Origin: Terriglobia bacterium
GTDB taxonomy: Bacteria; Acidobacteriota; Terriglobia; Acidiferrales; UBA7541
NCBI GenBank assembly: GCA_020073485.1
Contig: JAIQFB010000032.1
Location: 1-64,000, forward strand
DNA: 64,000 bases
Direction of reading: 5' to 3'
The stretch's first letter is position 1. Every line of letters begins with the position of its first letter. The position numbers and the translations under genes are program-made. Shown piece after piece: positions 1 to 64,000 of the stretch. The notes below the pieces were generated by a model. That model saw only the letters and a program-made list of their open reading frames with translations, was not told where the DNA came from and did not search any database.

Positions 1-209
1 GGCGGAAAATAGAGATGGCAATGGGTCTCTCCCACGCTTTCGAAACCCGATATCGGTAAAGGTCTTTTCGAGGCCGTCCAGTTTATGAGGACGAAAGCGC
101 GCGGATATCCATCATGGCCCGGAGTCACTGACTCCACTCAAGGCCGAATACATTGGCGCAGACCAACTGCCATTCTTCATTTTTCGCTTGCAACTCTGCG
201 GCGGACCAT
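1..209 (+). mobile_element. Truncated end of an IS1111-group IS (non-coding end)
   Basis: These 209 nt match the reverse complement of 47964-48172 with one difference noticed (gatatcc against gacatcc). That second stretch is the non-coding end, downstream of the transposase, of the complete IS at 47964-49298. The element edge is the 14-bp terminal sequence CTGCGGCGGACCAT at 196-209, followed by repeat-arm sequence. The transposase of this copy would lie left of position 1. IS1111-group members carry their long non-coding segment on the 3' side of the recombinase, where the bridge RNA is expected, so this is probably the bridge-RNA end of a second copy. Confidence 0.75.
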
Positions 210-449
210 ACATACCGATAATCCCGGCGGTCTCAATGGGTCGATTCAACACTTGCTTAGAGTCTTCCTTGTATGAGTCTAAAAGGCTGATTTCGTTTGG
301 GAGCGCTGATTCAAACGGAACACCGCTCTGTATAGGTTCTGATTGAGTACTGCCGTACAGATTGATTCTCGGGGGAAAGTGTTGTCAGATCAGCTGGTTG
401 GATGGTGTTGCATCGACCGGTTGAGCCGGCCCCGTTTCTCAGGACTTGG
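210..449. repeat. Long-form MITE-like repeat, copy A
   Basis: Read in reverse complement, this segment aligns along its length with 2269-2505 (copy B), with moderate divergence. Shared blocks include the GCCGGCTCAACCG region, GATGCAACACC, CTGATCTGACAA-like and GACCCATTGAGACCGCC segments. The outer ends carry the arms of the short palindromic family (TTTCTCAGGACTTGG at 435-449, ATTATCGG-type sequence on the other side). The left arm is interrupted by the IS end at 209/210. No coding potential is apparent, and a non-autonomous element is the simplest reading. Confidence 0.6.
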
Positions 450-588
450 GGACTGTGAAAAAGGGTGACACGCCGGAACCATACTCTGCACTCAAGGACG
501 TGCGTGGAGCTTGTAACCTGTGGCAGGCAAGGTTAAAGTGTCGTCCGGCTGGAAGGCCAAAGCGACAAATCCCCATGCAGGGAGTGAA

Positions 589-1131
589 ATGAAGAGAACG
601 ATTGTGAATCCGATCTTCAAAGACAGTGTGACTTTCCTACAGACTTCGGCCGAGACCAATGGAAGAGCCACCGAACTCGAAGTGACCCTGATGCCGAAGG
701 GACGGAATGTCCTGCACTGCCATGCGTATCCCGAAATATTCACGGCTATCGATGGAGACTTGGGCCTGGAAAACGAGAAGAAAGAACAGAAGATTCTGAA
801 GTCCGGCGAGTCCTACACGGTGGAGTCGATGGCCTGGCATTGTTTCTACAATCCTACGGACCGGGAAATACGGTTTGGAGTTCGTGTAGAACCAGCAAAC
901 GAAAAATTGGAATATTTTCTTCGCATTCTCTACGGAATGGCGGCGGACGGATTGACCGACAGTCAATCCAGACCGAAGAGCATCAAACATGCGGCGATCC
1001 TGTTCGGCATGGCCGAGGGCAAAATGGCTGGATTATCATTCGCGCTTATGTCCCCCATCCTGAAAGGAATGGCCAAGAAAGCCCGGACCAAGGGAGAGGA
1101 ACAAAAGCTGATCAATAAGTATTGCGTTTAG
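589..1131 (+). CDS. Cupin-domain protein
   Basis: This 180-aa protein has a central cupin barrel. Residues around 40-90 carry LEVTLMPKGRN, then CHAYPEIFTAIDGDLG, and later GESYTVESMAWHCFYNPTDR, matching cupin motifs 1 and 2 with His and Glu ligands for a metal. The C-terminal third is helical (LFGMAEGKMAGLSFALMSPILKGMAKKA) and lies outside the barrel. I chose ATG 589 over an upstream in-frame start at 520 because AGGGA at 579-583 is well spaced before it. The gene stands alone between a long-form repeat and a short repeat. The substrate cannot be read from the sequence, and both sugar-binding and sensory cupins are possible. Confidence 0.75.
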   Translation: MKRTIVNPIFKDSVTFLQTSAETNGRATELEVTLMPKGRNVLHCHAYPEIFTAIDGDLGLENEKKEQKILKSGESYTVESMAWHCFYNPTDREIRFGVRVEPANEKLEYFLRILYGMAADGLTDSQSRPKSIKHAAILFGMAEGKMAGLSFALMSPILKGMAKKARTKGEEQKLINKYCV

Positions 1132-1230
1132 AGCGCGGAAGCCAGCTCGCTCAAGTCTGCCTGTTTGACGCTAACCGGCCAGCTTTCGTGCCCGCCAACA
1201 CTCCACCCGCTCTCTTGTCTTGGCGCTCGG

Positions 1231-1323
1231 CCAAGTCCCGATAAGTCTTCTCGGAATGTGGCTTTTGGCGGTGTCAGTTAGCCAAATTCCCACTTTCCGA
1301 GAACGCTGTTTATCAGGACTTGG
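1231..1323. repeat. Short palindromic repeat (complete)
   Basis: This 93-bp element begins CCAAGTCCCGATAAG and ends TTTATCAGGACTTGG. The outer 8-bp inverted ends are CCAAGTCC and GGACTTGG, and each arm folds into its own hairpin. It is one of at least six complete or near-complete copies in the first 12.8 kb. It lies between the cupin gene and the cytochrome c gene, and nothing else is seen in 1132-1455. Confidence 0.75.
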
Positions 1324-1455
1324 TGAAGTAGCATTGCACAAACGGGGGCCCACACGGCAACTGTCCCCTCGTGCGCAACGTTTGGGGATTAGCTAGGCTA
1401 GCCGCCCATCAGTTCATTTGGCTCGTGACCTTCCGAGCTCTTCGCTGCAGACTAC

Positions 1456-1890
1456 TTAGTTCGTCTGGATTGACTTTATGAAGTCGGTCAGATTGGATAT
1501 TCGCAAATGTGTGATGGCTGGGTCCTGATGAGAAACCGACCCGAACAGAGGCCCCCAGACGGGCATATCCTTAGAACCATGTGCGGCTTCCACCACCCCC
1601 ATCTGAAGGACAGCACTAACGTGTTCAGCCGGGAATTTCCCACCATTATTCTTAGCCAGCAAGGTCAAGTCAGGAGGCGGCGCCTTAAGCGCTGCTACGG
1701 CCGGACCATCGCCTTTTCCTGCTTTTCCATGGCAAGCTCCGCAATACTCTTTGTACATCTCTTCGCCGGAATCAGCAGCGGTTGGTTTAATCGGGACTTT
1801 TTTGATCTTCGTCTCTTGAGCTCTAGCAAAGTTCAAAAAGAGAAACGACGCGGTCAATAACATACTCATGCGTACCATTGAGCGGAACAT
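1456..1890 (-). CDS. Secreted c-type cytochrome (class I, monoheme)
   Basis: This 144-aa protein has an N-terminal signal peptide (hydrophobic stretch ending FARA-QE near residue 24). It has a single haem-binding CGACH motif near residues 50-54 (YKEYCGACHGKAGKGDGP) and a candidate distal Met in MPVWGPLF. This is the cytochrome_CBB3/c6-like layout of periplasmic electron-transfer cytochromes. ATG 1890 is preceded by GGGAGAAATAT, a good ribosome site. The gene is monocistronic, with no oxidase or dehydrogenase adjacent, so its redox partner is unknown. Confidence 0.88.
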   Translation of the reverse strand: MFRSMVRMSMLLTASFLFLNFARAQETKIKKVPIKPTAADSGEEMYKEYCGACHGKAGKGDGPAVAALKAPPPDLTLLAKNNGGKFPAEHVSAVLQMGVVEAAHGSKDMPVWGPLFGSVSHQDPAITHLRISNLTDFIKSIQTN

Positions 1891-2268
1891 ATATTTCTCC
1901 CTTTTAAATTCTTAATCTGTCGTTCGCTGGGCCGAAACCTGCCTGCAAACTACTCCCCTCGCCTTTCGGATACAGTGATTTGAAACACATCAATGTGTGA
2001 TAAATGGGGGGAGCTATAAGGCCGCCACCACCTCGGCGTTGCAATCTTCGCAGAATGCAAAGATGACAATTCAATCGGGGGACGTTCACGGTTAAGGTGG
2101 CCCTGTGGGCAAGGGCAAAAACGAATAAATCCGCAATCGGAACGAGTATGGATGGAATGTTCGCGCTGACGCTCCAGGATAGCTTTCACTGAGCCGCTCA
2201 GTATCGCGAAGGTCTATGGAGTAATGCAGGCTGCCCCTTGACGTTCAGTGGCAACCGACTTACACAAG
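1891..2268. other. Gap upstream of the cytochrome gene
   Basis: I see no convincing gene here. Short open frames lack ribosome sites and family resemblance. The segment upstream of the cytochrome start should hold its promoter, but I could not pick an unambiguous -35/-10 pair. Confidence 0.4.
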
Positions 2269-2505
2269 CCACATCCTGATAAGTCGTGCCGGCTCAACCG
2301 TTCGATGCAACACCTTATAACCAATTGATCTGACAATACTTCCCATCGAGAATCGATTAGTACCGCGGTCCTCAATCAAAACCTAAACAGGGCTTTTGGT
2401 TGAATTGAACCCCGAGAACGAAATCAGCCACCTAGGCCCCTACAACAAGACTTTGAGCAAGTGTTGCGACGACCCATTGAGACCGCCCGTCTTATCGGAA
2501 TGTGG
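2269..2505. repeat. Long-form MITE-like repeat, copy B
   Basis: The ends are inverted repeats, CCACATCCTGATAAG on the left and CTTATCGGAATGTGG on the right. They match the arms of the short repeat family. The roughly 200-bp interior matches copy A (210-449) in reverse orientation. The short and long forms therefore appear to share termini and differ in the centre, as expected for MITE derivatives of one element. Confidence 0.65.
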
Positions 2506-2659
2506 CCCAAGGGCGATTTCCAGCCGCTATGGTTTTTGATTGTGGATCAATCGTTGGAGGAGCAGGTTTCCCCGGAAGAAGCGGGTACTCAGGTGCGCCG
2601 CGCGGCGAGCCGGAAATAACCAAAACTCGCCGCGTGACGCGCCGTCCTTCAGTCCATCC

Positions 2660-4162
2660 TTACTGAATCGAAACCACGTGAAAGCCCTGGGGAGACGGAG
2701 GCAGGGAGGACGAAGATCCGGTCAGTTGGATCGCTCCCCTGTCCCAGACGCCGTCGGCTCCGCGGGTTGTTCCGAACATGTCCACATTGTAGGGAGAGGC
2801 GAGAGTGACGCCGGCCGGCGTATCGGCCAGGAGCTGGAAATTACCGGCAGCGGCGTTGACGAATGGCGCCGCCGGGAGCGCGGAGGAATGAGCTTCGATC
2901 TGAGCGACTGTCAGGGTATCTCCAGTGCCGGCCGAGGCCGTCATATCGTTATAGACGGCGTCATAGTCGGAATCGACAGGCGCGTCCTGGGCGCAAACGG
3001 CGCTGTTCCAGTAAATGTTATTGCGCGCCTGGCTGCCCGACGTCCAATCGTTGGGACTGTTGGGGCGAAAGACACAGTAGCCGTTCACATTGGCAATCGT
3101 GTTGTTATAGAAAAACAGGGGTCCCGTGGGCGCCTGCGCCTGGATGACGCTCGGAAATGCGGCGTTATAGGCGTCATGGAACACGTTGCCGTAGACATAA
3201 AGCGAACCGCCCGGCTGCCAGGACATCAGGCCTTCCGTGTTCCAGTTCCACCATTCGTTGTAGCGGAACGTGATGTTGGAGTTGCCGGCGTATTGCACCA
3301 TATTGGGATGGCCGGCGCTGCTGCCGCTGGCCACATTGTCGTAGAACTTGGTGTGATCAAACGTAACACCCGTGGATAGGTCGAGCCACACGTTGTTGTT
3401 GGCGCCATGGATGCGGCAGTTGGTGATCAGGATATTACCCGTGGCCTTCCTGACCATGACAGCGACGTCGTAGGAAGAATGAGTGAACGTCGCCGCGCCG
3501 GCCGGACCGGCAAAGTCGACATTTGTGAAGGTGATATCGTGGTTCGATCCCGTACCGCTATTTCCGGGGAACGTTCCAAGGTCGAGGGCGGATTGGCCCG
3601 GCGTGGTGTTGTTGGTAGGACTCAAGCCCGAGATATTGGAGGTTCTCAGGCTAATGCCGCTATCAACGCGCCCATCCCAGTACGTATAATTCCCCAGACT
3701 TGAACTATTGAAGCAGAGCACGTCGCCGGCGCTGCAGTTGGCTGCGGTGTTATTGGCCGTCGTGTTGGTCACGATCACCTGGGAATCAAAGGAAGGGTTC
3801 CAGCCAGCTGCCGCGGCGGGGACGGCATCGGTGGCGAGCACGCGCTTGATCGAGATCAGGTTGCCCGCCGCACCGCTGGCGCCGGGGACAATGGGACTGT
3901 TGTTATAGGTTCCGCCTGCAAGCCAGATGGAGTCGCCTGGTTTGACCGAGGACCAGGGGATCGAGGAAATGTCGGATGCATTATTCCAGTCGGCTCCCGT
4001 CTTGGCTCCCGCGCCACCCGGCCTGACGTACCAGTTGCCGCCCGCGGCAGCTGGCGCCGGAGTCGGTAAAGGTGCCGGAGGCGGAGCCGTCAATCCCACC
4101 TTCACGAACCCGTGGCAAAGCAGCAACAGAACCAACCCCCGCCAAACATTTCTACGTTTCAT
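2660..4162 (-). CDS. Secreted right-handed parallel beta-helix protein
   Basis: This 500-aa protein begins at ATG 4162, chosen because MKRRNVWRGLVLLLLCHG is a clean signal peptide and GGAG lies upstream. The open frame extends further 5' but lacks support. After a Pro/Ala-rich linker (residues about 26-42) comes NWYVRPGGAGAKTGADWNNA, the usual entry to Pfam-type beta-helix domains. Many Asn-rich rungs follow (NSNITFRYNEWWNW, NVFHDAYNAAF, NNTIANVNGYCVF). Such folds occur in pectate-lyase-like and polysaccharide-binding or cleaving proteins, and no catalytic triad is evident. It probably acts outside the cell on a polysaccharide, as an inference from the fold only. Confidence 0.8.
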   Translation of the reverse strand: MKRRNVWRGLVLLLLCHGFVKVGLTAPPPAPLPTPAPAAAGGNWYVRPGGAGAKTGADWNNASDISSIPWSSVKPGDSIWLAGGTYNNSPIVPGASGAAGNLISIKRVLATDAVPAAAAGWNPSFDSQVIVTNTTANNTAANCSAGDVLCFNSSSLGNYTYWDGRVDSGISLRTSNISGLSPTNNTTPGQSALDLGTFPGNSGTGSNHDITFTNVDFAGPAGAATFTHSSYDVAVMVRKATGNILITNCRIHGANNNVWLDLSTGVTFDHTKFYDNVASGSSAGHPNMVQYAGNSNITFRYNEWWNWNTEGLMSWQPGGSLYVYGNVFHDAYNAAFPSVIQAQAPTGPLFFYNNTIANVNGYCVFRPNSPNDWTSGSQARNNIYWNSAVCAQDAPVDSDYDAVYNDMTASAGTGDTLTVAQIEAHSSALPAAPFVNAAAGNFQLLADTPAGVTLASPYNVDMFGTTRGADGVWDRGAIQLTGSSSSLPPSPQGFHVVSIQ

Positions 4163-4611
4163 CTTGATTAGGTCTCCACACTTAGCGGCTAGGCTCGTTT
4201 CACAGGAGCCGAATGGTCCACGCCTGTTTTGAAGTGCGCCAGTGCCGCAAGACGAATTCAAATCCTTCGTTGTTAGAGCCTCAGACAAACGGCCTGAACA
4301 CTGCTAGCTTGTGCCCCCCAGTTCAATAAGGACCACCGTCTCAAAGGACAGATTTAGGACATATACCAATGCTGTCCAAGAGGACAGGCGGGCTTCCTGG
4401 CAACGCTGAAAAGTAAATAATGAGTTGCGTGCGACCGAAAAAGCGGCGAGATCAAGACCATCTTGGCGATTCGAGATCTTTCAAATGCTAACGAGGAAGG
4501 GTAAGCAGACAGTCAGGAACATTTCACCCGGCGCTTACGATGGAAAACCGCTGAAAACTCCGAGAGCAAAACCTATCTTGGTATTGTATGAAATCCGCGT
4601 CTTGATCGGAG
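4163..4611. other. Gap upstream of the beta-helix gene
   Basis: No gene, RNA or repeat is recognised in this 449-bp segment. It must contain the promoter for the beta-helix gene. The short repeat starts just beyond its right edge at 4613. Confidence 0.4.
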
Positions 4612-5271
4612 TCAAGTCCCGAGAAGTCTTCTCGGAATGTGGGATTTGCCAGATTCCCAGTTACCGAGAATCCCGTTTCTCGGGACTTGGCAATGAAGAA
4701 GTGCTGGCATTGCCAGTCCTTGGGAGTTAGCAGTTAATCGTTTCTCAAGTTCTTTCACGACATCAATACGTACGACGTTGCGTGCTCTTTCATCGTACCG
4801 GACAAATATTAATCGGACTGAACCCTTCCGGCTGACGCCAAGCAACACGCAGCGAGAAGATTCAACAGGACTAACGTTCTTGCAGTTGCCATATTCGGCC
4901 TTTGATAACACTCGGCTTGCCATCGCCTTCGATTCGGGTCGATTCCGCCAATCAGGAAGGTAGATGTAGTCTGAGAAGAAGTATTCGTACAGATACGCGA
5001 AGTCCTTCAAAGTACCGATTGAAGTTCCTGCCGATGCCACAAAACCATCACAGGTATTATCGGGGCAGAATTCCAAGACCGTATTTGCGGTTTTGAGGGT
5101 AACGGTCTTAGGAAAGCTTTCTGTGAGAGCCGTTAGCGGGTCAAACGTTTTGGCGTTTCGATTCTCCGCTGGTGCCTGCGACGGGCTTCCTGCCAGCACT
5201 GGTGACACCAGCAACCTTAAGGCAGCAGCCAACAAGAGCGTTAGTGAGGTTCGATAGCTCACTCTGGGCAT
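4612..5271 (-). CDS. Secreted protein of unknown function with repeat-derived C-terminus
   Basis: This 219-aa protein has a signal peptide (TLLLAAALRLLVSPVLAG). The mature part has two Cys pairs (CPDNTC and NCKNVSPVESSRC) and no recognised domain. The last roughly 26 residues (from about QVPRNG to RRLLGT and the stop) are encoded by the palindromic repeat at 4613-4690. The stop codon lies at its outer edge, so the repeat has supplied the C-terminus. Upstream of the repeat the protein reads normally (EKRLTANSQGLAMPALLHC). The start at 5271 has only a weak ribosome site. Confidence 0.6.
   Translation of the reverse strand: MPRVSYRTSLTLLLAAALRLLVSPVLAGSPSQAPAENRNAKTFDPLTALTESFPKTVTLKTANTVLEFCPDNTCDGFVASAGTSIGTLKDFAYLYEYFFSDYIYLPDWRNRPESKAMASRVLSKAEYGNCKNVSPVESSRCVLLGVSRKGSVRLIFVRYDERARNVVRIDVVKELEKRLTANSQGLAMPALLHCQVPRNGILGNWESGKSHIPRRLLGT
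4613..4690. repeat. Short palindromic repeat (complete, inside a gene's 3' end)
   Basis: This 78-bp element begins CAAGTCCCGAGAAG and ends TTTCTCGGGACTTGG. Here the arm stems use GAGAA/TTCTC where other copies use GATAAG/CTTATC, a paired change that keeps the hairpin. It is read through by the secreted-protein gene on the minus strand. Confidence 0.75.
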
Positions 5272-5366
5272 TGTATCTTTACTCCGCTGGTTTTCGGGCG
5301 ATTAAGGGTGTATGAATTTATCCATAAAGGTACCCTGATTTTAGAAGTTGTCGCGCCAAAGCAGGC

Positions 5367-5448
5367 CCAAGTCCCGAGAAGTCGTCTTATCGTCATCTGG
5401 CATTTGGGGGATTCCCACATTCCGAGAAGGCCGTTTATCAGGACTTGG
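5367..5448. repeat. Short palindromic repeat (complete)
   Basis: This 82-bp copy has CCAAGTCC/GGACTTGG ends, and its left arm is partly degenerate (CTTATCGTCATCTGG). It lies just downstream of the kinase stop codon (5485) and upstream of the 4612-5271 gene start. Confidence 0.7.
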
Positions 5449-5484
5449 CCTAGGAGGGAGATACTTTTGCCGACTACGCTGGAT

Positions 5485-8208
5485 TCACTTCTTCCCCGTA
5501 GGAACTTTCTGCTTCAGTTCTTCAAACCAGTTCAGCACGACGTTGATTTGGTTGGGTGCGGTAGCTTGCTCGGCGGCCTTGAGCATCAGAAATCGCTGGC
5601 CATCGGGAGACACATCGTAGTTGGGGAACGTTGCAGGAGTTGGCACATACTGCCCCTCGAAAAGCATCCGGGCCTTGCCTGCAGCGAATCCAGGCTGAGT
5701 GGCGATCTCCACCGCCATCATCTTGTCGCCGCTGCGGTAGAACAGCTCCCGCCCGTTTGGGTTCCACACTGGCTCCGTCCCACCATCCGTTGAAATCTGC
5801 GACTTCCCGCCGGGTCCCGGATAGGGCTGCACGTAAATTTCGTTGCGGCCGGATTCGTCCGAGGTATAGGCCAGCCAGCGCCCGTCGGGGGAGAACCGTG
5901 GCGCGCCTTCGTTGAACGGTGTTTGGAGGAACGGCTGCGCCTTGCGGACCTGGCCCGAGCCCGTCGAAGGGTCGTCCATGCGTAGCACCCAGATGTCATA
6001 TCCCGTGGTGGGATTAATTTGAATGAAGGCGAGCAGTTGCCCGTCCGGGGACCATGAATTTGGAGCGTTGTTGTACTCGCTGGTGCTCAACCGCTCAAGC
6101 CCCCCACTGCCGTCGGCCAGTTGCCAGAAAATGTTTAGCCGCCCTTCCTTGCTTGATTGAAACGCTATCCGCTTGCCATCCGGTCTCCAAACCGGGTTAT
6201 AGTTCGCAATCCCGTCAAACGTCAGCCGAGTCAGTGTCTCCCGGGAGAGATCGTACAGCCAGGTTTGTGTCTCCTGTTCCTCGATGGCCACGGCGACCCG
6301 TCGGCCGTCGGGGGAAAGCCGCGGTCCCCGGTAGGCGTGCGCAGGGGCTGCCAAGGGCAACTCTGCGCCCTTGCGATTGACCCACACCAGCCTGCGTTGG
6401 CTCGCCTGTACGCCCCCCGGAACATAGACCAGCGATCCAGTCGCGGAAAGGCTGTACTGGGCGGCTCCGTTGGATAGGGATTCCAGGACGCCCTCAGCGA
6501 CGGGAACCGCCGCGCCCGTGACCGTGAGCTGCTGGGAATCGAACGGCACGGCCATCAGGCTTCCCCCTTGCGCATAAACCAGGTGCCCGGAGGCCGCGTA
6601 GCGGGGGTACATTCCCCCTTGGATCAGGTTCCGCCGTTCGCCTGTCACGACCGACAGGACGGTAACCTGCGCGTTGGCCCAATTAGTGGTACTCGGTCCG
6701 GCAGCGAAGAGCACTGCCTTGCCGCCGGGCAGGAATTCCGGCCAGCGCTGGCTGACGTCCCTTTTCTCGAAACGAGTCAGCAATTTCGGGGCGCCTCCCG
6801 CGTCCGGCACCTGCTGGAGAGCTGAGACAATTCTAGGTGCGAAAGCGATCGTGCCCTGGCTGCCCCAAGTGGCCCCGCAGGGGCACGAAGCATCGCCGAG
6901 AGTCAGCGCCGCTCCCCCGTTCACCGAGACCTTCTTTAGCTTTCCACCTGAGAAAAACCCCACCCATTGGCCGTCAGGAGAGAAGATGGGGTCGACGGCT
7001 CCATCCGTGCCGAGAATTGGCTTGGCCTCCAAACTATCCATTGCCCGCAGATAAAGCTGTTGGGTGCTGCCCTGGCGGGCGACATAGACGAGATGAGTGC
7101 CATCTGGAGAGAGGGCCACAGCAGGGCCACTATCCAAACCTGCTAGTTGTTGGCTCGGCGGGAGTGTAATCACAGTGCGGCTGACTGGCTGTGACGGAGA
7201 CACAAGCGAGGGCTTTAGATTCCAAACGGCTAAGCTCGCGAACGCCGCACCCAAGAGGAAGATGCCCACGCTCAGAATTAGCGCCCGCCGCCCGATTGCG
7301 CGAATGCCTTTCGCTGTGGCAACCGGCGTCAGCGCCATTTGCGAGCTACTTTCAGTGATCCACTTCAACTCACTCACCAAGTCGTGCGCGTTCTGCCAGC
7401 GTTCCTCAGGATCTTTGGCCAGGCATTTCTTCATCAGGCGGTCAAGCGCTGGCGGCGTCATCGGCTGAAGGGAAGAGATGGGCGTCGGGTCGTCTTTCAG
7501 AATCGCCCCAATAACACTCGCCTGGGTTTTGCCTTCAAACGCTCTCTTACCTGTCGCCATTTCGTAGACCACTGCGCCAAATGCGAAGATGTCCGTACGT
7601 GCATTGACCTCCTTTCCTTCGAGCTGCTCCGGGGCCATGTATTGCAGCGTGCCCAAGATCGTCCCCTGCACTGTCAGCGGATCCTTCGCCGTGGGAAGTT
7701 CCGAAAGCGGCACGTTGGCAGGAGCAACTTCCTGCTTCAACTTCGCCAAACCAAAGTCCAGCAGCTTCGTCCCCGTCTTGGTGAGCATGATGTTGCCGGG
7801 CTTCAGATCGCGGTGCGTCACGCCTTTTCGGTGCGCCTTATCCAGCGCATCGGAAATTTCGATTGCGTACTGGAACACTTGCTCTAGCGGCAGCGAACCT
7901 TTCAGCAACCGCTGCGCAAGCGTCTCGCCCTCGATATATTCCATCACCAGAAAATCGATGTCGTCTTGATGTCCTGTATCGTAGAGCGTGCAGATGTGTG
8001 GGTGGTTCAGGCTGGCGATGGTCTTTGCTTCGCGCTCGAACCGCTCGCGCAAATCGGAACGATCTGCAAGATGCACGGGCAAAACCTTGATCGCGACAAT
8101 TCGGTCGAGGCGGGTATCGCGGGCTTTATAAACCTCGCCCATCCCGCCCGCACCGATGGCTGAAAGGATTTCGTAGGGCCCTAGACGTCTGCCAGGGAGG
8201 ATCGGCAT
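5485..8208 (-). CDS. Membrane-anchored Ser/Thr protein kinase with C-terminal PD40/TolB-like propeller
   Basis: This 907-aa Hanks-type kinase begins MPILPGRRLGPYEI at ATG 8208, preceded by AGGTGGAG. The open frame runs further 5' only into the repeat. The glycine loop GAGGMGEVYKA is at residues 19-29, the catalytic Lys in VAIKV at 41, HRDLKPGN at 132-139, DFGLA at 151, and MAPEQ follows. All key catalytic residues are present. One membrane segment (LILSVGIFLLGAAFASLAVW) near residue 300 separates the cytoplasmic kinase from about 550 residues of WD40-like PD40 repeats (LSPDGTHLVYVA, FSPDGQWVGFF, WSPDGQLLAFI) outside the membrane. The layout suggests a sensor propeller linked to a kinase, as is common in Acidobacteriota. 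No cognate substrate or phosphatase is adjacent. Confidence 0.92.
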   Translation of the reverse strand: MPILPGRRLGPYEILSAIGAGGMGEVYKARDTRLDRIVAIKVLPVHLADRSDLRERFEREAKTIASLNHPHICTLYDTGHQDDIDFLVMEYIEGETLAQRLLKGSLPLEQVFQYAIEISDALDKAHRKGVTHRDLKPGNIMLTKTGTKLLDFGLAKLKQEVAPANVPLSELPTAKDPLTVQGTILGTLQYMAPEQLEGKEVNARTDIFAFGAVVYEMATGKRAFEGKTQASVIGAILKDDPTPISSLQPMTPPALDRLMKKCLAKDPEERWQNAHDLVSELKWITESSSQMALTPVATAKGIRAIGRRALILSVGIFLLGAAFASLAVWNLKPSLVSPSQPVSRTVITLPPSQQLAGLDSGPAVALSPDGTHLVYVARQGSTQQLYLRAMDSLEAKPILGTDGAVDPIFSPDGQWVGFFSGGKLKKVSVNGGAALTLGDASCPCGATWGSQGTIAFAPRIVSALQQVPDAGGAPKLLTRFEKRDVSQRWPEFLPGGKAVLFAAGPSTTNWANAQVTVLSVVTGERRNLIQGGMYPRYAASGHLVYAQGGSLMAVPFDSQQLTVTGAAVPVAEGVLESLSNGAAQYSLSATGSLVYVPGGVQASQRRLVWVNRKGAELPLAAPAHAYRGPRLSPDGRRVAVAIEEQETQTWLYDLSRETLTRLTFDGIANYNPVWRPDGKRIAFQSSKEGRLNIFWQLADGSGGLERLSTSEYNNAPNSWSPDGQLLAFIQINPTTGYDIWVLRMDDPSTGSGQVRKAQPFLQTPFNEGAPRFSPDGRWLAYTSDESGRNEIYVQPYPGPGGKSQISTDGGTEPVWNPNGRELFYRSGDKMMAVEIATQPGFAAGKARMLFEGQYVPTPATFPNYDVSPDGQRFLMLKAAEQATAPNQINVVLNWFEELKQKVPTGKK

Positions 8209-8285
8209 GGGCTCCACCTGTTTGGAGTGGGCAGAGTATAACCCCGTCTGGCCGTATGTAGGGAGAGTTACAGACAATTGCGGAG

Positions 8286-8368
8286 CCAAGTCCCGTGAAG
8301 TCGTCGTCTCCGTCATCTGGCTTTCCGTTAATTCCCACATGACGATAACGCCGTTTCTCAGGACTTGG
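8286..8368. repeat. Short palindromic repeat (complete)
   Basis: This 83-bp copy, CCAAGTCCCGTGAAG to TTTCTCAGGACTTGG, sits in the divergent space between the kinase and the barstar-like gene. It leaves about 75 bp of unique sequence in front of the kinase start. Confidence 0.75.
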
Positions 8369-8427
8369 CATCGCAGCCCGGAAGAGAGTATCGACAGTCT
8401 GAGCAGCTCCGTGCAATATTCAACGCG

Positions 8428-8826
8428 ATGCGATACGAAATCGACGGCTCACGATTCGCCACATTGGAAGAGTTTTTCGAGGAAGTCAGCCGGGTCCTCA
8501 TCCCGGGCGAGCATTGGGGACACAACCTCGATGCGTTCAATGACATCTTGCGCGGAGGTTTCGGCACGCCGTCCGACGGATTTACGCTTGACTGGAAAAA
8601 TCACGCACTGTCCAGACAACGACTCGGCTATGACGAAACCGTGCGCCAGTTGGAAATCCGGTTCGAAGCCTGCCATCCAGAGAGCCGCGCTAAGGTATTG
8701 GGCGACTTGGAACGCGCCAGAGCGCGTCAGGGACCTACAGTATTCGACTGGCTGGTGGACATCATACGAATCCATTGTCCGGGTGGTCATGAAGAGAAGG
8801 ACGGCGTTGAGCTTTCGCTTGACTGA
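8428..8826 (+). CDS. Barstar-family protein (RNase inhibitor-like)
   Basis: This 132-aa protein has the barstar signature. An N-terminal strand YEIDGSRFATLEEFFEEVSR is followed by HWGHNLDAFNDILRGG, the helix that in barstar blocks the barnase active site, including the conserved LDA and the following Asp. The family usually runs about 90 residues, and this one has an added C-terminal segment (VFDWLVDIIRIHCPGGHEEKD). The start at ATG 8428 is chosen because a barstar core begins there, although no clear ribosome site is visible. An upstream in-frame TTG lies inside the repeat. No barnase-like RNase is adjacent, so it could be an orphan antitoxin or immunity gene. Confidence 0.78.
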   Translation: MRYEIDGSRFATLEEFFEEVSRVLIPGEHWGHNLDAFNDILRGGFGTPSDGFTLDWKNHALSRQRLGYDETVRQLEIRFEACHPESRAKVLGDLERARARQGPTVFDWLVDIIRIHCPGGHEEKDGVELSLD

Positions 8827-8841
8827 TGCCCTTGACGGGCG

Positions 8842-9129
8842 GATTCCCAGATACCGATAACGCCGTTCTATAAAAGGGGATGTCAAGACAAATGCCTCCC
8901 CTGCGACGGCAAAGCACAAGGTGCTTGCCGTCCAGCCCCAGTCGTGTCACGAGACTCTGTGAGTTTTCCGTTCACGCAGATTCATATTGCCGTCGCAATG
9001 ACGCCGATCAGTTCCTGACGCAGGCAAGCAGACTGGTTGTGCAGTGCCAACCATGGTTCTATCTGAGACTTTTCGCCTATCGCTTTTTCTGGTTGTCCGA
9101 GGGGGCATAGGGTTTCTCAAAAGACTTGG
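8842..9129. repeat. Degenerate long-form repeat
   Basis: The left end (TTCCCAGATACCGATAACG at 8845-8863) and right end (GGTTTCTCAAAAGACTTGG at 9111-9129) match repeat-family arms, with about 250 bp of unrelated sequence between. The interior includes a small hairpin (GACGGCAAAGCAC...GTGCTTGCCGTC). I see no gene in 8827-9243. Confidence 0.4.
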
Positions 9130-9243
9130 TGCCCGAAGCACACGCCTAACGGGGTTATGGATACTCACCCTCGAACCAGAGCGTCTGGAGAACCAGCCGG
9201 CCATCGCCCGAAATGAATCTAGCGATGGATCCTCCACAGACGC

Positions 9244-10311
9244 TCAAGCTGCTTGTTGTTTTAGATGTTCGGCGTCGAAGCGAACTCCTTTCTTCCAAAC
9301 GATCAACGTAATGGCCGCGATCTTACGTGCCAGGGTGAGCCGCGCCATCGTTGGCTTCATCCCTCGTGCTACTAAACCGGCGTGGAACTCCTGGAATGGT
9401 CCGGGGACGGCAGCGGCCCGCGTCGCGGCTCCCTTGAAGATGTTTTTCAGATCGTGATTGTGGTTGGCGTTGAGCCCGCGAATGGCCAGGAATTTCTTGG
9501 AGCGTTTCAGTCGGCCTTCCACGATTCGGTATTCCCCGCTGGTGGAAGTCTTCAACGCCAAGCCACAGTAGGCCCACAGTTGCCGCTTGGTGCGAAAACG
9601 ATGCGGTGTCTGCATCAGAGCAATCAACAGAACGGCCCGAATGGGTCCAATCGAAGGAATCTGGCGCAGCAAGTTCATCGCGCTGTGTTTCCGGCCTTCC
9701 GCCAACAGGTCTCGTCGTACTTGCTCGCGCAACGACCGCAATGCGTCCAACTGCTGATAGTAGATCTCCGCCCGACGATGCGCGCCGGCTTCGGTGATCT
9801 TGGCCAGCCATTCCGAGCGATAGCGTGGTGCGTACACGCGCTGCCCCGCGCAGGGAATCGCCCAACTCCTATACAGGGCTTTTAAGCGGTTCATCACCCG
9901 CGTGGTATCGCGGGTCAATGCCAGGTAGCTGCGGGCCGCTTCCTTGAGCGTGCGAATTCCTGTTTCGCCGTGGTAGACCGGGTTGAGTTTGTTCAGGTAC
10001 AACAGGTCGGCCAGCTTGCGAGCATCGATGCGGTCGCTCTTGTTCCCGGCTTTTATCAGCGCGTTCTTGCGCGGATCACACACCAACACTTGCGTGACGT
10101 GGGGCTTGAGCAGATCGTGCAACCACGCCGCGCAGGTTCCTTCTTCAAAGGTCACATGCAAACTGCCGCGCAGTCCGTGAATAAACTGGAGAATCGTTTC
10201 GGCTTTCGTTTCCAGGATCGCTTCCATCACCAGCTTGCCGGCAGAATCCAGAACCGCCACCGAGATCGTTGCCTGGTGAACATCCAACCCAATATACTTG
10301 GCGTCATTCAT
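9244..10311 (-). CDS. IS110-family transposase (DEDD recombinase)
   Basis: This 355-aa protein starts MNDAKYIGLDVHQATISVAV, the first Asp-containing block of the RuvC-like DEDD domain. NKSDRIDARKLADLLYL follows near residue 93. The C-terminal transposase_20 domain contains IPSIGPIRAVLLIALM, and the downstream Ser-bearing region ends WAYCGLALKTSTSGEY. Length and domain order are normal and the frame is intact. It is unrelated at the sequence level to the IS1111-type enzyme at 48212-49243 beyond shared family features. Element ends are not obvious, since IS110-group elements often lack inverted repeats. Confidence 0.93.
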   Translation of the reverse strand: MNDAKYIGLDVHQATISVAVLDSAGKLVMEAILETKAETILQFIHGLRGSLHVTFEEGTCAAWLHDLLKPHVTQVLVCDPRKNALIKAGNKSDRIDARKLADLLYLNKLNPVYHGETGIRTLKEAARSYLALTRDTTRVMNRLKALYRSWAIPCAGQRVYAPRYRSEWLAKITEAGAHRRAEIYYQQLDALRSLREQVRRDLLAEGRKHSAMNLLRQIPSIGPIRAVLLIALMQTPHRFRTKRQLWAYCGLALKTSTSGEYRIVEGRLKRSKKFLAIRGLNANHNHDLKNIFKGAATRAAAVPGPFQEFHAGLVARGMKPTMARLTLARKIAAITLIVWKKGVRFDAEHLKQQAA

Positions 10312-10541
10312 AAGGGTGCTCCTTGTTGTAGGGGTTGATGCGAACGATCAAAACCTACTTCAAAGGGGCGCCCTTTTATAATGCGTTTCACAGGACCTAT
10401 CCCGACGCAGTCGAAAAGACAGACATAAGTGGTGGCAGAATCACTCCACGACGTGACCGTGGTCACATCATTGACAAGGATATTGAGCACATCTTTAGCG
10501 TTGATGCGACTGCCTCACCGGTTGGTTTGTAAATTCCGATT
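10312..10541 (-). ncRNA. Non-coding 5' end of the IS110 element; possible bridge-RNA region
   Basis: IS110-group recombinases are known to be preceded by a non-coding left end that encodes the bridge RNA. This 230-bp segment upstream of the transposase start has no gene and contains a hairpin-prone stretch (GACGTGACCGTGGTCACATC around 10451-10470). The element boundary within it is undetermined. The assignment rests on position, not on recognised structure. Confidence 0.25.
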
Positions 10542-10826
10542 GTGTCGCAGAATCGCCATTGGTTGATGCAAATGACTTTCTCCCAATCCGCTGCGTGCGC
10601 TCGTTGCGGCAAGCAAGATTGCTCGGCTGTCGTGATAATCCCGGCTGTCCTAGGCACCCTGAAAAGGGTTGAACCTGCCAAGGAACTATTCGAATTGATG
10701 TGTCCCGCCTGTCATCGTTTCTTTTCTGTTCCGTTTAGAAATGTCGAATACCGCGACGTTACAGACGAGGAGCTCAGACGGGGATTCATCGGCGGGCGGT
10801 CCGTTGATTCTAGATGGGTGCAATAA
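10542..10826 (+). CDS. Small putative zinc-ribbon protein
   Basis: This 94-aa protein has two Cys clusters, CARCGKQDC near residue 19 and CPACH near residue 54, spaced like a four-ligand zinc ribbon. An acidic C-terminus follows (YRDVTDEELRRGFIGGRSVD). GTG 10542 is the longest start and ATG 10566 or ATG 10572 are alternatives, none with a strong ribosome site. I recognise no named family. It lies alone beside the IS110 element and a repeat. Confidence 0.5.
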   Translation: MSQNRHWLMQMTFSQSAACARCGKQDCSAVVIIPAVLGTLKRVEPAKELFELMCPACHRFFSVPFRNVEYRDVTDEELRRGFIGGRSVDSRWVQ

Positions 10827-10867
10827 GCTGGCTTAACGACAGTGCGGATGACTTCTCCTGTGCCGAT

Positions 10868-10951
10868 TTCCGAGAAGTCCTGCTATCGGTAATTGAGTCT
10901 TGGGCCCTCGGGATGGACATTTCCCACATTCCGATAACGCCGTTTCTCAGG
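10868..10951. repeat. Short palindromic repeat (divergent copy)
   Basis: The right arm CCCACATTCCGATAACG and CCGTTTCTCAGG is well conserved, while the left arm (CCGAGAAGTCCTGCTATCGG) is diverged and the outer GGACTTGG end is lost. It lies between two convergent small genes. Confidence 0.6.
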
Positions 10952-10967
10952 CGGAATCCGAGAAGAC

Positions 10968-11516
10968 CTAGTTAGATTCCTCGAAAATGTACCAGTCTGG
11001 CGCGATTTTCTTGAAGCGGTAAGCATCACCGGGACTCTCCTCAACTCGCCCAGAATCCTTGTCCTGAAGACAAGGCGGCTCGGTATGGGCAGATCCATCG
11101 CGGGGCGGTCCGCAATGAACATAGCTGACGCTGCGTCCCCCGACTACGAGGCCCCAACTCCAAACGTCCAGTAGCGTATCGCTCGATTTCTCAGGCCTGG
11201 TTATTCCGTCGTCGAGTCCGGTTTGGCTGAACAGCCGTTTATAATCATTCCAACGCTCGTTGGATATTCCCCACTCCGATTCAGGACGCGGCCATGCAAC
11301 ATTATCCTGTCGCCATGTGAAGTCGGGAGCGATTCGGGACATGTTCCAATCCTCTTCCATCATCCTGACAAGACGCTCGAACTCAGGGCGTTCCTTGTTG
11401 AAGCGCCGTTCAAGCGAAGCATCACTAGGTTGGTGCGGTTTACAGCCCCACCAAAGAAGTGATATTCCCGCAAGAGTGCCGAAGCAAACTATCCCGACGA
11501 TTTTGAAAACTTTCAT
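10968..11516 (-). CDS. Putative lipoprotein of unknown function
   Basis: This 182-aa protein begins MKVFKIVGIVCFGTLAGI, followed by SLLWWGCKP, a plausible lipobox-bearing signal. The charged mature domain ends KIAPDWYIFEESN and contains VHCGPPRDGS. ATG 11516 is chosen for the signal sequence. The frame stays open to 11624 but adds only unlikely residues. No family is recognised. It is flanked by palindromic repeats on both sides and has no operon partners. Confidence 0.55.
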   Translation of the reverse strand: MKVFKIVGIVCFGTLAGISLLWWGCKPHQPSDASLERRFNKERPEFERLVRMMEEDWNMSRIAPDFTWRQDNVAWPRPESEWGISNERWNDYKRLFSQTGLDDGITRPEKSSDTLLDVWSWGLVVGGRSVSYVHCGPPRDGSAHTEPPCLQDKDSGRVEESPGDAYRFKKIAPDWYIFEESN

Positions 11517-11646
11517 GCGCGTTTGTTTGAACTGAGAATCTGCAACCATACTTGAATATATGACGTTCTGCGGAAATGTTGGACCCGTTCCTCGTAAGTT
11601 GTGCTTTCCGAAAACTGCCACCAAGTCAAGTTAGCAGGGTGTAGAG

Positions 11647-11730
11647 CCAACTCTTGATAAGTCGTCTTCTCGGAATGTGCCTTTTTTGGCAAAAAGCCAG
11701 TTACCGAGAACGCCGTTTATCAGGACTTGG
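11647..11730. repeat. Short palindromic repeat (complete)
   Basis: This 84-bp copy runs from CCAACTCTTGATAAG to TTTATCAGGACTTGG. The centre (TGCCTTTTTTGGCA) is itself palindromic. It lies upstream of the putative lipoprotein gene on one side and the 11837 membrane-protein gene on the other. Confidence 0.72.
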
Positions 11731-11836
11731 CCTAGAATTCAGAGCGCCATTTGAGCGGGGCACGGTCTCCGCGTAAAGCTCCGCGTACCCAGCATAGTTT
11801 ATGGTATTTTGCATTCAGTAAAGCCAGGGGTTCCGA

Positions 11837-12115
11837 ATGGGGACGCTCACAAGTTGGATTGAGGTAGCATTTCAAACCATTCTTTGGGGTGGCGGAATGC
11901 TACTCTGGACGACACACAAGAGAAAGACAGCAAATATCAAACCAGCCCTTTCCTACGCGGATGTTCTGTTTTGGGGCCTCGGGGGTATTGAGTTCGGCCT
12001 CGTGACAACAAATGGCTGGCAGGCATTCCATCGGCCCCTGATCCTCCTCGTCCTATTGGTATTTTTGGGTGCCATGATTACTTCTGTTCTTCGCCCTGCC
12101 AAATCTTCGCAGTAA
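11837..12115 (+). CDS. Small integral membrane protein, unknown
   Basis: This 92-aa protein has three hydrophobic segments (about residues 8-24, 41-56 and 66-84; e.g. LILLVLLVFLGAMITSVL). ATG 11837 follows AGGGG at a good distance. It ends in a short basic tail. No family is recognised. The gene is single, flanked by a repeat on each side. Confidence 0.55.
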   Translation: MGTLTSWIEVAFQTILWGGGMLLWTTHKRKTANIKPALSYADVLFWGLGGIEFGLVTTNGWQAFHRPLILLVLLVFLGAMITSVLRPAKSSQ

Positions 12116-12138
12116 AATCCATCTTTCGGTGTGCTGAA

Positions 12139-12173
12139 GCCACATTCCGATAACGCCGTTTCTCAGGACTTGG
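12139..12173. repeat. Half palindromic repeat (right arm only)
   Basis: GCCACATTCCGATAACG to CTCAGGACTTGG forms one arm, and no left arm is present. The 12272-12673 gene lies between this right arm and the left-arm half element at 12775. Confidence 0.65.
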
Positions 12174-12271
12174 GCATTTCAAAAGTTCAGATGCACCAAA
12201 GGTCGCTCGGAGGCGGCCTGCGGCTAAATCAAAACTCTTGATCCTAATGCAGCTTTCAAGATCGTGGGCGC

Positions 12272-12673
12272 TCACCTCTCAGCGGTCTTCGGCCCTTCCA
12301 TGAATTTCCCGACAAGAGAAAGAATCGCGAGCATCACAATCAAATCTCCTGAGTCGATGGCGGCAATCGCGAGTGCCGGAACCCACTTGGTGGTCCAGGG
12401 AACAAGCAAAATCAACGGGACATGAAGCGCCGCGAGGATGGCCATGGTGCCCCAAAACCACGCATGCCGCCTCAGTTTCCACTTTACAGCAACGGCGAAG
12501 CCAATTATCAAAATGCCGTTTATTATTGGCAACACAAGATCAAATCTTCCCAGATGATCGAACAGCCAAGCGGTTAGGAAAGAGCCAATACCCAGACACA
12601 ACAAGCCCCACCAGGGTAAGCGTATTTTCTTAGCCGCTTTTATGTCGCCCTTTATTTCGTTAGCTAGTGGCAT
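12272..12673 (-). CDS. Integral membrane protein, unknown
   Basis: This 133-aa protein has four predicted membrane helices (WWGLLCLGIGSFLTAWLF, LVLPIINGILIIGFAVAV, FWGTMAILAALHVPLILLV, ALAIAAIDSGDLIVMLAIL). Basic residues between helices 2 and 3 (KWKLRRHA) are consistent with a cytoplasmic loop. I recognise no family. It sits between two half repeats, just outside the phage-like element. Confidence 0.55.
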   Translation of the reverse strand: MPLANEIKGDIKAAKKIRLPWWGLLCLGIGSFLTAWLFDHLGRFDLVLPIINGILIIGFAVAVKWKLRRHAWFWGTMAILAALHVPLILLVPWTTKWVPALAIAAIDSGDLIVMLAILSLVGKFMEGPKTAER

Positions 12674-12774
12674 TTTCCGATCACCATTCCAGCACTGTAG
12701 CGATGCAGTTCCCCGCGTATGATGTTAGGTGATTACGGATTCAGATTCCAGATCGTGTGGCAGGATTCTAAACG

Positions 12775-12808
12775 CCAAGTCCCGATAAGTCGTCTTATCG
12801 GAATGTGG
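12775..12808. repeat. Half palindromic repeat (left arm only)
   Basis: This 34-nt arm has a perfect 8-bp stem CCGATAAG/CTTATCGG with a TCGT loop, the clearest example of the arm hairpin. It is the last family member seen before the phage-like element. Confidence 0.7.
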
Positions 12809-13401
12809 CTCTTCACCCCTGCCTCAACAACTCGATTCCCGCAGCAGCATCCCGCAGCAGCGCACATCGAATGAACACCCATAGTCACAGGTCACCCTAC
12901 GATTAGAGACCGCCTAAATCGCTTCTAATGCGCAAACGGATATGTGAACCACCTGCAATGCAACCATCACCGATGCAGTGAGTTACAGCGACGCGCGCGA
13001 TGCACGATTTGAATGCATTCGCTGACCTCCTGTAAATCGTTGACGCCAAAGAGGGTATGGGGGTGTCGTTTTGCGCCATGGGATGCGATGAAACCGCACG
13101 CGCAGGTCCGCCCGTACATTCGCGCTTGAACCCAGCGCCGTTTCTTCTCTTTGGGTTCGGTTTCGCGACCGATGCGCGCGGGTTCGCGGGTCATTCGCGC
13201 AGGGTTCCAGTCGCATTCATGGTTGCTTCCCTCGGGTAACCCGTAACAGTTTTTCCGTGTTTTGCGGGGTTTGGCCCCGCAGGCAAACAGGATTCCGCTC
13301 CACCCAAAATTGATTTTCTCGTGCCCTCCGACACGGGAATCCTGGCCCTCGACGTGTTGCCCACCTCTTCGCGTCGAGGGCCTGCCTAATTTAAGGATCA
13401 C
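12809..13401. other. Left flank of the phage-like element; non-coding leader
   Basis: I find no supportable gene here. A minus-strand open frame (12967-13443) overlaps the terminase gene and looks like a compositional shadow. The segment contains a GCGGGG-TTTGG-CCCCGC hairpin at 13264-13280 and the longer hairpin at 13344-13382. No copy of the tRNA-Arg 3' sequence is seen, so the left attachment site of the element is not located. Confidence 0.4.
13344..13382 (+). promoter_or_regulatory. Hairpin upstream of the terminase gene
   Basis: A perfect 11-bp stem (GGCCCTCGACG / CGTCGAGGGCC) with a 17-nt loop ends 19 bp before the terminase start codon. It could be a leader structure controlling the packaging genes or part of a packaging recognition site. 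There is no T-run, so it is not a classical terminator. Confidence 0.4.
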
Positions 13402-13974
13402 ATGGCGCAACGACTCAAAACACCGGAAGAACACGCTCTCCAAGGAACGGTCGCGAAACCCGCACAGGTCGTTGAGTCATTCGTTGCCCCTGGTCGCCCT
13501 CGGTACCCGAAAGGGATTTCCAAGGACGCGAAACGAGTTTTCAAAGACCTGTGCAAGTTGCTCGCTGAACGACGCACCCTGAGCGAAGCCGACGGATATG
13601 CATTGCGCCTGTATGTCATTTTGCATGACCGACACGTGAAGGCCATGGAAAAGATCGCGGTCGAGGGTGAGATCACGATGTACACCCGACTCGACGCTAA
13701 CGGTCGCGCGCACGAAGTCGAAAAAACAAACTTGTGGCTCGGTGTAGCGGAGCGCACGGAAAAATTGATGGCAGGAATTTTGCAAACACTCGGGTTGACC
13801 CCGAACGCGAAAGACCGAGGTCGGCCAACGCGTACACAGAAACCGACTGCCGAGGTCGACCCGATGGAAGATTTTCTTCGACGCGGTGAAGAGAACCGCA
13901 ATCGCCCGGTGCTTGTGCCGATTGCACCCGCGGACATGCTAGCCGATGACAATGAGGAGCCTCAAAATGAGTAG
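13402..13974 (+). CDS. Phage terminase small subunit, P27-type
   Basis: This 190-aa protein opens MAQRLKTPEEHALQGTVAKP and has the P27-family core FVAPGRPRYPKGISKDAKRVFKDLCKLLAERRTLSEADGYAL. A helix-rich segment AERTEKLMAGILQTLGLTPNAKDR follows. Small subunits recognise packaging sites and recruit the large ATPase. The start follows AAGGATCAC. It is the first gene of a tightly packed rightward block reaching the capsid gene. No large subunit follows it or occurs elsewhere in the window, so packaging would need a helper phage. Confidence 0.82.
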   Translation: MAQRLKTPEEHALQGTVAKPAQVVESFVAPGRPRYPKGISKDAKRVFKDLCKLLAERRTLSEADGYALRLYVILHDRHVKAMEKIAVEGEITMYTRLDANGRAHEVEKTNLWLGVAERTEKLMAGILQTLGLTPNAKDRGRPTRTQKPTAEVDPMEDFLRRGEENRNRPVLVPIAPADMLADDNEEPQNE

Positions 13975-14344
13975 CACCACGACACCACCCCGAAAGCCGC
14001 GCGAGAAATTGAAAGTCACAATGAAGCGCATCGGGTTTCGCACCATCGGTGACTGTGACAACGCCACATTTCAAGGTCGGTTGCTCTGCGACCCTATTAT
14101 TTCCGAACGCAGGAAGGCCGTCCTCCGCACGCGACGAGGGTATCCGAACGGTCGCTCAATCAACGTCATGGGTGACGATGACCCTGCAAGTGTTTGTTGG
14201 ATCACGAAGCACATGACCGCAGTAGAGCTTGAAGAATTGCACCAACGAATTTTAACGTGGCACATCAACACGTCAACAGGCTTCACCGAACCACCGCAAG
14301 GTCCGACCGCGCAACTTGGACCACACCGAGCCGAGGTGCGGTGA
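13967..14344 (+). CDS. Hypothetical protein in the capsid block
   Basis: This 125-aa basic protein (KPREKLKVTMKRIGFRTIG) overlaps the terminase gene end by 8 nt, and ATG 13967 is preceded by GAGGAG. It ends at the ATG of the next gene, so the genes are probably translationally coupled. No domain is recognised. Its position between terminase small subunit and protease is where phages often keep small head-completion or HNH genes, but no such motifs are visible. Confidence 0.55.
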   Translation: MSSTTTPPRKPREKLKVTMKRIGFRTIGDCDNATFQGRLLCDPIISERRKAVLRTRRGYPNGRSINVMGDDDPASVCWITKHMTAVELEELHQRILTWHINTSTGFTEPPQGPTAQLGPHRAEVR

Positions 14345-14772
14345 TGTCAGAGCAACAGGAATTTCTAGACGCGCTCAACGCACTTGACCATTTGGCGAAA
14401 CCTGCGCGTCAGGGTACGCAGGAACAACCAGTCCTCGCAATTTCCCTTGAGGGGATGTTTCTGAAAAATGCGAAGCGATCCGATTTGTTTGAATGGCTTT
14501 TTCAACTGGAAATACCTGCGCGGCAGGTCGTGGTGCATCCCGGCAAAGGTTTTGTGACCATCACCGTTGACGCGGTGCATGGGGAACGGTCACTCGCAAT
14601 TTTAGAAGGCGCGCAGTACCAGGGTGTGCGGTTCATCGCGAAACGATTCGAGCAGCGAACGATTCGCGGGGCGAACGCAAAACCCCTCACACCGTGCGGT
14701 GAACTTGAACGAAATCCCTATCCAGGGTTAAGGAGCGAACATGAAAGTCAAACTAGCAAATGGCAAGGGTGA
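14344..14772 (+). CDS. Hypothetical protein in the capsid block
   Basis: This 142-aa protein starts at ATG 14344, whose A is the last base of the previous stop (TGATG). It contains LFQLEIPARQVVVHPGKGFVTITVDAVHGERSLAILEGAQY, an alternating beta/alpha pattern, and a basic C-terminal half. No family is recognised. It overlaps the start of the next gene by about 30 nt, as is usual for dense phage operons. Confidence 0.55.
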   Translation: MSEQQEFLDALNALDHLAKPARQGTQEQPVLAISLEGMFLKNAKRSDLFEWLFQLEIPARQVVVHPGKGFVTITVDAVHGERSLAILEGAQYQGVRFIAKRFEQRTIRGANAKPLTPCGELERNPYPGLRSEHESQTSKWQG

Positions 14773-15157
14773 AGTATTCAATTTGGAAAACAACACCGCA
14801 CGCGTGTTGATAGCCGCAGGGACGTTGGTCGAGTACGTCGCACCCACCAAACCCCCGCGAATTGGAATCACTTCTTGGAAAGCCGTTATTAAACCCGGCA
14901 TCCGGTTTGAAAAAGAATCTTACATTGAACCGACACCGACAATCGTTGCGAGTTGTTCGATGTGCGGTGGCGCTGTGACGCTAACCGGAAGGAATGCCCA
15001 CAAAACCCAGCATTTTCTTCACTGCGGTCTCGACGAGTGTGTTCCCGCTGACATCGCAAGACAGTACGAGGGGTTGTACGAATCGTTGAAGCAGAAAGAA
15101 AAGACGCGTGAGCAATCCGCGGAAGTTCAGAAACCACATTTCATCGACATTTTTTAA
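14741..15157 (+). CDS. Hypothetical Cys-rich protein in the capsid block
   Basis: This 138-aa protein has a strong ribosome site, AAGGAGCGAAC before ATG 14741. The N-terminal part (NLENNTARVLIAAGTLVEYV) is followed by CSMCGGAVTLTG and HFLHCGLDEC, which could form a zinc site. The C-terminus is a charged helix. It lies 12 bp before the protease gene. A head-tail or decoration role is possible from position only. Confidence 0.6.
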   Translation: MKVKLANGKGEVFNLENNTARVLIAAGTLVEYVAPTKPPRIGITSWKAVIKPGIRFEKESYIEPTPTIVASCSMCGGAVTLTGRNAHKTQHFLHCGLDECVPADIARQYEGLYESLKQKEKTREQSAEVQKPHFIDIF

Positions 15158-15169
15158 GGACAAACGACC

Positions 15170-15853
15170 ATGAGCACTGACAAAAAGTTTGAACGACGCA
15201 TTCTTTTGACGAGCGAACTGCGCACCTCAAAGCAAATCGAAGGTCTCGACGATGACAATGACGACGAGGAGCGTTCTATCAGCGGTTACGCTGCGCGCTA
15301 CAACAGCCTGTCGGGTGACCTGGGCGGCTTTCGTGAGTGCATTGCCCCTGGTGCCTTTCGCGACATCGTGAAATCCGGTGCCGATGTAGTGGCTCTCTTC
15401 AACCATGACCCAAACCTTGTTCTCGGTCGAGTCTCGGCAGGCACCTTGAAGCTGACCGATGACGCGAACGGCTTGCACTTCGCATGTTCACTGCCTGACA
15501 ACCAAACCGGACGCGACCTGCACGCATCGGTCAAGCGAGGTGACGTGGCCGGGTGCAGTTTCAGTTTCATTCTCGGTGACGACGATCAAGATTGGAACGA
15601 CGCAACCGACCCCGACGACAGAAGCAAACGCTTTGTTCGTCGAACGATCAAGGCTTTCCGCAAGATTGTCGATGTCGGCCCCGTGGTGTTTCCTGCGTAT
15701 GACAGCACCTCAGTTTTAGCGCGGTCGGCCCTGGTCGCGCAGGTCAACGTCACCGATATTGTGATCCCGAAAGATTTCAGCGAAGCGGCAGCGAACGCGC
15801 ACAACGAACGGGTGCGTCGTCGCCGCGAATTATTGACACAAGTTTTGGCGTAA
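15170..15853 (+). CDS. HK97-family prohead protease
   Basis: This 227-aa enzyme has the family pattern. It starts ISGYAARYNSLSGDLGGFRECIAPGAF, then ALFNHDPNLVLGRVSAGTL carrying the catalytic His, and GCSFSFILGDDDQ with the catalytic Ser. VVFPAYDSTSVLARS closes the domain. Such serine proteases cleave the capsid delta domain during maturation. It directly precedes the capsid gene, its expected substrate, and starts after AAGGACAAACGACC. No residue loss is evident. Confidence 0.93.
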   Translation: MSTDKKFERRILLTSELRTSKQIEGLDDDNDDEERSISGYAARYNSLSGDLGGFRECIAPGAFRDIVKSGADVVALFNHDPNLVLGRVSAGTLKLTDDANGLHFACSLPDNQTGRDLHASVKRGDVAGCSFSFILGDDDQDWNDATDPDDRSKRFVRRTIKAFRKIVDVGPVVFPAYDSTSVLARSALVAQVNVTDIVIPKDFSEAAANAHNERVRRRRELLTQVLA

Positions 15854-15906
15854 AGCGAGTTCGCCGTGATGTACGCGAACACAAAAACCACGAACGGAGA
15901 AACACG

Positions 15907-17175
15907 ATGTCAAAATTTAAGGATTTGATGGCACTCATGGAAGAGGCAAGTACCTTGACCATGAAAGAAAGCATGACCCGAACGGAACAGCGACGATTGG
16001 ACGTCTTGCTCGCGTCGATGGCCGCAGTGAAGTCCGGTGTATCCCTCACCGACATCCAACGAGAGCAGTTGAACGAAATGGAGAAGCGCAACGGCCTTCC
16101 CATCACGAATTGGAAACAGAAGCGCACGACCACGTTGTCCAAGAAACAGGAAAAACGCGCGCGTGAATTCCAAGCGATTGTGCACCAGGGTCTCGAGTCG
16201 CGTGACTCGTCCGAGGGTGACATCAAGGCGCAGATCGGAACTTATGCAGGTGTCGGTTCGTTCGTGCCTGTTGAGTTTTACAACAAGTTGTTCCGCGCGA
16301 TGAAGTGGATCGACCCTCTTTTTGAAATTGCCACCGTCATCACGACGCAACACGGTCGCGCGATTGCTGTCCCGACACTCGGTGACATCGAAAACGTTGC
16401 GGTACCCGTGGGCGAAAACAGCCTCCAGGAATCGAACGGTCACGACCTGTCCAAGCCTAGCCACGTCTCTCTCGGTGCTTTCAGTTTTCGCACACCGTTG
16501 TTTCGCATGAGTCTTGAAGCGTTCGATGATTTGGAAACGTCGCTCACCGCGCGCGGGTTGTTTGAAACGTTCGCGAGTGACCGCGTGGCTCGTGGCTTCG
16601 GCAAACTTGCAATCAATGGCTCCGGCGATGGTGTGACCGGGATCAAGGGCATCGTGAAAATCCTCAGTGACTCCGGTCAAGTACCTCTCATCGCGACAGG
16701 TTCAAGCACGAACACCGGAAACACTGAAGACGGACACAACACGCTCGGGTCGAACGACTTCGCGAAGGCTTTCTTCGCAGTCAGCCAAGCCTACCGCAAA
16801 TCGCCTTCATGCGGCTGGCTCTTGAACGATAACACGTTGCAATACCTGTCGACTGTCATCGACAAAATGGGCCGACCTCTGGTGAACATCGTTGACGGTC
16901 GTGAGACGATCATGGGCCGGCCCGTGTTCAACTCACCGTCAATGCCTGACCTCGGTGCATCGCAGATTCCGGTCATCTTCGGTGACTTCTCCTATGTCAT
17001 CGTGCGCAACGCGGTCGACCCGCTGACCAGGGTTCAGGTGTTCACGCAGGCACCAGGGCTCATTGAGCAAGGTGAGGTCGGGTTGAGGTTTTTCAGTCGC
17101 CACGATGTCAACATTGCTTTCAACGACTGGAACAATTCCCCGGCTCCGTTTTCGTTCATTCAAAATCACAGCTAA
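15907..17175 (+). CDS. HK97-fold phage major capsid protein
   Basis: This 422-aa protein has an N-terminal helical delta-like region (residues about 1-110) ending in a basic stretch (KKQEKRAREFQAIVHQG), which is the usual protease target zone. The HK97 body follows: VGSFVPVEFYNKLFRAMKW, IAVPTLGDIENVAVPVGE, FRMSLEAFDDLETSL, FGKLAINGSGDGVTGIKGI, and the C-terminal VFTQAPGLIEQGEVGLRFFSR. Length is normal. The gene ends the rightward block and is followed by a terminator. No portal or head-tail adaptor is nearby, which is unusual for a functional head. Confidence 0.93.
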   Translation: MSKFKDLMALMEEASTLTMKESMTRTEQRRLDVLLASMAAVKSGVSLTDIQREQLNEMEKRNGLPITNWKQKRTTTLSKKQEKRAREFQAIVHQGLESRDSSEGDIKAQIGTYAGVGSFVPVEFYNKLFRAMKWIDPLFEIATVITTQHGRAIAVPTLGDIENVAVPVGENSLQESNGHDLSKPSHVSLGAFSFRTPLFRMSLEAFDDLETSLTARGLFETFASDRVARGFGKLAINGSGDGVTGIKGIVKILSDSGQVPLIATGSSTNTGNTEDGHNTLGSNDFAKAFFAVSQAYRKSPSCGWLLNDNTLQYLSTVIDKMGRPLVNIVDGRETIMGRPVFNSPSMPDLGASQIPVIFGDFSYVIVRNAVDPLTRVQVFTQAPGLIEQGEVGLRFFSRHDVNIAFNDWNNSPAPFSFIQNHS

Positions 17176-17203
17176 TTTCGACCGTTATACCTTGGCAAGT
17201 GTG

Positions 17204-17237
17204 TGGCCGACTCTCTTAAAGTCGGCCATTTGCTTTT
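17204..17237 (+). terminator. Intrinsic terminator after the capsid gene
   Basis: A perfect 9-bp stem TGGCCGACT / AGTCGGCCA with a 7-nt loop is followed by TTTGCTTTT. It closes the terminase-to-capsid transcription unit and argues that the next gene starts at 17269, not within this structure. Confidence 0.8.
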
Positions 17238-17268
17238 GTGTGTCCGTCACATTCACGTACGTTTTATC

Positions 17269-17985
17269 ATGACCTCAACTGTCGCAGTAACTCGCTGTGC
17301 ACCTGGGCCGATTGACCCAGCGCTGTACTTCGATGATTTGGGCCAATTCGCAAGCAAGAAGTTCAAGATTGTTAGTGCGGAAAGCGGCATCTCCTTCGGT
17401 GATGCAAAGTATATGCGCGTTCACGCGCGTGTGCTTGTTCGGTGCAAGCGTTGGCTCCCACCGTGGGCTTTCAACGACGAACAGTTGAGGACTGTTATTC
17501 TTCATCGCGGGTGGTCATACGTTCACGGTGACTCACTGCTGCCACGCGACATCACCTTTGTGGAAGCGAAACGTCAAGTGGATGAGCACTTCGCAAATGT
17601 CATGTCGCGCGAGTGGGGAAAACCAGGAAGCAAACAATGGGCCATCCACGAAGCGCACGTGCGCTCGGTGAAGAACGCGGGCGGTTACCTTGAACTCTTG
17701 GGTGCCGTGTTGTACAAATCACTGCGTGTTGGTCGCGACTCGGTCGCGGTTGCCGGTGATCTCGGAATCACGCCGTCCTCGGTGCGGCAAATTGTCGCGC
17801 GTGCAAATGAGGCCGCAGTTGCACTTGGTTTTGAAACCTTCGCACCCTCAAAGACTGCGGGTCGACCTCGCAAACGCAAAAGGAAAGTAGGGAGGCCGAA
17901 GGGCAGGGCGTTCATACCTGAACACCTCGCAAACTTGAAGGCTGCGGGTAGACTGCGACGTGCACGCGTTCACCAGGGTGATTAG
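17269..17985 (+). CDS. Putative DNA-binding protein: HTH plus AT-hook-like tail
   Basis: This 238-aa protein starts at ATG 17269. The upstream in-frame GTG at 17203 lies in the terminator. Residues about 160-185 read VAVAGDLGITPSSVRQIVARANEAA, a sigma-like helix-turn-helix. Two basic minor-groove-type motifs follow, GRPRKRKRKVGRPKGRA. The N-terminal 150 residues are unrecognised (RCKRWLPPWAFNDEQLRTV). It could be the regulator of the element or a recruited activator. It lies at the end of the rightward block, convergent with the RelA/ParA cassette. Confidence 0.6.
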   Translation: MTSTVAVTRCAPGPIDPALYFDDLGQFASKKFKIVSAESGISFGDAKYMRVHARVLVRCKRWLPPWAFNDEQLRTVILHRGWSYVHGDSLLPRDITFVEAKRQVDEHFANVMSREWGKPGSKQWAIHEAHVRSVKNAGGYLELLGAVLYKSLRVGRDSVAVAGDLGITPSSVRQIVARANEAAVALGFETFAPSKTAGRPRKRKRKVGRPKGRAFIPEHLANLKAAGRLRRARVHQGD

Positions 17986-18106
17986 CGCAGATGCATGACC
18001 CACACGACGAACATCAGCACACCGATGATGGCAACGATGACGTTGTATGCATGGTTGCAGTCACCTGAACCTGAAGGTCGTGAAGTTTGGCCGGCAGTTT
18101 GAAGGA

Positions 18107-18871
18107 TTACCTTACGTCAGTTCGCCGTCGCTTGTTCGAAGACATTTTCTGAGAAGCACGCATCATCTGTCTACTCTCTTCAAAGGATTTGAATATTGAG
18201 TCCACCAGTCGGCTACAACTTGTCGTGACTCTGGCCAAGACCTGAAGCTGCTCGTGGCAGGCGACACTACTTACTTGGTACGGATAGTTTATGGTGTGAT
18301 CCACTTCTCCCCAGACCTCATCTGCTAATGTCCGCACCTGGATCTCGCACGTAGACTTTGTTTTCAGATTTGGCCGAATTACATAGTGCACGCTTGTGTA
18401 AAGACTTGACAGTTTGTTTCTCTCAGTTCGAATGTTGATTCCCTCAAAGTACTTTCGAGATTCATCATCCCAGGTTTTCGCTATAGGCCCTTCTATCAAG
18501 CGGTAAAGGGCCTCATCAAATCTCTTCAGCAGTGCTTTGTTTATGTGATCCGTTTGTCGAGTGTGAAGGTGTAGGATTCTGAAGCCAGCGAGGTCGTTTA
18601 TTTTTGAAAATAGATTGTCGTTCGTTATCTTAAAAGGCTTACGCTGCGCTTTGGTCTCTCCTAGCTTTCTGGTCAATTTGTCTCTCAGGTGTTCGGGATC
18701 TTTCGTCCGCCATTTTATCGAGTGCACTTGGCTCATGAGCTCTTCGTCACCGAGAACGTGGTCTTTCAGCTGATTCAGCACCAATTCAAAATGGTCCCGA
18801 TTCTCAACGTAGTGTTGGACTAATTCTCCAATTCGCTTAGCTTCAGTGCGCGATGGAGTATATGGCTTCAT
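18107..18871 (-). CDS. RelA/SpoT-fold nucleotidyltransferase (small alarmone synthetase-like)
   Basis: This 254-aa protein has a (p)ppGpp synthetase-type domain without an HD hydrolase. Visible blocks are HLRDKLTRKLGE (donor-nucleotide basic patch), NDLAGFRILHLH with the metal-binding Asp, YTSVHYVIRPN with the Tyr that stacks the acceptor, and EIQVRTLADEVWGEVDH with the catalytic Glu and Gln. A roughly 45-residue insertion separates the NDLAGFRI and YTSVHYV blocks. The C-terminus is a basic tail (SSNKRRRTDVR). Relatives make or transfer pyrophosphate, and some are toxins of phage-defence toxin-antitoxin pairs. It is last in a three-gene operon, 12 bp after the ParA-like gene. No obvious antitoxin is seen unless a partner plays that part. 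Confidence 0.85.
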   Translation of the reverse strand: MKPYTPSRTEAKRIGELVQHYVENRDHFELVLNQLKDHVLGDEELMSQVHSIKWRTKDPEHLRDKLTRKLGETKAQRKPFKITNDNLFSKINDLAGFRILHLHTRQTDHINKALLKRFDEALYRLIEGPIAKTWDDESRKYFEGINIRTERNKLSSLYTSVHYVIRPNLKTKSTCEIQVRTLADEVWGEVDHTINYPYQVSSVACHEQLQVLARVTTSCSRLVDSIFKSFEESRQMMRASQKMSSNKRRRTDVR

Positions 18872-18883
18872 GTGTGACCGCTC

Positions 18884-19882
18884 TTATTCAGTGCGAGCGA
18901 TTATCTTCCTTGCGATTGTTTCGAAAGCCAGTCGTGCCTGTTCCCTTTGGTCCGGAGTCCCAGCATCCGCCAACATGAGCGGAACACCTTGAATTTGGGA
19001 CTCATTCGCGAGAGTCCCGAAATCCTTGATTTGCCCCAATTTGTTCTGGCTTAACGACGATGAAGCGAGATTTGGATCGATCTTCCTTAAAACTCGCACC
19101 ACATCACTGGCGATATGCTTCTCGATCTGCGACATATACTTTGAATAGCCGCTGGCGACTTGCCCTCTATAAATTCTAAAATGTTGAGGGATATACCCCA
19201 GGAAGCGTGGATTGCCAGGTAATAAATAAATGCCGTCTGGTGCCAGCCTGTCAATCATTCGCCAGTCCGATACCCAGGTAGCCAATGTCTGACCGAGAGT
19301 CTTTAGCGCTCGGATTGAAAAAAGGTCGCAGGCCGCAGGGACGATGAAAAAATTGCAGTCAAGCAGAATCACGCGATTAAGCGGACCAACGTTTGGCCCA
19401 CAGTCGTAAAAAACGTAGTCAATGCTGTGGTCCGCACAAACGAAGTTGATGAGTTGACTCAACGCGCTTGTTCCCCGCAGACCCCTGAGCTTTCTTTGAA
19501 AGCAGTCGCTCCACATCTGTGTTAATTCCTCTTCGAAATCTGACAATCGAATGTCGCCCGGAAGTAGCTTGACTCTCCTGATACCTAGTTCGACGGGCTC
19601 GATTTGATGTAGATCTCCTGTAGCTTGGACAATCGGCCTTAGCGCCGTCCATAGGGTCACACCCTCGGAGCTGTCGGATTCGTCTAGCCAAGTGTCCAAG
19701 ACGTCTTCTGCAATCAAATAGGAGGTCAAATTACATTGAGGGTCAGCATCGACAAGAAGGACTCTCTTTCCCATTGATGCTAGAGCCGCTGCAATGTTGA
19801 CCGTGAGCGTGGTTTTCCCTACGCCCCCCTTATGATTAAAGAGAGCGATTCTCTCTGCCCTGTGTCGCTTTACAGTCTTCAT
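18884..19882 (-). CDS. ParA/Soj-family ATPase
   Basis: This 332-aa protein has a deviant Walker A FNHKGGVGKTTLTVNIAAALA at residues about 15-35 with the signature Lys, then VLLVDADPQCNLTSYL, YVFYDCGPNVGPLNRVILLDC (Walker B type) and a long C-terminal domain. Partition ATPases are usually about 250-300 aa, and this one has extra sequence around residues 60-120 and 215-290. No ParB or centromere-like repeats are seen, so partitioning is not the obvious role. It lies 22 bp after the 188-aa protein gene and 12 bp before the RelA/SpoT gene, so all three are probably one transcript. Confidence 0.88.
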   Translation of the reverse strand: MKTVKRHRAERIALFNHKGGVGKTTLTVNIAAALASMGKRVLLVDADPQCNLTSYLIAEDVLDTWLDESDSSEGVTLWTALRPIVQATGDLHQIEPVELGIRRVKLLPGDIRLSDFEEELTQMWSDCFQRKLRGLRGTSALSQLINFVCADHSIDYVFYDCGPNVGPLNRVILLDCNFFIVPAACDLFSIRALKTLGQTLATWVSDWRMIDRLAPDGIYLLPGNPRFLGYIPQHFRIYRGQVASGYSKYMSQIEKHIASDVVRVLRKIDPNLASSSLSQNKLGQIKDFGTLANESQIQGVPLMLADAGTPDQREQARLAFETIARKIIARTE

Positions 19883-19904
19883 TAGGAATCTTCGCAGCTA
19901 GTGA

Positions 19905-20471
19905 TTACTTTGCTTTCGCCGATTTGCGGGACTTCTTTCGGGGTTTGACCTTACCCATCGCAGCCTTTGCGGCTTCCCGATCAGGCAATGCTTGGACAAA
20001 AACTTCCCCAGGTGCGCTGATCTGTTTGGTGCCTCTTACTGCGGGTACTAGATAACCTGTCCGTCCAGCGTTGTTGACTGCAACATATACGTTGGACATC
20101 TTGCTTTGGGCAGCTTCTGTATTCAGCTTGCTGATGTCAATCGTTTTGAAATGCGGCGTACTCCGATAATGCGTCAAGTAGAATGCGAGGCAGGCTACTC
20201 TTTCCACGTCGGAGCGTGGCTGCTTCTGCATAATGAATTCCTTCGGTGAAATATCTCTTTCCTCGGAGAAACCTCCGCCTGGTGGAGAAGACCGAGGAGT
20301 ACTAGCCGGAATTCCTTTTGTTTGACTTGGGCTTTGCGACGGCGTCCGCAACCCAAAGAATGTCGCGACGGTCTCCAGGAGCTTCTGTTGTTCCTCGGGG
20401 GCCAGATCACGCAGATCTGCGATAACCTTTGTAAGGATGGTTGCCATGTCTGAAGGTTTCTTCGCGCCCAC
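19905..20471 (-). CDS. Unrecognised protein, first gene of the ParA/RelA cassette
   Basis: This 188-aa protein starts at GTG 20471 with GGAGGGAC upstream, and an internal ATG at 20447 is the alternative. Residues about 10-40 form a helix (ILTKVIADLRDLAPEEQQKL), followed by a Ser/Pro/Gly-rich linker. The C-terminal domain begins QPRSDVERVACLAFYLTHYR and continues FKTIDISKLNTEAAQSKMSN and AVNNAGRTGYLVPA, then GEVFVQALPDREAAKAAMGK. The pattern resembles a winged-helix module. The tail is strongly basic (KPRKKSRKSAKAK). It may be a DNA-binding or adaptor partner of the ATPase, as ParB-type or activator proteins are. That is an inference. Confidence 0.65.
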   Translation of the reverse strand: MGAKKPSDMATILTKVIADLRDLAPEEQQKLLETVATFFGLRTPSQSPSQTKGIPASTPRSSPPGGGFSEERDISPKEFIMQKQPRSDVERVACLAFYLTHYRSTPHFKTIDISKLNTEAAQSKMSNVYVAVNNAGRTGYLVPAVRGTKQISAPGEVFVQALPDREAAKAAMGKVKPRKKSRKSAKAK

Positions 20472-20550
20472 TTTTGAGTCCCTCCACTTACTAAATGCGT
20501 CACAGGTTCATATTTCGTATCATACATTGAGGATTGCCGAAAGGAGATTT
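20472..20550. promoter_or_regulatory. Divergent promoter region between cassette and integrase side
   Basis: This gap lies between the start of the minus-strand ParA/RelA cassette and the plus-strand small gene and integrase. It should contain the cassette promoter. A TATGAT-like -10 reading on the minus strand near 20515-20525 is possible, but no matching -35 is convincing. Confidence 0.3.
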
Positions 20551-20724
20551 ATGTTTCCGGAAATGATCCAACTTAGTTCGTGTCTCATCTATCCAGCAAG
20601 ATTACTCTTGCGTTATTCCCGGGCCTGTGTTAGATTATTTGTACTGGATGAACAGCGTGTCCACCCGACTGGTGACCGCAGAATAATGTTCGAAATTCCA
20701 GCAGTCGGGACCCCGCAACGGTAA
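20551..20724 (+). CDS. Possible 57-aa protein upstream of the integrase
   Basis: ATG 20551 is preceded by AAAGGAG at ideal spacing, one of the strongest ribosome sites in the element. The product (MFPEMIQLSSCLIYPARLLL at its start, ending MFEIPAVGTPQR) is basic and partly hydrophobic, with no recognised family. Excisionases and small regulators often occupy this position next to an integrase, but no HTH is evident. It may instead be a leader peptide or a chance frame. Confidence 0.35.
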   Translation: MFPEMIQLSSCLIYPARLLLRYSRACVRLFVLDEQRVHPTGDRRIMFEIPAVGTPQR

Positions 20725-20784
20725 CTACCCTCGACGAACGTCCGGGTAACGCACCGAATCCAATAACAGGATTCGTGTGTCCCG

Positions 20785-22047
20785 ATGTCCAATTCAGTTG
20801 AAACGCAAGACCTGAACGGTGTACAACCTCGTCCGACACCGACAAGACGACTGCGAGGTCCGTCATTGTCGAGAAGGACAGGTCAGTCAGGTACAGTGGT
20901 TCAGCATTCCAAAACGTGGGACCCTGGTGCACCCTGCTACGGTAAGTTTTGGGTCGACGTACCCGGTAATCCACGCAAACGTCGCACGATTGCACTCGGA
21001 GTCTGCGCGACAAAATCCAAAGCCCGATCACAGCTGCGCGAGTACATCGAACGCGAGGGTGTCAATTCGTCGCAGTCATTCCACCAACAAACAGCGCCGG
21101 CTACGACGTTCCGTGAGCAAGCAGAAAGTTGGCTCGCGTCACTCCCAACGCGTCGTCGCAAACCAGTCAAACCCGCCACGATTCACGGTTGGCGGCATTC
21201 CCTCGACAAATGGTTGATGCCAACCCTCGGTGACATGGTACTTGCCGAGGTCGGTAATGGTGCGTTGAAAAATGTCATCGAGAAAATGTCAGCAGGTGGC
21301 CTTGCACCGCAATCCATCGTCACCCATTCCCGCGTTGTAAAAATGGTGATGTCGAGTGCCGTCAACTCCGAGGGCGACGAAATTTATCCGCGCAAGTGGA
21401 ATCACAATTTCGTAGGCCTTCCAATCGTTGACCCAACAAAACAGAAACGACCGACCGTAACCCAAGCAGAGCTTCAAAATATCCTAGCCGCGCTCGCACC
21501 TCGGTACAGGGTTCTCGTAGCTTTGCTCGCGGGTACGGGGCTTCGCATCGGTGAGGCGCTAGGCTTGAAGCTCGACGACCTCAATTCCGAGTGCACGACC
21601 CTTCACGTTCGGCGAAGCATTTGGCACGGTCGAGAACAACAACCCAAAACAGAAAATGCCGTCCGCGTAATCGACATCCCTGAGCAACTCGCGCAACTCC
21701 TACGCGAGCATATTGCCGAGTTGACAGGTTATTTATTCGCGACGCGCAACGGCACTCCACTGTCACAACGCAACGTTCTTCGCGCCCTTTACATCGCGGG
21801 TTCGACCTGCGGGTTCCACTCATTTCGGCGGTACCGAGCAGCCGTATTGCGCAAAGCTCGGGTACCAGAAGATCTGATTGGACTCTGGCTCGGGCACGCG
21901 CGCAACCTCACAGATCGCTATGCGGTGCAGTTGACTGACGATCTCGCATTCCGTTCTGAGTGGTGCGAACGTGCAGGGGTCGGGTTTCAGTTGGTCAACA
22001 GTGGTACACAAAACGTGGTCAGTATTGACGCGACGCGAGTCGCGTAG
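20785..22047 (+). CDS. int: Tyrosine-recombinase integrase
   Basis: This 420-aa phage-type integrase has an arm-binding N-terminus (GKFWVDVPGNPRKRRTIALG), a core-binding SAM-like domain from about residue 110 (TFREQAESWLASLPTRRRKP), and a catalytic domain from about 225. Catalytic residues are visible: Arg in GTGLRIGEALGL, His-x-x-Arg in FHSFRRYRA, the GHA block (LWLGHARNLTD), and the nucleophile Tyr in DRYAVQL. All are present, so it may be active. It ends 31 bp before tRNA-Arg, pointing at it. This is the usual int-att proximity, but on the 5' side of the tRNA rather than the 3' side. Confidence 0.93.
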   Translation: MSNSVETQDLNGVQPRPTPTRRLRGPSLSRRTGQSGTVVQHSKTWDPGAPCYGKFWVDVPGNPRKRRTIALGVCATKSKARSQLREYIEREGVNSSQSFHQQTAPATTFREQAESWLASLPTRRRKPVKPATIHGWRHSLDKWLMPTLGDMVLAEVGNGALKNVIEKMSAGGLAPQSIVTHSRVVKMVMSSAVNSEGDEIYPRKWNHNFVGLPIVDPTKQKRPTVTQAELQNILAALAPRYRVLVALLAGTGLRIGEALGLKLDDLNSECTTLHVRRSIWHGREQQPKTENAVRVIDIPEQLAQLLREHIAELTGYLFATRNGTPLSQRNVLRALYIAGSTCGFHSFRRYRAAVLRKARVPEDLIGLWLGHARNLTDRYAVQLTDDLAFRSEWCERAGVGFQLVNSGTQNVVSIDATRVA

Positions 22048-22078
22048 CACTATGAGGTGTCAGGTTTTAGAGTACATC

Positions 22079-22155
22079 GCGCCCGTAGCTCAGGTGGATA
22101 GAGCGTCTGCCTTCTAAGCAGAGGGTCGGGGGTTCGACTCCCTCCGGGCGCGCCA
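22079..22155 (+). tRNA. tRNA-Arg (anticodon UCU), CCA encoded
   Basis: The acceptor stem GCGCCCG (22079-22085) pairs with CGGGCGC (22145-22151). The anticodon stem TCTGC/GCAGA encloses loop CTTCTAA with anticodon TCT at 22113-22115, and the T-arm contains GGTTCGACTCC. The encoded CCA ends at 22155. From the anticodon loop to the 3' end it is duplicated at 30953-30998, marking it as an integration site. Confidence 0.95.
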
Positions 22156-22156
22156 T
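22111..22156 (+). repeat. Attachment-site core (left), 3' half of tRNA-Arg
   Basis: This 46-bp segment, from the anticodon loop through CCAT, recurs as a direct repeat at 30953-30998 with two mismatches. Duplication of a tRNA 3' half is the classic footprint of tyrosine-integrase insertion. Confidence 0.75.
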
Positions 22157-22283
22157 CTATACACCTATCCTCATACTAGGTTGTGCTGCATTCGTGAAAC
22201 CAGTCGCCGCAACGTTTTGTAGCCCAAGTAGCCCAAAAAACAGGCCCGAGACTGTGCCGTGATCTTCCTTTTCAATTTCAGCT

Positions 22284-25200
22284 TTATTCCGCGTCAGTCT
22301 TCACAATCATTGTCCCAGCCCGAAGCGCTCGCTCCTTCATTACCGCGAAGAAAACCGGAACCAAGATCAAAACGTGAATCGTTGACGTAATCATGCCGCC
22401 GACAATAGGTGCAGCGATGGGTTTCATGACGTCCGATCCGATGCCGGTTTCCCAGAGAATGGGGATCAGGCTGGCCAGGACTGCGGTCACCGTCATGAGC
22501 TTCGGGCGCAATCGCATGACGGCTCCCTCGATAGTGGCTTCCTCGATGTCCTCGTGCTTTAGGGGAATACCCGAAGCGATGCGCTTGTCGAGTGACTCAT
22601 GGAGATAGACCACCATGACGACTCCGGTTTCCACGGCAATGCCAAACAGCGCGATGTAACCCACCCAGACGGCGACGCTGAAGTTGTAGCCAAGCCAATA
22701 CTGAAGAATCAGGCCTCCAGTCATGGCATAAAATGTGGGAAAGATAAGGACAGCGGCTTCGGTAACAGAGTGGAACACCATGTAAAGAAGCAAGAAGATT
22801 ACGAAGAACACGATGGGTACGATGAACTTTAGTCTTTCTTTGGCTCGAACTTCAAATTCGTATTCTCCGGACCACTTATAGCTGTACCCAGCGGGAAGGT
22901 GCAGTTTTTCATTGAGGAGTTGGTTCGCCTTCATTACGAAGCCACCGTAATCCTTCGTTGCGAGGTCCAGATAGACGTAGCCCGTGAGCAAACCATCTTC
23001 ATCGCGAATCATGGCAGGTCCACGGGAGAAGTAGACCTTGGCAACTTCTGCGATCGGAATCTGCGCCCCCGTGGGCGTGGCAATGACGACTCGTTGCATC
23101 TGCGAAATGTCGTTGCGAAAGTCCCGGCTGTAGCGCACGTTGATGGGATAGCGTTCGCGGCCTTCGATATTTTCGGCGATGTTTTCGCCGCCAATGCCGG
23201 ACGTCACCGCGCGTTGGACATCGCCCACGGTAAGTCCATATCGTGCCGCTTCCGTGCGGTTGACTTCCACGTTGATGTAAAAACCCTCGGCAACGCGTTC
23301 AGCAAAAATGGAACGAAGCTCGGGAATCCCACCGAGAACCTGTTGCAACTGAGCCCCTGCTTGCTGGATCCCCTCGACATTAGGGCCTTGTATTTTGAGT
23401 CCCACTGGCGTCTTGATACCGGTCAGTTCCATATCCAGCCGATTTTGCACGGGCATGGTCCAAGTATTCGTTAAACCTGGAAACTGGAGCTTCTCGTCCA
23501 TCTCGCGAATCAGCTTTTCGTAAGTCATGCCAGGCCGCCACTGCTCGCGTGGCTTGAGCATGATTGTTGTGTCGTACATATCCAGCGGGGCGTTGTCGGT
23601 GGAGCTATCGGAACGGCCAACTGCGCCGAAGACGCTTTCCACTTCAGGGAAAGACTTGATGATGCGATCCTGTCCTTGGAGCAACGTCGACGCCTGGGTA
23701 ATCGAGATGCCCGGAAGAGCGGTTGGCATGTAAAGCGCGGAACCCTCATAGAGCGGCGGCATGAACTGGCTGCCAATGCGCCATGCTAGCGGTACAGTCA
23801 CAACCAGGAAAATCAGATTGAGAACGAGAGTTGTTTTCCGATACCGCAGACAGAAACGAAGAACAGGCAGGTAAAGTGCCTGTGTCCACCGCGAAAATGG
23901 ATTTTCAGATTCCGGTCTGAGGTGACCACGAATAAAAATCACCATCAGTACTGGAACGAGCGTGATGGCGAGAATCGAAGAGAACGCCACGGAAAGAGTT
24001 TTGGTCCACGCCAGAGGGCGAAACATTCGCCCTTCTTGCGCTTCGAGAAGGAATACCGGCAAAAATGACACTAGGATAACGAGCAAGGAAAAGAAAATTG
24101 CCGGGCCAACCTGTTTCGCCGCCCCCACCAAAATGCGCCGTCTTTCTTTCTCTGACAGCTTACCTTCTGATGCCCCCATTGTGGCCATGTGCTCCGATAG
24201 GTGGCGGTAGCCGTTCTCAACCATCACGATGGCCGCATCGATCAGCACACCTATGGCCAGCGCCAGACCTCCAAGGGACATAATGTTGGAACTAACTTGC
24301 AGGAAATACATGGGTATGAAGGCGGCCAGGACTGCGATGGGCAGCGTCAGGATTGGAATTAACGCGGAGCGAAAATGGAACAAAAAAACAATCGTCACAA
24401 AACTGACGATCAGGGCTTCTTCGAGGAGGTCGCGCTGCAGCGTCTTGATCGATTCCTGAATCAATCCAGACCGGTCATAGCCGGACACGATTTCGACACC
24501 GGGCGGAAGCGTTGGCTTAATCTCCGCAAGCTTTTTCTTAACCCCGTCGATCACGTTGAGGGCATTCATTCCGTAACGCATTACAATGATGCCGCCAACT
24601 GTTTCCCCGTCGCCGTTCCACTCGGCGACTCCCTGGCGAATATCGGGACCAAACGTTACCGTGCCAAGATCGCGAATAAGGACAGCTGTGCCGTTCTTCG
24701 TGGCAACGGGCACTGTTTCGAGATCTTGTAGCGACTTGAGATAGCCGAGCCCGCGAATCATGTATTGAGCCCCGCCCATTTCAAGGACTCGGCCCCCAAC
24801 TTCGTTGGTACTGTCGCGGACTCGGTCGATCACCATGGAGAGCGGAATGTTGTAGGCCCGAAGTTTGTTGGGGTCCAGATTTACCTGGTATTGGCGGACG
24901 AATCCTCCGATGGAGGCAACTTCGGAAACGCCGGGTACGGTCTCCAGTTTGTAGCGAAGATACCAATCCTGAAGACTGCGCAAGTCCGCAAGACTGTGCT
25001 GGTGGGTGCGATCAATGACCGCGTATTCATACACCCAGCCCGCGCCCGTTGCATCGGGGCCAATCATGGGAGAAACATTTTTCGGCAAGACTCCCTGGAG
25101 TTGCTGAATGTATTCAAGTACTCGTGAACGAGCCCAATAGAGATCAGTGCCATCTTCAAAAACCACAAAGATGTAGGAGTCTCCGAACATGGTCTGCGCA

Positions 25201-25448
25201 CGGACGGCCTTTACGTGCGGGGCGGCGAGCAACGCGGTGACAATCGGATAAGTGACCTGGTCTTCGATGATATTGGGAGGCTCCCCCTCCCAGGGGACGT
25301 GCACAATCACTTGAACATCCGAAATGTCCGGCAGGGCATCCAGCGGAATATTCCGGAGAGACCAGATGCCGGCAAGAACCAGCAGCAAAGTCCCCGTGAA
25401 AACGAGGAAGCGATTGTTTGCGCACCAATCAATCACGCGGGAGATCAT
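22284..25448 (-). CDS. cusA: Heavy-metal efflux RND pump, CusA/CzcA family
   Basis: This 1054-aa inner-membrane proton-driven exporter starts at ATG 25448, the position giving MISRVIDWCANNRFLVF and only 2 bp after the adaptor stop. Family blocks include ALPDISDVQVIVHVPWEG, MFGDSYIFVVFEDGTDLYWA, the TM4-type segment SLGGLALAIGVLIDAAIVM with its Asp, and ALFGIAVETGVVMVVYL. NRLDMELTGIKTPVGLKIQG resembles the Cu(I)/Ag(I) CusA region whose Met contributes to the metal site, so Cu/Ag is favoured over Zn/Co/Cd. The order outer-membrane protein, adaptor, pump on the minus strand forms one tripartite operon. Confidence 0.95.
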   Translation of the reverse strand: MISRVIDWCANNRFLVFTGTLLLVLAGIWSLRNIPLDALPDISDVQVIVHVPWEGEPPNIIEDQVTYPIVTALLAAPHVKAVRAQTMFGDSYIFVVFEDGTDLYWARSRVLEYIQQLQGVLPKNVSPMIGPDATGAGWVYEYAVIDRTHQHSLADLRSLQDWYLRYKLETVPGVSEVASIGGFVRQYQVNLDPNKLRAYNIPLSMVIDRVRDSTNEVGGRVLEMGGAQYMIRGLGYLKSLQDLETVPVATKNGTAVLIRDLGTVTFGPDIRQGVAEWNGDGETVGGIIVMRYGMNALNVIDGVKKKLAEIKPTLPPGVEIVSGYDRSGLIQESIKTLQRDLLEEALIVSFVTIVFLFHFRSALIPILTLPIAVLAAFIPMYFLQVSSNIMSLGGLALAIGVLIDAAIVMVENGYRHLSEHMATMGASEGKLSEKERRRILVGAAKQVGPAIFFSLLVILVSFLPVFLLEAQEGRMFRPLAWTKTLSVAFSSILAITLVPVLMVIFIRGHLRPESENPFSRWTQALYLPVLRFCLRYRKTTLVLNLIFLVVTVPLAWRIGSQFMPPLYEGSALYMPTALPGISITQASTLLQGQDRIIKSFPEVESVFGAVGRSDSSTDNAPLDMYDTTIMLKPREQWRPGMTYEKLIREMDEKLQFPGLTNTWTMPVQNRLDMELTGIKTPVGLKIQGPNVEGIQQAGAQLQQVLGGIPELRSIFAERVAEGFYINVEVNRTEAARYGLTVGDVQRAVTSGIGGENIAENIEGRERYPINVRYSRDFRNDISQMQRVVIATPTGAQIPIAEVAKVYFSRGPAMIRDEDGLLTGYVYLDLATKDYGGFVMKANQLLNEKLHLPAGYSYKWSGEYEFEVRAKERLKFIVPIVFFVIFLLLYMVFHSVTEAAVLIFPTFYAMTGGLILQYWLGYNFSVAVWVGYIALFGIAVETGVVMVVYLHESLDKRIASGIPLKHEDIEEATIEGAVMRLRPKLMTVTAVLASLIPILWETGIGSDVMKPIAAPIVGGMITSTIHVLILVPVFFAVMKERALRAGTMIVKTDAE

Positions 25449-25450
25449 GG

Positions 25451-27028
25451 CTACATTCCCCCTTCGGCATTCAGGGTCAATTGCTTGGTCGCAACGGAAT
25501 TTCCGTTCTTCATCACGGTGACCGTAAGTTGCCACGTGCCTCCGCTTTCGAGATTCACATGGCCTTCGTGGAGGCCGCCGCCTTTTTCACTCAGGGGCGT
25601 TACGATATTGATTGCGGGCATGCCCATCTGCGGCATGCCGGCCATGTAGCTGCGCACGCTAACCTGCGCTCCGGTGATGGGAGCGCCGTCCGAGCCTGTC
25701 ACCTTCACGCGATATTCATTGCTTCCTTTATGTGGTGTTGAGGGATCAGTTGAAAATTCAATCTGAGCCGCTGATTGCGCCGCTGGCTCATTTCTTGCGG
25801 CTGCCCCCTTAGATCCGGGCGGTGGAGGGACGAAGGAGCCGATTGCAGCTTGCAGCTGGCTTTCCGAATCGACCAGGAAGTTCGCGGAAGTGACAATGCG
25901 CTCTCCAGGCTTCAAACCCTTCAAAACGATGTACTGATCACCCGCCTGAGGCCCGAGTTGCACGTCACGGGGTTCCAGGTAACCGGCGCCTCGTTCCACG
26001 AAGACAATTTGCCGCATTCCTGACTGCAAAACTCCACTCACAGGGATGACGAGCTGATTGCCGAGCGGCACCTGTAGGACCACGTTCACATACATTCCAG
26101 GCGTAAGCGTCATATTGGGATTTGAAAACAGCAGGCGTGCGCGCGCTGTTCGTGTTGTCATGTCCACATCGGGGTAAATGAAATCGACCTTTCCTCGAAA
26201 TGTACGGCCGGGGTAGGAATCCACACTGAGCAAAGTGGGGGCGCCGACTCGGATGCGTCCCAGGTCGTTCTGGAAGATCTGCGCGAGAACCCAGACGGTG
26301 GAAAGGTCCGCGATGGTATAGAGACGCGTATCCGGCTGCACGTTTAGATTCGGGATCGCGTTTCGTTCGGTAATGTACCCGGAGACAGGCGAGTCGATCT
26401 CTAGTGCGTCACTGACCTGGCCTGTTGATTCAAGCCGGGAAATCTCCCGTTCGGGGATGTCCCATTGCTGGAATCGCTCCCTTGAAGAATCGAGCAGGGA
26501 TGCGACGCCCGCGGCGACGCCCGGAACAGTGCTTTGGGAGAGGTTGTTTGCATTTTGTTTCGCGAGCAGGTATTCGCGCTCGGCTACGACCAGTTCCGGG
26601 CTATGAATCGTGAACAGCCGCTGACCTTTCCTCACGTACTGGTAGGTCGCATCCGCGAAGACTGTTTCGATATGGCCGGAGATTCGCGTCTGGACGTAGG
26701 ACAATCGCGTTTCATCAATGGCGACAGTGCCAGTTGCCCGGATTTCGTCCTGCACCGGTTTCCGCTCGACCAATCCAAACTTCACGCCGATAGACTGCAA
26801 TCGTTCGGCAGAGAGTTGGACGGGTGCGAGTGGAGTCTCTGCCGGTGGCGTTCCTGCGCCTGATGCATTGCCCTGACTTGGTTGCGTCGTGACATTCGGC
26901 GCGGAAACTGCGGAGGGTTGCGGAGTTCCGGACCGTCTTGCCGTCCACCAGACTCCGGCCAACACGCCGATGAAGACAACGTTTCCGATCAATGCAAGGA
27001 CGAATGGCTTTCGATAATTGTTCATCAT
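25451..27028 (-). CDS. cusB: RND periplasmic adaptor (CusB-like) with C-terminal extra domain
   Basis: This 525-aa membrane-fusion protein has an N-terminal anchor (FVLALIGNVVFIGVLAGVWW), then a barrel/lipoyl/hairpin core (GTVAIDETRLSYVQTRISGH, FTIHSPELVVAEREYL, IDSPVSGYITERNAIPNLNV, LSTVWVLAQIFQNDLGRIR). After about residue 405 a Pro-rich linker leads to an extra domain of roughly 110 residues (YRVKVTGSDGAPITGAQVSV, MAGMPQMGMPAIN, GTWQLTVTVMKNG). It resembles a FixH/YtkA-type beta-sandwich with a Met-rich loop that could bind copper. It lies between the TolC-like and CusA-like genes with gaps of 20 and 2 bp. Confidence 0.9.
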   Translation of the reverse strand: MMNNYRKPFVLALIGNVVFIGVLAGVWWTARRSGTPQPSAVSAPNVTTQPSQGNASGAGTPPAETPLAPVQLSAERLQSIGVKFGLVERKPVQDEIRATGTVAIDETRLSYVQTRISGHIETVFADATYQYVRKGQRLFTIHSPELVVAEREYLLAKQNANNLSQSTVPGVAAGVASLLDSSRERFQQWDIPEREISRLESTGQVSDALEIDSPVSGYITERNAIPNLNVQPDTRLYTIADLSTVWVLAQIFQNDLGRIRVGAPTLLSVDSYPGRTFRGKVDFIYPDVDMTTRTARARLLFSNPNMTLTPGMYVNVVLQVPLGNQLVIPVSGVLQSGMRQIVFVERGAGYLEPRDVQLGPQAGDQYIVLKGLKPGERIVTSANFLVDSESQLQAAIGSFVPPPPGSKGAAARNEPAAQSAAQIEFSTDPSTPHKGSNEYRVKVTGSDGAPITGAQVSVRSYMAGMPQMGMPAINIVTPLSEKGGGLHEGHVNLESGGTWQLTVTVMKNGNSVATKQLTLNAEGGM

Positions 27029-27048
27029 CTTTTCTCCGGCTACGTCTC

Positions 27049-28332
27049 TCAGCGCAGCGACATTCCCGTTATTTCTTCCATTTGGGCCAGGGCCGTCTCG
27101 TGTTCCGCATTCGTCTGCCAGTACTCCTCGTCGAACTTGAGCACGTCGAGGAAGGAAGCGAGCAAAGCTTGAAAATCTTGGCGATTTGACTGATAGGCAG
27201 CCATTCCAGCTTGTAACTCCGCGCGCGCTTGTGGCAGTAAACCTTCGCGGTAGATCTTGAGGAGTTCTTCGGATTTCTCCGCACTCAGGAACTGCTGTCG
27301 AAGCTGGAACGCGGTTTGCTGCGCCTGGTTCTCAAAATCACTTTTCGCCTGACTCCGATCTGCTTCGGCTTGCGCGAGTTCAGGCTGCTGGCGGCGTCCG
27401 CGATAGATCGGAAAACGGACTCCTAGCGTCACCGAGTAATAGGCGCGGAACTGCGTGGGGTCTGTCCTCTGCCACATGTATTGAAGGTTGAAATCCGGGT
27501 AGAAATCCTTCCTGGCAAGGTCCACCTGCAATCCTTGCTTCTCAATCATCTTTTGCGCGCCGGTGATTTCGGGGTTGTTCAGTTTCGCCGCAGCCAGCAA
27601 TTGGTCATAGGTATACGGAGTCGTGGTATCGGAAAGTTCGTTTGTCTCGATGTCCGGCGAGGATTGTTGGCGATTGAGAAGCTGTTTCAATTCCGCCTGT
27701 ACCTTCCCGTCCTCCAGTTGGTTCATGGTAATTTCTCTCAGGAGTTTGGTGCGCTCCAGTTGCGCTTGCAGCACTTCCTGCTGCATCCCCAATCCGTTGC
27801 GGTAACGAGCCTCCGCCGCTTGCTCGACTTGTTGCAGCAATTGGCCGTCCCCGTCCAGAATCATCCTCTGCTTGAAAAGAAACCCGAGTTGGAAGTAAGC
27901 CGCTTTGATAGCCGTCTGAACCGCCCGACCGACAGTTTCGTATTTCTGCTGCGTCACCTCGGCATCTTTCCTGGCAATTTCCCCGCGCAAGCGAAGTTTT
28001 CCGGGATAGGGAAGATCCTGCGAAATGCCGAGACCAACGTAAGCAAAATCGCTGTTGGTAAAGCCCGCGAATGGCCTGGGGCTGCCGACACTCACTTGTT
28101 GAAGGACGAATTGCGGATCGGGCCGCGTCGAGACCTGCGTGGGGACTTGCTGTGCCGATTGCCAGCCATGCCGCGCCGCTTGAATCTGAGGGTTGTTGCG
28201 TTCGGCCTCGGCAATAAGATCAGCGAGCTTTTCCGGCTGACTGGGAGGCGGCGCATCTTGTGCACGCGGTACGATGACGGCCGACAGAATTATTAGAAGG
28301 CTTGCAAACACCACTGCGAAACTGATCTTCAT
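27049..28332 (-). CDS. TolC-family outer-membrane channel (CusC-like)
   Basis: This 427-aa protein has a cleavable signal peptide (FAVVFASLLIILSAVIVPRAQ) but no lipobox Cys, unlike E. coli CusC. Two TolC repeats are visible by their helices: LADLIAEAERNNPQIQAARHGW opens the first and YTYDQLLAAAKLNNPEITGAQKMIEKQG the second, with VTLGVRFPIYRGRRQQPELAQAEA closing a strand. ATG 28332 follows AAAGGAC, and an upstream GTG at 28347 is less likely. It is the first gene of the efflux operon. Confidence 0.9.
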   Translation of the reverse strand: MKISFAVVFASLLIILSAVIVPRAQDAPPPSQPEKLADLIAEAERNNPQIQAARHGWQSAQQVPTQVSTRPDPQFVLQQVSVGSPRPFAGFTNSDFAYVGLGISQDLPYPGKLRLRGEIARKDAEVTQQKYETVGRAVQTAIKAAYFQLGFLFKQRMILDGDGQLLQQVEQAAEARYRNGLGMQQEVLQAQLERTKLLREITMNQLEDGKVQAELKQLLNRQQSSPDIETNELSDTTTPYTYDQLLAAAKLNNPEITGAQKMIEKQGLQVDLARKDFYPDFNLQYMWQRTDPTQFRAYYSVTLGVRFPIYRGRRQQPELAQAEADRSQAKSDFENQAQQTAFQLRQQFLSAEKSEELLKIYREGLLPQARAELQAGMAAYQSNRQDFQALLASFLDVLKFDEEYWQTNAEHETALAQMEEITGMSLR

Positions 28333-28459
28333 ACGCTGTCCTTTCACGGCCCGGGACCATGGCCCGAGCTGCGCTCAGAGGCTTCCGCCACGAGAATTAC
28401 CAATCATCGGCACAAGGCGAGACACACTTGCGCGCTTCGAGAGGGGATAAAGGAAAGCT

Positions 28460-28840
28460 TCAGATGAGGAAAACTGACAGGCGCGATGGCGAGGCAGGCG
28501 GGGAGAAATCATGCCGCAGAATATCAGGAGAAACCGCGCGAACCCGAGGAACGTCACCGGCGGACACAGGAGTGGCCGTGGGTGCAGGCGCGACAGTTGG
28601 CGCGGAAATTACAAACGTCGATTCCTGAGCAGGAAGCCCGGAGATGAAGCAACAGGAAGTCTTCTCTGCGGCGCTCATGCGTGCGCCCCCGTCACCCATG
28701 TTCATCCCATCGCAGTGCGATGACATCTTTGGGAAAGTACAACCGATCCGATCGGATGAAAGGAACGAGGAAGCCGAAACCGGGACAACCCCCAGCCCTG
28801 CGACCATTACCGCCAACACGAGGATGAACAATCGCCGCAT
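28460..28840 (-). CDS. Small secreted Cys/Met-rich protein
   Basis: This 126-aa protein has a signal peptide (RRLFILVLAVMVAGLGVVPVSA). The mature segment is rich in metal-binding residues: CTFPKMSSHCDGMNMGDGGARMSAAEKTSCC in two pieces, including HCDGMNMGD and SCC. A Pro/Ala-rich C-terminal part follows (APTVAPAPTATPVSAGD). ATG 28840 is chosen at the signal peptide, though the frame remains open to 28876. It lies upstream of and co-oriented with the Cus operon, so a periplasmic Cu/Ag chaperone or sponge is plausible. Family unknown. Confidence 0.55.
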   Translation of the reverse strand: MRRLFILVLAVMVAGLGVVPVSASSFLSSDRIGCTFPKMSSHCDGMNMGDGGARMSAAEKTSCCFISGLPAQESTFVISAPTVAPAPTATPVSAGDVPRVRAVSPDILRHDFSPPASPSRLSVFLI

Positions 28841-28983
28841 TATTCTAGAGTGTACCAAATTTTTGGCCTGCAACATTCATATATAAGGATCGCGCTTGTT
28901 GCCTACAAAGACTGTGAGCAATATCACAAAGCGATATGACAGCGATCACTGCGTATTCAACATGAGCAAGCTAGATTTCGTGC

Positions 28984-29379
28984 ATGAAGCGGGCATGGCA
29001 ACTCGGTTCCTTAGCCGTCTTAGCCTTGCTGGTAGTGCAACCAGCGATGGCAGCTTTCGCATGCGCTCCGTTGGTTGGCGCCAATTTGGATTGTGCGACT
29101 TGCCCGTCACCCAAGGAACAGATGGGCGATTGCCCTCATTTGATGGCCACCGTCGTCCAGGGCCAGAATTCATGCTGTCAACTCGACGTTCCGGACTCCA
29201 CGCAGCAGGTTCTTGTCGACAGACTCACGCGGGACCAAGGGATCGGCAGCGTCGTTGTAGAACAGCCGCTGCCTCTGGTGGCTCCGCCAACCCTGCAGGG
29301 TTTGGAACTGGACCATGGTCGCGCCGTGCCGCTCCCTGTGGCATCGTTTCAGTCCCTCTACTGTACCTTCCTGATCTAA
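28984..29379 (+). CDS. Small secreted Cys-rich protein, divergent partner
   Basis: This 131-aa protein has a signal peptide (QLGSLAVLALLVVQPAMAA). Its Cys pattern CATCPSPKEQMGDC followed by NSCC resembles that of the divergently encoded neighbour (CTFPK...HCDGM...SCC), and both have a Pro-rich C-terminal part (LPLVAPPTLQG here). The two may be distant paralogues transcribed from a shared 143-bp spacer. No named family is recognised. A role in metal handling is inferred from context. Confidence 0.55.
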   Translation: MKRAWQLGSLAVLALLVVQPAMAAFACAPLVGANLDCATCPSPKEQMGDCPHLMATVVQGQNSCCQLDVPDSTQQVLVDRLTRDQGIGSVVVEQPLPLVAPPTLQGLELDHGRAVPLPVASFQSLYCTFLI

Positions 29380-29680
29380 TTCCCCCGATTTGCCTCACGC
29401 AGTTTCGCTCTTGGAGAAGGGCATAACTCCGTCCACGTGAATCTTTCAGACGGAGCCACCTCCAGCTATTGCGATAGCTGGGACGTTGATCGCGAACGGC
29501 GGGATAGGAAGGAAAGGTCAATTCAGATGAGACGGAACGTGGTCACTTCGGAAATTGCCGGACGCTCAACCAAACGCTCAAGGATGGGCGCCAAGGAATT
29601 ATCTCGCTGCGCTTCCAATGCAGCAGAAGAGTACGAATGTCATCTTAGTTGGATATTAAAACTAAAGGAGAATTACGAAA
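29380..29680. other. Gap before the helical secreted protein
   Basis: No gene is supported in these 301 bp. AAAGGAG near 29665-29671 is the ribosome site for the following gene. The remainder shows no repeat or RNA that I recognise. Confidence 0.35.
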
Positions 29681-30082
29681 ATGTTGAATCAAAAGAATGG
29701 AATTGGTAGGCGCGCTGTAGCCGTACTTTCACTCCTGACCCTCTTGTTCTGGGCCGGATCTTCGTGGGCCGGACAGGCGGGGAAGAAAACTCAGTTAACC
29801 AATGACCAGGTCAAGAGCCTGATAACCAGCGCCAGCACTCCAGAGCAGCACGAGCAGTTGGCACAGTATTTCAACCAGAAGGCAGCCAAGCTGGAGGCCC
29901 AGGCGAATGAGCACCTTGACTTGGCGAATGCCTACCACAAGGGAAAAACGCCAAACATGGGAAACGCCACCCTCTGCGAACAAGCTGCTGGTGACGAGCG
30001 GAAAGCCGCGCAAGAAAATCGTGAGATCGCCGCTGGCCATCATAAAGAAGCCGAAGGCCTGCGCACGAGCACAGCGCACTAA
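29681..30082 (+). CDS. Secreted helical protein of the metal island
   Basis: This 133-aa protein has a signal peptide (RRAVAVLSLLTLLFWAGSSWAG). A mostly alpha-helical mature domain follows with regular heptad-like spacing (HEQLAQYFNQKAAKLEAQANEHLDLANAYH), ending ENREIAAGHHKEAEGLRTSTAH with several His. A single Cys occurs in ATLCEQAAG. The start follows AAAGGAGAATTACGAAA. It probably acts in the periplasm, and metal binding by the His residues is an inference. Confidence 0.6.
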   Translation: MLNQKNGIGRRAVAVLSLLTLLFWAGSSWAGQAGKKTQLTNDQVKSLITSASTPEQHEQLAQYFNQKAAKLEAQANEHLDLANAYHKGKTPNMGNATLCEQAAGDERKAAQENREIAAGHHKEAEGLRTSTAH

Positions 30083-30138
30083 GGGCTAATTTGGCCTCGT
30101 CGCTGAGGTCGAGGTCTTTCGCGGCGGAAACCGATACA

Positions 30139-30179
30139 CCCGATCCGGGGCTACGGGCGGAACCCGTAGCCCGATCGGG
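30139..30179 (+). promoter_or_regulatory. Hairpin between the helical protein and YHS genes
   Basis: CCCGATCCGGGGCTACGGG pairs with CCCGTAGCCCGATCGGG around a 5-nt loop, with one bulge. It lies 22 bp before the YHS start codon and has no T-run. It may be a processing or attenuation structure, or a small interspersed palindrome. Confidence 0.45.
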
Positions 30180-30200
30180 ATGGTTTGACGAGGAGGATTT

Positions 30201-30476
30201 ATGGATCGCTTACTGTCGTTTCTTCTATTCGCTGTGTTTTTCTACCTGATGATGCGTTTCGGTTGCGGTGCGCACATGGTTCATGGGAATCACGGCGGGC
30301 ACCAGCACGAAGGCAATCAAGGAGCAGATGACCCCTCCGCTAAGGACCCGGTGTGTGGGATGCCTGTCGCTCCTGGACAGGGCTATTCCAAGCATCAAGA
30401 AGGGAAGACGATTCGATTCTGCTCCAAACAATGCCTGGACAAGTTTGAATCTGAGCCGCGCCGCTATACGGCGTAG
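30201..30476 (+). CDS. Membrane-anchored YHS-domain protein
   Basis: This 91-aa protein begins with a membrane segment (LLSFLLFAVFFYLMMRFGCG). A His-rich linker (HMVHGNHGGHQHEG) comes next, then a YHS domain, KDPVCGMPVAPGQ to TIRFCSKQCLDKFESEP, with Cys residues typical of metal-binding TRASH/YHS modules. GAGGAGG precedes the start. Such domains occur in Cu/Ag ATPases and chaperones. It sits 13 bp before the DUF5676-like gene, and both fit the island's metal-resistance theme. Confidence 0.85.
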   Translation: MDRLLSFLLFAVFFYLMMRFGCGAHMVHGNHGGHQHEGNQGADDPSAKDPVCGMPVAPGQGYSKHQEGKTIRFCSKQCLDKFESEPRRYTA

Positions 30477-30489
30477 AGGGGAGAAGACG

Positions 30490-30759
30490 ATGAAGAACAC
30501 ACTTTCATTTTCAGCAGTGGGTCACGCGACCAGTTTATTCTTTTCCATTTCGTTTTTCCTATGCGTGGTGGTGAGTCTGCTGTTCCCATCGCACACAATG
30601 GCGAAGTCCCTGCAGGAACTCCTTCCCGGTTTTGAGTGGCTGACTTGGAAAGGGTTTTTCCTTGGGTTGATTGAAAGCTATGGTTACGGCTGGTACACGA
30701 CATTGATTTGGGTTCCCATATACAACGTGCTAGCACGACGTCAGAAGCAGAAAGCATGA
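30490..30759 (+). CDS. DUF5676-like small membrane protein
   Basis: This 89-aa protein has two membrane segments (SLFFSISFFLCVVVSLLF and FFLGLIESYGYGWYTTLIW). The conserved-looking core ELLPGFEWLTWKGFFLGL and VPIYNVLA matches what I recall of DUF5676 membrane proteins, which often neighbour copper-resistance genes. ATG 30490 follows GGGGAGAAGACG, and a longer in-frame reading overlaps the YHS gene and is rejected. Its biochemical role is unknown. Confidence 0.75.
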   Translation: MKNTLSFSAVGHATSLFFSISFFLCVVVSLLFPSHTMAKSLQELLPGFEWLTWKGFFLGLIESYGYGWYTTLIWVPIYNVLARRQKQKA

Positions 30760-30952
30760 GCGATACCAAATGAGCCTTGGCTATAGCTTGCTAGGAACCA
30801 AGAGACCGGGAGCCTTAATCTCTCCCGCGCGCGGTCGATTCGGACAACGGCTTCGGCTGTAGCCTATTTAGCCCAACTGAGGACAGGTTTCAGGGTAGCA
30901 TTCGCCCGCAGGCAACGGACGATAAGGCATTTAGATTTTCGAATCCCCACAA
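30760..30952. other. Right end of the metal island, non-coding
   Basis: No gene is supported. TGTAGCCTATTTAGCCCAA near 30859 resembles TGTAGCCCAAGTAGCCCAA near 22219, a pair of direct repeats lying just inside the two att copies. They could be remnants of recombinase arm sites. Confidence 0.35.
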
Positions 30953-30998
30953 CTTCTAAGCAGAGGGTCGGGGTTTCGACTCCCTCCGGGCGTGCCAT
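30953..30998 (+). repeat. Attachment-site copy (right), tRNA-Arg 3' fragment
   Basis: This 46-bp copy of the tRNA-Arg 3' half spans from CTTCTAAGCAGAGGG to GCCAT. It has two substitutions relative to 22111-22156. It has no 5' half and is therefore not a tRNA gene. It defines an approximately 8.8-kb insertion downstream of tRNA-Arg. Confidence 0.75.
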
Positions 30999-31468
30999 AT
31001 TTCCTTCGTTCGTTTGGTCAAACTCTTGATCGTTTAGCACGCACCTGGAAACACGCGAGGCTAGAAGTCCCGACCCTTTAAAATCAAAAGGGGTGGCCAC
31101 CCGGAAAGGCGAAACCAGTTCCTCTCTCTTCACGTACTAAAGTGTCAGCATCAAGACATGCGTGTCCATAAAAAAGGAAAACATGAGAAAGGGTGCGCCA
31201 CCCCCCGGTCGGTCCGTGGTCTTTCAATTTGCTATCGGCGTTAGAGTCTACGTTGGCGTCTGCGCTGTTGCCTCATTTGACGGAGTTAATTCCGTTCCGT
31301 TTTGCTCATCCTCGCGCATAGCGCACCGTAGCAATGATGATAGACAGCTCGCCCTTTGAAACCGATGACGAGCGAGTAGGCGGCTGGCCAAGACTGTGAA
31401 TTTTCTTGAATTGTCGGTTGCCCCAGTCTTCCGCTTTTAAAGGCTTGGTGTTTCGCCTTGCGTGAAAC
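30999..31468. other. Gap right of the island
   Basis: No gene is supported in these 470 bp. Open frames on either strand lack ribosome sites and family resemblance. This is probably chromosomal sequence at the island junction. Confidence 0.35.
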
Positions 31469-32284
31469 CTACTCGCCAGGCTTCAGTCCCGGTCTTTCAA
31501 CGAGCTCGATCTTCGCGCCGGCCGGTCCGGCCACGTAGGAGTAGTTGAGCTTGAAACCGCTCGGAAGCACCAGCGGGCTCGGCTCGGACAGCACGGTCAC
31601 GCCTTGGGCGCGCAGGCCGTCGATCGTCTTCGCCAGCGGGCCGGAGGAGCGCCAGCCGATGTGGTCTATGGCGTGGCCTTCACTGGGCTCCGCATCACCC
31701 TTCTGCACCAGGATCCACATGTCACTGAAGCCGGGCGCGCTGTATTTGATGCCGTCGATCTGCCCTTTGAGCTTCGCTCTTTGCCCGCCGAATTTCGCCA
31801 GCAGCCAGGTGAAAACTTCCTCCGGGTCCGCGGCGCGCATGTGGACGTGGTGCAGTCCGAGCCTCTCCGAATCCTGCAAGACTTCGATCCGCGTGCCCCA
31901 GGGATCTTCCACGAACGCGAGCTTGAACAGGCCGGGCACATCGCGCGGCGGCGTAACAATTTTGACGCCCCCTGCTTCAAATTCCTTCATCTTCGCGTCG
32001 AGGCTCGCGACCGAGAAACCAATATGATCGATGGCGCTTCCCGCGCTTGGCTTGGCGTCCGCCTTCTTGAGAAACAGCAGCCGCGTGCTGCCGTACATCA
32101 GCCGGTCCGGAGCCTCCGCAATCCGGTGCCCGCCAAAATATTTCTCGTACCAATTGGCCGCCGTCGCCGTATCGGGCACGTTCAAGTGGATGTGATCATA
32201 GGGAAACGTCTGCGCCTCGGCGGTGCCGCCGAACACCCCGAGGGCGAAGCACACGAAGACAGCCGAAAGTACGAACCGTCGCAT
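31469..32284 (-). CDS. Secreted VOC-superfamily protein (two glyoxalase-like modules)
   Basis: This 271-aa protein has a signal peptide (VLSAVFVCFALGVFGGTAEA). It has two vicinal-oxygen-chelate modules. The first starts YDHIHLNVPDTATAANWYEKYFGG and includes IDHIGFSVASLDAKMKEF and EDPWGTRIEVLQD. The second starts LHHVHMRAADPEEVFTWLLAKFGG and includes IDHIGWRS and GAKIELVERPG. His and Glu positions fit metal ligands of dioxygenase or lyase members. The periplasmic location is unusual for glyoxalase I. The substrate is unknown. Confidence 0.82.
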   Translation of the reverse strand: MRRFVLSAVFVCFALGVFGGTAEAQTFPYDHIHLNVPDTATAANWYEKYFGGHRIAEAPDRLMYGSTRLLFLKKADAKPSAGSAIDHIGFSVASLDAKMKEFEAGGVKIVTPPRDVPGLFKLAFVEDPWGTRIEVLQDSERLGLHHVHMRAADPEEVFTWLLAKFGGQRAKLKGQIDGIKYSAPGFSDMWILVQKGDAEPSEGHAIDHIGWRSSGPLAKTIDGLRAQGVTVLSEPSPLVLPSGFKLNYSYVAGPAGAKIELVERPGLKPGE

Positions 32285-32480
32285 TAAGGACTCCTTTTCA
32301 CAATCGGTCGCCTATCCGGGCAAGTTCTCCGATGATTCCATATCGGGTGAACAACTCAATCCGGCAAGAGGCTTAACTCGAGGCAAGTCTGCCATAAAAT
32401 CTCAAAGGAAAGTCCCAAAATTGTCCCCTTGGGCGCGCCACATCTCATTAAGAATGATTCGGCAAGATTTTCCCGGCGCG

Positions 32481-34706
32481 TCACCATTGCACTCCCGGAT
32501 ACAGGCTGGGGATGCGGAACGCGCGGTACAAGAATGTGCCGGTGACGTGCATGCTCCAGACCGTCTGCGGCGTGCTTTCCGATGTAACTTCGTACACGTA
32601 GGAGAAGGGACCGTTGATTCCCACCGCTACGGCGCAAAGGTCGTACTCCACGTTGCCGTTTGCAAGGCGTTCCGCGTTTCCGCCAAAGCTGCTGTACAGG
32701 GCTGCCGGTAAAACCTGGTGAAACGTCAGCGTGGCCGTTTTCGCGTTTTCGTCAATCTGCCAGACCGGGACCGTGGAGTAGTAGCACGGCGGGGCTCCCG
32801 CGCTGCCACAGGTGACGCCGGCGGGAAAGATCCTGTCATCCCCGTTGTCCATGGCGCCAAGCGAGAAGACCCCGGCGGTGTTCGCGCTGAAGAACGCGGG
32901 CGCGTGTTGCGCAAATTCCCAATCGGATGGATCCGTTCCACCATCGAGGGTGAAGTCTCCTCCTTTCCCCAAGCGCCATAGAATGCTGCCGTCTCCCAAG
33001 CCGTCGTCATAGTTCACTTTCAAAATCCAGTTCTGGTGCCGCAGCGAGACCAGCAGATTGCCGTCGTCCTTCGAGTAGACGACGGCGTTGGTGTGTGTCC
33101 AGTCAGGGAAGTTCATGGGGTGGCGATTCGGGTCGAGGTGGTTAAATTCATTCCACACCCATGCTGGTTGCAGATTCTGATCCAGATCCACGATCACGTC
33201 GCCTAACACAGTTGTTGCAGCAGCGCCGGTCAAAGGAGGCTGGCTTGTGGCGGACAGCACCCGGGTCGTGTTCGCCAGCGCCAGCCAGTGGCCATTGGGA
33301 AGCGGCTCGACATCGTGGTGGAAGTTATCCAGCTGGACGGCGCACTCGGCGCAGCCGGCGGCGGCCAGCTCCGAGTTCAGGTCCTCGATGGAAATCTCGC
33401 GCACGGTATCTCCCGCGAGATTGACTTCACGAAGTTCGGTGATGGTTCCCGCGGCAAATGCTCCCCCCAGTGAAACGCTGGACGAAGGCCCGATGACCAG
33501 CAGAAAATTCCCGTCCGGAAGCATTTTCACGCCGTCGATAAAATTCAGATTCGAGCTTCCGGGGTTGGCGTAGGTCCACAGCACATTGCCGGAGAGGTCG
33601 GTCACTACGACTCCGCTCGGATATCCGGCGAGCGGATTGAGCAACTCGAGGCCGGGCTGCGGCGTCATTCTTGGCGTGGTGGTCGTCGTCACCGTCGTTC
33701 GCATACTCGGGGGTACGGCCTTAGTAGTGAAGGTGTGATCCGCGTCGTTCGCGACGATGCCATTTGAGAATTGCACCGCGGCTTGCATGTGGTACAGCGT
33801 GCTGGCCTGCATGCCCGCTACGAAGATGCTCACTTCCCCGCCGGGGGCCTGCGCGGATTGCGTCCAGGTCTTCAGTCCGTAACTGGTGGTTGTGCCGAAG
33901 TTGATGGTGACGCTCCCAGGAAAAGGCAACGTCATCGAATAGAGCGCCACCTGCGGATTGCCGGTGGAGGTCACCTGCCCTGCCGGCAAAGTGAATGATT
34001 TTCCTGAAATGGCTACAGTCTGCGAAGTACCCGGCGACACGTCTACAAATCCCATGTTCAAAGTGGCATGCTGCGTTCCAGGCGCGGACTGGGCCGTCGG
34101 CGCATATTGCAAAACCATATCGCAATCGGCCCCGGGCGCAAGTTGCGTTCCGCAGGACGCGCCGGAAACGATCGCAAAGCTTGGGTCGCCGGTCAGCGCC
34201 GGATTCAGGGTCAACGGGGCCGCGCCCGTGTTGGTGACCGCGACCACCGACTGGGTCACCGTGTTATTCAGCAGATTATTTCCAAAATCAAAGGACGTCG
34301 TACTCAGCGAGGCCGTGGTGGACGGCAAGGCAATCGTCACGTGGACGACAGCCGTATGCGTGACCCCGCCTGAAGTTCCGGTGAAGGCGATGCTGGCCGT
34401 GCCCGGTACAGCTTCCGAAGACGCGGATACCCTGATTTCGGCAAGCGATCCGGGAGCGAGCGAGAGATTTGCCGGCGTTACCGTAAGGCCTGCCGGCATC
34501 GCGGCAGCCGTGACCGTAACACTCTGGTTGATACCGCTCACCTGCGATATGCCGATACTCAGCGCCTGCTGGCCGCCGCCGAGGGCCACGGTTATGTTGG
34601 ATGGAGCAACTACGAGAGAAAAATCGGATTGGCTGCTCGTCAGGGCGCACCCGTCGAGTGCGGCGCAAGCAAGCAGGGCGCCGGAAAAGAGAACTTTCGG
34701 CTTCAT
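32481..34706 (-). CDS. Arylsulfotransferase (ASST)-like secreted lipoprotein
   Basis: This 741-aa protein has a lipoprotein-type N-terminus (VLFSGALLACAALDGCALTS). Residues about 30-240 form Ig-like or choice-of-anchor repeats (ITVALGGGQQALSIGISQVS, FDFGNNLLNNTVTQSVVAVT). The C-terminal half is a beta-propeller with ASST hallmarks: SGVVVTDLSGNVLWTYANPG, NFHHDVEPLPNGHWLALANT, DWTHTNAVVYSKDDGNLLVSLRHQNWI in parts, and ILWRLGKGGDF. ASST enzymes transfer sulfate between phenolic compounds in the periplasm through a His intermediate, and the HHD and THTNA His residues are candidates. It is probably surface- or periplasm-anchored. No DsbA-like partner is adjacent. Confidence 0.82.
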   Translation of the reverse strand: MKPKVLFSGALLACAALDGCALTSSQSDFSLVVAPSNITVALGGGQQALSIGISQVSGINQSVTVTAAAMPAGLTVTPANLSLAPGSLAEIRVSASSEAVPGTASIAFTGTSGGVTHTAVVHVTIALPSTTASLSTTSFDFGNNLLNNTVTQSVVAVTNTGAAPLTLNPALTGDPSFAIVSGASCGTQLAPGADCDMVLQYAPTAQSAPGTQHATLNMGFVDVSPGTSQTVAISGKSFTLPAGQVTSTGNPQVALYSMTLPFPGSVTINFGTTTSYGLKTWTQSAQAPGGEVSIFVAGMQASTLYHMQAAVQFSNGIVANDADHTFTTKAVPPSMRTTVTTTTTPRMTPQPGLELLNPLAGYPSGVVVTDLSGNVLWTYANPGSSNLNFIDGVKMLPDGNFLLVIGPSSSVSLGGAFAAGTITELREVNLAGDTVREISIEDLNSELAAAGCAECAVQLDNFHHDVEPLPNGHWLALANTTRVLSATSQPPLTGAAATTVLGDVIVDLDQNLQPAWVWNEFNHLDPNRHPMNFPDWTHTNAVVYSKDDGNLLVSLRHQNWILKVNYDDGLGDGSILWRLGKGGDFTLDGGTDPSDWEFAQHAPAFFSANTAGVFSLGAMDNGDDRIFPAGVTCGSAGAPPCYYSTVPVWQIDENAKTATLTFHQVLPAALYSSFGGNAERLANGNVEYDLCAVAVGINGPFSYVYEVTSESTPQTVWSMHVTGTFLYRAFRIPSLYPGVQW

Positions 34707-35086
34707 GTCATTCCTTCAACATCTCCAGCCGCCTTGCTTCCCGGATGATCTTCTAGCGTTCTTGGATTGAATCGGCAGGGGGATATGAAACTTTAGCCTG
34801 CGGTTGTCTTTGACTCTGGTCGGACTCGGTCACCATCATGCAAATCCGCGAGGACTTCCCGGCGCTTTTGGCCAGCATCGTCCGCGCGGCCGCCTCGGTG
34901 GGGCATCTAAAAATGTGTTGCGCTTCCGGCCGAAGCGCCCGAATCCGTGATGCGGAACATAGGAAAACCCAAACGGAACAACTCATTTACCTGTGTTATT
35001 CTCCTGCCCGATTCGCGGAAGAACGGGGTTGCAGCGCGCAACTGGGCAATGCGCGCGAAACCGGCAGTGCTTGGATTTGCGTCACC
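34707..35086. other. Divergent spacer between the ASST and Rieske genes
   Basis: This 380-bp spacer must contain promoters in both directions. An open frame continues 5' of the Rieske start to 34838, but it lacks a ribosome site and its sequence is not protein-like. No repeat or RNA is recognised. Confidence 0.35.
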
Positions 35087-36055
35087 ATGATTGATGACCC
35101 GCTACTACTCAACGATTGGCATGTTGTGGCGCAATCCACCGCCATGCAAACCGGAGAGGTGGGCCCGGCGCGGCTTCTCGGGCAAGACCTGGTTCTCTGG
35201 CGAAGCAACGCGGGACTTTGCGCATGGCAGGATCTCTGCCTGCATCGCGGCGCAAAACTTTCCAGTGGGCGCGTGGAACGGGATTGCCTGGTCTGTCCGT
35301 ACCATGGATGGAACTACAACGACGACGGGCAATGCGTGCGCATCCCCGCGCACCCTTCGATGACTCCTCCGGCGCGCGCCCGCGCCACTGCTTATCGCGT
35401 CGCTGAAAAATACGGACTGATTTGGGCGTGCCTTGGCGAGCCGAAAACGGATGTGCCTTGCTTCGCCGAATGGGAAGATGCTGCCTTCCGAAAAGTGCTC
35501 GCGGGTCCCTACCTCTTTAAGGCTCAGGGTCCGCGAATCATCGAAAACTTTTTGGATGTGGGGCACTTCCCTTTTGTTCACGCTGGTTTTCTCGGCGATC
35601 CCGGGCACACGGAAGTCGGCGACTACGAAGTGGAAACCACTTCCGACGGCATCGTCGCCCGCGACATCGGTGTATGGCAACCGGACCCGGACGGCACCGG
35701 ACAATCCGCCGAAGTGAAATATACTTACCGCGTTCTGCGGCCCTTGACCGCCTATTTTCAGAAATCCTATCAGGACCAGAAGTTTTCCATCTTCAGCGCG
35801 GTCACGCCCGTGGACGAGCGCGAGAGCCTCGCCTGGCTGATTTTGGCGCTCAATTACGCGTCGCATACCTCCGATGAGCAACTGCGCGCATTCCAGGATG
35901 TGGTCAGCCGGCAGGATATTCCGATCGTCGAGTCGCAGCGCCCCGAACTTCTTCCCCTGGATTTGCAGGCCGAATTGCATTTGCGTTCCGATCGCACGGC
36001 CATTGCCTACAGGAAGTGGCTGGCGAAAATTGGCTTGAAGTACGGTACCGCGTGA
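35087..36055 (+). CDS. Rieske non-heme iron oxygenase, alpha-subunit type
   Basis: This 322-aa protein begins MIDDPLLLNDWHVVAQS. The Rieske [2Fe-2S] site is CLHRGAKLSSG to CPYHGW, a C-x-H ... C-x2-H pattern at residues about 47-72. The catalytic iron site is in ENFLDVGHFPFVHAG (Asp and two His). This is the VanA/PobA-like class of ring-hydroxylating or O/N-demethylating oxygenases, which need a separate reductase, and none is adjacent. It overlaps the downstream permease gene by 4 nt (GTGA), so imported substrate and oxygenation are probably linked. Confidence 0.88.
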   Translation: MIDDPLLLNDWHVVAQSTAMQTGEVGPARLLGQDLVLWRSNAGLCAWQDLCLHRGAKLSSGRVERDCLVCPYHGWNYNDDGQCVRIPAHPSMTPPARARATAYRVAEKYGLIWACLGEPKTDVPCFAEWEDAAFRKVLAGPYLFKAQGPRIIENFLDVGHFPFVHAGFLGDPGHTEVGDYEVETTSDGIVARDIGVWQPDPDGTGQSAEVKYTYRVLRPLTAYFQKSYQDQKFSIFSAVTPVDERESLAWLILALNYASHTSDEQLRAFQDVVSRQDIPIVESQRPELLPLDLQAELHLRSDRTAIAYRKWLAKIGLKYGTA

Positions 36056-37644
36056 GCGCCGCGGCCTCGCCCGTTGGCACACCCGCGCGCAACACCGCGC
36101 GCTGGTTTGTGCCGGGCGATCTGGATGGTTTCTTCGGCCTGTTTTTCAGCGGCTTCCCCGATCTGCTGCTCATCGCCGGACTCGCGCCGCTGTGCGGATT
36201 TCCCATGGAATTGGTAGCGGGCCGGATCCTGCCAGCGGTGGCGTTTTCGATTTTGTTTGGAAATTTGTTCTACGCCTGGCAGGCGCACCGCTTGTCGGAG
36301 AAGACGGGCCGCGCCGACGTCACCGCAATCCCGTTTGGCGTCAATACACCGACGATTTTCGCCTATGTATTTCTGATTATGCTGCCCGCGTACCTGCGCA
36401 CGCACGATTCGCAGCTCGCCTGGCACCTGGGCGTATTCGCCTGCTTTGTCAGCGGGATCGTGCAGACCGCGGGCGCGTTTTGCACGGACTGGCTCCGGCG
36501 CCACACGCCGCGCGCGGCGCTGTTGTGTCCTCTCGCAGGCATCGCCATCGCGTTCCTTTGCCTGGGGTTCGTCCTGCAGATTTTCCAGACGCCGGAACTC
36601 GCACTCTTGCCAACAGTAATAATTCTCGCCGTCTACGGTTCGCGCATTCGCCTGCCCTACCGGATGCCCGGCGGCCTGCTCTGCATCGTCGCCGGAGTAA
36701 TTTTGGTCGCACTCCTGCGAGCCTTCCATTTCTATCATCTGGCTGCGCCCCCGCCTGGGATGTCTGTCGGGTTGTATTTGCCGCGGCCCGTCAATTTATT
36801 TGAATTCCTGCGCCACGGCGAGGGCTGGCAATATCTCTCGATTATTTTGCCGATGAGCGCGCTGGACACTATCGTCTCCCTGCAGATTCTGGAAAGCGTG
36901 AAAGTCGCGGGAGACGATTACCCCACCTGGCCTTCGCTCTTGGTGAACGGCCTGGCCACGCTGGGCGCCGCGGCCTTCGGCAGCCCGTTTCCCACCACGC
37001 TTTATTTTGGACACCTGGCGCACAAAGCCTATGGCGCTCGCGTGGGCTACTCGATCCTGAACGGAGCGACCACGCTGTTGATCTGCGTCACCGGACTGAT
37101 TTCTCCCATCATGCGTTTCGTGCCGCTGGAAGTGGTTGCCATTGTGATCGTGTGGTTTGGCCTGGTGATGGTGGCGCAAGCGTTTCAGGAAGTCCCCAAA
37201 TCCCACTGCATCGCCGTGGCGTTCGGGTTGCTCCCCATGCTGGCCGCCTGGGGACTGCAACTGGTCGATCTGGCGCTGCGAAAAGGCGGGTCGAGTCTCG
37301 CGCAGGCCGCGCCGTCGTTCGGTGATGAACTTGCAATCTACGGTCTGATTGCGCTCAGCCAGGGCGCCCTTCTGATCTCCATGATTTGGGCGGCGGCCAT
37401 CGCCTACATGCTCGACCGCCGCTTTCTTCACGCGGCGGGATGGATGCTGGCGGGCGCCCTTCTCTCCTGCCTCGGGCTGATCCACGCATTTAATTTGAGT
37501 CCCGCCGGAATCGTGAATAAGCTGGGAATTCTTGCCGCGCCGGAATTTGCCGCGAGCTACGCCACCGGGGCACTATTCCTGGCGGGTTGCCATTTCTATA
37601 ATCGCCGCTGCCCATCGCCTGAGGAAAATTCCGAATCTGTATAA
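36052..37644 (+). CDS. NCS2/AzgA-like permease, substrate unknown
   Basis: This roughly 530-aa polytopic membrane protein has about 12-14 hydrophobic helices. GTG 36052 overlaps the Rieske stop codon (GTGA). N-terminal FVPGDLDGFFGLFFSGFPDLL and RADVTAIPFGVNTPTIFAYVF resemble NCS2 (nucleobase/xanthine) transporters. The second half contains MSALDTIVSLQILESVKVAGDDYPTWPS in parts and NGLATLGAAAFGSPFPTTLYFGH, the family's extended, Gly-rich region. The partner oxygenase suggests a purine-like or other heterocyclic substrate, by inference. C-terminal residues are hydrophilic. Confidence 0.78.
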   Translation: MSAAASPVGTPARNTARWFVPGDLDGFFGLFFSGFPDLLLIAGLAPLCGFPMELVAGRILPAVAFSILFGNLFYAWQAHRLSEKTGRADVTAIPFGVNTPTIFAYVFLIMLPAYLRTHDSQLAWHLGVFACFVSGIVQTAGAFCTDWLRRHTPRAALLCPLAGIAIAFLCLGFVLQIFQTPELALLPTVIILAVYGSRIRLPYRMPGGLLCIVAGVILVALLRAFHFYHLAAPPPGMSVGLYLPRPVNLFEFLRHGEGWQYLSIILPMSALDTIVSLQILESVKVAGDDYPTWPSLLVNGLATLGAAAFGSPFPTTLYFGHLAHKAYGARVGYSILNGATTLLICVTGLISPIMRFVPLEVVAIVIVWFGLVMVAQAFQEVPKSHCIAVAFGLLPMLAAWGLQLVDLALRKGGSSLAQAAPSFGDELAIYGLIALSQGALLISMIWAAAIAYMLDRRFLHAAGWMLAGALLSCLGLIHAFNLSPAGIVNKLGILAAPEFAASYATGALFLAGCHFYNRRCPSPEENSESV

Positions 37645-37897
37645 ATTGGCGCCAATTGTCACGGAAGTGTAACGCGATATTCACGCAATGAGCTTCGATA
37701 AATCGTTTTGTAATGTTGGATGATATTTCCACTCTGCCCCGCCATGATTTCACTCCTTGCCATGCACCTGTTCATAAAGTTTTTTTCTGTTTGTCATAGA
37801 ACCATAACAACCCTCCCCCAGATTACACGCGGTCGAGCCCATGTCCCCGCAAGGCCGACAACTTCCGCTTAACTTGAGATAAGGACAGGTGAAAAAT

Positions 37898-39184
37898 ATG
37901 ATTCGAAAGGCCGCAACTCTGGGTCTCGCTTTGGCATTGATGGCGGGCCCGATGTTCGCCAACGAGGGCGACGTCCCCAAGGGCATTCCGCATCTGGATC
38001 ACGTTTTTGTAATCATGATGGAAAATCACGCATACGGACAGATCGTCGGCAATCCCAACGCGCCGTTCACTAACAAGTACGCGAAGTCGGCGAACGCCGC
38101 AAATAATTATTTCGCCGTGGCCCATCCCAGCCTGACGAATTACCTGGAAGTGGTCGGCGGATCCAACTTCGGCGTCCTGACCGATAATTCTCCCGACTGG
38201 CACAACTCGGCTTGCACCACAAACCTCGCCTCCGGACTGGTTGCCACGGATGTGCCCGCAAGCCCCAATGTTTGCCCGATCTGGGGCACCGGCACCGACG
38301 CCGCCACACCCGCGTTCGATTTCACCAATGAGACCACGCCCCCATCAATCAATGAGGTCACCAATATCGACGGAATCCTGTCCATTCCCGCCGCAAAAAA
38401 TACTTCTGGAAAGACAATCGGCGACCAACTCGCGGATTTCGGAAAGAGCTGGAAAAGCTATCAGGAAAGCCTGCCGCCCACCGGACCCGATGGCGTGAAC
38501 AATTCGGACGGTTTCTACTCCAACGTGACCCCTTTCCTCACTCCCCTTCCGGCCGAAACGCAATCGCTGATCAACCTCTACGCCGTGAAGCACAATCCAT
38601 TCGTTTATTTCCGCAGCGTCCAGGAAGGCATGAACCCGGAAAATAGTTTGAAGAACGTCGCGGGCTTCGAGGGGTCGCACGGTTTGTTTTCCGACCTTGC
38701 CTCGGGCCACGTGCCGGACTTTTCATTCATCGCCCCGAACCAGTGCAACGACCAGCATGGACGCGGAAACGCCGGCCCGGCCTGCGATTTCGATCCCTCA
38801 ACCCTTGGCACGCAGGTCGGACTCAACCCTGCCTTGATCTACATCGGCGACCTCACCATCAAAACGCTGGTGAAAGCGATTCACGACTCGCCCGCGTGGA
38901 AGGACGGCCGCAGTGCCATCGTCGTGCTGTGGGATGAGAATGATTACAGCGCCACGCCAAACGTCAATCAGGTGCTGACGATCGTGGACACGAACTACGG
39001 CGAGAAGGGTGTGCAGAGCAGCCAGTTCTACACGCACTTCTCGCTGCTGAAGTCCATCGAAGGGGGCCTCGGCCTGCCCTGCCTGAATCACGCCTGCGAT
39101 GCGAGCGTCAAGGTCATGTCCGACCTGTTTGCCGGCGACCACCATCACGATCGCGACGACGACCACGATCACGACGGCAACTAA
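37898..39184 (+). CDS. Secreted phosphoesterase (AcpA/phospholipase C family)
   Basis: This 428-aa protein has a signal peptide (KAATLGLALALMAGPMFA). The family opening HLDHVFVIMMENHAYGQIVG carries the metal and catalytic region (MMENH), and AVAHPSLTNYLEVVGGSNFG follows. The later FIAPNQCNDQHGR and ALIYIGDLTIKTLVKAIHDS precede VVLWDENDYS, the second metal site. The C-terminus is an Asp/His-rich tail (DHHHDRDDDHDHDGN), possibly a divalent-metal buffer. GTG 37889 with AAGGACAG is an alternative start that adds three residues. Substrates in this family are phospholipids or phosphomonoesters. Confidence 0.85.
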   Translation: MIRKAATLGLALALMAGPMFANEGDVPKGIPHLDHVFVIMMENHAYGQIVGNPNAPFTNKYAKSANAANNYFAVAHPSLTNYLEVVGGSNFGVLTDNSPDWHNSACTTNLASGLVATDVPASPNVCPIWGTGTDAATPAFDFTNETTPPSINEVTNIDGILSIPAAKNTSGKTIGDQLADFGKSWKSYQESLPPTGPDGVNNSDGFYSNVTPFLTPLPAETQSLINLYAVKHNPFVYFRSVQEGMNPENSLKNVAGFEGSHGLFSDLASGHVPDFSFIAPNQCNDQHGRGNAGPACDFDPSTLGTQVGLNPALIYIGDLTIKTLVKAIHDSPAWKDGRSAIVVLWDENDYSATPNVNQVLTIVDTNYGEKGVQSSQFYTHFSLLKSIEGGLGLPCLNHACDASVKVMSDLFAGDHHHDRDDDHDHDGN

Positions 39185-39209
39185 ACTCCCACGAACTTAA
39201 CCCGTTGCA

Positions 39210-39239
39210 GCCGCGTGACGTCAGCCATGACGTCACGCG
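39210..39239. repeat. Perfect inverted repeat CCGCGTGACGTCA/TGACGTCACGCGG
   Basis: A 13-bp perfect stem with loop GCCA lies 26 bp after the phosphoesterase stop codon. There is no T-run. It could act as a terminator-like mRNA 3' stabiliser or as a dimeric regulator site (TGACGTCA). Confidence 0.55.
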
Positions 39240-39438
39240 GCGTCCTGCATTTAGTGGCAAACCGCCGCGATCCACCTCCGGCAAAATAAAATGGCTGGCA
39301 CTGGCGCCAGAACCGGTGCAAACTTCCTGCGCCGCGTCTTCTTGCCTCCGCTGCGGGATCCTGGGTGCGTGCCTTGCTCTGGCGCTGGACGCCCTGAAAC
39401 GGTCAGGGCGTGTGGGCCGTCGAAAAATAGGCAAGGGG

Positions 39439-39468
39439 TTGACATCGAGCCACTTGGGTTCTTAAGAT
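39439..39468 (+). promoter_or_regulatory. Candidate sigma-70 promoter for the ABC/Gld operon
   Basis: A consensus -35 TTGACA (39439-39444) and a -10-like TAAGAT (39463-39468) are separated by 18 bp, about 75 bp before the ATG at 39542. The downstream leader is A/T-rich. Confidence 0.5.
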
Positions 39469-39541
39469 GAAGCTTCAAATTTTAACTTAAAGTTTTGGAA
39501 ACATTTTTTATTCCCATGCGTCTGTCTCAAAGGGAATCCCC

Positions 39542-40534
39542 ATGATTACAGTTAAAGGACTTACGAAAAGGTACGCTCGCAATACGGCTGTGGACCACAT
39601 ATCGTTTGAAGTCCAGAAAGGCCAGATCGTCGGCTTTCTTGGACCCAACGGCGCCGGTAAAACTACTACCATGCGCATGCTCACGTGCTTCCTGACGCCC
39701 ACGGGCGGGGCAGCCACTGTGGCGGGGTTCGACATCCTTGAACAACCACTTGAAGTCAAGAAACGCATCGGCTATCTCCCGGAAACGCCGCCGGTTTACC
39801 CGGAAATGCGCGTCGGCGAGTATTTGTCGTTCGTCGGGCAGTTAAAGGGATTGTCGAGGTCCGATTTGGAGTCGCGTGTGGGCTATGCCTGCGAGCGATG
39901 TTCGGTCGCCGACGTTCGAAACAAGCTCATCGGAAAACTTTCGAAAGGGTACCGCCAGCGCGTCGGACTTGCGCAGGCCATCATTCACAATCCGGACGTA
40001 CTGATCCTCGACGAACCCACGGCGGGCCTCGATCCCAAGCAAATCAACGAAACGCGCGACCTGATCAAGAGCCTGGCCGGTGATCGCACCATTATTTTGA
40101 GCACGCACATTCTTCCCGAGGTCAGCCAGACCTGCGAACAGGTCATCATCATCAACAAGGGCAAGATCGTGGCCACCGATTCGGTGAGCAATCTGCAGCA
40201 CCGCGCCCGGTCGGGTGAATCCGTGCTGGTCGAGGTCGCGGGGCGAAACGGCAGCCTCGATCCGGCCGCGGTGCAGCGCAAGCTGGAGCAAATTGCGGGC
40301 GTGAATCGCGTGATTCCCAAGGCCGATGGGCAGAAGCGCGCCATCTTTGAAGTCGAGAGCGGCCAGAGCCAATCGATACGCGGCGACGTGGCGCGCGCCG
40401 TGGTCGAATCCGGCTGGGACCTGAACGAACTGCGCGCCGCCTCCATGAGCCTGGAAGAAGTATTCCTGCAACTCACCGGAACCGAAACGCCAGCGGAAAT
40501 GGAAGCCGTCGCGGCAGGGGGGCAAAAAGAATGA
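39542..40534 (+). CDS. ABC transporter ATPase (GldA-like)
   Basis: This 330-aa protein has Walker A GPNGAGKTTTMRM at residues about 38-50, the Q-loop region (GYLPETPPVYPEMRVGEYL), the signature LSKGYRQRVGLAQA, Walker B VLILDEPTAGLDPKQ and the switch STHILPEV. All are present. The C-terminal roughly 90 residues form the accessory domain of ABC-2 type exporters. GGGAATCCCC precedes the start. It opens a four-gene operon with permease, GldG-like and DUF4340 genes, and the next gene overlaps by 4 nt. The exported substrate is unknown. Confidence 0.93.
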   Translation: MITVKGLTKRYARNTAVDHISFEVQKGQIVGFLGPNGAGKTTTMRMLTCFLTPTGGAATVAGFDILEQPLEVKKRIGYLPETPPVYPEMRVGEYLSFVGQLKGLSRSDLESRVGYACERCSVADVRNKLIGKLSKGYRQRVGLAQAIIHNPDVLILDEPTAGLDPKQINETRDLIKSLAGDRTIILSTHILPEVSQTCEQVIIINKGKIVATDSVSNLQHRARSGESVLVEVAGRNGSLDPAAVQRKLEQIAGVNRVIPKADGQKRAIFEVESGQSQSIRGDVARAVVESGWDLNELRAASMSLEEVFLQLTGTETPAEMEAVAAGGQKE

Positions 40535-41298
40535 GGAACATCTGGATTATCTGCCGCAAGGAACTGCGCAGCTATTTTGTTTCGCCGATCGGCTACATTC
40601 TGCTGGTCACGTTCGCCGTCATCGCAGGGTTCTTCTTCTGGACCATTGTGAATGGGGTCCTCCAGGTGACCATGGAAGCGCAGATGGAGGGCGAGCCGTA
40701 CCCGATGAACATCAACGAGCAGATCATTCGCCCGCTATTGCTCAATCTCAGTGTGATCCAACTGCTGCTGATTCCGCTGATCACCATGCGTTTGTTTGCC
40801 GAAGAAAAGCGCACCGGGACGATCGAGCTTCTCGTGACATCCCCTATCACGGACACCGAAGTGATCCTGGGGAAATGGCTGGCCGCCGTACTGATGTACT
40901 CCTGCATGCTGCTTACGGTGGTGCTGGACATGCTCTTCCTGTTCAAATACGGCCAAGCCGCTTGGAAGCCGCTGGCCGTGGGATGCCTGGGCATGCTGCT
41001 GCAGGCGGGCGGGTTGCTCGCGATTGGAACTTTTATTTCTTCGTTGACGCGAAATCAGATCATCGCCGGCGCCGTGACCTTTGGAGCATGCCTGTTGCTG
41101 TTCGTGATGGGCTGGGTCAGCGCGTACGATGGCGCCACCTGGGCGACGGTGCTTTCCTACCTTTCGCTTAACTCGCACTTTGAATCGTTTGCCAAAGGCG
41201 TGATCGACACGAAAGACGTGATTTATGACGTGACGGTGATTTTCGTTGGGCTGTTTTTCACCGCGCGCTCGATGGAATCCCTGCGTTGGAGGTCGTAA
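40531..41298 (+). CDS. ABC-2 type permease (GldF-like)
   Basis: This 255-aa inner-membrane permease has six hydrophobic helices and the ABC-2 style KRTGTIELLVTSPITDTEVILGKWLAA segment (residues about 91-117). It starts MRNIWIICRKELRSYFVSP, typical of the family, in an ATGA overlap with the ATPase gene. It ends directly at the next gene's GTG, so ATPase, permease and GldG-like protein are probably translated in a coupled way. Confidence 0.9.
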   Translation: MRNIWIICRKELRSYFVSPIGYILLVTFAVIAGFFFWTIVNGVLQVTMEAQMEGEPYPMNINEQIIRPLLLNLSVIQLLLIPLITMRLFAEEKRTGTIELLVTSPITDTEVILGKWLAAVLMYSCMLLTVVLDMLFLFKYGQAAWKPLAVGCLGMLLQAGGLLAIGTFISSLTRNQIIAGAVTFGACLLLFVMGWVSAYDGATWATVLSYLSLNSHFESFAKGVIDTKDVIYDVTVIFVGLFFTARSMESLRWRS

Positions 41299-42672
41299 GT
41301 GAATAGCCGTTGGATCGAAGCCAGACAAACCAAGTACGCGGCATACGTGACCGTCTATATCATCGTGATCCTGGCCATTATTGCGGTTGCCAACGTCCTG
41401 GCCAACCGCTACAACAAATCGTACGACTCGACGTCGAACAAGCAGTACAGCCTGTCGGACCAGACGGCGAAAATCGTGAAGGGCCTGACCCAGCCGGCCA
41501 CGATCACTTATTTCGACAAGACCAGCAGTTTCCCATCGGCCAAGGATCTGCTCGACCGCTACACCACTCTTTCGCCGAAAATTCATCTCGAGTACGTCGA
41601 CCCTGACAAGAATCCCCAGGCCGCGCGCGCCGCCGGCATCTCCAAAATGGGCACCACCATCGTGCAGATTGGCGCGAAACACCAGGAAGCCAAGAGCATG
41701 ACCGAGTCGGACATCACCGGGGCGTTCATCCGCGACCTGAAGAACGACACGCGCACGGTCTGCTTTGTTTCCGGAAGCGGCGAACACCAAATAGAGGATA
41801 CGGACCGCAACGGATATTCGCGCTTGAAGGACGCTCTGAGCAAGGACGACTATATTGTGAAATCCATCAGCCTGCTCGAGAAGGCGGAAGTCCCAGCGGA
41901 TTGCACGGTGGCGGTGGTTGCCGGGCCCAAGAACGATTACCAGCAGCCACAAGTTGATGCGGTCAAGAAGTACGTCGAGCAGGGCGGCCGGGCGATGTTT
42001 CTGCTCGATCCTCCGCTGAAAATCGGGAAGGCGACCGCCGATAACGACGCGCTGACGAACGTCCTGCAGGGCTGGGGCGTGAGCGTCGATAAAGATCTTC
42101 TGCTGGATGAAAACCCCGTGGGCCAGTTGATGGGCGTTGGTCCGCAAGTGGCGCTGGTTACCAATTACGACTCGCACCCCATCGTCAACGAAATGAAAGG
42201 CACGGCGACGGGTTTCCCGCTGGCGCGATCCATGAGCGTCAAGAACACGAATAAGTCGACCGTGCAGAAGCTATTCGAGTCCTCGGATTCCAGCTTCGCG
42301 ACCATGAAACTGGATTCGCCCAACGTCAGTGTCACGGACCCCAACAATAAGAAGGGTCCGTTGACGATTGCCGCCGCCGGGACCTACAACACCGGCAAGG
42401 AAAATGCCGAGGGCCGCTTCGTTGTGGTTGGCACATCGATCTGGACCACCAACTCGTTCATCAGTTTTAACGGCAACAGCGACCTCGCCTTGAACGCCAT
42501 GAACTGGCTCTCCTCGGACGAGGATTTGATTTCCATCCGCCCGAAACAGGAAGAAGATCGCAAACTCACCATGACACGGGCGCAGTTTGCGTGGGTCCGG
42601 CTCAGCAGCCAGTTCCTGTTCCCGGCAGCGCTGCTGCTGGCGGGAATCTCCGTGTGGTGGCGGAGAAGGTAG
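41299..42672 (+). CDS. GldG-family ABC auxiliary protein
   Basis: This 457-aa protein has an N-terminal membrane helix (VTVYIIVILAIIAVANVLA), a large soluble periplasmic region starting DSTSNKQYSLSDQTAKIVKG, and a C-terminal helix (LFPAALLLAGISVWWRRR). The middle includes VCFVSGSGEHQIEDTDRNGY and GGRAMFLLDPPLKIG, typical of ABC_transp_aux. The GTG start immediately follows the permease stop codon. In Bacteroidetes GldA/F/G support gliding and secretion. In Acidobacteriota the same trio with DUF4340 is common, but its cargo is unclear. Confidence 0.88.
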   Translation: MNSRWIEARQTKYAAYVTVYIIVILAIIAVANVLANRYNKSYDSTSNKQYSLSDQTAKIVKGLTQPATITYFDKTSSFPSAKDLLDRYTTLSPKIHLEYVDPDKNPQAARAAGISKMGTTIVQIGAKHQEAKSMTESDITGAFIRDLKNDTRTVCFVSGSGEHQIEDTDRNGYSRLKDALSKDDYIVKSISLLEKAEVPADCTVAVVAGPKNDYQQPQVDAVKKYVEQGGRAMFLLDPPLKIGKATADNDALTNVLQGWGVSVDKDLLLDENPVGQLMGVGPQVALVTNYDSHPIVNEMKGTATGFPLARSMSVKNTNKSTVQKLFESSDSSFATMKLDSPNVSVTDPNNKKGPLTIAAAGTYNTGKENAEGRFVVVGTSIWTTNSFISFNGNSDLALNAMNWLSSDEDLISIRPKQEEDRKLTMTRAQFAWVRLSSQFLFPAALLLAGISVWWRRR

Positions 42673-42714
42673 CAGGATGCTGCCCGCAGACCTTTCCTTT
42701 ACCGCGAGACTCCT

Positions 42715-44058
42715 ATGATGAAAATGAAACAACTGATCGCGGCAGCGATCGTGCTGGCTGCGCTCACCGCGACGCTGTACTGGTCCAATCACCGCAAGCC
42801 GGCCGATGACACCGCTTCGGCCAGCGCCAGCGCCACGGTCAAGATTCTTTCCCTCAAGCAGGATGACATTTCCAAGCTAGAAATAAAGAAGTCGGGCGGG
42901 GATAACGTCGTTCTAAACCGAGCGGCCGCCGACCGGTGGAAGATTACTTCGCCCACGCCTCTGTTTGCCGATCAGGATCCGGTTTCGACGATTCTCTACA
43001 CGCTCTCGCCGCTGGATAACGCCACCGTGGTGGAAGAAAAAACCAGCGACCTGAAAGCCTACGGGCTGGCCAACCCCGCCGTGAGCGTCTCGGCCACGGA
43101 AAAAGACGGCAAGACACAGACGATTCTGGTGGGCGACGACACTCCCACCGGCGGTTCGGCCTACGCCATGCTTTCGGGCGACCCTCGCGTGTTCCTGATC
43201 AACTCGAATACCAAGTCCAGCCTGAATAAGGGCCTGCCGGACCTGCGGGACAAGCGGCTGCTCCCGGTCGATTACGACAAACTCACCAGCGTGCAAGTCA
43301 CCGGGCCGAAACTTGATCTCACTTTCGGCTCCGACAACGGCCAGTGGACTATTCGGAATCCGAAGGATGTCCGCGGAGACACTTCCAAACTCGAAAACGT
43401 GATTGAGAAATTGAAAGTAGCGGACATGGATCCCAGCACGCCGGATACGGAAAGAAAGCAGGCCGCGTCTCTGTTTGCCTCGGGCGCGCTCGTGGCGACG
43501 GTCAAGGCGACCGATGTGTCCGGCACCGTGGAACTCCAGGTACGGAAGAACAAAACCTCCTACTACGCTAAAAGCACCGCGATGGACGGGGCCTTCAAGG
43601 TTGCGGACGCGCTCGGCGAGGCCGTCAGCGGAAATCTCGAGGGCTTCCGTGAAAAGCGGCTATTCGATTTCGCGGCGGATAACCCGGAAAAAATCGAAAT
43701 GCACGACGGCGCGAAGGCCTATTTCCTGACGCGGACGGACGAAGACTGGTGGTCCGGGGATGGAAAAAAGCTGGACCCGTTGAGCGCGGACGGCCTGCTG
43801 CGGTCGATTCGCAAGCTCACGGCAACGAAATTTGCGAGCGCTGGGTACGCCAAACCCGACCTCACGCTGACGGTCATATCGAACGGCGGGAAACGCGTCG
43901 AAAAAATTGGAATTTCAAAAGCGGGCAAGGACTACATCGCGAAAAGGGATGGCGACCCGCTGCTCTACGAGTTGCCTTCAGCGGATGTCGACGATATGAC
44001 GAAATCCGCGGCTGATTTGAAGCCTGCCGAGGCGCCCCCGGTGCCAGCCAAGAAATAG
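42715..44058 (+). CDS. DUF4340 protein of the ABC/Gld operon
   Basis: This 447-aa protein has an N-terminal membrane or signal segment (QLIAAAIVLAALTATLYW). Repeated DUF4340 modules follow: ILSLKQDDISKLEIKKSGGDNVVLNR, then LSPLDNATVVEEKTSDLKAYGLANP and FREKRLFDFAADNPEKIEMHDG. It is probably periplasmic and anchored, and completes the GldA-F-G-DUF4340 set. The gap to the GldG-like gene is 42 bp. An internal ATG at 42718 or 42724 could also be used. Its molecular role is not established. Confidence 0.87.
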   Translation: MMKMKQLIAAAIVLAALTATLYWSNHRKPADDTASASASATVKILSLKQDDISKLEIKKSGGDNVVLNRAAADRWKITSPTPLFADQDPVSTILYTLSPLDNATVVEEKTSDLKAYGLANPAVSVSATEKDGKTQTILVGDDTPTGGSAYAMLSGDPRVFLINSNTKSSLNKGLPDLRDKRLLPVDYDKLTSVQVTGPKLDLTFGSDNGQWTIRNPKDVRGDTSKLENVIEKLKVADMDPSTPDTERKQAASLFASGALVATVKATDVSGTVELQVRKNKTSYYAKSTAMDGAFKVADALGEAVSGNLEGFREKRLFDFAADNPEKIEMHDGAKAYFLTRTDEDWWSGDGKKLDPLSADGLLRSIRKLTATKFASAGYAKPDLTLTVISNGGKRVEKIGISKAGKDYIAKRDGDPLLYELPSADVDDMTKSAADLKPAEAPPVPAKK

Positions 44059-44211
44059 TTTAGGAGAATTGGTAGAGGGAACAATCGCTCCGTGAAGTAT
44101 GCGGGGGGATTTTATTTTGAGCGCGCCAGCGGCTAAGGCCGCATTCACGTTGCGTGGCATTTGGCCCGATTGAAGCCGTGCCCTACAAAGACTCGGCAGT
44201 TCTGATGCAAA

Positions 44212-44251
44212 CTCTGCAGAGGCATCCGCCGTGGCGGATGCCTCTGCAGAG
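44212..44251. terminator. Perfect 19-bp hairpin between convergent genes
   Basis: CTCTGCAGAGGCATCCGCC pairs perfectly with its reverse complement across a 2-nt loop. It sits between the convergent DUF4340 and metallo-hydrolase genes, 11 bp from the latter's stop. The stem is strong, but neither side has a long T-run, so bidirectional termination is likely but not certain. A mobile palindrome is the alternative. Confidence 0.55.
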
Positions 44252-44262
44252 CGGAATACCTC

Positions 44263-45006
44263 TTACGCCTTCGGATAGAACTCCAGCAAGCGCACTTCGA
44301 TTCCGGTGCCAGCCAGATCCTTCTGGAACACGGTGGTGTCCTGCCCGCGGTAGTGATACGGGATCACGACCTTAGGATGAAACGCCTTGACCGCGTCGGC
44401 GGCTTCGTCCGGAGTCATGGTGTAGGGCAGGTTCATGCAGACGAACGCCACGTCGATGTTCTTGAGCGCGCGCATTTCGGGAATGCCTTCGGTGTCGCCC
44501 GAGAAGTAAAAGCGCGTGCCGCCGTAGGTCAGGACGTAGCCGTTGCCGCGTCCCTTATCGTGGAAAAACTTGCCGGCCGCGGGGCCGCGCGTCAGGTTGT
44601 ACATGGGAACCGCTTCGATGGTCCATGCGCCCCACTTCTTTGATTCGCCATTGGAGATCGGCATCGCCGTCGTCACGGTGGTGACCACTGCGGGGGGAGC
44701 GATAATTTCCGTGCCGGCCTTGCTGACAGACTTCAGAAGATCGGGATCCATGTGATCGCCGTGGATGTCGGTGATCAAGACCAGATCGGCTTGAGGAAGG
44801 CCTGTGAAGACGGCGGGTTTGGCGGGATCAATGATGATGACCTTGCCGCCCGCTTCGATTTCCACCGCGGCGTGATAGACCGGCGTGATTTTTACCGGGC
44901 CGGCGGACGTCTTAAAGGTCTGCACCGGGCGATCCATCTGCGCCTGCGCGCCAACCGCGAACAGAGCGATGGCTGCGCAAGCAAGAACGATTGCAATCGA
45001 TTTCAT
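44263..45006 (-). CDS. Secreted MBL-fold metal-dependent hydrolase
   Basis: This 247-aa protein has a signal peptide (IAIVLACAAIALFAVGAQAQ). The metallo-beta-lactamase core follows UlaG-like order: VYHAAVEIEAGGKVIIIDPA, LVLITDIHGDHMDPD, RFYFSGDTEGIPEM and VVIPYHYRGQD. The usual HxHxDH reads DIHGDH, with Asp in place of the first His, a variant I associate with this periplasmic subfamily. ATG 45006 follows GGAGTCAAACAA. The substrate is unknown, and lactonase-like activity is possible. Confidence 0.82.
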   Translation of the reverse strand: MKSIAIVLACAAIALFAVGAQAQMDRPVQTFKTSAGPVKITPVYHAAVEIEAGGKVIIIDPAKPAVFTGLPQADLVLITDIHGDHMDPDLLKSVSKAGTEIIAPPAVVTTVTTAMPISNGESKKWGAWTIEAVPMYNLTRGPAAGKFFHDKGRGNGYVLTYGGTRFYFSGDTEGIPEMRALKNIDVAFVCMNLPYTMTPDEAADAVKAFHPKVVIPYHYRGQDTTVFQKDLAGTGIEVRLLEFYPKA

Positions 45007-45225
45007 TTGTTTGACTCCTGTCGGATTTTCCGCACCCAATCGCGGCAAATCTTAGCACGCTCGGGCCATGGCATCAATCTTGATGGCTTCGTCCCACCCC
45101 CCCTGTACCAATGGGCAGATGGCTCTTTCGCAATTTTGAGACTGCGATTCCCCGCCCCGCCCCCGGCCCCAGTTAGAATGGGTGCAGAAGGTTCCTGGCC
45201 ATTCCCAGCTCTGCGAGGTACCTCC

Positions 45226-45552
45226 ATGACCGAGATTACCTACTCGATACGCCGGACGACGCCGCGCTTCGCGTTTATCGCCGAAGCCGAGGTGATTGGA
45301 TTGGGAGGCCGCTCGCGAGTCTCGGAGCTTAGCGCCCGCGGCTGCTACGTGGATACGATCAACCCGCTTCCCAAGGAAACACAAGTGCGCCTGCTAATCC
45401 AATATGGGTGCAGCAGCTGCGAATTTCCCGCCAAGGTCATCTACACACATGCCGGATTCGGAATGGGCCTGGTCTTCGGCGAATTGAACGCCGAACAGTC
45501 CGCCACGCTCGGCGTCTGGCTGGAAGAACTCGCCCGAAAATCGGAAGGATAA
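45226..45552 (+). CDS. PilZ-domain protein
   Basis: This 108-aa protein starts at ATG 45226 with GAGGT upstream. The domain reads RRTTPRFAFIAEAEVIGLGGRSRVSELSARGCYVDTINPLP in parts. R-x(3-4)-R-type arginines come before FAFIAEA, and SARGCYVD corresponds to the second c-di-GMP block (D/N-x-S-x-x-G). GMGLVFGELNAEQSATLGVWL closes the fold. It may bind cyclic-di-GMP, but the second motif is degenerate (SELSARG). The gene is divergent from the metallo-hydrolase with a 219-bp spacer. Confidence 0.78.
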   Translation: MTEITYSIRRTTPRFAFIAEAEVIGLGGRSRVSELSARGCYVDTINPLPKETQVRLLIQYGCSSCEFPAKVIYTHAGFGMGLVFGELNAEQSATLGVWLEELARKSEG

Positions 45553-45623
45553 TAAACATCCGGATGGAAGGGGTCTTCGGCCCCTGATTTCACGCACAAA
45601 TATTCGTACTAGAAGGAGGCGTC

Positions 45624-46394
45624 ATGCCTGGCCTGCTGCAAAACGGTATTTTCCTGCTGATTCTGAAACTTTACTGCGTGCTGATTCTTCTTGGACCAAT
45701 TTTACTGCGCAGCAAGTTCCGGCTGAAGGCCAAGCTGAATCCCCAGATGGTGCCACTGGAATCGTTGCCGCCGGACGTGCAGAGTTTCATGACGTCGCGG
45801 ACCGCGCCGATCACGAAGCTGGGGTTTGAGCCTGTCGGGCATATCGCCCTCAGCATGGTGAACAACGCGGGAAGCTTCATGGCGCTGTTCAGCAATTCGC
45901 GGACACTGGAATGGGCGGACGTGTCCGTGGTCAAATCCGCGAAACAATTCAAGGGGTACATCGAATTTATCACGCGATGCTCGGACGATTCGCAGGTGGA
46001 TACGAACACGAGCTCCACGGCTCCGGTCCTATCTCCCACTCCTTCCTACCACGTGTTCCGGTTTCCGCAGATCCAGGACGCCTCCGTGCTCTACCAGGCA
46101 CATCGCAAGCTGGTGCAGCAAAATATCCGTGGATCGAGACCGGAACTTCCGCCCAAGGGGCAAGAACTGGCGGAATTGAAGCGACGCCTGGAACGGTACG
46201 GCGTGCGCCAGCAGCGGCAGGGGTACATGGTTCTCGACGCCACGGGCGAATATTACCGGCTGACCTGGAAGGGCGCGGTGCTGGGCGCGTGGCGCTCGAT
46301 CTGGCCTGTTTCCGTGCTGAGAAATATGTGGATGCAGGGGCAGAGCCAAACGCGGCTGCGGGCTCTCGGCGTTGGCCAATACCGGTCTGCGTAG
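45624..46394 (+). CDS. Membrane-anchored protein of unknown function
   Basis: This 256-aa protein has one N-terminal hydrophobic helix (NGIFLLILKLYCVLILLGPILL). A soluble domain follows with regular strands (LGFEPVGHIALSMVNNAGSFMALFSNSRT) and a coiled region (QELAELKRRLERYGVRQQRQGYM). ATG 45624 follows AGAAGGAGGCGTC. A C-terminal hydrophobic patch (AVLGAWRSIWPVSVLRNMW) may contact the membrane. No family is recognised. It follows the PilZ gene by 71 bp, so the two could share a transcript. Confidence 0.65.
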   Translation: MPGLLQNGIFLLILKLYCVLILLGPILLRSKFRLKAKLNPQMVPLESLPPDVQSFMTSRTAPITKLGFEPVGHIALSMVNNAGSFMALFSNSRTLEWADVSVVKSAKQFKGYIEFITRCSDDSQVDTNTSSTAPVLSPTPSYHVFRFPQIQDASVLYQAHRKLVQQNIRGSRPELPPKGQELAELKRRLERYGVRQQRQGYMVLDATGEYYRLTWKGAVLGAWRSIWPVSVLRNMWMQGQSQTRLRALGVGQYRSA

Positions 46395-46450
46395 ATGGGC
46401 CCGCGCCTAAACAAGATGGTCAATCGAAGGTCAAGGGAAATTGGTATTCG

Positions 46451-46487
46451 GCCAGTTTCCGAGAAGACGACTTCTCGGGACTTGGCC
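46451..46487. repeat. Half palindromic repeat
   Basis: One arm only, with a GAGAAG-ACGA-CTTCTC hairpin and the GGGACTTGG end. The first family member since 12.8 kb. Confidence 0.7.
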
Positions 46488-46669
46488 CAAATGCAGCTAT
46501 TCTGTTTGCTCGCTTTGAGTCGGGTGAAGTTTCAGCGTCAGATAGCAGCAGGGCACTTTTGCCACAAGAGTTTTCAAAACACCGGTTACTGATTAGTTGA
46601 CTCCTCGGGAGCTTTCGCTTGCATCCGGAAATCGAGCCGAAGTAAAATTCATTGTGTTGGTCTTAGCCT

Positions 46670-47002
46670 ATGAGTCGGAGATTTTCAGATTGTCGATTAT
46701 CCTGGGCCATCGCACTGCTTTTGGTGCTGGCTGTCCCGATCCTGTCTGCAATGGCGAGGAGGAGCTGGTACCTTTCGCCCTCCGATCACAATCACTATTT
46801 GATTGACGCCAGTAAGGCGGAGGCGGCACACGGGCCGATCCTGCACGCCCCCTTGCCCCCGCGCACTGTGGGTGTTCTTCTGCCGCCGCAACCCCGAATG
46901 CGCGTCGAGCGGTACCTCGAACCTACGTCCTTATTGCCTTTGTTATCGCTCGGCGTGACCATCTCGCTGCAACACCGATCACCTCCTATTCTCCTCATCT
47001 AG
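46670..47002 (+). CDS. Possible small secreted/membrane protein
   Basis: This 110-aa protein starts MSRRFSDCRLSWAIALLLVLAVP, a plausible signal anchor, and continues with a His/Pro-rich body (SDHNHYLIDASKAEAAHGPILHAPLPPRT). No clear ribosome site precedes ATG 46670 and no family is recognised. It could be a chance frame in an accessory gap. Confidence 0.35.
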   Translation: MSRRFSDCRLSWAIALLLVLAVPILSAMARRSWYLSPSDHNHYLIDASKAEAAHGPILHAPLPPRTVGVLLPPQPRMRVERYLEPTSLLPLLSLGVTISLQHRSPPILLI

Positions 47003-47132
47003 CAACACTGCGCCTTTTCCACGGCAAGTAACGATCCGAACAGTTCCAGTCAGATGGGCTTTCGTGTTGCTTTGTTATGCGCAATTTGTCATTGCCACAA
47101 ATATCTTGCTCATCAAAGGAGGGGTCCGCGTC

Positions 47133-47513
47133 ATGGCGAGGAAAGACATTGCCCGTTCTAATGTTTTGGAAGTGCACCGCACAATCCCCGTGCTCGTCCG
47201 TGGGTATAGCGAGTCGGGCGAGCCATTCAACGAATGTACCTACACGGTGACCGTCAGCAACAATGGTTGCTTAATTGAGCTCAAGAAGCCGGTCAGGAAT
47301 GAGCAACTGCTTGTACTGAGGAATGTGGAGACCGATGCAGAAATTCTCTGCTATGTAGCAACGCGCGCAAATAGCGAGAATGGATTGGCCCAGGTGAAGC
47401 TAGGTTTCATTAGCCCTTCACAATGGTTCTGGGAACTCACGTTTCCGGCCAAAGACCGGAACCCCACCAGCGACGAGCGCTTGAAACCGAAAATTGGGGA
47501 TTTCTCCCAATGA
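47133..47513 (+). CDS. PilZ-like domain protein
   Basis: This 126-aa protein starts at ATG 47133 after the strong site AAAGGAGGGG. The beta-rich domain (RTIPVLVRGYSESGEPFNEC, TVTVSNNGCLIELKKPVRNEQLLVLRN) resembles PilZ in layout: a basic N-terminus, then (S/N)NNG in place of the D-x-S-x-x-G motif, then LRNVETDAEILCYVA. The N-terminal Arg pair needed for c-di-GMP binding is unclear, so ligand binding may be lost. No operon partner is visible. Confidence 0.6.
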   Translation: MARKDIARSNVLEVHRTIPVLVRGYSESGEPFNECTYTVTVSNNGCLIELKKPVRNEQLLVLRNVETDAEILCYVATRANSENGLAQVKLGFISPSQWFWELTFPAKDRNPTSDERLKPKIGDFSQ

Positions 47514-47611
47514 TTGTCGAGCAGGTGAACTTGCAGCTATAGCCCGATTCAATAGGAATTCTATCTTGTACGGAAATCCGGTCTGCCCAAGACCTTAAAG
47601 CGAGAGAGAAA

Positions 47612-47896
47612 ATGCTTTCGAGAATTCTCATCCTAGTCCTCCACGGAGTGGAAAATGTGTTTCTCACGTGGATAACACTGGTCCTTCTAGGGCTTCTCGG
47701 GTTCTGTCTGCGTGAGGCTCACGACCTGCATAGCGTCCTCGCTGGATTCCGGGCATTCCGTCTGAAGCTGACGGGATGGCTGGAAGATATGCCGTTATGG
47801 AAGTCAGCCATAGCCATAGCTGCGGGAATCATATATTTCATCATTGTCGGCTCCGGGATGGTTAATCTGGCGCAGTCTCTCCCCTTCGGATTCTGA
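47612..47896 (+). CDS. Small membrane protein, unknown
   Basis: This 94-aa protein has two hydrophobic helices (VENVFLTWITLVLLGLLGFCL and AIAIAAGIIYFIIVGSGMVNLA) with a basic amphipathic stretch between (FRAFRLKLTGWLE). GAGAGAGAAA precedes the start. No family is recognised. It lies just outside the repeat arm occupied by the IS1111 element. Confidence 0.5.
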   Translation: MLSRILILVLHGVENVFLTWITLVLLGLLGFCLREAHDLHSVLAGFRAFRLKLTGWLEDMPLWKSAIAIAAGIIYFIIVGSGMVNLAQSLPFGF

Positions 47897-47930
47897 GGTT
47901 TGCTGCATAGCTGGCAGTGGAACCAAATGT

Positions 47931-47963
47931 GCCACATCCTGAGAAACGGACTTATCGGAATGT
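47931..47963. repeat. Repeat arm used as IS1111 target
   Basis: CCACATCCTGAGAAACGG and CTTATCGGAATGT are repeat-family arm sequences. They end exactly where the IS terminal ATGGTCCGCCGCAG begins. The same ...ATCGG(A/T)ATGT junction abuts the IS end at 209/210. Confidence 0.7.
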
Positions 47964-48211
47964 ATGGTCCGCCGCAGAGTTGCAAGCGAAAAATGAAGAA
48001 TGGCAGTTGGTCTGCGCCAATGTATTCGGCCTTGAGTGGAGTCAGTGACTCCGGGCCATGATGGATGTCCGCGCGCTTTCGTCCTCATAAACTGGACGGC
48101 CTCGAAAAGACCTTTACCGATATCGGGTTTCGAAAGCGTGGGAGAGACCCATTGCCATCTCTATTTTCCGCCAGCAGATCTGGCAGGAACTCTTTCCCCT
48201 AAACAGGGATT
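47964..48211 (-). ncRNA. Candidate bridge RNA of the IS1111 element
   Basis: This 248-bp non-coding segment downstream of the transposase is virtually identical in both IS copies. Several hairpins are visible in the RNA sense, such as TGGAGTCAGTGACTCC around the palindrome GGAGTCACTGACTCC. A CGATATCGGTAA stretch resembles the target arm TTATCGGAAT and could be a target guide. Bridge RNAs in this position are established for the subgroup, but the fold here is unproven. Confidence 0.45.
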
Positions 48212-49243
48212 TTAAGTTGTCACCGCAAAAACGGGAGCGCGATAACGTTCGTTCTTACATAAGACCGCCCAGGCCATGCGAACCAGCTTGTTGGCCAAAG
48301 CGACGACGACAACATTCTGATGTGTGCGCCCCAACAGTTGCGCTAACCAACTACTCAGACCGGGAGCCTGCTTGTGTCGCTGTTGCAGTACGCTGCGTGC
48401 GCCCTGAACGAAGAGTCTTCGTAAGTACTTGTTGCCCCGCTTGCTGATGCCCAGTAACTTCTGTTTGCCGCCGGTGGAGTACTCTCCCGGAACAATCCCC
48501 ATCCAAGCCGACAGCTTTCGCCCTTTTCCAAAGGCGCTTGCGTTGCCCACCGCAGCGATCAGGGCTGTTGCGGTGACCGGGCCGACTCCCGGGATCTCCG
48601 TGAGTCGTTGGCAGGCTTCATTCTCTCTGGCCGTTTTCTGGATGACCCGGTCCATCTCCTCAATGCGTGCTGCGAGTTGTTCCAGTTCCAATTTGAGCTG
48701 AGCCAGCAGAACCCGAAATGAGTCGGACAGATTCAACTCAGCGTCTTCCAGTATACGAGGCAGTTGCTCCTCCAGATGACTTCGGCCCTTGGGCAGGGTC
48801 AGTCCACGTTCCAGAAGAAGACTGCGAATCTGATTCACCACCGCCGTGCGCCTCATAACCCAACGCTCGCGCACGCGATGCAGCGCCTGCAGGTCCAACT
48901 GCTCCTCCGTCTTGATCGGCACAAAACGCATCCTCGGTCGTTGTACCGCTTCGGCAATGGCTTCGGCATCCAGGTAGTCACTCTTGTTCGTCTGCACGTA
49001 GGGCTTCACGTATTGCGCCGGCATCAATCGCACTTCATGCCCTTGCTCGCGTAGAGCCCGCCCCAGAAAGTGCGCTCCACTGCAGGCCTCCATGCCAATC
49101 AACGGCACCTGCAAATTCGCGGTGAAGGCCAGCAGTTGTGTCCGAGAACATCGCTTGCGGATCACCACCCTGCCAGTTGAATCCAGTCCAACCAAATGAA
49201 AGACCGTCTTACCTAAATCAATACCTAGCGCTTGTAGTTTCAT
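48212..49243 (-). CDS. IS110-family transposase, IS1111 group
   Basis: This 343-aa protein starts at ATG 49243 (MKLQALGIDLGKTVFHLVG). Upstream in-frame codons exist but add nothing. The DEDD-type N-terminal domain includes NKSDYLDAEAIAEAVQRPRM. The C-terminal transposase_20 domain includes LTEIPGVGPVTATALIAAVG and ISKRGNKYLRRLFVQGARS. GIDLGKTVFHLVG is typical of the IS1111 group. The frame is intact. Confidence 0.95.
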   Translation of the reverse strand: MKLQALGIDLGKTVFHLVGLDSTGRVVIRKRCSRTQLLAFTANLQVPLIGMEACSGAHFLGRALREQGHEVRLMPAQYVKPYVQTNKSDYLDAEAIAEAVQRPRMRFVPIKTEEQLDLQALHRVRERWVMRRTAVVNQIRSLLLERGLTLPKGRSHLEEQLPRILEDAELNLSDSFRVLLAQLKLELEQLAARIEEMDRVIQKTARENEACQRLTEIPGVGPVTATALIAAVGNASAFGKGRKLSAWMGIVPGEYSTGGKQKLLGISKRGNKYLRRLFVQGARSVLQQRHKQAPGLSSWLAQLLGRTHQNVVVVALANKLVRMAWAVLCKNERYRAPVFAVTT

Positions 49244-49385
49244 GGGATGCCTCCTTGCCACCGCACTCTACAACTTCCAGAGATCTGCGGCGGACCATCC
49301 CATTAACTGGCCATCATCCTCCTGGTGTAAGCTTTTTTGCCCCTTGATGGCAGCCCCTAGAGGCCATCGGACACCCTGAGAAGCT

Positions 49386-50114
49386 ATGACGAACCGTGTA
49401 ACCGCAATATTACCTGCTGCCGGACTCGGCACCCGAATGGGTGCGGAGACGCCAAAGCAATTTCTGTCGCTCGATGGGGTGCCCGTGCTGCTGTTCACGC
49501 TGCGGCGGCTGGCTGCCTGCCCGGCGATCACCGATTTCGTTATTGCGACTCGCGCGGAGGAAGTGGACTCGGTGGCGGCCAGCGCCGCCTCGGCCAATCT
49601 AGGACGGCCCGTCAGAGTTGTGCGCGGAGGCGACTCGCGGCAAGATTCGGTCGCCAATGCGCTGCTGGAAGTTTCGCCGAACGCCGATTTAATTCTGGTG
49701 CACGATGCGGTGCGGCCGCTGGTGACGCGCGATCAGATCGAGCGGGTGATCGCCGAGGCAGCCGCCTGTGACGCGGCCATTCTCGGAATTCCCGCTATGG
49801 ACACGGTGAAGGAAGTAAAGCGGGCGACCGTCGTCGGCGGGGCCTCCGATGTCGCGCTCATTACGGCCACGATTCCCCGCGAACGCGTGGTTCTGGCGCA
49901 AACCCCGCAAGTATTCCGCGCTTCCGTGCTGCTCGAGGCGTTTGCCCGCGCGCGGCAGGATGGCGTCACCGCCTCGGATGAAGCGGGACTGGTCGAGCGC
50001 ATCGGCCGCGACGTTCACGTAGTGCCCGGCTCCGAGCGCAACTTGAAGATCACCCGCCCCGGCGACATGGAACTTGCCGAATTTTACCTCCGCCAGGAGC
50101 GCGCCGCGCGATGA
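49386..50114 (+). CDS. ispD: 2-C-methyl-D-erythritol 4-phosphate cytidylyltransferase
   Basis: This 242-aa enzyme makes CDP-ME in the non-mevalonate isoprenoid pathway. The nucleotide-binding start is AILPAAGLGTRMGAETPKQFLSL, followed by RGGDSRQDSVANAL, LILVHDAVRPLVTRDQI, GIPAMDTVKEV and LAQTPQVFRASVLLEAF. Catalytic Arg and Lys of the first loop are present. It overlaps ispF by 4 nt (ATGA), the common ispDF arrangement. No good ribosome site is visible directly before ATG 49386, only about 90 bp from the IS edge. Confidence 0.96.
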   Translation: MTNRVTAILPAAGLGTRMGAETPKQFLSLDGVPVLLFTLRRLAACPAITDFVIATRAEEVDSVAASAASANLGRPVRVVRGGDSRQDSVANALLEVSPNADLILVHDAVRPLVTRDQIERVIAEAAACDAAILGIPAMDTVKEVKRATVVGGASDVALITATIPRERVVLAQTPQVFRASVLLEAFARARQDGVTASDEAGLVERIGRDVHVVPGSERNLKITRPGDMELAEFYLRQERAAR

Positions 50115-50584
50115 CCCGCGCGGGCATCGGCTACGATTTGCACCGCCTCGCTGAAGGCCGTAAGCTGATCCTCGGCGGCGTCGAACTCCCATTCCCCAAA
50201 GGCCCCGTAGGCCATTCCGATGGCGACGCCCTGGCCCACGCTCTTTGCGATGCTTTGCTGGGCGCCGCGGGACTCGGCGACATCGGTACGCATTTTCCCG
50301 ACACCGATCCGAAATGGAAGGATGTATCGAGCCTGCTCTTTCTTGAGAACATCCGGGAATTATTGAGCGAACTCGAATTTCGGATCGTGCACATTGACGC
50401 GATTGTCATCGCCGAGAAGCCAAAACTGGGCCCGCATTTTCCGGCCATGCGCGAGGCGCTGGCGCAATCGCTGGGCATCGCTCCCTCGATGATTAATCTG
50501 AAAGCCAAGACGAACGAAGGCGTGGACGCCATCGGGCGCGGAGAAGCCATCGCCGCGCAAGTGATTGTCACGCTGGAACGCTGA
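50111..50584 (+). CDS. ispF: 2-C-methyl-D-erythritol 2,4-cyclodiphosphate synthase
   Basis: This 157-aa enzyme catalyses the next-but-one step after IspD, cyclising CDP-ME 2-phosphate. The metal-binding GYDLHRLAEGRKLILGGV and GHSDGDALAHALCDALLGAAGLGDIGTHFPDTDP segments carry the Asp/His ligands, and KAKTNEGVDAIGRGEAIAA is the C-terminal signature. Length is normal for the trimeric family. It is coupled to ispD through the ATGA overlap. Confidence 0.97.
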   Translation: MTRAGIGYDLHRLAEGRKLILGGVELPFPKGPVGHSDGDALAHALCDALLGAAGLGDIGTHFPDTDPKWKDVSSLLFLENIRELLSELEFRIVHIDAIVIAEKPKLGPHFPAMREALAQSLGIAPSMINLKAKTNEGVDAIGRGEAIAAQVIVTLER

Positions 50585-50610
50585 CCCCATGCGGATAAAC
50601 TGAAAAGGTT

Positions 50611-50700
50611 GTCATTCCGAGGGCCGGTTTGCGGCCCGAGGAATCTCTCATTCTTTTGACTCTAAACCCAAGAGAGATTCCTCACTTCGTTCGGAATGAC
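50611..50700. repeat. Interspersed inverted repeat (GTCATTCCGA type)
   Basis: GTCATTCCGAGGG at the left end and TCGGAATGAC at the right are inverted, as are AGGAATCTCTC and GAGAGATTCCT inside. This is a second palindrome type, distinct from the CCAAGTCC family, of a kind widespread in Acidobacteriota. It fills the gap between ispF and rlmB. Confidence 0.7.
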
Positions 50701-50792
50701 ACGAGCACTTATTTGGCGGGCCGAAGCCAGCGCATTGGAAGTCTTCGCTTCATGCTGCACCGCGCTTGATGAACCAGGAGACCAGAAAATCC

Positions 50793-51557
50793 ATGAACCG
50801 CCTTACCGGCATCCACGCAGTGCGCGAAGCTCTCGAAGCCAATCGGCCGCTGGATTCCCTGATTATCGCGAAAGGAAGTCACGGCAATCGCATCGAGGAA
50901 CTGGTGCGCCTGGCGCGCCAGCAGAACGTCCCCGTGCGTTTTGAGGAGCGCATTCAGCTCGATCGCACCGCCGGCACGCGCGAGCACCAGGGCGTTGTCG
51001 CGTACGTTGCGGCGTCGCCCGTCGCGAGTTTTGAGGATTTGTTGAAGCCGCGCGATGCGCATGGCGCTCCCGGCCTGGTGGTTCTCCTGGATGGCGTCGA
51101 GGACCCGCAGAATCTTGGGGCTATCGTGCGCACGGCGCTGGCGGCTGGCGCGCAGGGCGTCGTCATTCCCGAACGCCGCGCCGCCGGACTCACCGAAACT
51201 GTCGCTCGTGCTTCCGCCGGGGCGCTGGCGCACTTGCCCGTGGCACGCGTAAAAAATTTAGTTCGCGCGATGGAAGAAATGAAAGAGGCGGGCTACTGGC
51301 TTGTGGGCTTGGATGAGCGCGCAGAACAGCGCCACACGGAAGTGGATTTCAAGGTTCCGGTCGGAATTGTGCTGGGAGGAGAAGGTAAAGGATTGCACGC
51401 GCTCACTCGGGAACGCTGCGATTTCCTAGTCTCGATTCCGACCACGGGGCCGGTGCGCGCGCTGAACGTGTCGGTCGCCGCCGGCGTCGTGCTGTTCGAG
51501 GCCGTTCGCCAGCGCGGGCAGGTAATTCAGCCGGCGAAGGCCTCTCCAACCGCGTAA
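50793..51557 (+). CDS. rlmB: 23S rRNA 2'-O-methyltransferase, TrmH/SpoU family (RlmB-like)
   Basis: This 254-aa protein starts MNRLTGIHAVREALEANRPL at ATG 50793, preceded by GGAG. Earlier in-frame TTG/ATG codons at 50766/50769 are less likely. The N-terminal substrate-binding domain (EHQGVVAYVAASPVASFEDLL) leads into the knotted SpoU domain: LLDGVEDPQNLGAIVRTALAAGA, ASAGALAHLPVARVKNL, and GEGKGLHALTRERCDFLVSIPTTGPVRALNVSVAAGVVLFE in parts. This fits methylation of G2251 in 23S rRNA. The target base itself is not provable from sequence. Confidence 0.9.
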   Translation: MNRLTGIHAVREALEANRPLDSLIIAKGSHGNRIEELVRLARQQNVPVRFEERIQLDRTAGTREHQGVVAYVAASPVASFEDLLKPRDAHGAPGLVVLLDGVEDPQNLGAIVRTALAAGAQGVVIPERRAAGLTETVARASAGALAHLPVARVKNLVRAMEEMKEAGYWLVGLDERAEQRHTEVDFKVPVGIVLGGEGKGLHALTRERCDFLVSIPTTGPVRALNVSVAAGVVLFEAVRQRGQVIQPAKASPTA

Positions 51558-51561
51558 TCGC

Positions 51562-51638
51562 GGTGGCACAGGCTTCAGCCTGTGCAGGTTTGGTTTTCCC
51601 CAGCGCAGAAGAACGCACAGACTGAAGCCCGTGCCACC
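51562..51638. repeat. Interspersed palindrome between convergent genes
   Basis: GGTGGCACAGGCTTCAGCC and GAAGCCCGTGCCACC are inverted around a central spacer with internal TGTGC/GCACA pairs. It ends 3 bp before the apt stop codon and may serve as a bidirectional terminator for rlmB and apt. Confidence 0.65.
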
Positions 51639-51640
51639 TC

Positions 51641-52162
51641 TTATTTGTCGTACTGAATCATCGTAAAAACATCAATCCCTGGCAGTCTCTTTCGTCCGTT
51701 GAGGAACGTCAATTCCACGGCGAACGACGCGCCGACCACGTTTCCGCCAAGCTTCCGCACCAGCGCCACGGTTGCCGCAGCCGTGCCTCCCGTGGCCAGC
51801 AAATCGTCGCTGATCAAAACGCGCGAGCCCGGCTTGATCGCGTCCTCGTGAATTTCCAGCGTGTCCGTGCCGTATTCCAGATCGTAGGTGACCGATACCG
51901 CTTTCGCCGGCAGCTTCCTGGGTTTGCGAACGGGAACGAATCCCGCGCCTAGCCGGTAGGCCAGCGCCGGCGCCAGGATGAATCCCCGCGCTTCGATGCC
52001 CACGACGGTATCAACATGTTCGCCTTCATAGTGGTCGCAAAGCGCGTCCACCAGGCTGTGAAATCCCGCGGGGTCCCGCAGCAGCGTCGTCAAGTCGTAA
52101 AACAGGATCCCCGGTTTCGGATAATCCGGGACTTCGCGAATCAATTCCTTCAAATGGTTCAT
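51641..52162 (-). CDS. apt: Adenine phosphoribosyltransferase
   Basis: This 173-aa enzyme salvages adenine to AMP using PRPP. It begins [25 protein letters not shown], the APRT N-terminus. [22 protein letters not shown] and [23 protein letters not shown] follow, with the PRPP loop [21 protein letters not shown] at residues about 118-138. It lies 24 bp downstream of the acylphosphatase gene on the same strand, so they may be co-transcribed. Confidence 0.96.
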
Positions 52163-52186
52163 GCCGTGCGCTCCGGTTCCCTGAAG

Positions 52187-52480
52187 TCAATATTCGGTTT
52201 CAATAGTGAAGCTGCCGGCATATTTCGCCAGCGCCTCCGCTTCGCTCTCATCCACGCGGTCAACTCTCGCCAGCATCGGGCCGCGTCGGAGTTCGCCCCT
52301 CAGCGCGTTCAGCTGCGCGGCGCTGCACAGGGCGTAAACTTCCACCCGGCCGTCGGGCAGATTCTTCACATAGCCCGCGACACCCAGGCGCAAAGCCACG
52401 CGCTCTGCAAAGTAGCGGAACCCAACGCCTTGCACCCTTCCCGACACATGAAATCGCTTGGCAAGAGTTTCCGTGGCCAT
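52187..52480 (-). CDS. acyP: Acylphosphatase
   Basis: This 97-aa enzyme hydrolyses acyl phosphates. The active-site loop HVSGRVQGVGFRYFAERVA gives the catalytic Arg, and the conserved Asn sits in GYVKNLPDGRVEVYA. ATG 52480 (MATETLAKRFHVSG) matches the usual length, while the longer frame to 52588 is not supported. It precedes apt. Confidence 0.93.
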   Translation of the reverse strand: MATETLAKRFHVSGRVQGVGFRYFAERVALRLGVAGYVKNLPDGRVEVYALCSAAQLNALRGELRRGPMLARVDRVDESEAEALAKYAGSFTIETEY

Positions 52481-52628
52481 ACGGCAAGACCTGAGTGCAT
52501 ATTTCCAGCCGCGCGATTGTAGCAGAGGTCCACGGGCCCGCGGTACGGAATCGTCATCATGGCGCGCCGTGTGTCCCAAAAATTGCAAGCATCGAAATGG
52601 AGTCCCGGCTCATGTACCATTCCTACGC

Positions 52629-55600
52629 ATGTTTCCGGCACAGCGAAACCCGGCACAATCCGGTAATCTCCGCAACGCGCGCCGCCTGATTGCGGCGGTA
52701 TCCGCGATTTGCCTGGGATGGGTTCCTTGTTTCGCGAAGCAAGCCTCCCCCGCGCCCCGCGCAGTCCAGCCAGCCGGCGTGGAAATTGTATCGAACGGCG
52801 GAGAGCCGGAATTGCGCGTCGGAGGCGTCCCGTTTTTCGTGCACGCCGCGCAATTCGATTATTTCCGCATGCCCCCGGATCTGTGGGCCCGGTCGCTCCT
52901 CCGCTACCGCGACCTGGGAATCAACACGATCGATATCCGCATACCCTGGAACTGGCACGAACCTCAAGATGGCCAATTCGATTTCGACGGCCACACGAAT
53001 CCGAATCGGGACTTGCGCTCTCTTCTGGGCCTCATCGCGCGCATGCGCTTCAAGCTGATCGTTCGGCCGGGCCCCGTCATTGGGGACCACTGGCGCAACG
53101 CCGGGATTCCCGATTGGCTGCTCGTCCATTCAGAGTATGGGATGAGCGCCGCGGACATCCAGAACGGCGTCGCGCCTCCCGATGCGGAGCTTGCCGCCGG
53201 GGATTCGAATGCAGCCGCGCGCCGCTGGCTTGCGAATGAAGTCCATATGACCTGCGCACGCCGCTGGCTGACCGCCGTGGCCAGAATAATCGAGCCTTAC
53301 AGCGCAAAAAATGTGGTTTCGATCGGTGATCCCGGCGACCCGGCAACGGCGACCAAGGAAAAGCAACTTCCCGGCCCGCTGCTCTTTGTGGCCCTGGAGG
53401 ACGCTGTTGCGGTTGATCCGGGCACCGACACGGCCGATCTGGCGCGTTATCTTGCAGAACTTCGCGAGGCGCTTGCCCGCGGCGGACTCGACCCAATATC
53501 TTTTCTGAACGTGCCCGGTGCCGCGGCGCAAGGCCTGACGCCGCTTCCGGCCGACTCGGCGGCTGAAGATTCGTCTCCGACCGGCCTTACTGGCCAGTGG
53601 TTTTATAATCCGCGGCCATCGCCGCCCATGGCCAAAGTCATTTCTATCAGCTCCGCTGCGCTTTCCCAAAAATCTCTTTTATCCGCGGCGGATGCTTCCT
53701 CGCTTTCTTTGCTCGCGCGGACGCTCGCCACACAGCCGGGATTTCCGCCGTTGCTTTCCGCTTTTTCAGCAACCATCTTTGCGCCGGCCGGCGACTCGCA
53801 AGCGGCGCAGCCAGCCTTGGAGAACACCTTGCTGGCGTCGCGCCTCTTGTGGGGAAGCGGCGTTCGCGGCATGGTCTACTCGCCGCTGCAGGACACGCTT
53901 ACGCCTGCGGGCTGGGAAACTCCGTCAGCTGCCCGCTACTTCCGGTGGGACGCCCCGCTGGACCTGGCCGGAAATAGAGGGCCTCGCGCCGGTGGCGTGT
54001 CGCGAAATGGCCAATTCATCTCCGCGTGGAGCGCCATGCTGGCCGCGTCCCACGTGCAATCCGATTTTGGGATTGTGGACCTGCGCGCAGGCTTGATCGG
54101 CGCAGGCCAAGCCGAAAGGGCGCGCGCCGCGCAAGTAATGGAACAGTTGTGTCGCGTTGCGGCGCTTGCAGGGTACGCGCCGGAAATCGTCAATCCCGGC
54201 GCGCAGTCCGCGGATCGCCTGTTGCGCGATTCTGTGATTCTTGTGCGCGTTCCTCAGGAGGATGGCAGCCATTTTCAATTATCGGAACGTGCGCAGACGG
54301 CTCTGTTGGAATTCGTCAGCAGGGGCGGAGTCCTGGTGTATTTTCCCGTGCGGCCACAAGGATCGCGCCTCGAGGCCTTGTGGCAGGGCGCGCCAGCAGG
54401 TTCTGCCGGCGGCGACAACTTAAACGAGCGGGCATACGAACGCGGCCGCGTGATTGCCTCTTCCATCGATTTCTCTTCCTGGGTGCAATTTACCCAGGAC
54501 CTCAGCGAGACCCGGGTGCAACCAGAAAGTGCCGCAACCGTGAAATCCTTTGCCGCCTTGATGGAACGGGCTGGAGCCCGCCGCAATCTAATCGTCACGA
54601 ACAGCGGCAATGCCGGCGAGAATCTTATCGCCTCGGAATTGGTCGCCAACAATGGCTCCGGGCGGCCCGCGCGGACTCCGGCGTGCGCGGAAAAGCAACT
54701 CTGCGCCGCCGCGTTAATCAGCGTCACGAACCTGAATTCCGAGCAGCCCTCGCAGGAATCCTTGGAACTCAACGAGCCCGGCCCTGCTGGCACAACGGCG
54801 CCCACGCGGAAGATCTCATTCGATGTCACGGTGCCGGCGCGCGATTCATTGCTCCTTCCGGTCCACGCGCCCCTGTGCGCCGGTGCCGCTCCGGGAGAGC
54901 ATTGCTCCGATGAAGTGATCGTGGCCGGCGCGGAGATGCTCGGTGCGCAGCGTGAGGGCAAGACACTGGAATTATCCTTCTACACTCCCTCGCACGCCAT
55001 CGCGCGCCTGCACCTGGAGAGCGCGCCCTCCAAGGTCGAATTCGACGAGGACTATCGAGCGGATAGCGAATGGAAGCAGGAAACCGGGGAACTCGAAGTC
55101 CAGCTGCCGCGCGGATCTTCGCCTGACTACGCGCGGGTCTTGCGGATTCATTTGCGTTACACGCCGCACGTCCAGGAAAAGGCGGACCCGGAGAAAGACG
55201 ATTTTCGCGGGTTGGATTATGAATTCTTCAACGCCATCCGATACCCGCTTGCTCCGGATGTGAACATCCCGACCAGCCCTCCGATACTGGTCGCCGATCC
55301 TAATTCCGGCGGACGAATGATCATCGCGACGCATAATCTTTCGGACGATTTGCGCACTTCGGATTTCACTCTCGACGGCGCGTTTCACGGCACGGGTTAC
55401 GCAAGAGTATTTGGCAAGGAGCAGCAGATTACGCGCATTCGATTTCAACCCTCTCGAGTCCCGGCGCCGGGCAATGCGCCGACTCCGCCTTTGCCCGACA
55501 ACCTCCTCCGCAGCCAACTCGCGATTCACTCGGGCCGCGAACGCGGCACCGCCCCGGTGCTGTTCCTGACGGCCAATGATGCGGGATATTCGCACTATCA

Positions 55601-56381
55601 GTACGATTTCGACCGGGATGGCGCGCCGGAATGGGTGCTGGAGAGCAGCCGCTTGCGCCTGATCGTTTCGCCCGCTTATAGCGGCCGCGCCGTCGCGCTT
55701 GTGGACAAGGAGACGAATGACGATCTAATCGCTTTGGGCGGCGCGCTGCACGATTTCCTGATTCCCTCGGGCGCCTCTCCGCAAGATGCGCCGCTATCGT
55801 CGGATTTTTCATTCAACCGCGGATACCAGGCGGAGTGGGCCGAAGGAAAACCCGACGCCGGCCTGCGGCTGACCTACCGGGAAGACGAACATTCTCCCGC
55901 TGGCCTTCGCGTCGAGAAGATATTGCATTTCAGCTCGCCGGAAACCATTGAGGCGTCTTACCGCATCTCTTATGCCGCTCCGTCTTTGGCCGATCCACGG
56001 TCTGCCGGCGCTGGGATGTCGTTCCTTTCTGAATTGTCCATTCCCGTGGTTGCCGGAGACGACGGGGCCGCGCAGTTTTGCTGGGAAGACGCGCCCTCTT
56101 CCGCGTCGGCCAATCCCGCGCCGGCCACAACGCCCGGCACGCTTTCCCACTGTGAGGGCTTCATTCCCCGGGGCGAGCCGATTTCTGTTCCGGAGGGGAT
56201 AACGCACATGGTAATCCGCTCGTACGGCAGGCAACCGCTGTCCGTGGAATGGACCGCCGGCCGGGCGATCGTTGTTCCCAAGGCATATTCCGCCCAGATT
56301 CGGTTCGTGGTTCAGCTTCCGCAATCGGGGGAGCCGCCCGGCGAATTCATCTTGCGGTACACTGCCGAGGACGCGCCGTAG
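52629..56381 (+). CDS. Large secreted GH35-like (beta-galactosidase-like) protein
   Basis: This 1250-aa protein starts at ATG 52629 with an N-terminal export signal (LIAAVSAICLGWVPCFA). Residues about 50-190 resemble the GH35 barrel entry: VGGVPFFVHAAQFDYFRMPPDLWARSLLRYRDLGINTID in parts, IPWNWHEPQDGQFDFDG, and IVRPGPVIGDHWRNAGIPDWL. The GH35 catalytic blocks are altered. The RPGPYICAEW motif reads RPGPVIGDHW, and LLFVALEDAVA replaces the usual QVENEYG. Activity is therefore uncertain. The rest is mostly beta-rich, with a domain near the end resembling galactose-mutarotase-like folds. It may be a non-catalytic or altered-specificity glycan protein. Confidence 0.7.
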   Translation: MFPAQRNPAQSGNLRNARRLIAAVSAICLGWVPCFAKQASPAPRAVQPAGVEIVSNGGEPELRVGGVPFFVHAAQFDYFRMPPDLWARSLLRYRDLGINTIDIRIPWNWHEPQDGQFDFDGHTNPNRDLRSLLGLIARMRFKLIVRPGPVIGDHWRNAGIPDWLLVHSEYGMSAADIQNGVAPPDAELAAGDSNAAARRWLANEVHMTCARRWLTAVARIIEPYSAKNVVSIGDPGDPATATKEKQLPGPLLFVALEDAVAVDPGTDTADLARYLAELREALARGGLDPISFLNVPGAAAQGLTPLPADSAAEDSSPTGLTGQWFYNPRPSPPMAKVISISSAALSQKSLLSAADASSLSLLARTLATQPGFPPLLSAFSATIFAPAGDSQAAQPALENTLLASRLLWGSGVRGMVYSPLQDTLTPAGWETPSAARYFRWDAPLDLAGNRGPRAGGVSRNGQFISAWSAMLAASHVQSDFGIVDLRAGLIGAGQAERARAAQVMEQLCRVAALAGYAPEIVNPGAQSADRLLRDSVILVRVPQEDGSHFQLSERAQTALLEFVSRGGVLVYFPVRPQGSRLEALWQGAPAGSAGGDNLNERAYERGRVIASSIDFSSWVQFTQDLSETRVQPESAATVKSFAALMERAGARRNLIVTNSGNAGENLIASELVANNGSGRPARTPACAEKQLCAAALISVTNLNSEQPSQESLELNEPGPAGTTAPTRKISFDVTVPARDSLLLPVHAPLCAGAAPGEHCSDEVIVAGAEMLGAQREGKTLELSFYTPSHAIARLHLESAPSKVEFDEDYRADSEWKQETGELEVQLPRGSSPDYARVLRIHLRYTPHVQEKADPEKDDFRGLDYEFFNAIRYPLAPDVNIPTSPPILVADPNSGGRMIIATHNLSDDLRTSDFTLDGAFHGTGYARVFGKEQQITRIRFQPSRVPAPGNAPTPPLPDNLLRSQLAIHSGRERGTAPVLFLTANDAGYSHYQYDFDRDGAPEWVLESSRLRLIVSPAYSGRAVALVDKETNDDLIALGGALHDFLIPSGASPQDAPLSSDFSFNRGYQAEWAEGKPDAGLRLTYREDEHSPAGLRVEKILHFSSPETIEASYRISYAAPSLADPRSAGAGMSFLSELSIPVVAGDDGAAQFCWEDAPSSASANPAPATTPGTLSHCEGFIPRGEPISVPEGITHMVIRSYGRQPLSVEWTAGRAIVVPKAYSAQIRFVVQLPQSGEPPGEFILRYTAEDAP

Positions 56382-56452
56382 ACAGAGCGAATCGTGAAAT
56401 CCCATGCTACAAAAGTTCCGCCAGGCGCATCCAACGAAGTGAAGCAGACACT

Positions 56453-57334
56453 ATGACACGTCATTCGATCCATCTTGCCGTTTTGTGCGCGATGGCATCG
56501 GTGCTTGCAGCCATGCCGCTCACGGTGGGCGCGCAAGACGCCGGCCCCATGCAGCCGCCCGCGTCCACCCGATTTCCCCCGCCTCCGCCACCCTCAAAGC
56601 CCGACCCTCCTTCGATTCCTCCGGAAGAAATCATCCGGAGATTTGCGGCAAAAGAAGACGAAATGGTCCGCGCGATTCTGGGTTACACGTTTCAGAAGAG
56701 CGTGCGCATCCAGGAAATCGGTCCGGACAACAAGCCCACAGGGCAGCTGGAAATCGTCACGCAGGAATGGATCTCTCCGGACGGCAAACTGATGGCGAAA
56801 CCTCTTCGCCGGCCTCCGGCCACGCTTCACAAATTGGACATCGAGCGCGGAGATTCCGATCTGCTGGCGGCGACTCCGCTGTTTCCGCTTACCACTTCGC
56901 AGCTTCCGAAATATGAAATCAGTTTTGGAGGGAAGCAGCCGCTCGATGAATTAAGCGCCTACTTTTTCACCGTAAAGCCCCGCGCCCTGGACCGCGCGCA
57001 TGCGTATTTTTCGGGCACCGTGTGGGTGGACGAGCAAGACCTAGTGATCGTGAAGCTCATCGGCAAGTGGGTCACGGAAACCGGCGACGTCACGTCTTCC
57101 GTTTTGCCGTTCAGCGTGTTTGAAACCTACCGCCAGCAGGTGGGCAAGAATCTTTGGTTCCCCGCGTACTCGCGTTCGGATGACACCGCCGATGTAGGGG
57201 GCGTGAGCGTGCCCATCCGTGCGATCGTCCGCTGGAGCGATTTCACTCCCGCTTCGAGCGCTCCCGCGGCGGGCGCTCCTGCCACGGATGCGCCAAGAAT
57301 GTCTGCGCCCCCGCAGAATCCGGCAAAGCCCTAG
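56453..57334 (+). CDS. Secreted protein of unknown function
   Basis: This 293-aa protein has a signal peptide (LAVLCAMASVLAAMPLTVGAQ). A proline-rich linker (FPPPPPPSKPDPPSIPP) comes next, then a domain starting EEIIRRFAAKEDEMVRAILGYTFQKSV. The strand-rich middle (YFSGTVWVDEQDLVIVKLIGKWV, SVFETYRQQVGKNLWFPAYSRSDD) recalls LolA/RseB-like periplasmic folds, but I cannot assign a family. It follows the GH35-like gene by 71 bp and may be co-transcribed. The low-complexity C-terminus (SSAPAAGAPATDAP) is probably unstructured. Confidence 0.65.
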   Translation: MTRHSIHLAVLCAMASVLAAMPLTVGAQDAGPMQPPASTRFPPPPPPSKPDPPSIPPEEIIRRFAAKEDEMVRAILGYTFQKSVRIQEIGPDNKPTGQLEIVTQEWISPDGKLMAKPLRRPPATLHKLDIERGDSDLLAATPLFPLTTSQLPKYEISFGGKQPLDELSAYFFTVKPRALDRAHAYFSGTVWVDEQDLVIVKLIGKWVTETGDVTSSVLPFSVFETYRQQVGKNLWFPAYSRSDDTADVGGVSVPIRAIVRWSDFTPASSAPAAGAPATDAPRMSAPPQNPAKP

Positions 57335-57337
57335 CAA

Positions 57338-58315
57338 TCACCGCCAGTCGTCGACTAAAAACACATCCGGCCGGTTATATCCCGCTTCGCCATTTCGCTC
57401 CATGGCCACGCCCTGCGTCGTGGCCCGGAATCCTGCGCCGAGCATTTCGCGATAGGCGTCCACGCGCGCCAGGTTCATCCCGGCGGTGAGCGTTGCCGCG
57501 CCTGTCGAAAGGCCGAACTCGCGGCAAGCGTTAAGCAGGCGGCGAAATTCACGCGGGGCACTCGGCCCGCCCCGCACGCATGCGAATTTCACGTAGCATT
57601 TGCCGCTGCCCGCTTCCGTGCCGCACCCTGCGTGGCACACGGCGAGCCCCACCAGCTGGCTGACGTTCCAGGTGAGCAGCGTGTCACCCAGATTCTGGCG
57701 GTCCACCGCCAGAATCTCCCGCTCCAGGTCGAGCCCGTCATAAATGGAAGACGTCAGCTCGCGGCAGGCCTCCAGGCACGCCAGCTTTTCCGGCTCTGAG
57801 AGCGCGCTGAAGCGCGTCCACTGCGTGGTCGTGTTTTCCGTGCCGACCGGCCGTTCCATCAGCGCCGTAAGAAATCGCGGCCAAAAACCGTATTTTTGAT
57901 ACAAACCCACGTGCTTGGCGCTCGCGGCAAACGTAAACAGGCCCGCGTGCCGCACTCCCCACCGATCGAATAAATCTATCGTAGGGCCAAGCAGAAGCTG
58001 CGCGATCCCCTTGTCCCACAGGTCCGGGAGGATAGCCAGCGGCCCGAAAAATCCGACGCTTCCCCAGCGCGCGGCAAGATTAATTCCCACCAGTTCACCG
58101 TCGCGTTCCGCCGCAAGTACCGCGGCCGGATCCGCCAGCCATCGCGTCCGGATGTAGTCGGCGTCTCCCGTGAATTTCAGCGGGTCGGCCAGCCCGAGAT
58201 ACGTTCCGAACGCCAGGCGAAAAATGCGATCCGCGGCGGGCAGATCGGATTCGCGCAGCAGGCGGACCGTGATGCCCGCGGGCGTTGTTCTGGATGATGC
58301 GGATTGGGAGGCCAT
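57338..58315 (-). CDS. GNAT-family acetyltransferase
   Basis: This 325-aa protein has an N-terminal GNAT domain (residues about 12-145): ITVRLLRESDLPAADRIFRLAFG, VLAAERDGELVGINLAARWG, and the acetyl-CoA region ILPDLWDKGIAQLLLGP. The second half (MNLARVDAYREMLGAGFR) shows a further GNAT-like motif, so the protein may be a tandem GNAT. ATG 58315 starts 16 bp after the stop of the upstream secreted protein gene, so both are probably co-transcribed. The acceptor is unknown. Confidence 0.8.
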   Translation of the reverse strand: MASQSASSRTTPAGITVRLLRESDLPAADRIFRLAFGTYLGLADPLKFTGDADYIRTRWLADPAAVLAAERDGELVGINLAARWGSVGFFGPLAILPDLWDKGIAQLLLGPTIDLFDRWGVRHAGLFTFAASAKHVGLYQKYGFWPRFLTALMERPVGTENTTTQWTRFSALSEPEKLACLEACRELTSSIYDGLDLEREILAVDRQNLGDTLLTWNVSQLVGLAVCHAGCGTEAGSGKCYVKFACVRGGPSAPREFRRLLNACREFGLSTGAATLTAGMNLARVDAYREMLGAGFRATTQGVAMERNGEAGYNRPDVFLVDDWR

Positions 58316-58331
58316 GCGTCTCTCGCGATCC

Positions 58332-59345
58332 TCAGGTTCCGGCTTTATGCAGCAGGGAAGGCGCCCCCGGCTCCTGCGGTTTCGTTTCCGCAGGCGGCGG
58401 CTCGGTGGATCGAGGTGGTTCAAGGATCCACTGAAACCCTTTTTCATAATCCACGTTGGCCATGGTGACTTGCGCTTGCTGCGGCACGACGGCGCGCAGG
58501 GCCAATTTGAGAAACTCCACGTCGGCCGCAGCCATCGATTTCTGGCTCTGCCCGTCGACAACAGAGGCAACCGACTTTGCGACGATCTGATTTGCCGCGC
58601 GGATCGCCGACAATCTCGCATCGTTCTGGTGCAGCAGGTCGAGCAGTTCATGCTCGTCCTTCGCGCGGTCCGCCGGCGGGTAACGCACCTCGAGCAACGT
58701 GCGCGGCTTGCCTTTGTCCGGTGGGTAAAGCTGGGTATAGCTCGGGCGCAGGACGCGCGTTTGCCAGTAGCCGGACGCGAGTTCTTCCTGGCGAATGTGA
58801 TAATCGAGAGTCCATGCTTCCGGCCCGTACCCTTCCACGTAGTCCACCAGGACAATGCGAAGCAAGGGCTCATCCTCGCCCATGCTGATCTTGTTGTGCA
58901 GTTGGCCTGCAAGCAGACGCAGGCGCTCTAGTACGGCGACGCCGAGGGCCTCGATATCGCTTGCCGAATCGGCATCCTTTTGCTGGACGGGTGAATGCAG
59001 CGCGGCCGCAGCAAGGCGGGGGAATTCGGCGTCCAGGCGCGCGGGCGCGTCCTTCGATTCCGGCTGCACCCACTCCACCGCGCCCATCATCACGGCCGCG
59101 CGAGACCCTCCCAGCGCCACCACCACCGGAGGCGGCGAATCGGGCTCGGTGTGCGCGTCGACCGCGGCCACAACAATTCCGTCCTTGGCGGCGCAGATCA
59201 CGACGCGTCCCTCCGCCAGATTCACCGCCACTTCCTGCGCCGACGCGGGAGAAGCTAAGAACCACGGATGCACACAGAGCAACACGGATAAAATCATAAG
59301 AAAAGAAACTGGAGAAAAAATGCGGCAGTGATCTCGATTCATCAT
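58332..59345 (-). CDS. Secreted protein of unknown function
   Basis: This 337-aa protein has a signal peptide (VSFLMILSVLLCVHPWFLASPASA). EVAVNLAEGRVVICAAKDGIVVAAVDAHTEP and VVVALGGSRAAVMMGAVEWV look like the strand pattern of proteasome-type N-terminal-nucleophile folds, but no catalytic Thr start is evident. The C-terminal part is a helical region and Pro-rich tail. It shares a transcript direction and short spacing with the GNAT gene. No family is assigned. Confidence 0.6.
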   Translation of the reverse strand: MMNRDHCRIFSPVSFLMILSVLLCVHPWFLASPASAQEVAVNLAEGRVVICAAKDGIVVAAVDAHTEPDSPPPVVVALGGSRAAVMMGAVEWVQPESKDAPARLDAEFPRLAAAALHSPVQQKDADSASDIEALGVAVLERLRLLAGQLHNKISMGEDEPLLRIVLVDYVEGYGPEAWTLDYHIRQEELASGYWQTRVLRPSYTQLYPPDKGKPRTLLEVRYPPADRAKDEHELLDLLHQNDARLSAIRAANQIVAKSVASVVDGQSQKSMAAADVEFLKLALRAVVPQQAQVTMANVDYEKGFQWILEPPRSTEPPPAETKPQEPGAPSLLHKAGT

Positions 59346-59394
59346 GACTATTATGGTTTAGAAAGAAATTTCTCTTATTCTTTATCCGTGTTCC

Positions 59395-60435
59395 TCAGTG
59401 CGCATCCGTGGTTCCAACCGCTTTTTCCTGCAGCGCGATGGCCTGCACCGCCGTGATGGCCACCACGTTTACGATGTCCTCGGCCGAGCAGCCGCGCGAA
59501 AGATCGTTCGCTGGGCGGTCCAGCCCTTGCAGCACCGGGCCGATGGCCTGGGCTCCGCCCAGGCGCTCCACCAGCTTGTAGGCGATGTTGCCCGAGTCGA
59601 GGTCCGGAAAGACCAGGACGTTCGCATGGCCGGCGACCGGGGAGCCAGGCGCCTTCGACTGTCCGATTTGCGCGATCAGCGCCGCGTCGGCCTGCAATTC
59701 GCCGTCCGCGGAAAGCTCAGGCGCGCGGGCCTTCAATATGCGCAAGGCCTCTTGCACCTTTTCCACACGCGCGTGCTTGGACGAACCCTTGGTGGAAAAA
59801 GAAAGCAGCGCCACGAGAGGTTCCACATCGAGCAGCGCGCGCGCGTTTTCCGCCGTGGCCCGCGCAATCTCGGCAAGCTCATCGGGGTTTGGGTCCGGCA
59901 TGACGGCGCAATCGGCAAACAGCAGCGCTCCCGGCTTGCCCAGGTCCAATCCCGTGCGCGGCGGGATCACCATGATAAAGAAACTCGATACCAGCTTTGC
60001 GTCCGGCGCCAGGCCGATGGCGTGCAGCGCTGCGCGCACCGTTTCCCCCGTGGTGTTGGCCGCGCCTCCCACGGTTCCGTCGGCGTCTCCGGCGGCCACG
60101 GCCAGTGCGGCGAAATACAGGGGCTTTCGGGCGATGTCGCTGGATTCTTCCACGGTCGCGCCACGGCTGCGGCGCCGTTCATAATAAATCCGAGCGTAGG
60201 GTTCGATCCGGGGGGTTGTCGCGCAGTCGATAATCGAAATGTTTTGCAGCGCCACGCCCAAATCCGCTGCGGCCGCTTCGATGACTCGTTTGCGCCCCAG
60301 CAGCGTGATCTTCGCGATGCTTTCCCCGGCAATTTCGCAGGCCGCGGAAATCACTCGCGGGTCCTCGCCTTCGGAAAGTACGATCCGCTGGGGGCGCGTT
60401 CGCGCTTGCGCTTTGATTTTTTCGAGCAGGGTCAT
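59395..60435 (-). CDS. pta: Phosphate acetyltransferase
   Basis: This 346-aa short-form enzyme interconverts acetyl-CoA and acetyl phosphate. It starts [29 protein letters not shown] and carries the PTA core [54 protein letters not shown] in parts, and [29 protein letters not shown]. It lacks the P-loop regulatory domain of long enterobacterial Pta. No acetate kinase is adjacent. Confidence 0.95.
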
Positions 60436-60484
60436 GGCACGCTCAAGTCAAGTTATCACAGGTTTGCGCTCGATGGGCGCACGG

Positions 60485-60958
60485 TCATTCCCAGTCCTTT
60501 TTCAGCAGCAACTCCTCGATGCGGTACGCGTGGAACAGGTCGTGCATCGCCAGGTGGCGGAACATGATGAACACCGAATAGTGCGAGTACTCGTCATGCT
60601 CGGCGCCGCGTTGCCAATCGTTCGCCGATAATGTATTCAGCCGTTCGACCAGTTTCTTCCGGTCGCGGACGAAGCGCTGCAGTTCTTCGTCCAAATCCAT
60701 TTTCAACGACGATCCCTCCTCCTCTTCCGGGCTGGGGAAGTAGGATATGATGTGTGGCTTCGGGCTGCTCAACATCAGGTCGAGCCGCGCGTTCATCACC
60801 GGGTGGATGGTGGCCAGGTGGCAGGCGTGTTCATGCGCTGACCATTTCCCGGGCCTCGGGCGGCGTTTCACGAGGGCCGCGGGAACTTCCTTCACCAGCG
60901 GCAGGATCAGGTCCGGAGCGCGCTCCAAACTGGCGATGACGGCTTCGACGCTGTTCAT
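60485..60958 (-). CDS. DinB-family (four-helix) protein
   Basis: This 157-aa protein has the DinB fold signature. A first helix (VIASLERAPDLILPLVKEVP) is followed by RPRPGKWSAHEHACHLATIHPV with the first His ligand. Later come LNTLSANDWQRGAEHDEYSHYSVFIMFRHLAMHDLFHAYRIEELL in parts, with HxxxH metal ligands. Such proteins include bacillithiol-type transferases and damage-inducible hydrolases, and the substrate is unknown. ATG 60958 follows GGAAGGAACATCGT. Confidence 0.88.
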   Translation of the reverse strand: MNSVEAVIASLERAPDLILPLVKEVPAALVKRRPRPGKWSAHEHACHLATIHPVMNARLDLMLSSPKPHIISYFPSPEEEEGSSLKMDLDEELQRFVRDRKKLVERLNTLSANDWQRGAEHDEYSHYSVFIMFRHLAMHDLFHAYRIEELLLKKDWE

Positions 60959-61104
60959 ACGATGTTCCTTCCTTTTTACTCGCGCAGATTGCGCATCCCC
61001 GGGATTTCTGTAGAATACCAAGGATTACTAATAAATTGTGAGCAGGGCGGCAATTGTCCCGGTGATGGCCGGGCGGCAGGGACGCACCTGGAAAGGCGGA
61101 CACC

Positions 61105-61629
61105 ATTCGACATAAAGGCAAAAAGCTGGACGAGATTCTGGACGCGCACCTGAAATTCCACAAGGGGCACCCCGGCGGCGAGCGCGCCGATCTTTCCGGC
61201 GCCGATCTGTCTAAACAAGATTTGCGGAAACGCGATTTGACCGGAGCAAATCTGGTGGGAGCAAACCTTCAGAAGGCCGACCTGCGCGGCAGCAAACTCA
61301 GTTTTGCGGATTTAAGCCAGGCCGACCTGCGCAAGGCCGATCTGCGCAATTGCGATTTCACGGAAACCAAGCTCGAAGGCGCGGACTTGAGTGAAGCCGA
61401 CTTGAGCGGCACGGAATTGTTCCGCGGAGACCTGAGCTCCGCCAAACTGCACAAGACCATTCTTCGCGGCACGGTGCTGCGGCAGGCGAATCTTCGCGGC
61501 GCCGACTTTTCCGGGTCGGACTTGGCTCTCGCCAGCTTCCGCGAAATCGATTTGACCGACGTCAAACTGGACGGCGCAGACCTCAAAAATGCCGTTGTCC
61601 GCGACAATGTTTCCAAAGCGGCAAAATAA
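61105..61629 (+). CDS. Pentapeptide-repeat protein (probable ATT start)
   Basis: The frame has no ATG or GTG upstream of its core. Translation from ATT 61105 gives 174 aa, with AAAGG upstream at good spacing. A CTG at 61126 and the later TTG at 61222 are alternatives. The N-terminal KLDEILDAHLKFHKG and GERADLSGADLSKQDLRKRD precede repeats of A(D/N)LxG type (ANLVGANLQKADLRGSKLSF onward) to about residue 165, consistent with a right-handed quadrilateral beta-helix. The stop overlaps the methyltransferase ATG (TAATG). The role is unknown. Confidence 0.75.
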   Translation: MRHKGKKLDEILDAHLKFHKGHPGGERADLSGADLSKQDLRKRDLTGANLVGANLQKADLRGSKLSFADLSQADLRKADLRNCDFTETKLEGADLSEADLSGTELFRGDLSSAKLHKTILRGTVLRQANLRGADFSGSDLALASFREIDLTDVKLDGADLKNAVVRDNVSKAAK

Positions 61630-62216
61630 TGAACGCGGAAGTTCGCAAGCTTCTGGTGGAGCTCGAAGATTTGGGCCAGGCTCACGACGCCGCGGAATCC
61701 GACCGCTCGCGCAAATTTCTGAATCTGGAGCCGGAGACGGCGCAGATTGTGAGCATGCTCGCGCGCGGCTCGCGGGCAACGCGCGTCCTGGAAATCGGCA
61801 CCTCCACCGGGTACAGCACAATCTGGCTGGCCGCTTCGGTGGCCCCGGCAGGAGGGCGCGTGATCAGCATCGACCGCAGCGCGGACAAGCAGAAAATGGC
61901 GCGGGAGAATCTGACGAAGGCCGGCTTTCTGGAAGCCGTGGAGTTGCGCTGCGGAGATGCCACAGAGATTGTCGCGTCGCTCGCCGGGCCGTTTGATTTT
62001 GTGTTTTTCGACGCCGACCGGATCAGCGCCCCCACACAACTGGTTTTGCTCCTACCGAAACTGGCCCCCGCAGCATTCCTGCTGGCCGATAACGCGCTGT
62101 CGCATCCCGCTGAGATCGCGGATTACCTCACGGCGATCGAGAATCTGCCGGGGATTCAACACGCATTGATCCCCGTCGGCAAGGGTTTGAGCGTCGCCTT
62201 GACCGGCCTAGGGTAG
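61629..62216 (+). CDS. Class I SAM-dependent O-methyltransferase (CCoAOMT-like)
   Basis: This 195-aa enzyme has SAM motif I VLEIGTSTGYSTIWLAASV at residues about 52-70, VISIDRSADKQKMARENL with the acidic ribose ligand, and DFVFFDADRISAPTQ (motif with metal-binding Asp). This is the caffeoyl-CoA or tRNA-hydroxyuridine O-methyltransferase group. It starts at ATG 61629 overlapping the pentapeptide gene stop (TAATG), so translation is likely coupled. The substrate is unknown. Confidence 0.86.
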   Translation: MNAEVRKLLVELEDLGQAHDAAESDRSRKFLNLEPETAQIVSMLARGSRATRVLEIGTSTGYSTIWLAASVAPAGGRVISIDRSADKQKMARENLTKAGFLEAVELRCGDATEIVASLAGPFDFVFFDADRISAPTQLVLLLPKLAPAAFLLADNALSHPAEIADYLTAIENLPGIQHALIPVGKGLSVALTGLG

Positions 62217-62576
62217 ACTGATTTCGCCTTCGTTCAGTGATGGCAGTTGCAATCCATCCTGAAACGTTACGGATAGGAAGAAAACAAAGAAACGTTTATG
62301 GAGCGAGTCCTCCAAGCCTAAGCAAAATCGTCTTCTTCCGGCGCTGAAAGCGCCGGGGTTGACTAGCCCAGGGCATCGCCCTGGGTACTGAATCCAGTGA
62401 ATATGGACCGCCCTGAAAGGGCGGCGGAGTCCTCCGCTCTTTCAGAGCGGTCTCTAAAATTTGAACGCACTACCCGAGGCGATGCCCCGGGCTAGTCACC
62501 TCCGCGCCGTTGGCGCGAAAAAATGGCCGTGTTCTCGAGGAAAGAAAAGTGCTCGAACAGGGTTGTGAGATGGAAT
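62217..62576. repeat. Palindrome-rich gap
   Basis: CTAGCCCAGGGCATCGCCC (62363-62381) and its diverged inverted partner GGCGATGCCCCGGGCTAG (62478-62495) flank two smaller hairpins, CCGCCCTGAAAGGGCGG at 62409-62425 and CCGCTCTTTCAGAGCGG at 62434-62450. GCGCTGAAAGCGC (62341-62353) and GCGCCGTTGGCGC (62504-62516) form outer ones. No gene is supported. It looks like a composite of CTGAAAG-type interspersed repeats. Confidence 0.65.
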
Positions 62577-64000
62577 CTACTTCCCGGTGGCGGACGCCGC
62601 CGTTTCATCCGCATCCGCGCGCCCGGGTCCCTTGCGGCGCGCGTCGATTCCCAGGCGCTTGATCTTCTGATTCAGCGTGGATAGCGGTATCTGAAATTGT
62701 TCCGCGGCTTCGGTCTGATTCCAGCCGGTGCGCTCCAGCATGTCGCAGATCACGCGGCGCTCGATTTCATCCATAATTTGGAACAAAGAACTCTTCGAGC
62801 TGTCGGCTCCGGATCGCGAGCCGGGCTCGCCAGGCAGCGGGGGAATAAACTCCGAGAGATGTACCCGCGTTCCTCCGACGAATTCCGTGGAACGCACGCT
62901 TTCCGGCAGCAGATCGGCGTCCAGGGTTTCTTGCGAGGAGAGGACCACGGCGCGTTCGACGACGTTTTCGAGTTCGCGGACGTTTCCGGGCCAATCGTAA
63001 TCGACCAATAGTTTCAGCGCGGCGGGAGTGAAATGTCCGACGGGCCGCTGGTTTTCTTCGGAAAATTTCTTCAAAAAATGTTCCAGCAGGCGCGGAACGT
63101 CTTCCCGGCGCTCGCGCAGCGGCGGGAGCGGAATGGCGATCACGTTCAGGCGGTGGTAGAGATCCTCGCGGAAGCGTCCCTCGCGGACCAGATTGAGCAA
63201 TTCCACGTTGCACGCGGCGATGATGCGTACGTCCACCTTGATGGTTTCCGTGCCGCCCAGGCGCATGAATTCGCGCTCCTGAATCACGCGCAGCAGCTTG
63301 GCCTGTGTTTCCGGGCCGATGGTGGAAATTTCGTCGAAAAATATCGTGCCTTGATCGGCGACTTCAAAAAGCCCCTTCTTGGAGGCGACGGCGCTGGTGA
63401 ACGCGCCCTTCACGTGCCCGAACAGCTGCGATTCCAGCAGATCGACGGGAATCGAGCCCGTATTGATGGGGACAAACGCTTTGTCCGCGCGCGGGGATGC
63501 GGAATGGATCGCCTTGGCGATGAGTTCCTTGCCCGTTCCGCTCTCCCCGTGGATCAACACGGTGGAGCGTGACGGGGCCACCTGCGTGACCAGGTCGAGC
63601 ACGGCCAGCATTTTGTCGCTTTTGCCGATGATGTTGGGGAAGTTATAGCGCTGCTTCAGCGCGCGCTTCAGCTGCAGGTTTTCGTCGCGCAGCCGGCGGC
63701 CCTCGACGGCCTGCGCGACCTGCACCAGCAGTTCGTCGTTGGACCACGGCTTGGTGATGTAATCCTGCGCACCGCTTTTGAACGCGGCCCGCGCCATGTC
63801 GATCGAGCCGTAGGCCGTGATCAGCACCACGGCCAGATTCGGGTCGCGCCGCCGGATTTCGCGCAGCAGGTCGAGGCCGTTGCGGTCCGGCAAGCTGACG
63901 TCCAGCAGCAGAAGGTCGAACGGCTTTTCGTCGAGCAGCGCCAGACCCGCTTCGCCGGTTTCCGCGCTCGACGTGGTGTAGCCTTCCGTGTTGAGCAGGA
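62577..64000 (-). CDS. Sigma-54-dependent NtrC-type response regulator (5' end outside window)
   Basis: The frame continues to the right edge. The receiver domain is present from EGYTTSSAETGEAGLALLD, with phosphoacceptor Asp in LLLLDVSLPDRNG and the following VVLITAYGS and TKPW. The AAA+ domain has Walker A GESGTGKELIAKAIH, GHVKGAFTSA in place of the sigma-54-contacting GAFTGA, GTIFFDEI, and an Arg-finger region. The C-terminal Fis-type HTH is WNQTEAAEQFQIPLSTLNQKIKR. It should activate sigma-54 promoters in response to an unseen kinase, which may lie just outside the window. Confidence 0.93.
   Translation of the reverse strand, partial: LLNTEGYTTSSAETGEAGLALLDEKPFDLLLLDVSLPDRNGLDLLREIRRRDPNLAVVLITAYGSIDMARAAFKSGAQDYITKPWSNDELLVQVAQAVEGRRLRDENLQLKRALKQRYNFPNIIGKSDKMLAVLDLVTQVAPSRSTVLIHGESGTGKELIAKAIHSASPRADKAFVPINTGSIPVDLLESQLFGHVKGAFTSAVASKKGLFEVADQGTIFFDEISTIGPETQAKLLRVIQEREFMRLGGTETIKVDVRIIAACNVELLNLVREGRFREDLYHRLNVIAIPLPPLRERREDVPRLLEHFLKKFSEENQRPVGHFTPAALKLLVDYDWPGNVRELENVVERAVVLSSQETLDADLLPESVRSTEFVGGTRVHLSEFIPPLPGEPGSRSGADSSKSSLFQIMDEIERRVICDMLERTGWNQTEAAEQFQIPLSTLNQKIKRLGIDARRKGPGRADADETAASATGK

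Follow-up and report, generated by a model that had tools for sequence, protein, structure and literature searches.

A block of three minus-strand genes at positions 18107–20471 of the window (the whole 64,000-nucleotide stretch of DNA that was analysed) lies within a phage-like element and encodes an unrecognised protein of 188 aa, a ParA-type ATPase and a single-domain RelA/SpoT-fold pyrophosphotransferase (hereafter SAS), which raises the question of what such a combination does. A sequence-only reading had proposed an abortive module as a working hypothesis. The results presented here allow us to assume, with a probability of about 0.6, that the trio is a mobile three-gene abortive-infection operon, in which the product of gene 3 is toxic, ParA is its partner and the gene 1 protein is accessory. 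The earlier hypothesis is thus supported by the conservation and mobility of the trio, the retained residues of the SAS and the absence of ParB, with the role in defence being inferred.

The locus and the element that carries it

The coordinates of the three open reading frames (ORFs) and of the 22 and 12 bp gaps given for them earlier were verified, and Pfam matches bore out the RelA/SpoT-fold and ParA-type assignments made in the sequence-only reading. Its placement of the trio between a capsid block (13402–17175) on one side and a tyrosine integrase on the other was also correct (Table 1). No matches of the gene 1 protein were found in Pfam, NCBIfam, PADLOC or PHROGs. Promoter-like sites near gene 1 were no more numerous than in shuffled sequence.

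Table 1. Features of the trio locus and of the surrounding element
Feature	Position	Strand	Evidence
Terminase small subunit	13402–13974	+	Pfam, PHROGs
Prohead protease (S78)	15170–15853	+	Pfam, PHROGs
HK97-type major capsid protein	15907–17175	+	Pfam, PHROGs
Gene 3, RelA/SpoT-fold pyrophosphotransferase (SAS), single-domain, 254 aa, putative effector	18107–18871	−	PF04607 2e-15
Gap of 12 bp between genes 2 and 3, operon junction	18872–18883	−	ORF coordinates
Gene 2, ParA-type ATPase, 332 aa	18884–19882	−	AAA_31 1e-29; phrog_164 4e-42
Gap of 22 bp between genes 1 and 2, operon junction	19883–19904	−	ORF coordinates
Gene 1, winged-helix protein (predicted), 188 aa, GTG start	19905–20471	−	no library match; AlphaFold2 fold
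Possible promoter 5' of gene 1, TGGACA-18-AATAAT, 10/12	20634–20663	−	motif scan
Tyrosine integrase of the carrying element	20785–22047	+	PF00589 1.7e-16; phrog_1 1e-44
tRNA-Arg(TCT), adjoins the integrase	22079–22155	+	tRNA search

Since no large terminase, portal or tail genes were recognised within 13402–22047, the element may be either a capsid-bearing satellite-like element or a remnant. The left end contains no exact repeat of the tRNA-Arg region longer than 10 bp, and a search for att-like direct repeats was likewise negative; in the absence of a duplicated att copy, the borders of the element are undefined. Just outside the element, an ORF of 355 aa (9244–10311) resembles an IS110-type transposase (by eye). 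In addition, the region 10860–12813 contains dispersed repeats of 37–40 nt that belong to two or more interleaved families, e.g., TTCCGATAACGCCGTTTCTCAGGA and CCGATAAGTCGTCTTATCGG-like sequences, looking like palindromic REP/MITE-type intergenic elements.

Distribution of the trio and of a two-gene form

A search with a two-sequence SAS alignment (the window protein and a Caballeronia relative) against 84,980 species genomes and against viral contigs yielded 56 and 14 loci, respectively. The window SAS alone gave no match in the viral contigs, and matches appeared after the Caballeronia relative was added. The complete trio in identical gene order was found at 26 further loci among these matches, one of them on a viral contig, in hosts from at least eight phyla (Pseudomonadota, Acidobacteriota, Bacteroidota, Nitrospirota, Actinomycetota, Planctomycetota, Fidelibacterota (Marinimicrobia) and Eremiobacterota). 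The gene junctions in these loci mostly range from −29 to +20 bp (−29 to +19 bp for that of genes 1 and 2), and the few larger negative values are ascribed to ORFs having been extended to the farthest upstream start. Identity to the window proteins amounts to 50–60% for ParA, 39–56% for SAS and 23–51% for the gene 1 protein; such identity of ParA and SAS across phyla, together with the conserved catalytic residues, excludes an ORF artefact. Clustering of 696 neighbouring ORFs from the 26 trios revealed no fourth conserved gene, and the only clusters present in more than two loci were antisense ORFs within the three trio genes.

The SAS was found in one of the 95 genomes of the order and not in the other 94, which, taken alone, would have suggested a singleton; the full trio was present in 3 of the 396 genomes of the phylum. 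It had been stated beforehand that occurrence of the trio only here would refute the hypothesis, and conserved co-occurrence had been named as a check. The 26 further loci rule out the former, and the trio is kept as a unit across the phyla listed. Recurrence in one order at so many loci goes far beyond chance, and the trio is thereby confirmed as a real operon that is conserved across phyla. As far as can be judged from sequence, no refuting condition named beforehand has been fulfilled.

The distances of the three proteins covary only moderately (r 0.41–0.45; 0, 8 and 2 of 5000 permutations were as high). In phylogenetic trees, the trio SAS proteins form a single supported group (100/99), except for locus L057 (3365–5684), where ParA is a member of the trio clade but the SAS groups with the two-gene subtype, an apparent effector exchange. 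Members of different phyla are combined in supported subgroups, e.g., Acidobacteriota with Mycobacterium and a viral contig. Trees and distances show the pattern expected of a unit that has moved horizontally and occasionally exchanged partners.

At least 24 further loci contain a ParA–SAS pair without the winged-helix gene, the ParA usually being about 367 aa long. ParA and SAS make up the invariant core, to which one subtype adds the winged-helix protein. In the plasmid pNK81 of Caballeronia sp. NK8 (L008, 4900–6684), ParA is followed by an SAS that is 42% identical to that of the window. In this plasmid pair, the ParA frame is interrupted within the Walker A motif and the SAS frame is open.

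In two viral contigs (L082 and L090), the pair was recognised by eye with the gene of a P2-type replication protein on one side and that of the portal on the other, and blastn revealed it in 7 of 5,426 E. coli genomes, where it is annotated as “ParA family protein” and “RelA/SpoT domain-containing protein”. All three of the E. coli contexts that were opened are P2-like prophages, with the portal gene on one side of the pair and, on the other, a DinI-like gene following the replication endonuclease. This is the same site as that of the P2 old/tin cargo defences, a defence hotspot that is home to tin and old as well as to several recently discovered defence systems (PMC9519451). Neither ParA nor RelA/SpoT appears in the main text of a paper on P2/P4 hotspots (PMC9122126).

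As for the trio, its earlier description as the cargo of a mobile element agrees with the integrases that adjoin it at four loci (L020, L027, L029 and L030, by eye). One trio (L031) adjoins HmaA/HmaB (1552 and 334 bits) and another (L034) lies side by side with an operon of a winged-helix gene and a HEPN-like gene; for several trio loci, the neighbourhood shows no evident defence genes. A recurrent location in defence hotspots and mobile elements is thus observed, without a control comparison for enrichment.

The ATPase and the pyrophosphotransferase

The window ParA contains the Walker A motif NHKGGVGKTT and the motif DADPQCN, and an N-terminal HTH was not seen in it. NHKGGVGKTT is found throughout the trio set, Walker A being invariant in the ParA proteins save for conservative changes, and DxDPQCN is nearly invariant in the trio ParAs; judging from these conserved motifs, the protein should bind and hydrolyse ATP. 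The deviant Walker A motif KGGVGKTT and the D-x-DPQ motif are shared with ParA/Soj and with 3pg5, an uncharacterised protein of 361 aa that is the nearest solved relative of the ParA family profile (4e-57); segregation proteins such as Soj rank behind it (1e-21). Unlike ParA/Soj, the trio ParA is coupled to an SAS and lacks ParB and a centromere.

It could be supposed that the trio serves partition or stabilisation, with the winged-helix protein binding a centromere, ParA acting as the partition motor and the SAS as a linked growth regulator, by analogy with AspA–ParB–ParA of the archaeal plasmid pNOB8. The pNOB8 partition system has a winged-helix partner, and the trio ParA fold is related to Soj and to 5u1j, which we take to be the pNOB8 ParA. 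However, no ParB accompanies the trio, as no fourth gene is conserved in the 26 trios, and no iterons were found 5' of gene 1 in 20472–20800 (window only), so that the lack of ParB or a centromere noted from the sequence was upheld. Moreover, the two-gene form is chromosomally integrated in prophages without a winged-helix gene, and relatives of the winged-helix protein serve operons without ParA. Partition is the least credible of the explanations considered and is very unlikely. Membership in ParABS was rejected: the ATPase motifs are present, but both ParB and iterons are missing within the scope given above.

In all 51 ParA-linked SAS proteins, residues R55, K57, K65, R68, D93, G96, R98, Y158 and S160 are invariant, as are H162, E176, Q178, R180, E185, W187, E189, H192 and Y196. 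The spacing of K57-H61-K65-R68 is identical to that of the ATP-binding residues K66-S70-K74-R77 of FaRel2 (PMC11782079). Given the invariant residues and this spacing, the SAS has very probably kept its ability to donate pyrophosphate from ATP. The residues needed for the synthetase or transferase activity expected earlier are thus kept at the sequence level, and the activity itself is inferred. The G-loop reads YTS[VI]HY in nearly all of these 51 proteins: at position 159, the Arg of GYRSxHY has given way to Thr in 50 of them and to Ser in the remaining one, and a bulkier residue, in most cases hydrophobic, stands in place of the Gly. Four related SAS proteins that do not adjoin ParA keep GYRSxHY. 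It cannot be told from the sequence whether the acceptor is tRNA or adenosine or guanosine nucleotides.

SAS genes of the GYRSxHY type without linkage to ParA were noted on plasmids of Paracoccus (L010, 1712–2881), Geobacillus (L009, 4911–5942) and Ilyobacter (L011, 4821–5600), and some of their products have long C-terminal extensions.

The SAS model (35-sequence alignment, pLDDT 95) superposes on RelP/RelQ and CapRel. In the fold search, RelP/RelQ, which have the SYNTH fold, came first (6fgj/6ex0, E 3e-9; 2be3, TM 0.62) and CapRel ranked lower (E 1e-5). The closest solved folds, RelP/RelQ, are non-toxic (p)ppGpp synthetases, which, along with the absence of any experiment, counts against a defensive function and leaves room for a metabolic one, in which (p)ppGpp made by the SAS under the control of ParA would slow the host or adjust prophage induction, with no anti-phage role. 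Nevertheless, the G-loop of nearly all ParA-linked SAS differs from that of the unlinked relatives, and the trio also occurs outside recognisable prophages, beside Hma; such a role is therefore regarded as quite improbable. The SAS also differs from RelP/RelQ in its identity (only about 18–21% over the fold alignment), its linkage to ParA and its sporadic distribution on mobile elements. Assignment to RelQ was rejected because the GYRSxH-type G-loop is lacking in ParA-linked SAS.

The toxSAS proteins FaRel2 and PhRel2 and the fused CapRel resemble the SAS in having a single SYNTH fold with intact ATP-binding lysines/arginines, catalytic Asp/Glu and acceptor Tyr. Like the trio, they are found on mobile elements, and CapRel is an anti-phage effector. 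However, the G-loop YTS[VI]HY distinguishes the trio SAS, and an obligate ParA and a winged-helix protein take the place of a pseudo-zinc-finger or alarmone-hydrolase antitoxin; no pZFD, Panacea or small alarmone hydrolase domains were detected in the three window proteins using Pfam and NCBIfam. Assignment to CapRel was rejected, as no adjacent or fused antitoxin of a known type was found in this search and no fourth gene is conserved.

A toxin–antitoxin or addiction function is unlikely, though it has more in its favour than the two preceding explanations. In this reading, the SAS would be a toxSAS countered by ParA, the winged-helix protein or both as a classical antitoxin-repressor, and the element would be stabilised without phage sensing. 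Such a function would fit the compact operon of two or three genes, the basic winged-helix gene in first place and the mobile location, and toxSAS are known toxins of toxin–antitoxin systems (PMC11782079). On the other hand, the invariant partner here is an ATPase, whereas the described toxSAS are paired with antitoxins that are either small proteins or alarmone hydrolases; the two-gene form contains no small antitoxin-like gene; and the P2 old/tin position points to defence.

Proposed mechanism and the winged-helix family

All three alternatives are less supported than ParA-gated abortive infection. According to the latter, the SAS would be a toxic effector that uses ATP as its pyrophosphate donor and modifies either the 3'-CCA end of tRNA or a purine nucleotide, thereby stopping growth. 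ParA would be its obligate partner, and its ATP-dependent dimerisation or DNA binding may keep the SAS inactive or, conversely, activate it; which protein inhibits which is inferred, as are the toxicity and the product. What rests on the sequence analysis itself is that the operon is conserved, that its motifs are intact, that the folds are as described, that its surroundings are mobile or defence-related and that partners are exchanged. Upon infection, the state of ParA could change through an inferred trigger, such as the disappearance of nucleoid DNA, a shift in nucleotide pools or a protein of the phage, and the released SAS activity would halt translation or drain nucleotides, resulting in abortive infection. 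The basic winged-helix protein may act as an accessory sensor or adaptor, DNA-binding or operon-regulating, that is supplied elsewhere to other effectors. Since the two-gene form is present in P2-like prophages of E. coli, this mechanism can be tested directly in that host.

RelA/SpoT-fold immune toxins (CapRel, toxSAS) are already known. The combination of ParA and RelA/SpoT as a system is undescribed in Pfam, NCBIfam, PHROGs, PADLOC and the open-access papers searched, and neither the ParA-gated form nor the winged-helix family was found there, in line with the earlier statement that the trio is not known from any described system. Supplements, subscription papers and newer catalogues were outside the scope of this search, and words starting with “para” blurred many of the text searches. 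PADLOC 2.0 (2023) gave weak matches alone, for ParA to PDC-M28B (1e-9) and for one two-gene-type SAS to PDC-S33 (3e-4), and no match for the window SAS and the winged-helix protein; later catalogues might differ.

The AlphaFold2 model of the gene 1 protein (34 sequences) comprises a helical hairpin (6–38), a disordered linker, a winged helix (76–175) and a basic tail. The winged helix was predicted with a pLDDT of about 97, which agrees with the winged-helix-like label given to this protein before. Its pI is 10 in the window and 8.6–10.1 across all trio members. A PDB sequence search with the winged-helix profile gave nothing significant, and the fold search returned generic winged helices alone (MarR, Rok, chains of the retron-Eco1 complex and MCM8, the last with a target TM of 0.71). 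As these matches are generic, with E values of 0.05 or worse, no specific relative is claimed. A tblastn search of the gene 1 protein against phages and plasmids yielded no match, and profile A3 of the winged-helix family proved too diverse to be run against the viral contigs.

According to the profile searches, 11 of the phylum's 396 genomes and 6 of 369 genomes of another class contain the winged-helix family. When 14 records were checked for copy number, 11 gave a match, each with a single copy. In most of the examined members outside the trio, another predicted effector is encoded within about 30 bp downstream or is fused to the winged helix. These effectors include TIR_2-like proteins (L107, L108; weak, below the Pfam cut-off), pP_pnuc_1 nucleases (L109, 3e-15; L128, 3e-11), HEPN-like proteins (L034, L097, L100, L105, L106 and L129; Rx3-6H motif by eye, no Pfam match) and a possible PLD-like protein (L099, by eye). 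An AbiEii nucleotidyltransferase (PF08843, 4e-28 and 1e-30) carries a winged-helix-family stretch at its C-terminus in L098 (3748–5085) and L101 (4002–5333), and one member (L130) has no evident partner. Restriction-modification or DUF262-type genes surround loci L128, L097 and L098 (by eye). The relatives linked to TIR and nuclease proteins are distant (18–25% identity; E 1e-10 to 1e-13 against the trio profile). Partnership of the 188-aa family with other effector types makes a shared adaptor or sensor somewhat likelier than a simple repressor.

Whether the trio represents a new class of immune systems, in which a ParA DNA/ATP switch gates a pyrophosphotransferase toxin, and whether the winged-helix proteins form an adaptor family common to unrelated effectors (SAS, HEPN RNase, TIR, pP_pnuc nuclease and AbiEii nucleotidyltransferase) and a sensor module of many abortive-infection operons, can be suggested only tentatively, as a possibility somewhat short of even odds. 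If true, an ATPase-controlled branch would join the small group of RelA/SpoT-fold immune effectors, ParA-type switches would gain a role outside DNA segregation, and an unnamed winged-helix family would flag candidate immune operons with several kinds of effectors.

Two further observations concern individual winged-helix loci. In L105 (8632–9884), two tandem genes of this family, the second strongly diverged, are located 5' of one HEPN-like gene, and in L097 (1725–4012), an IS21-like transposase pair lies beside a DUF262-type gene and the operon of the winged-helix and HEPN-like genes (by eye).
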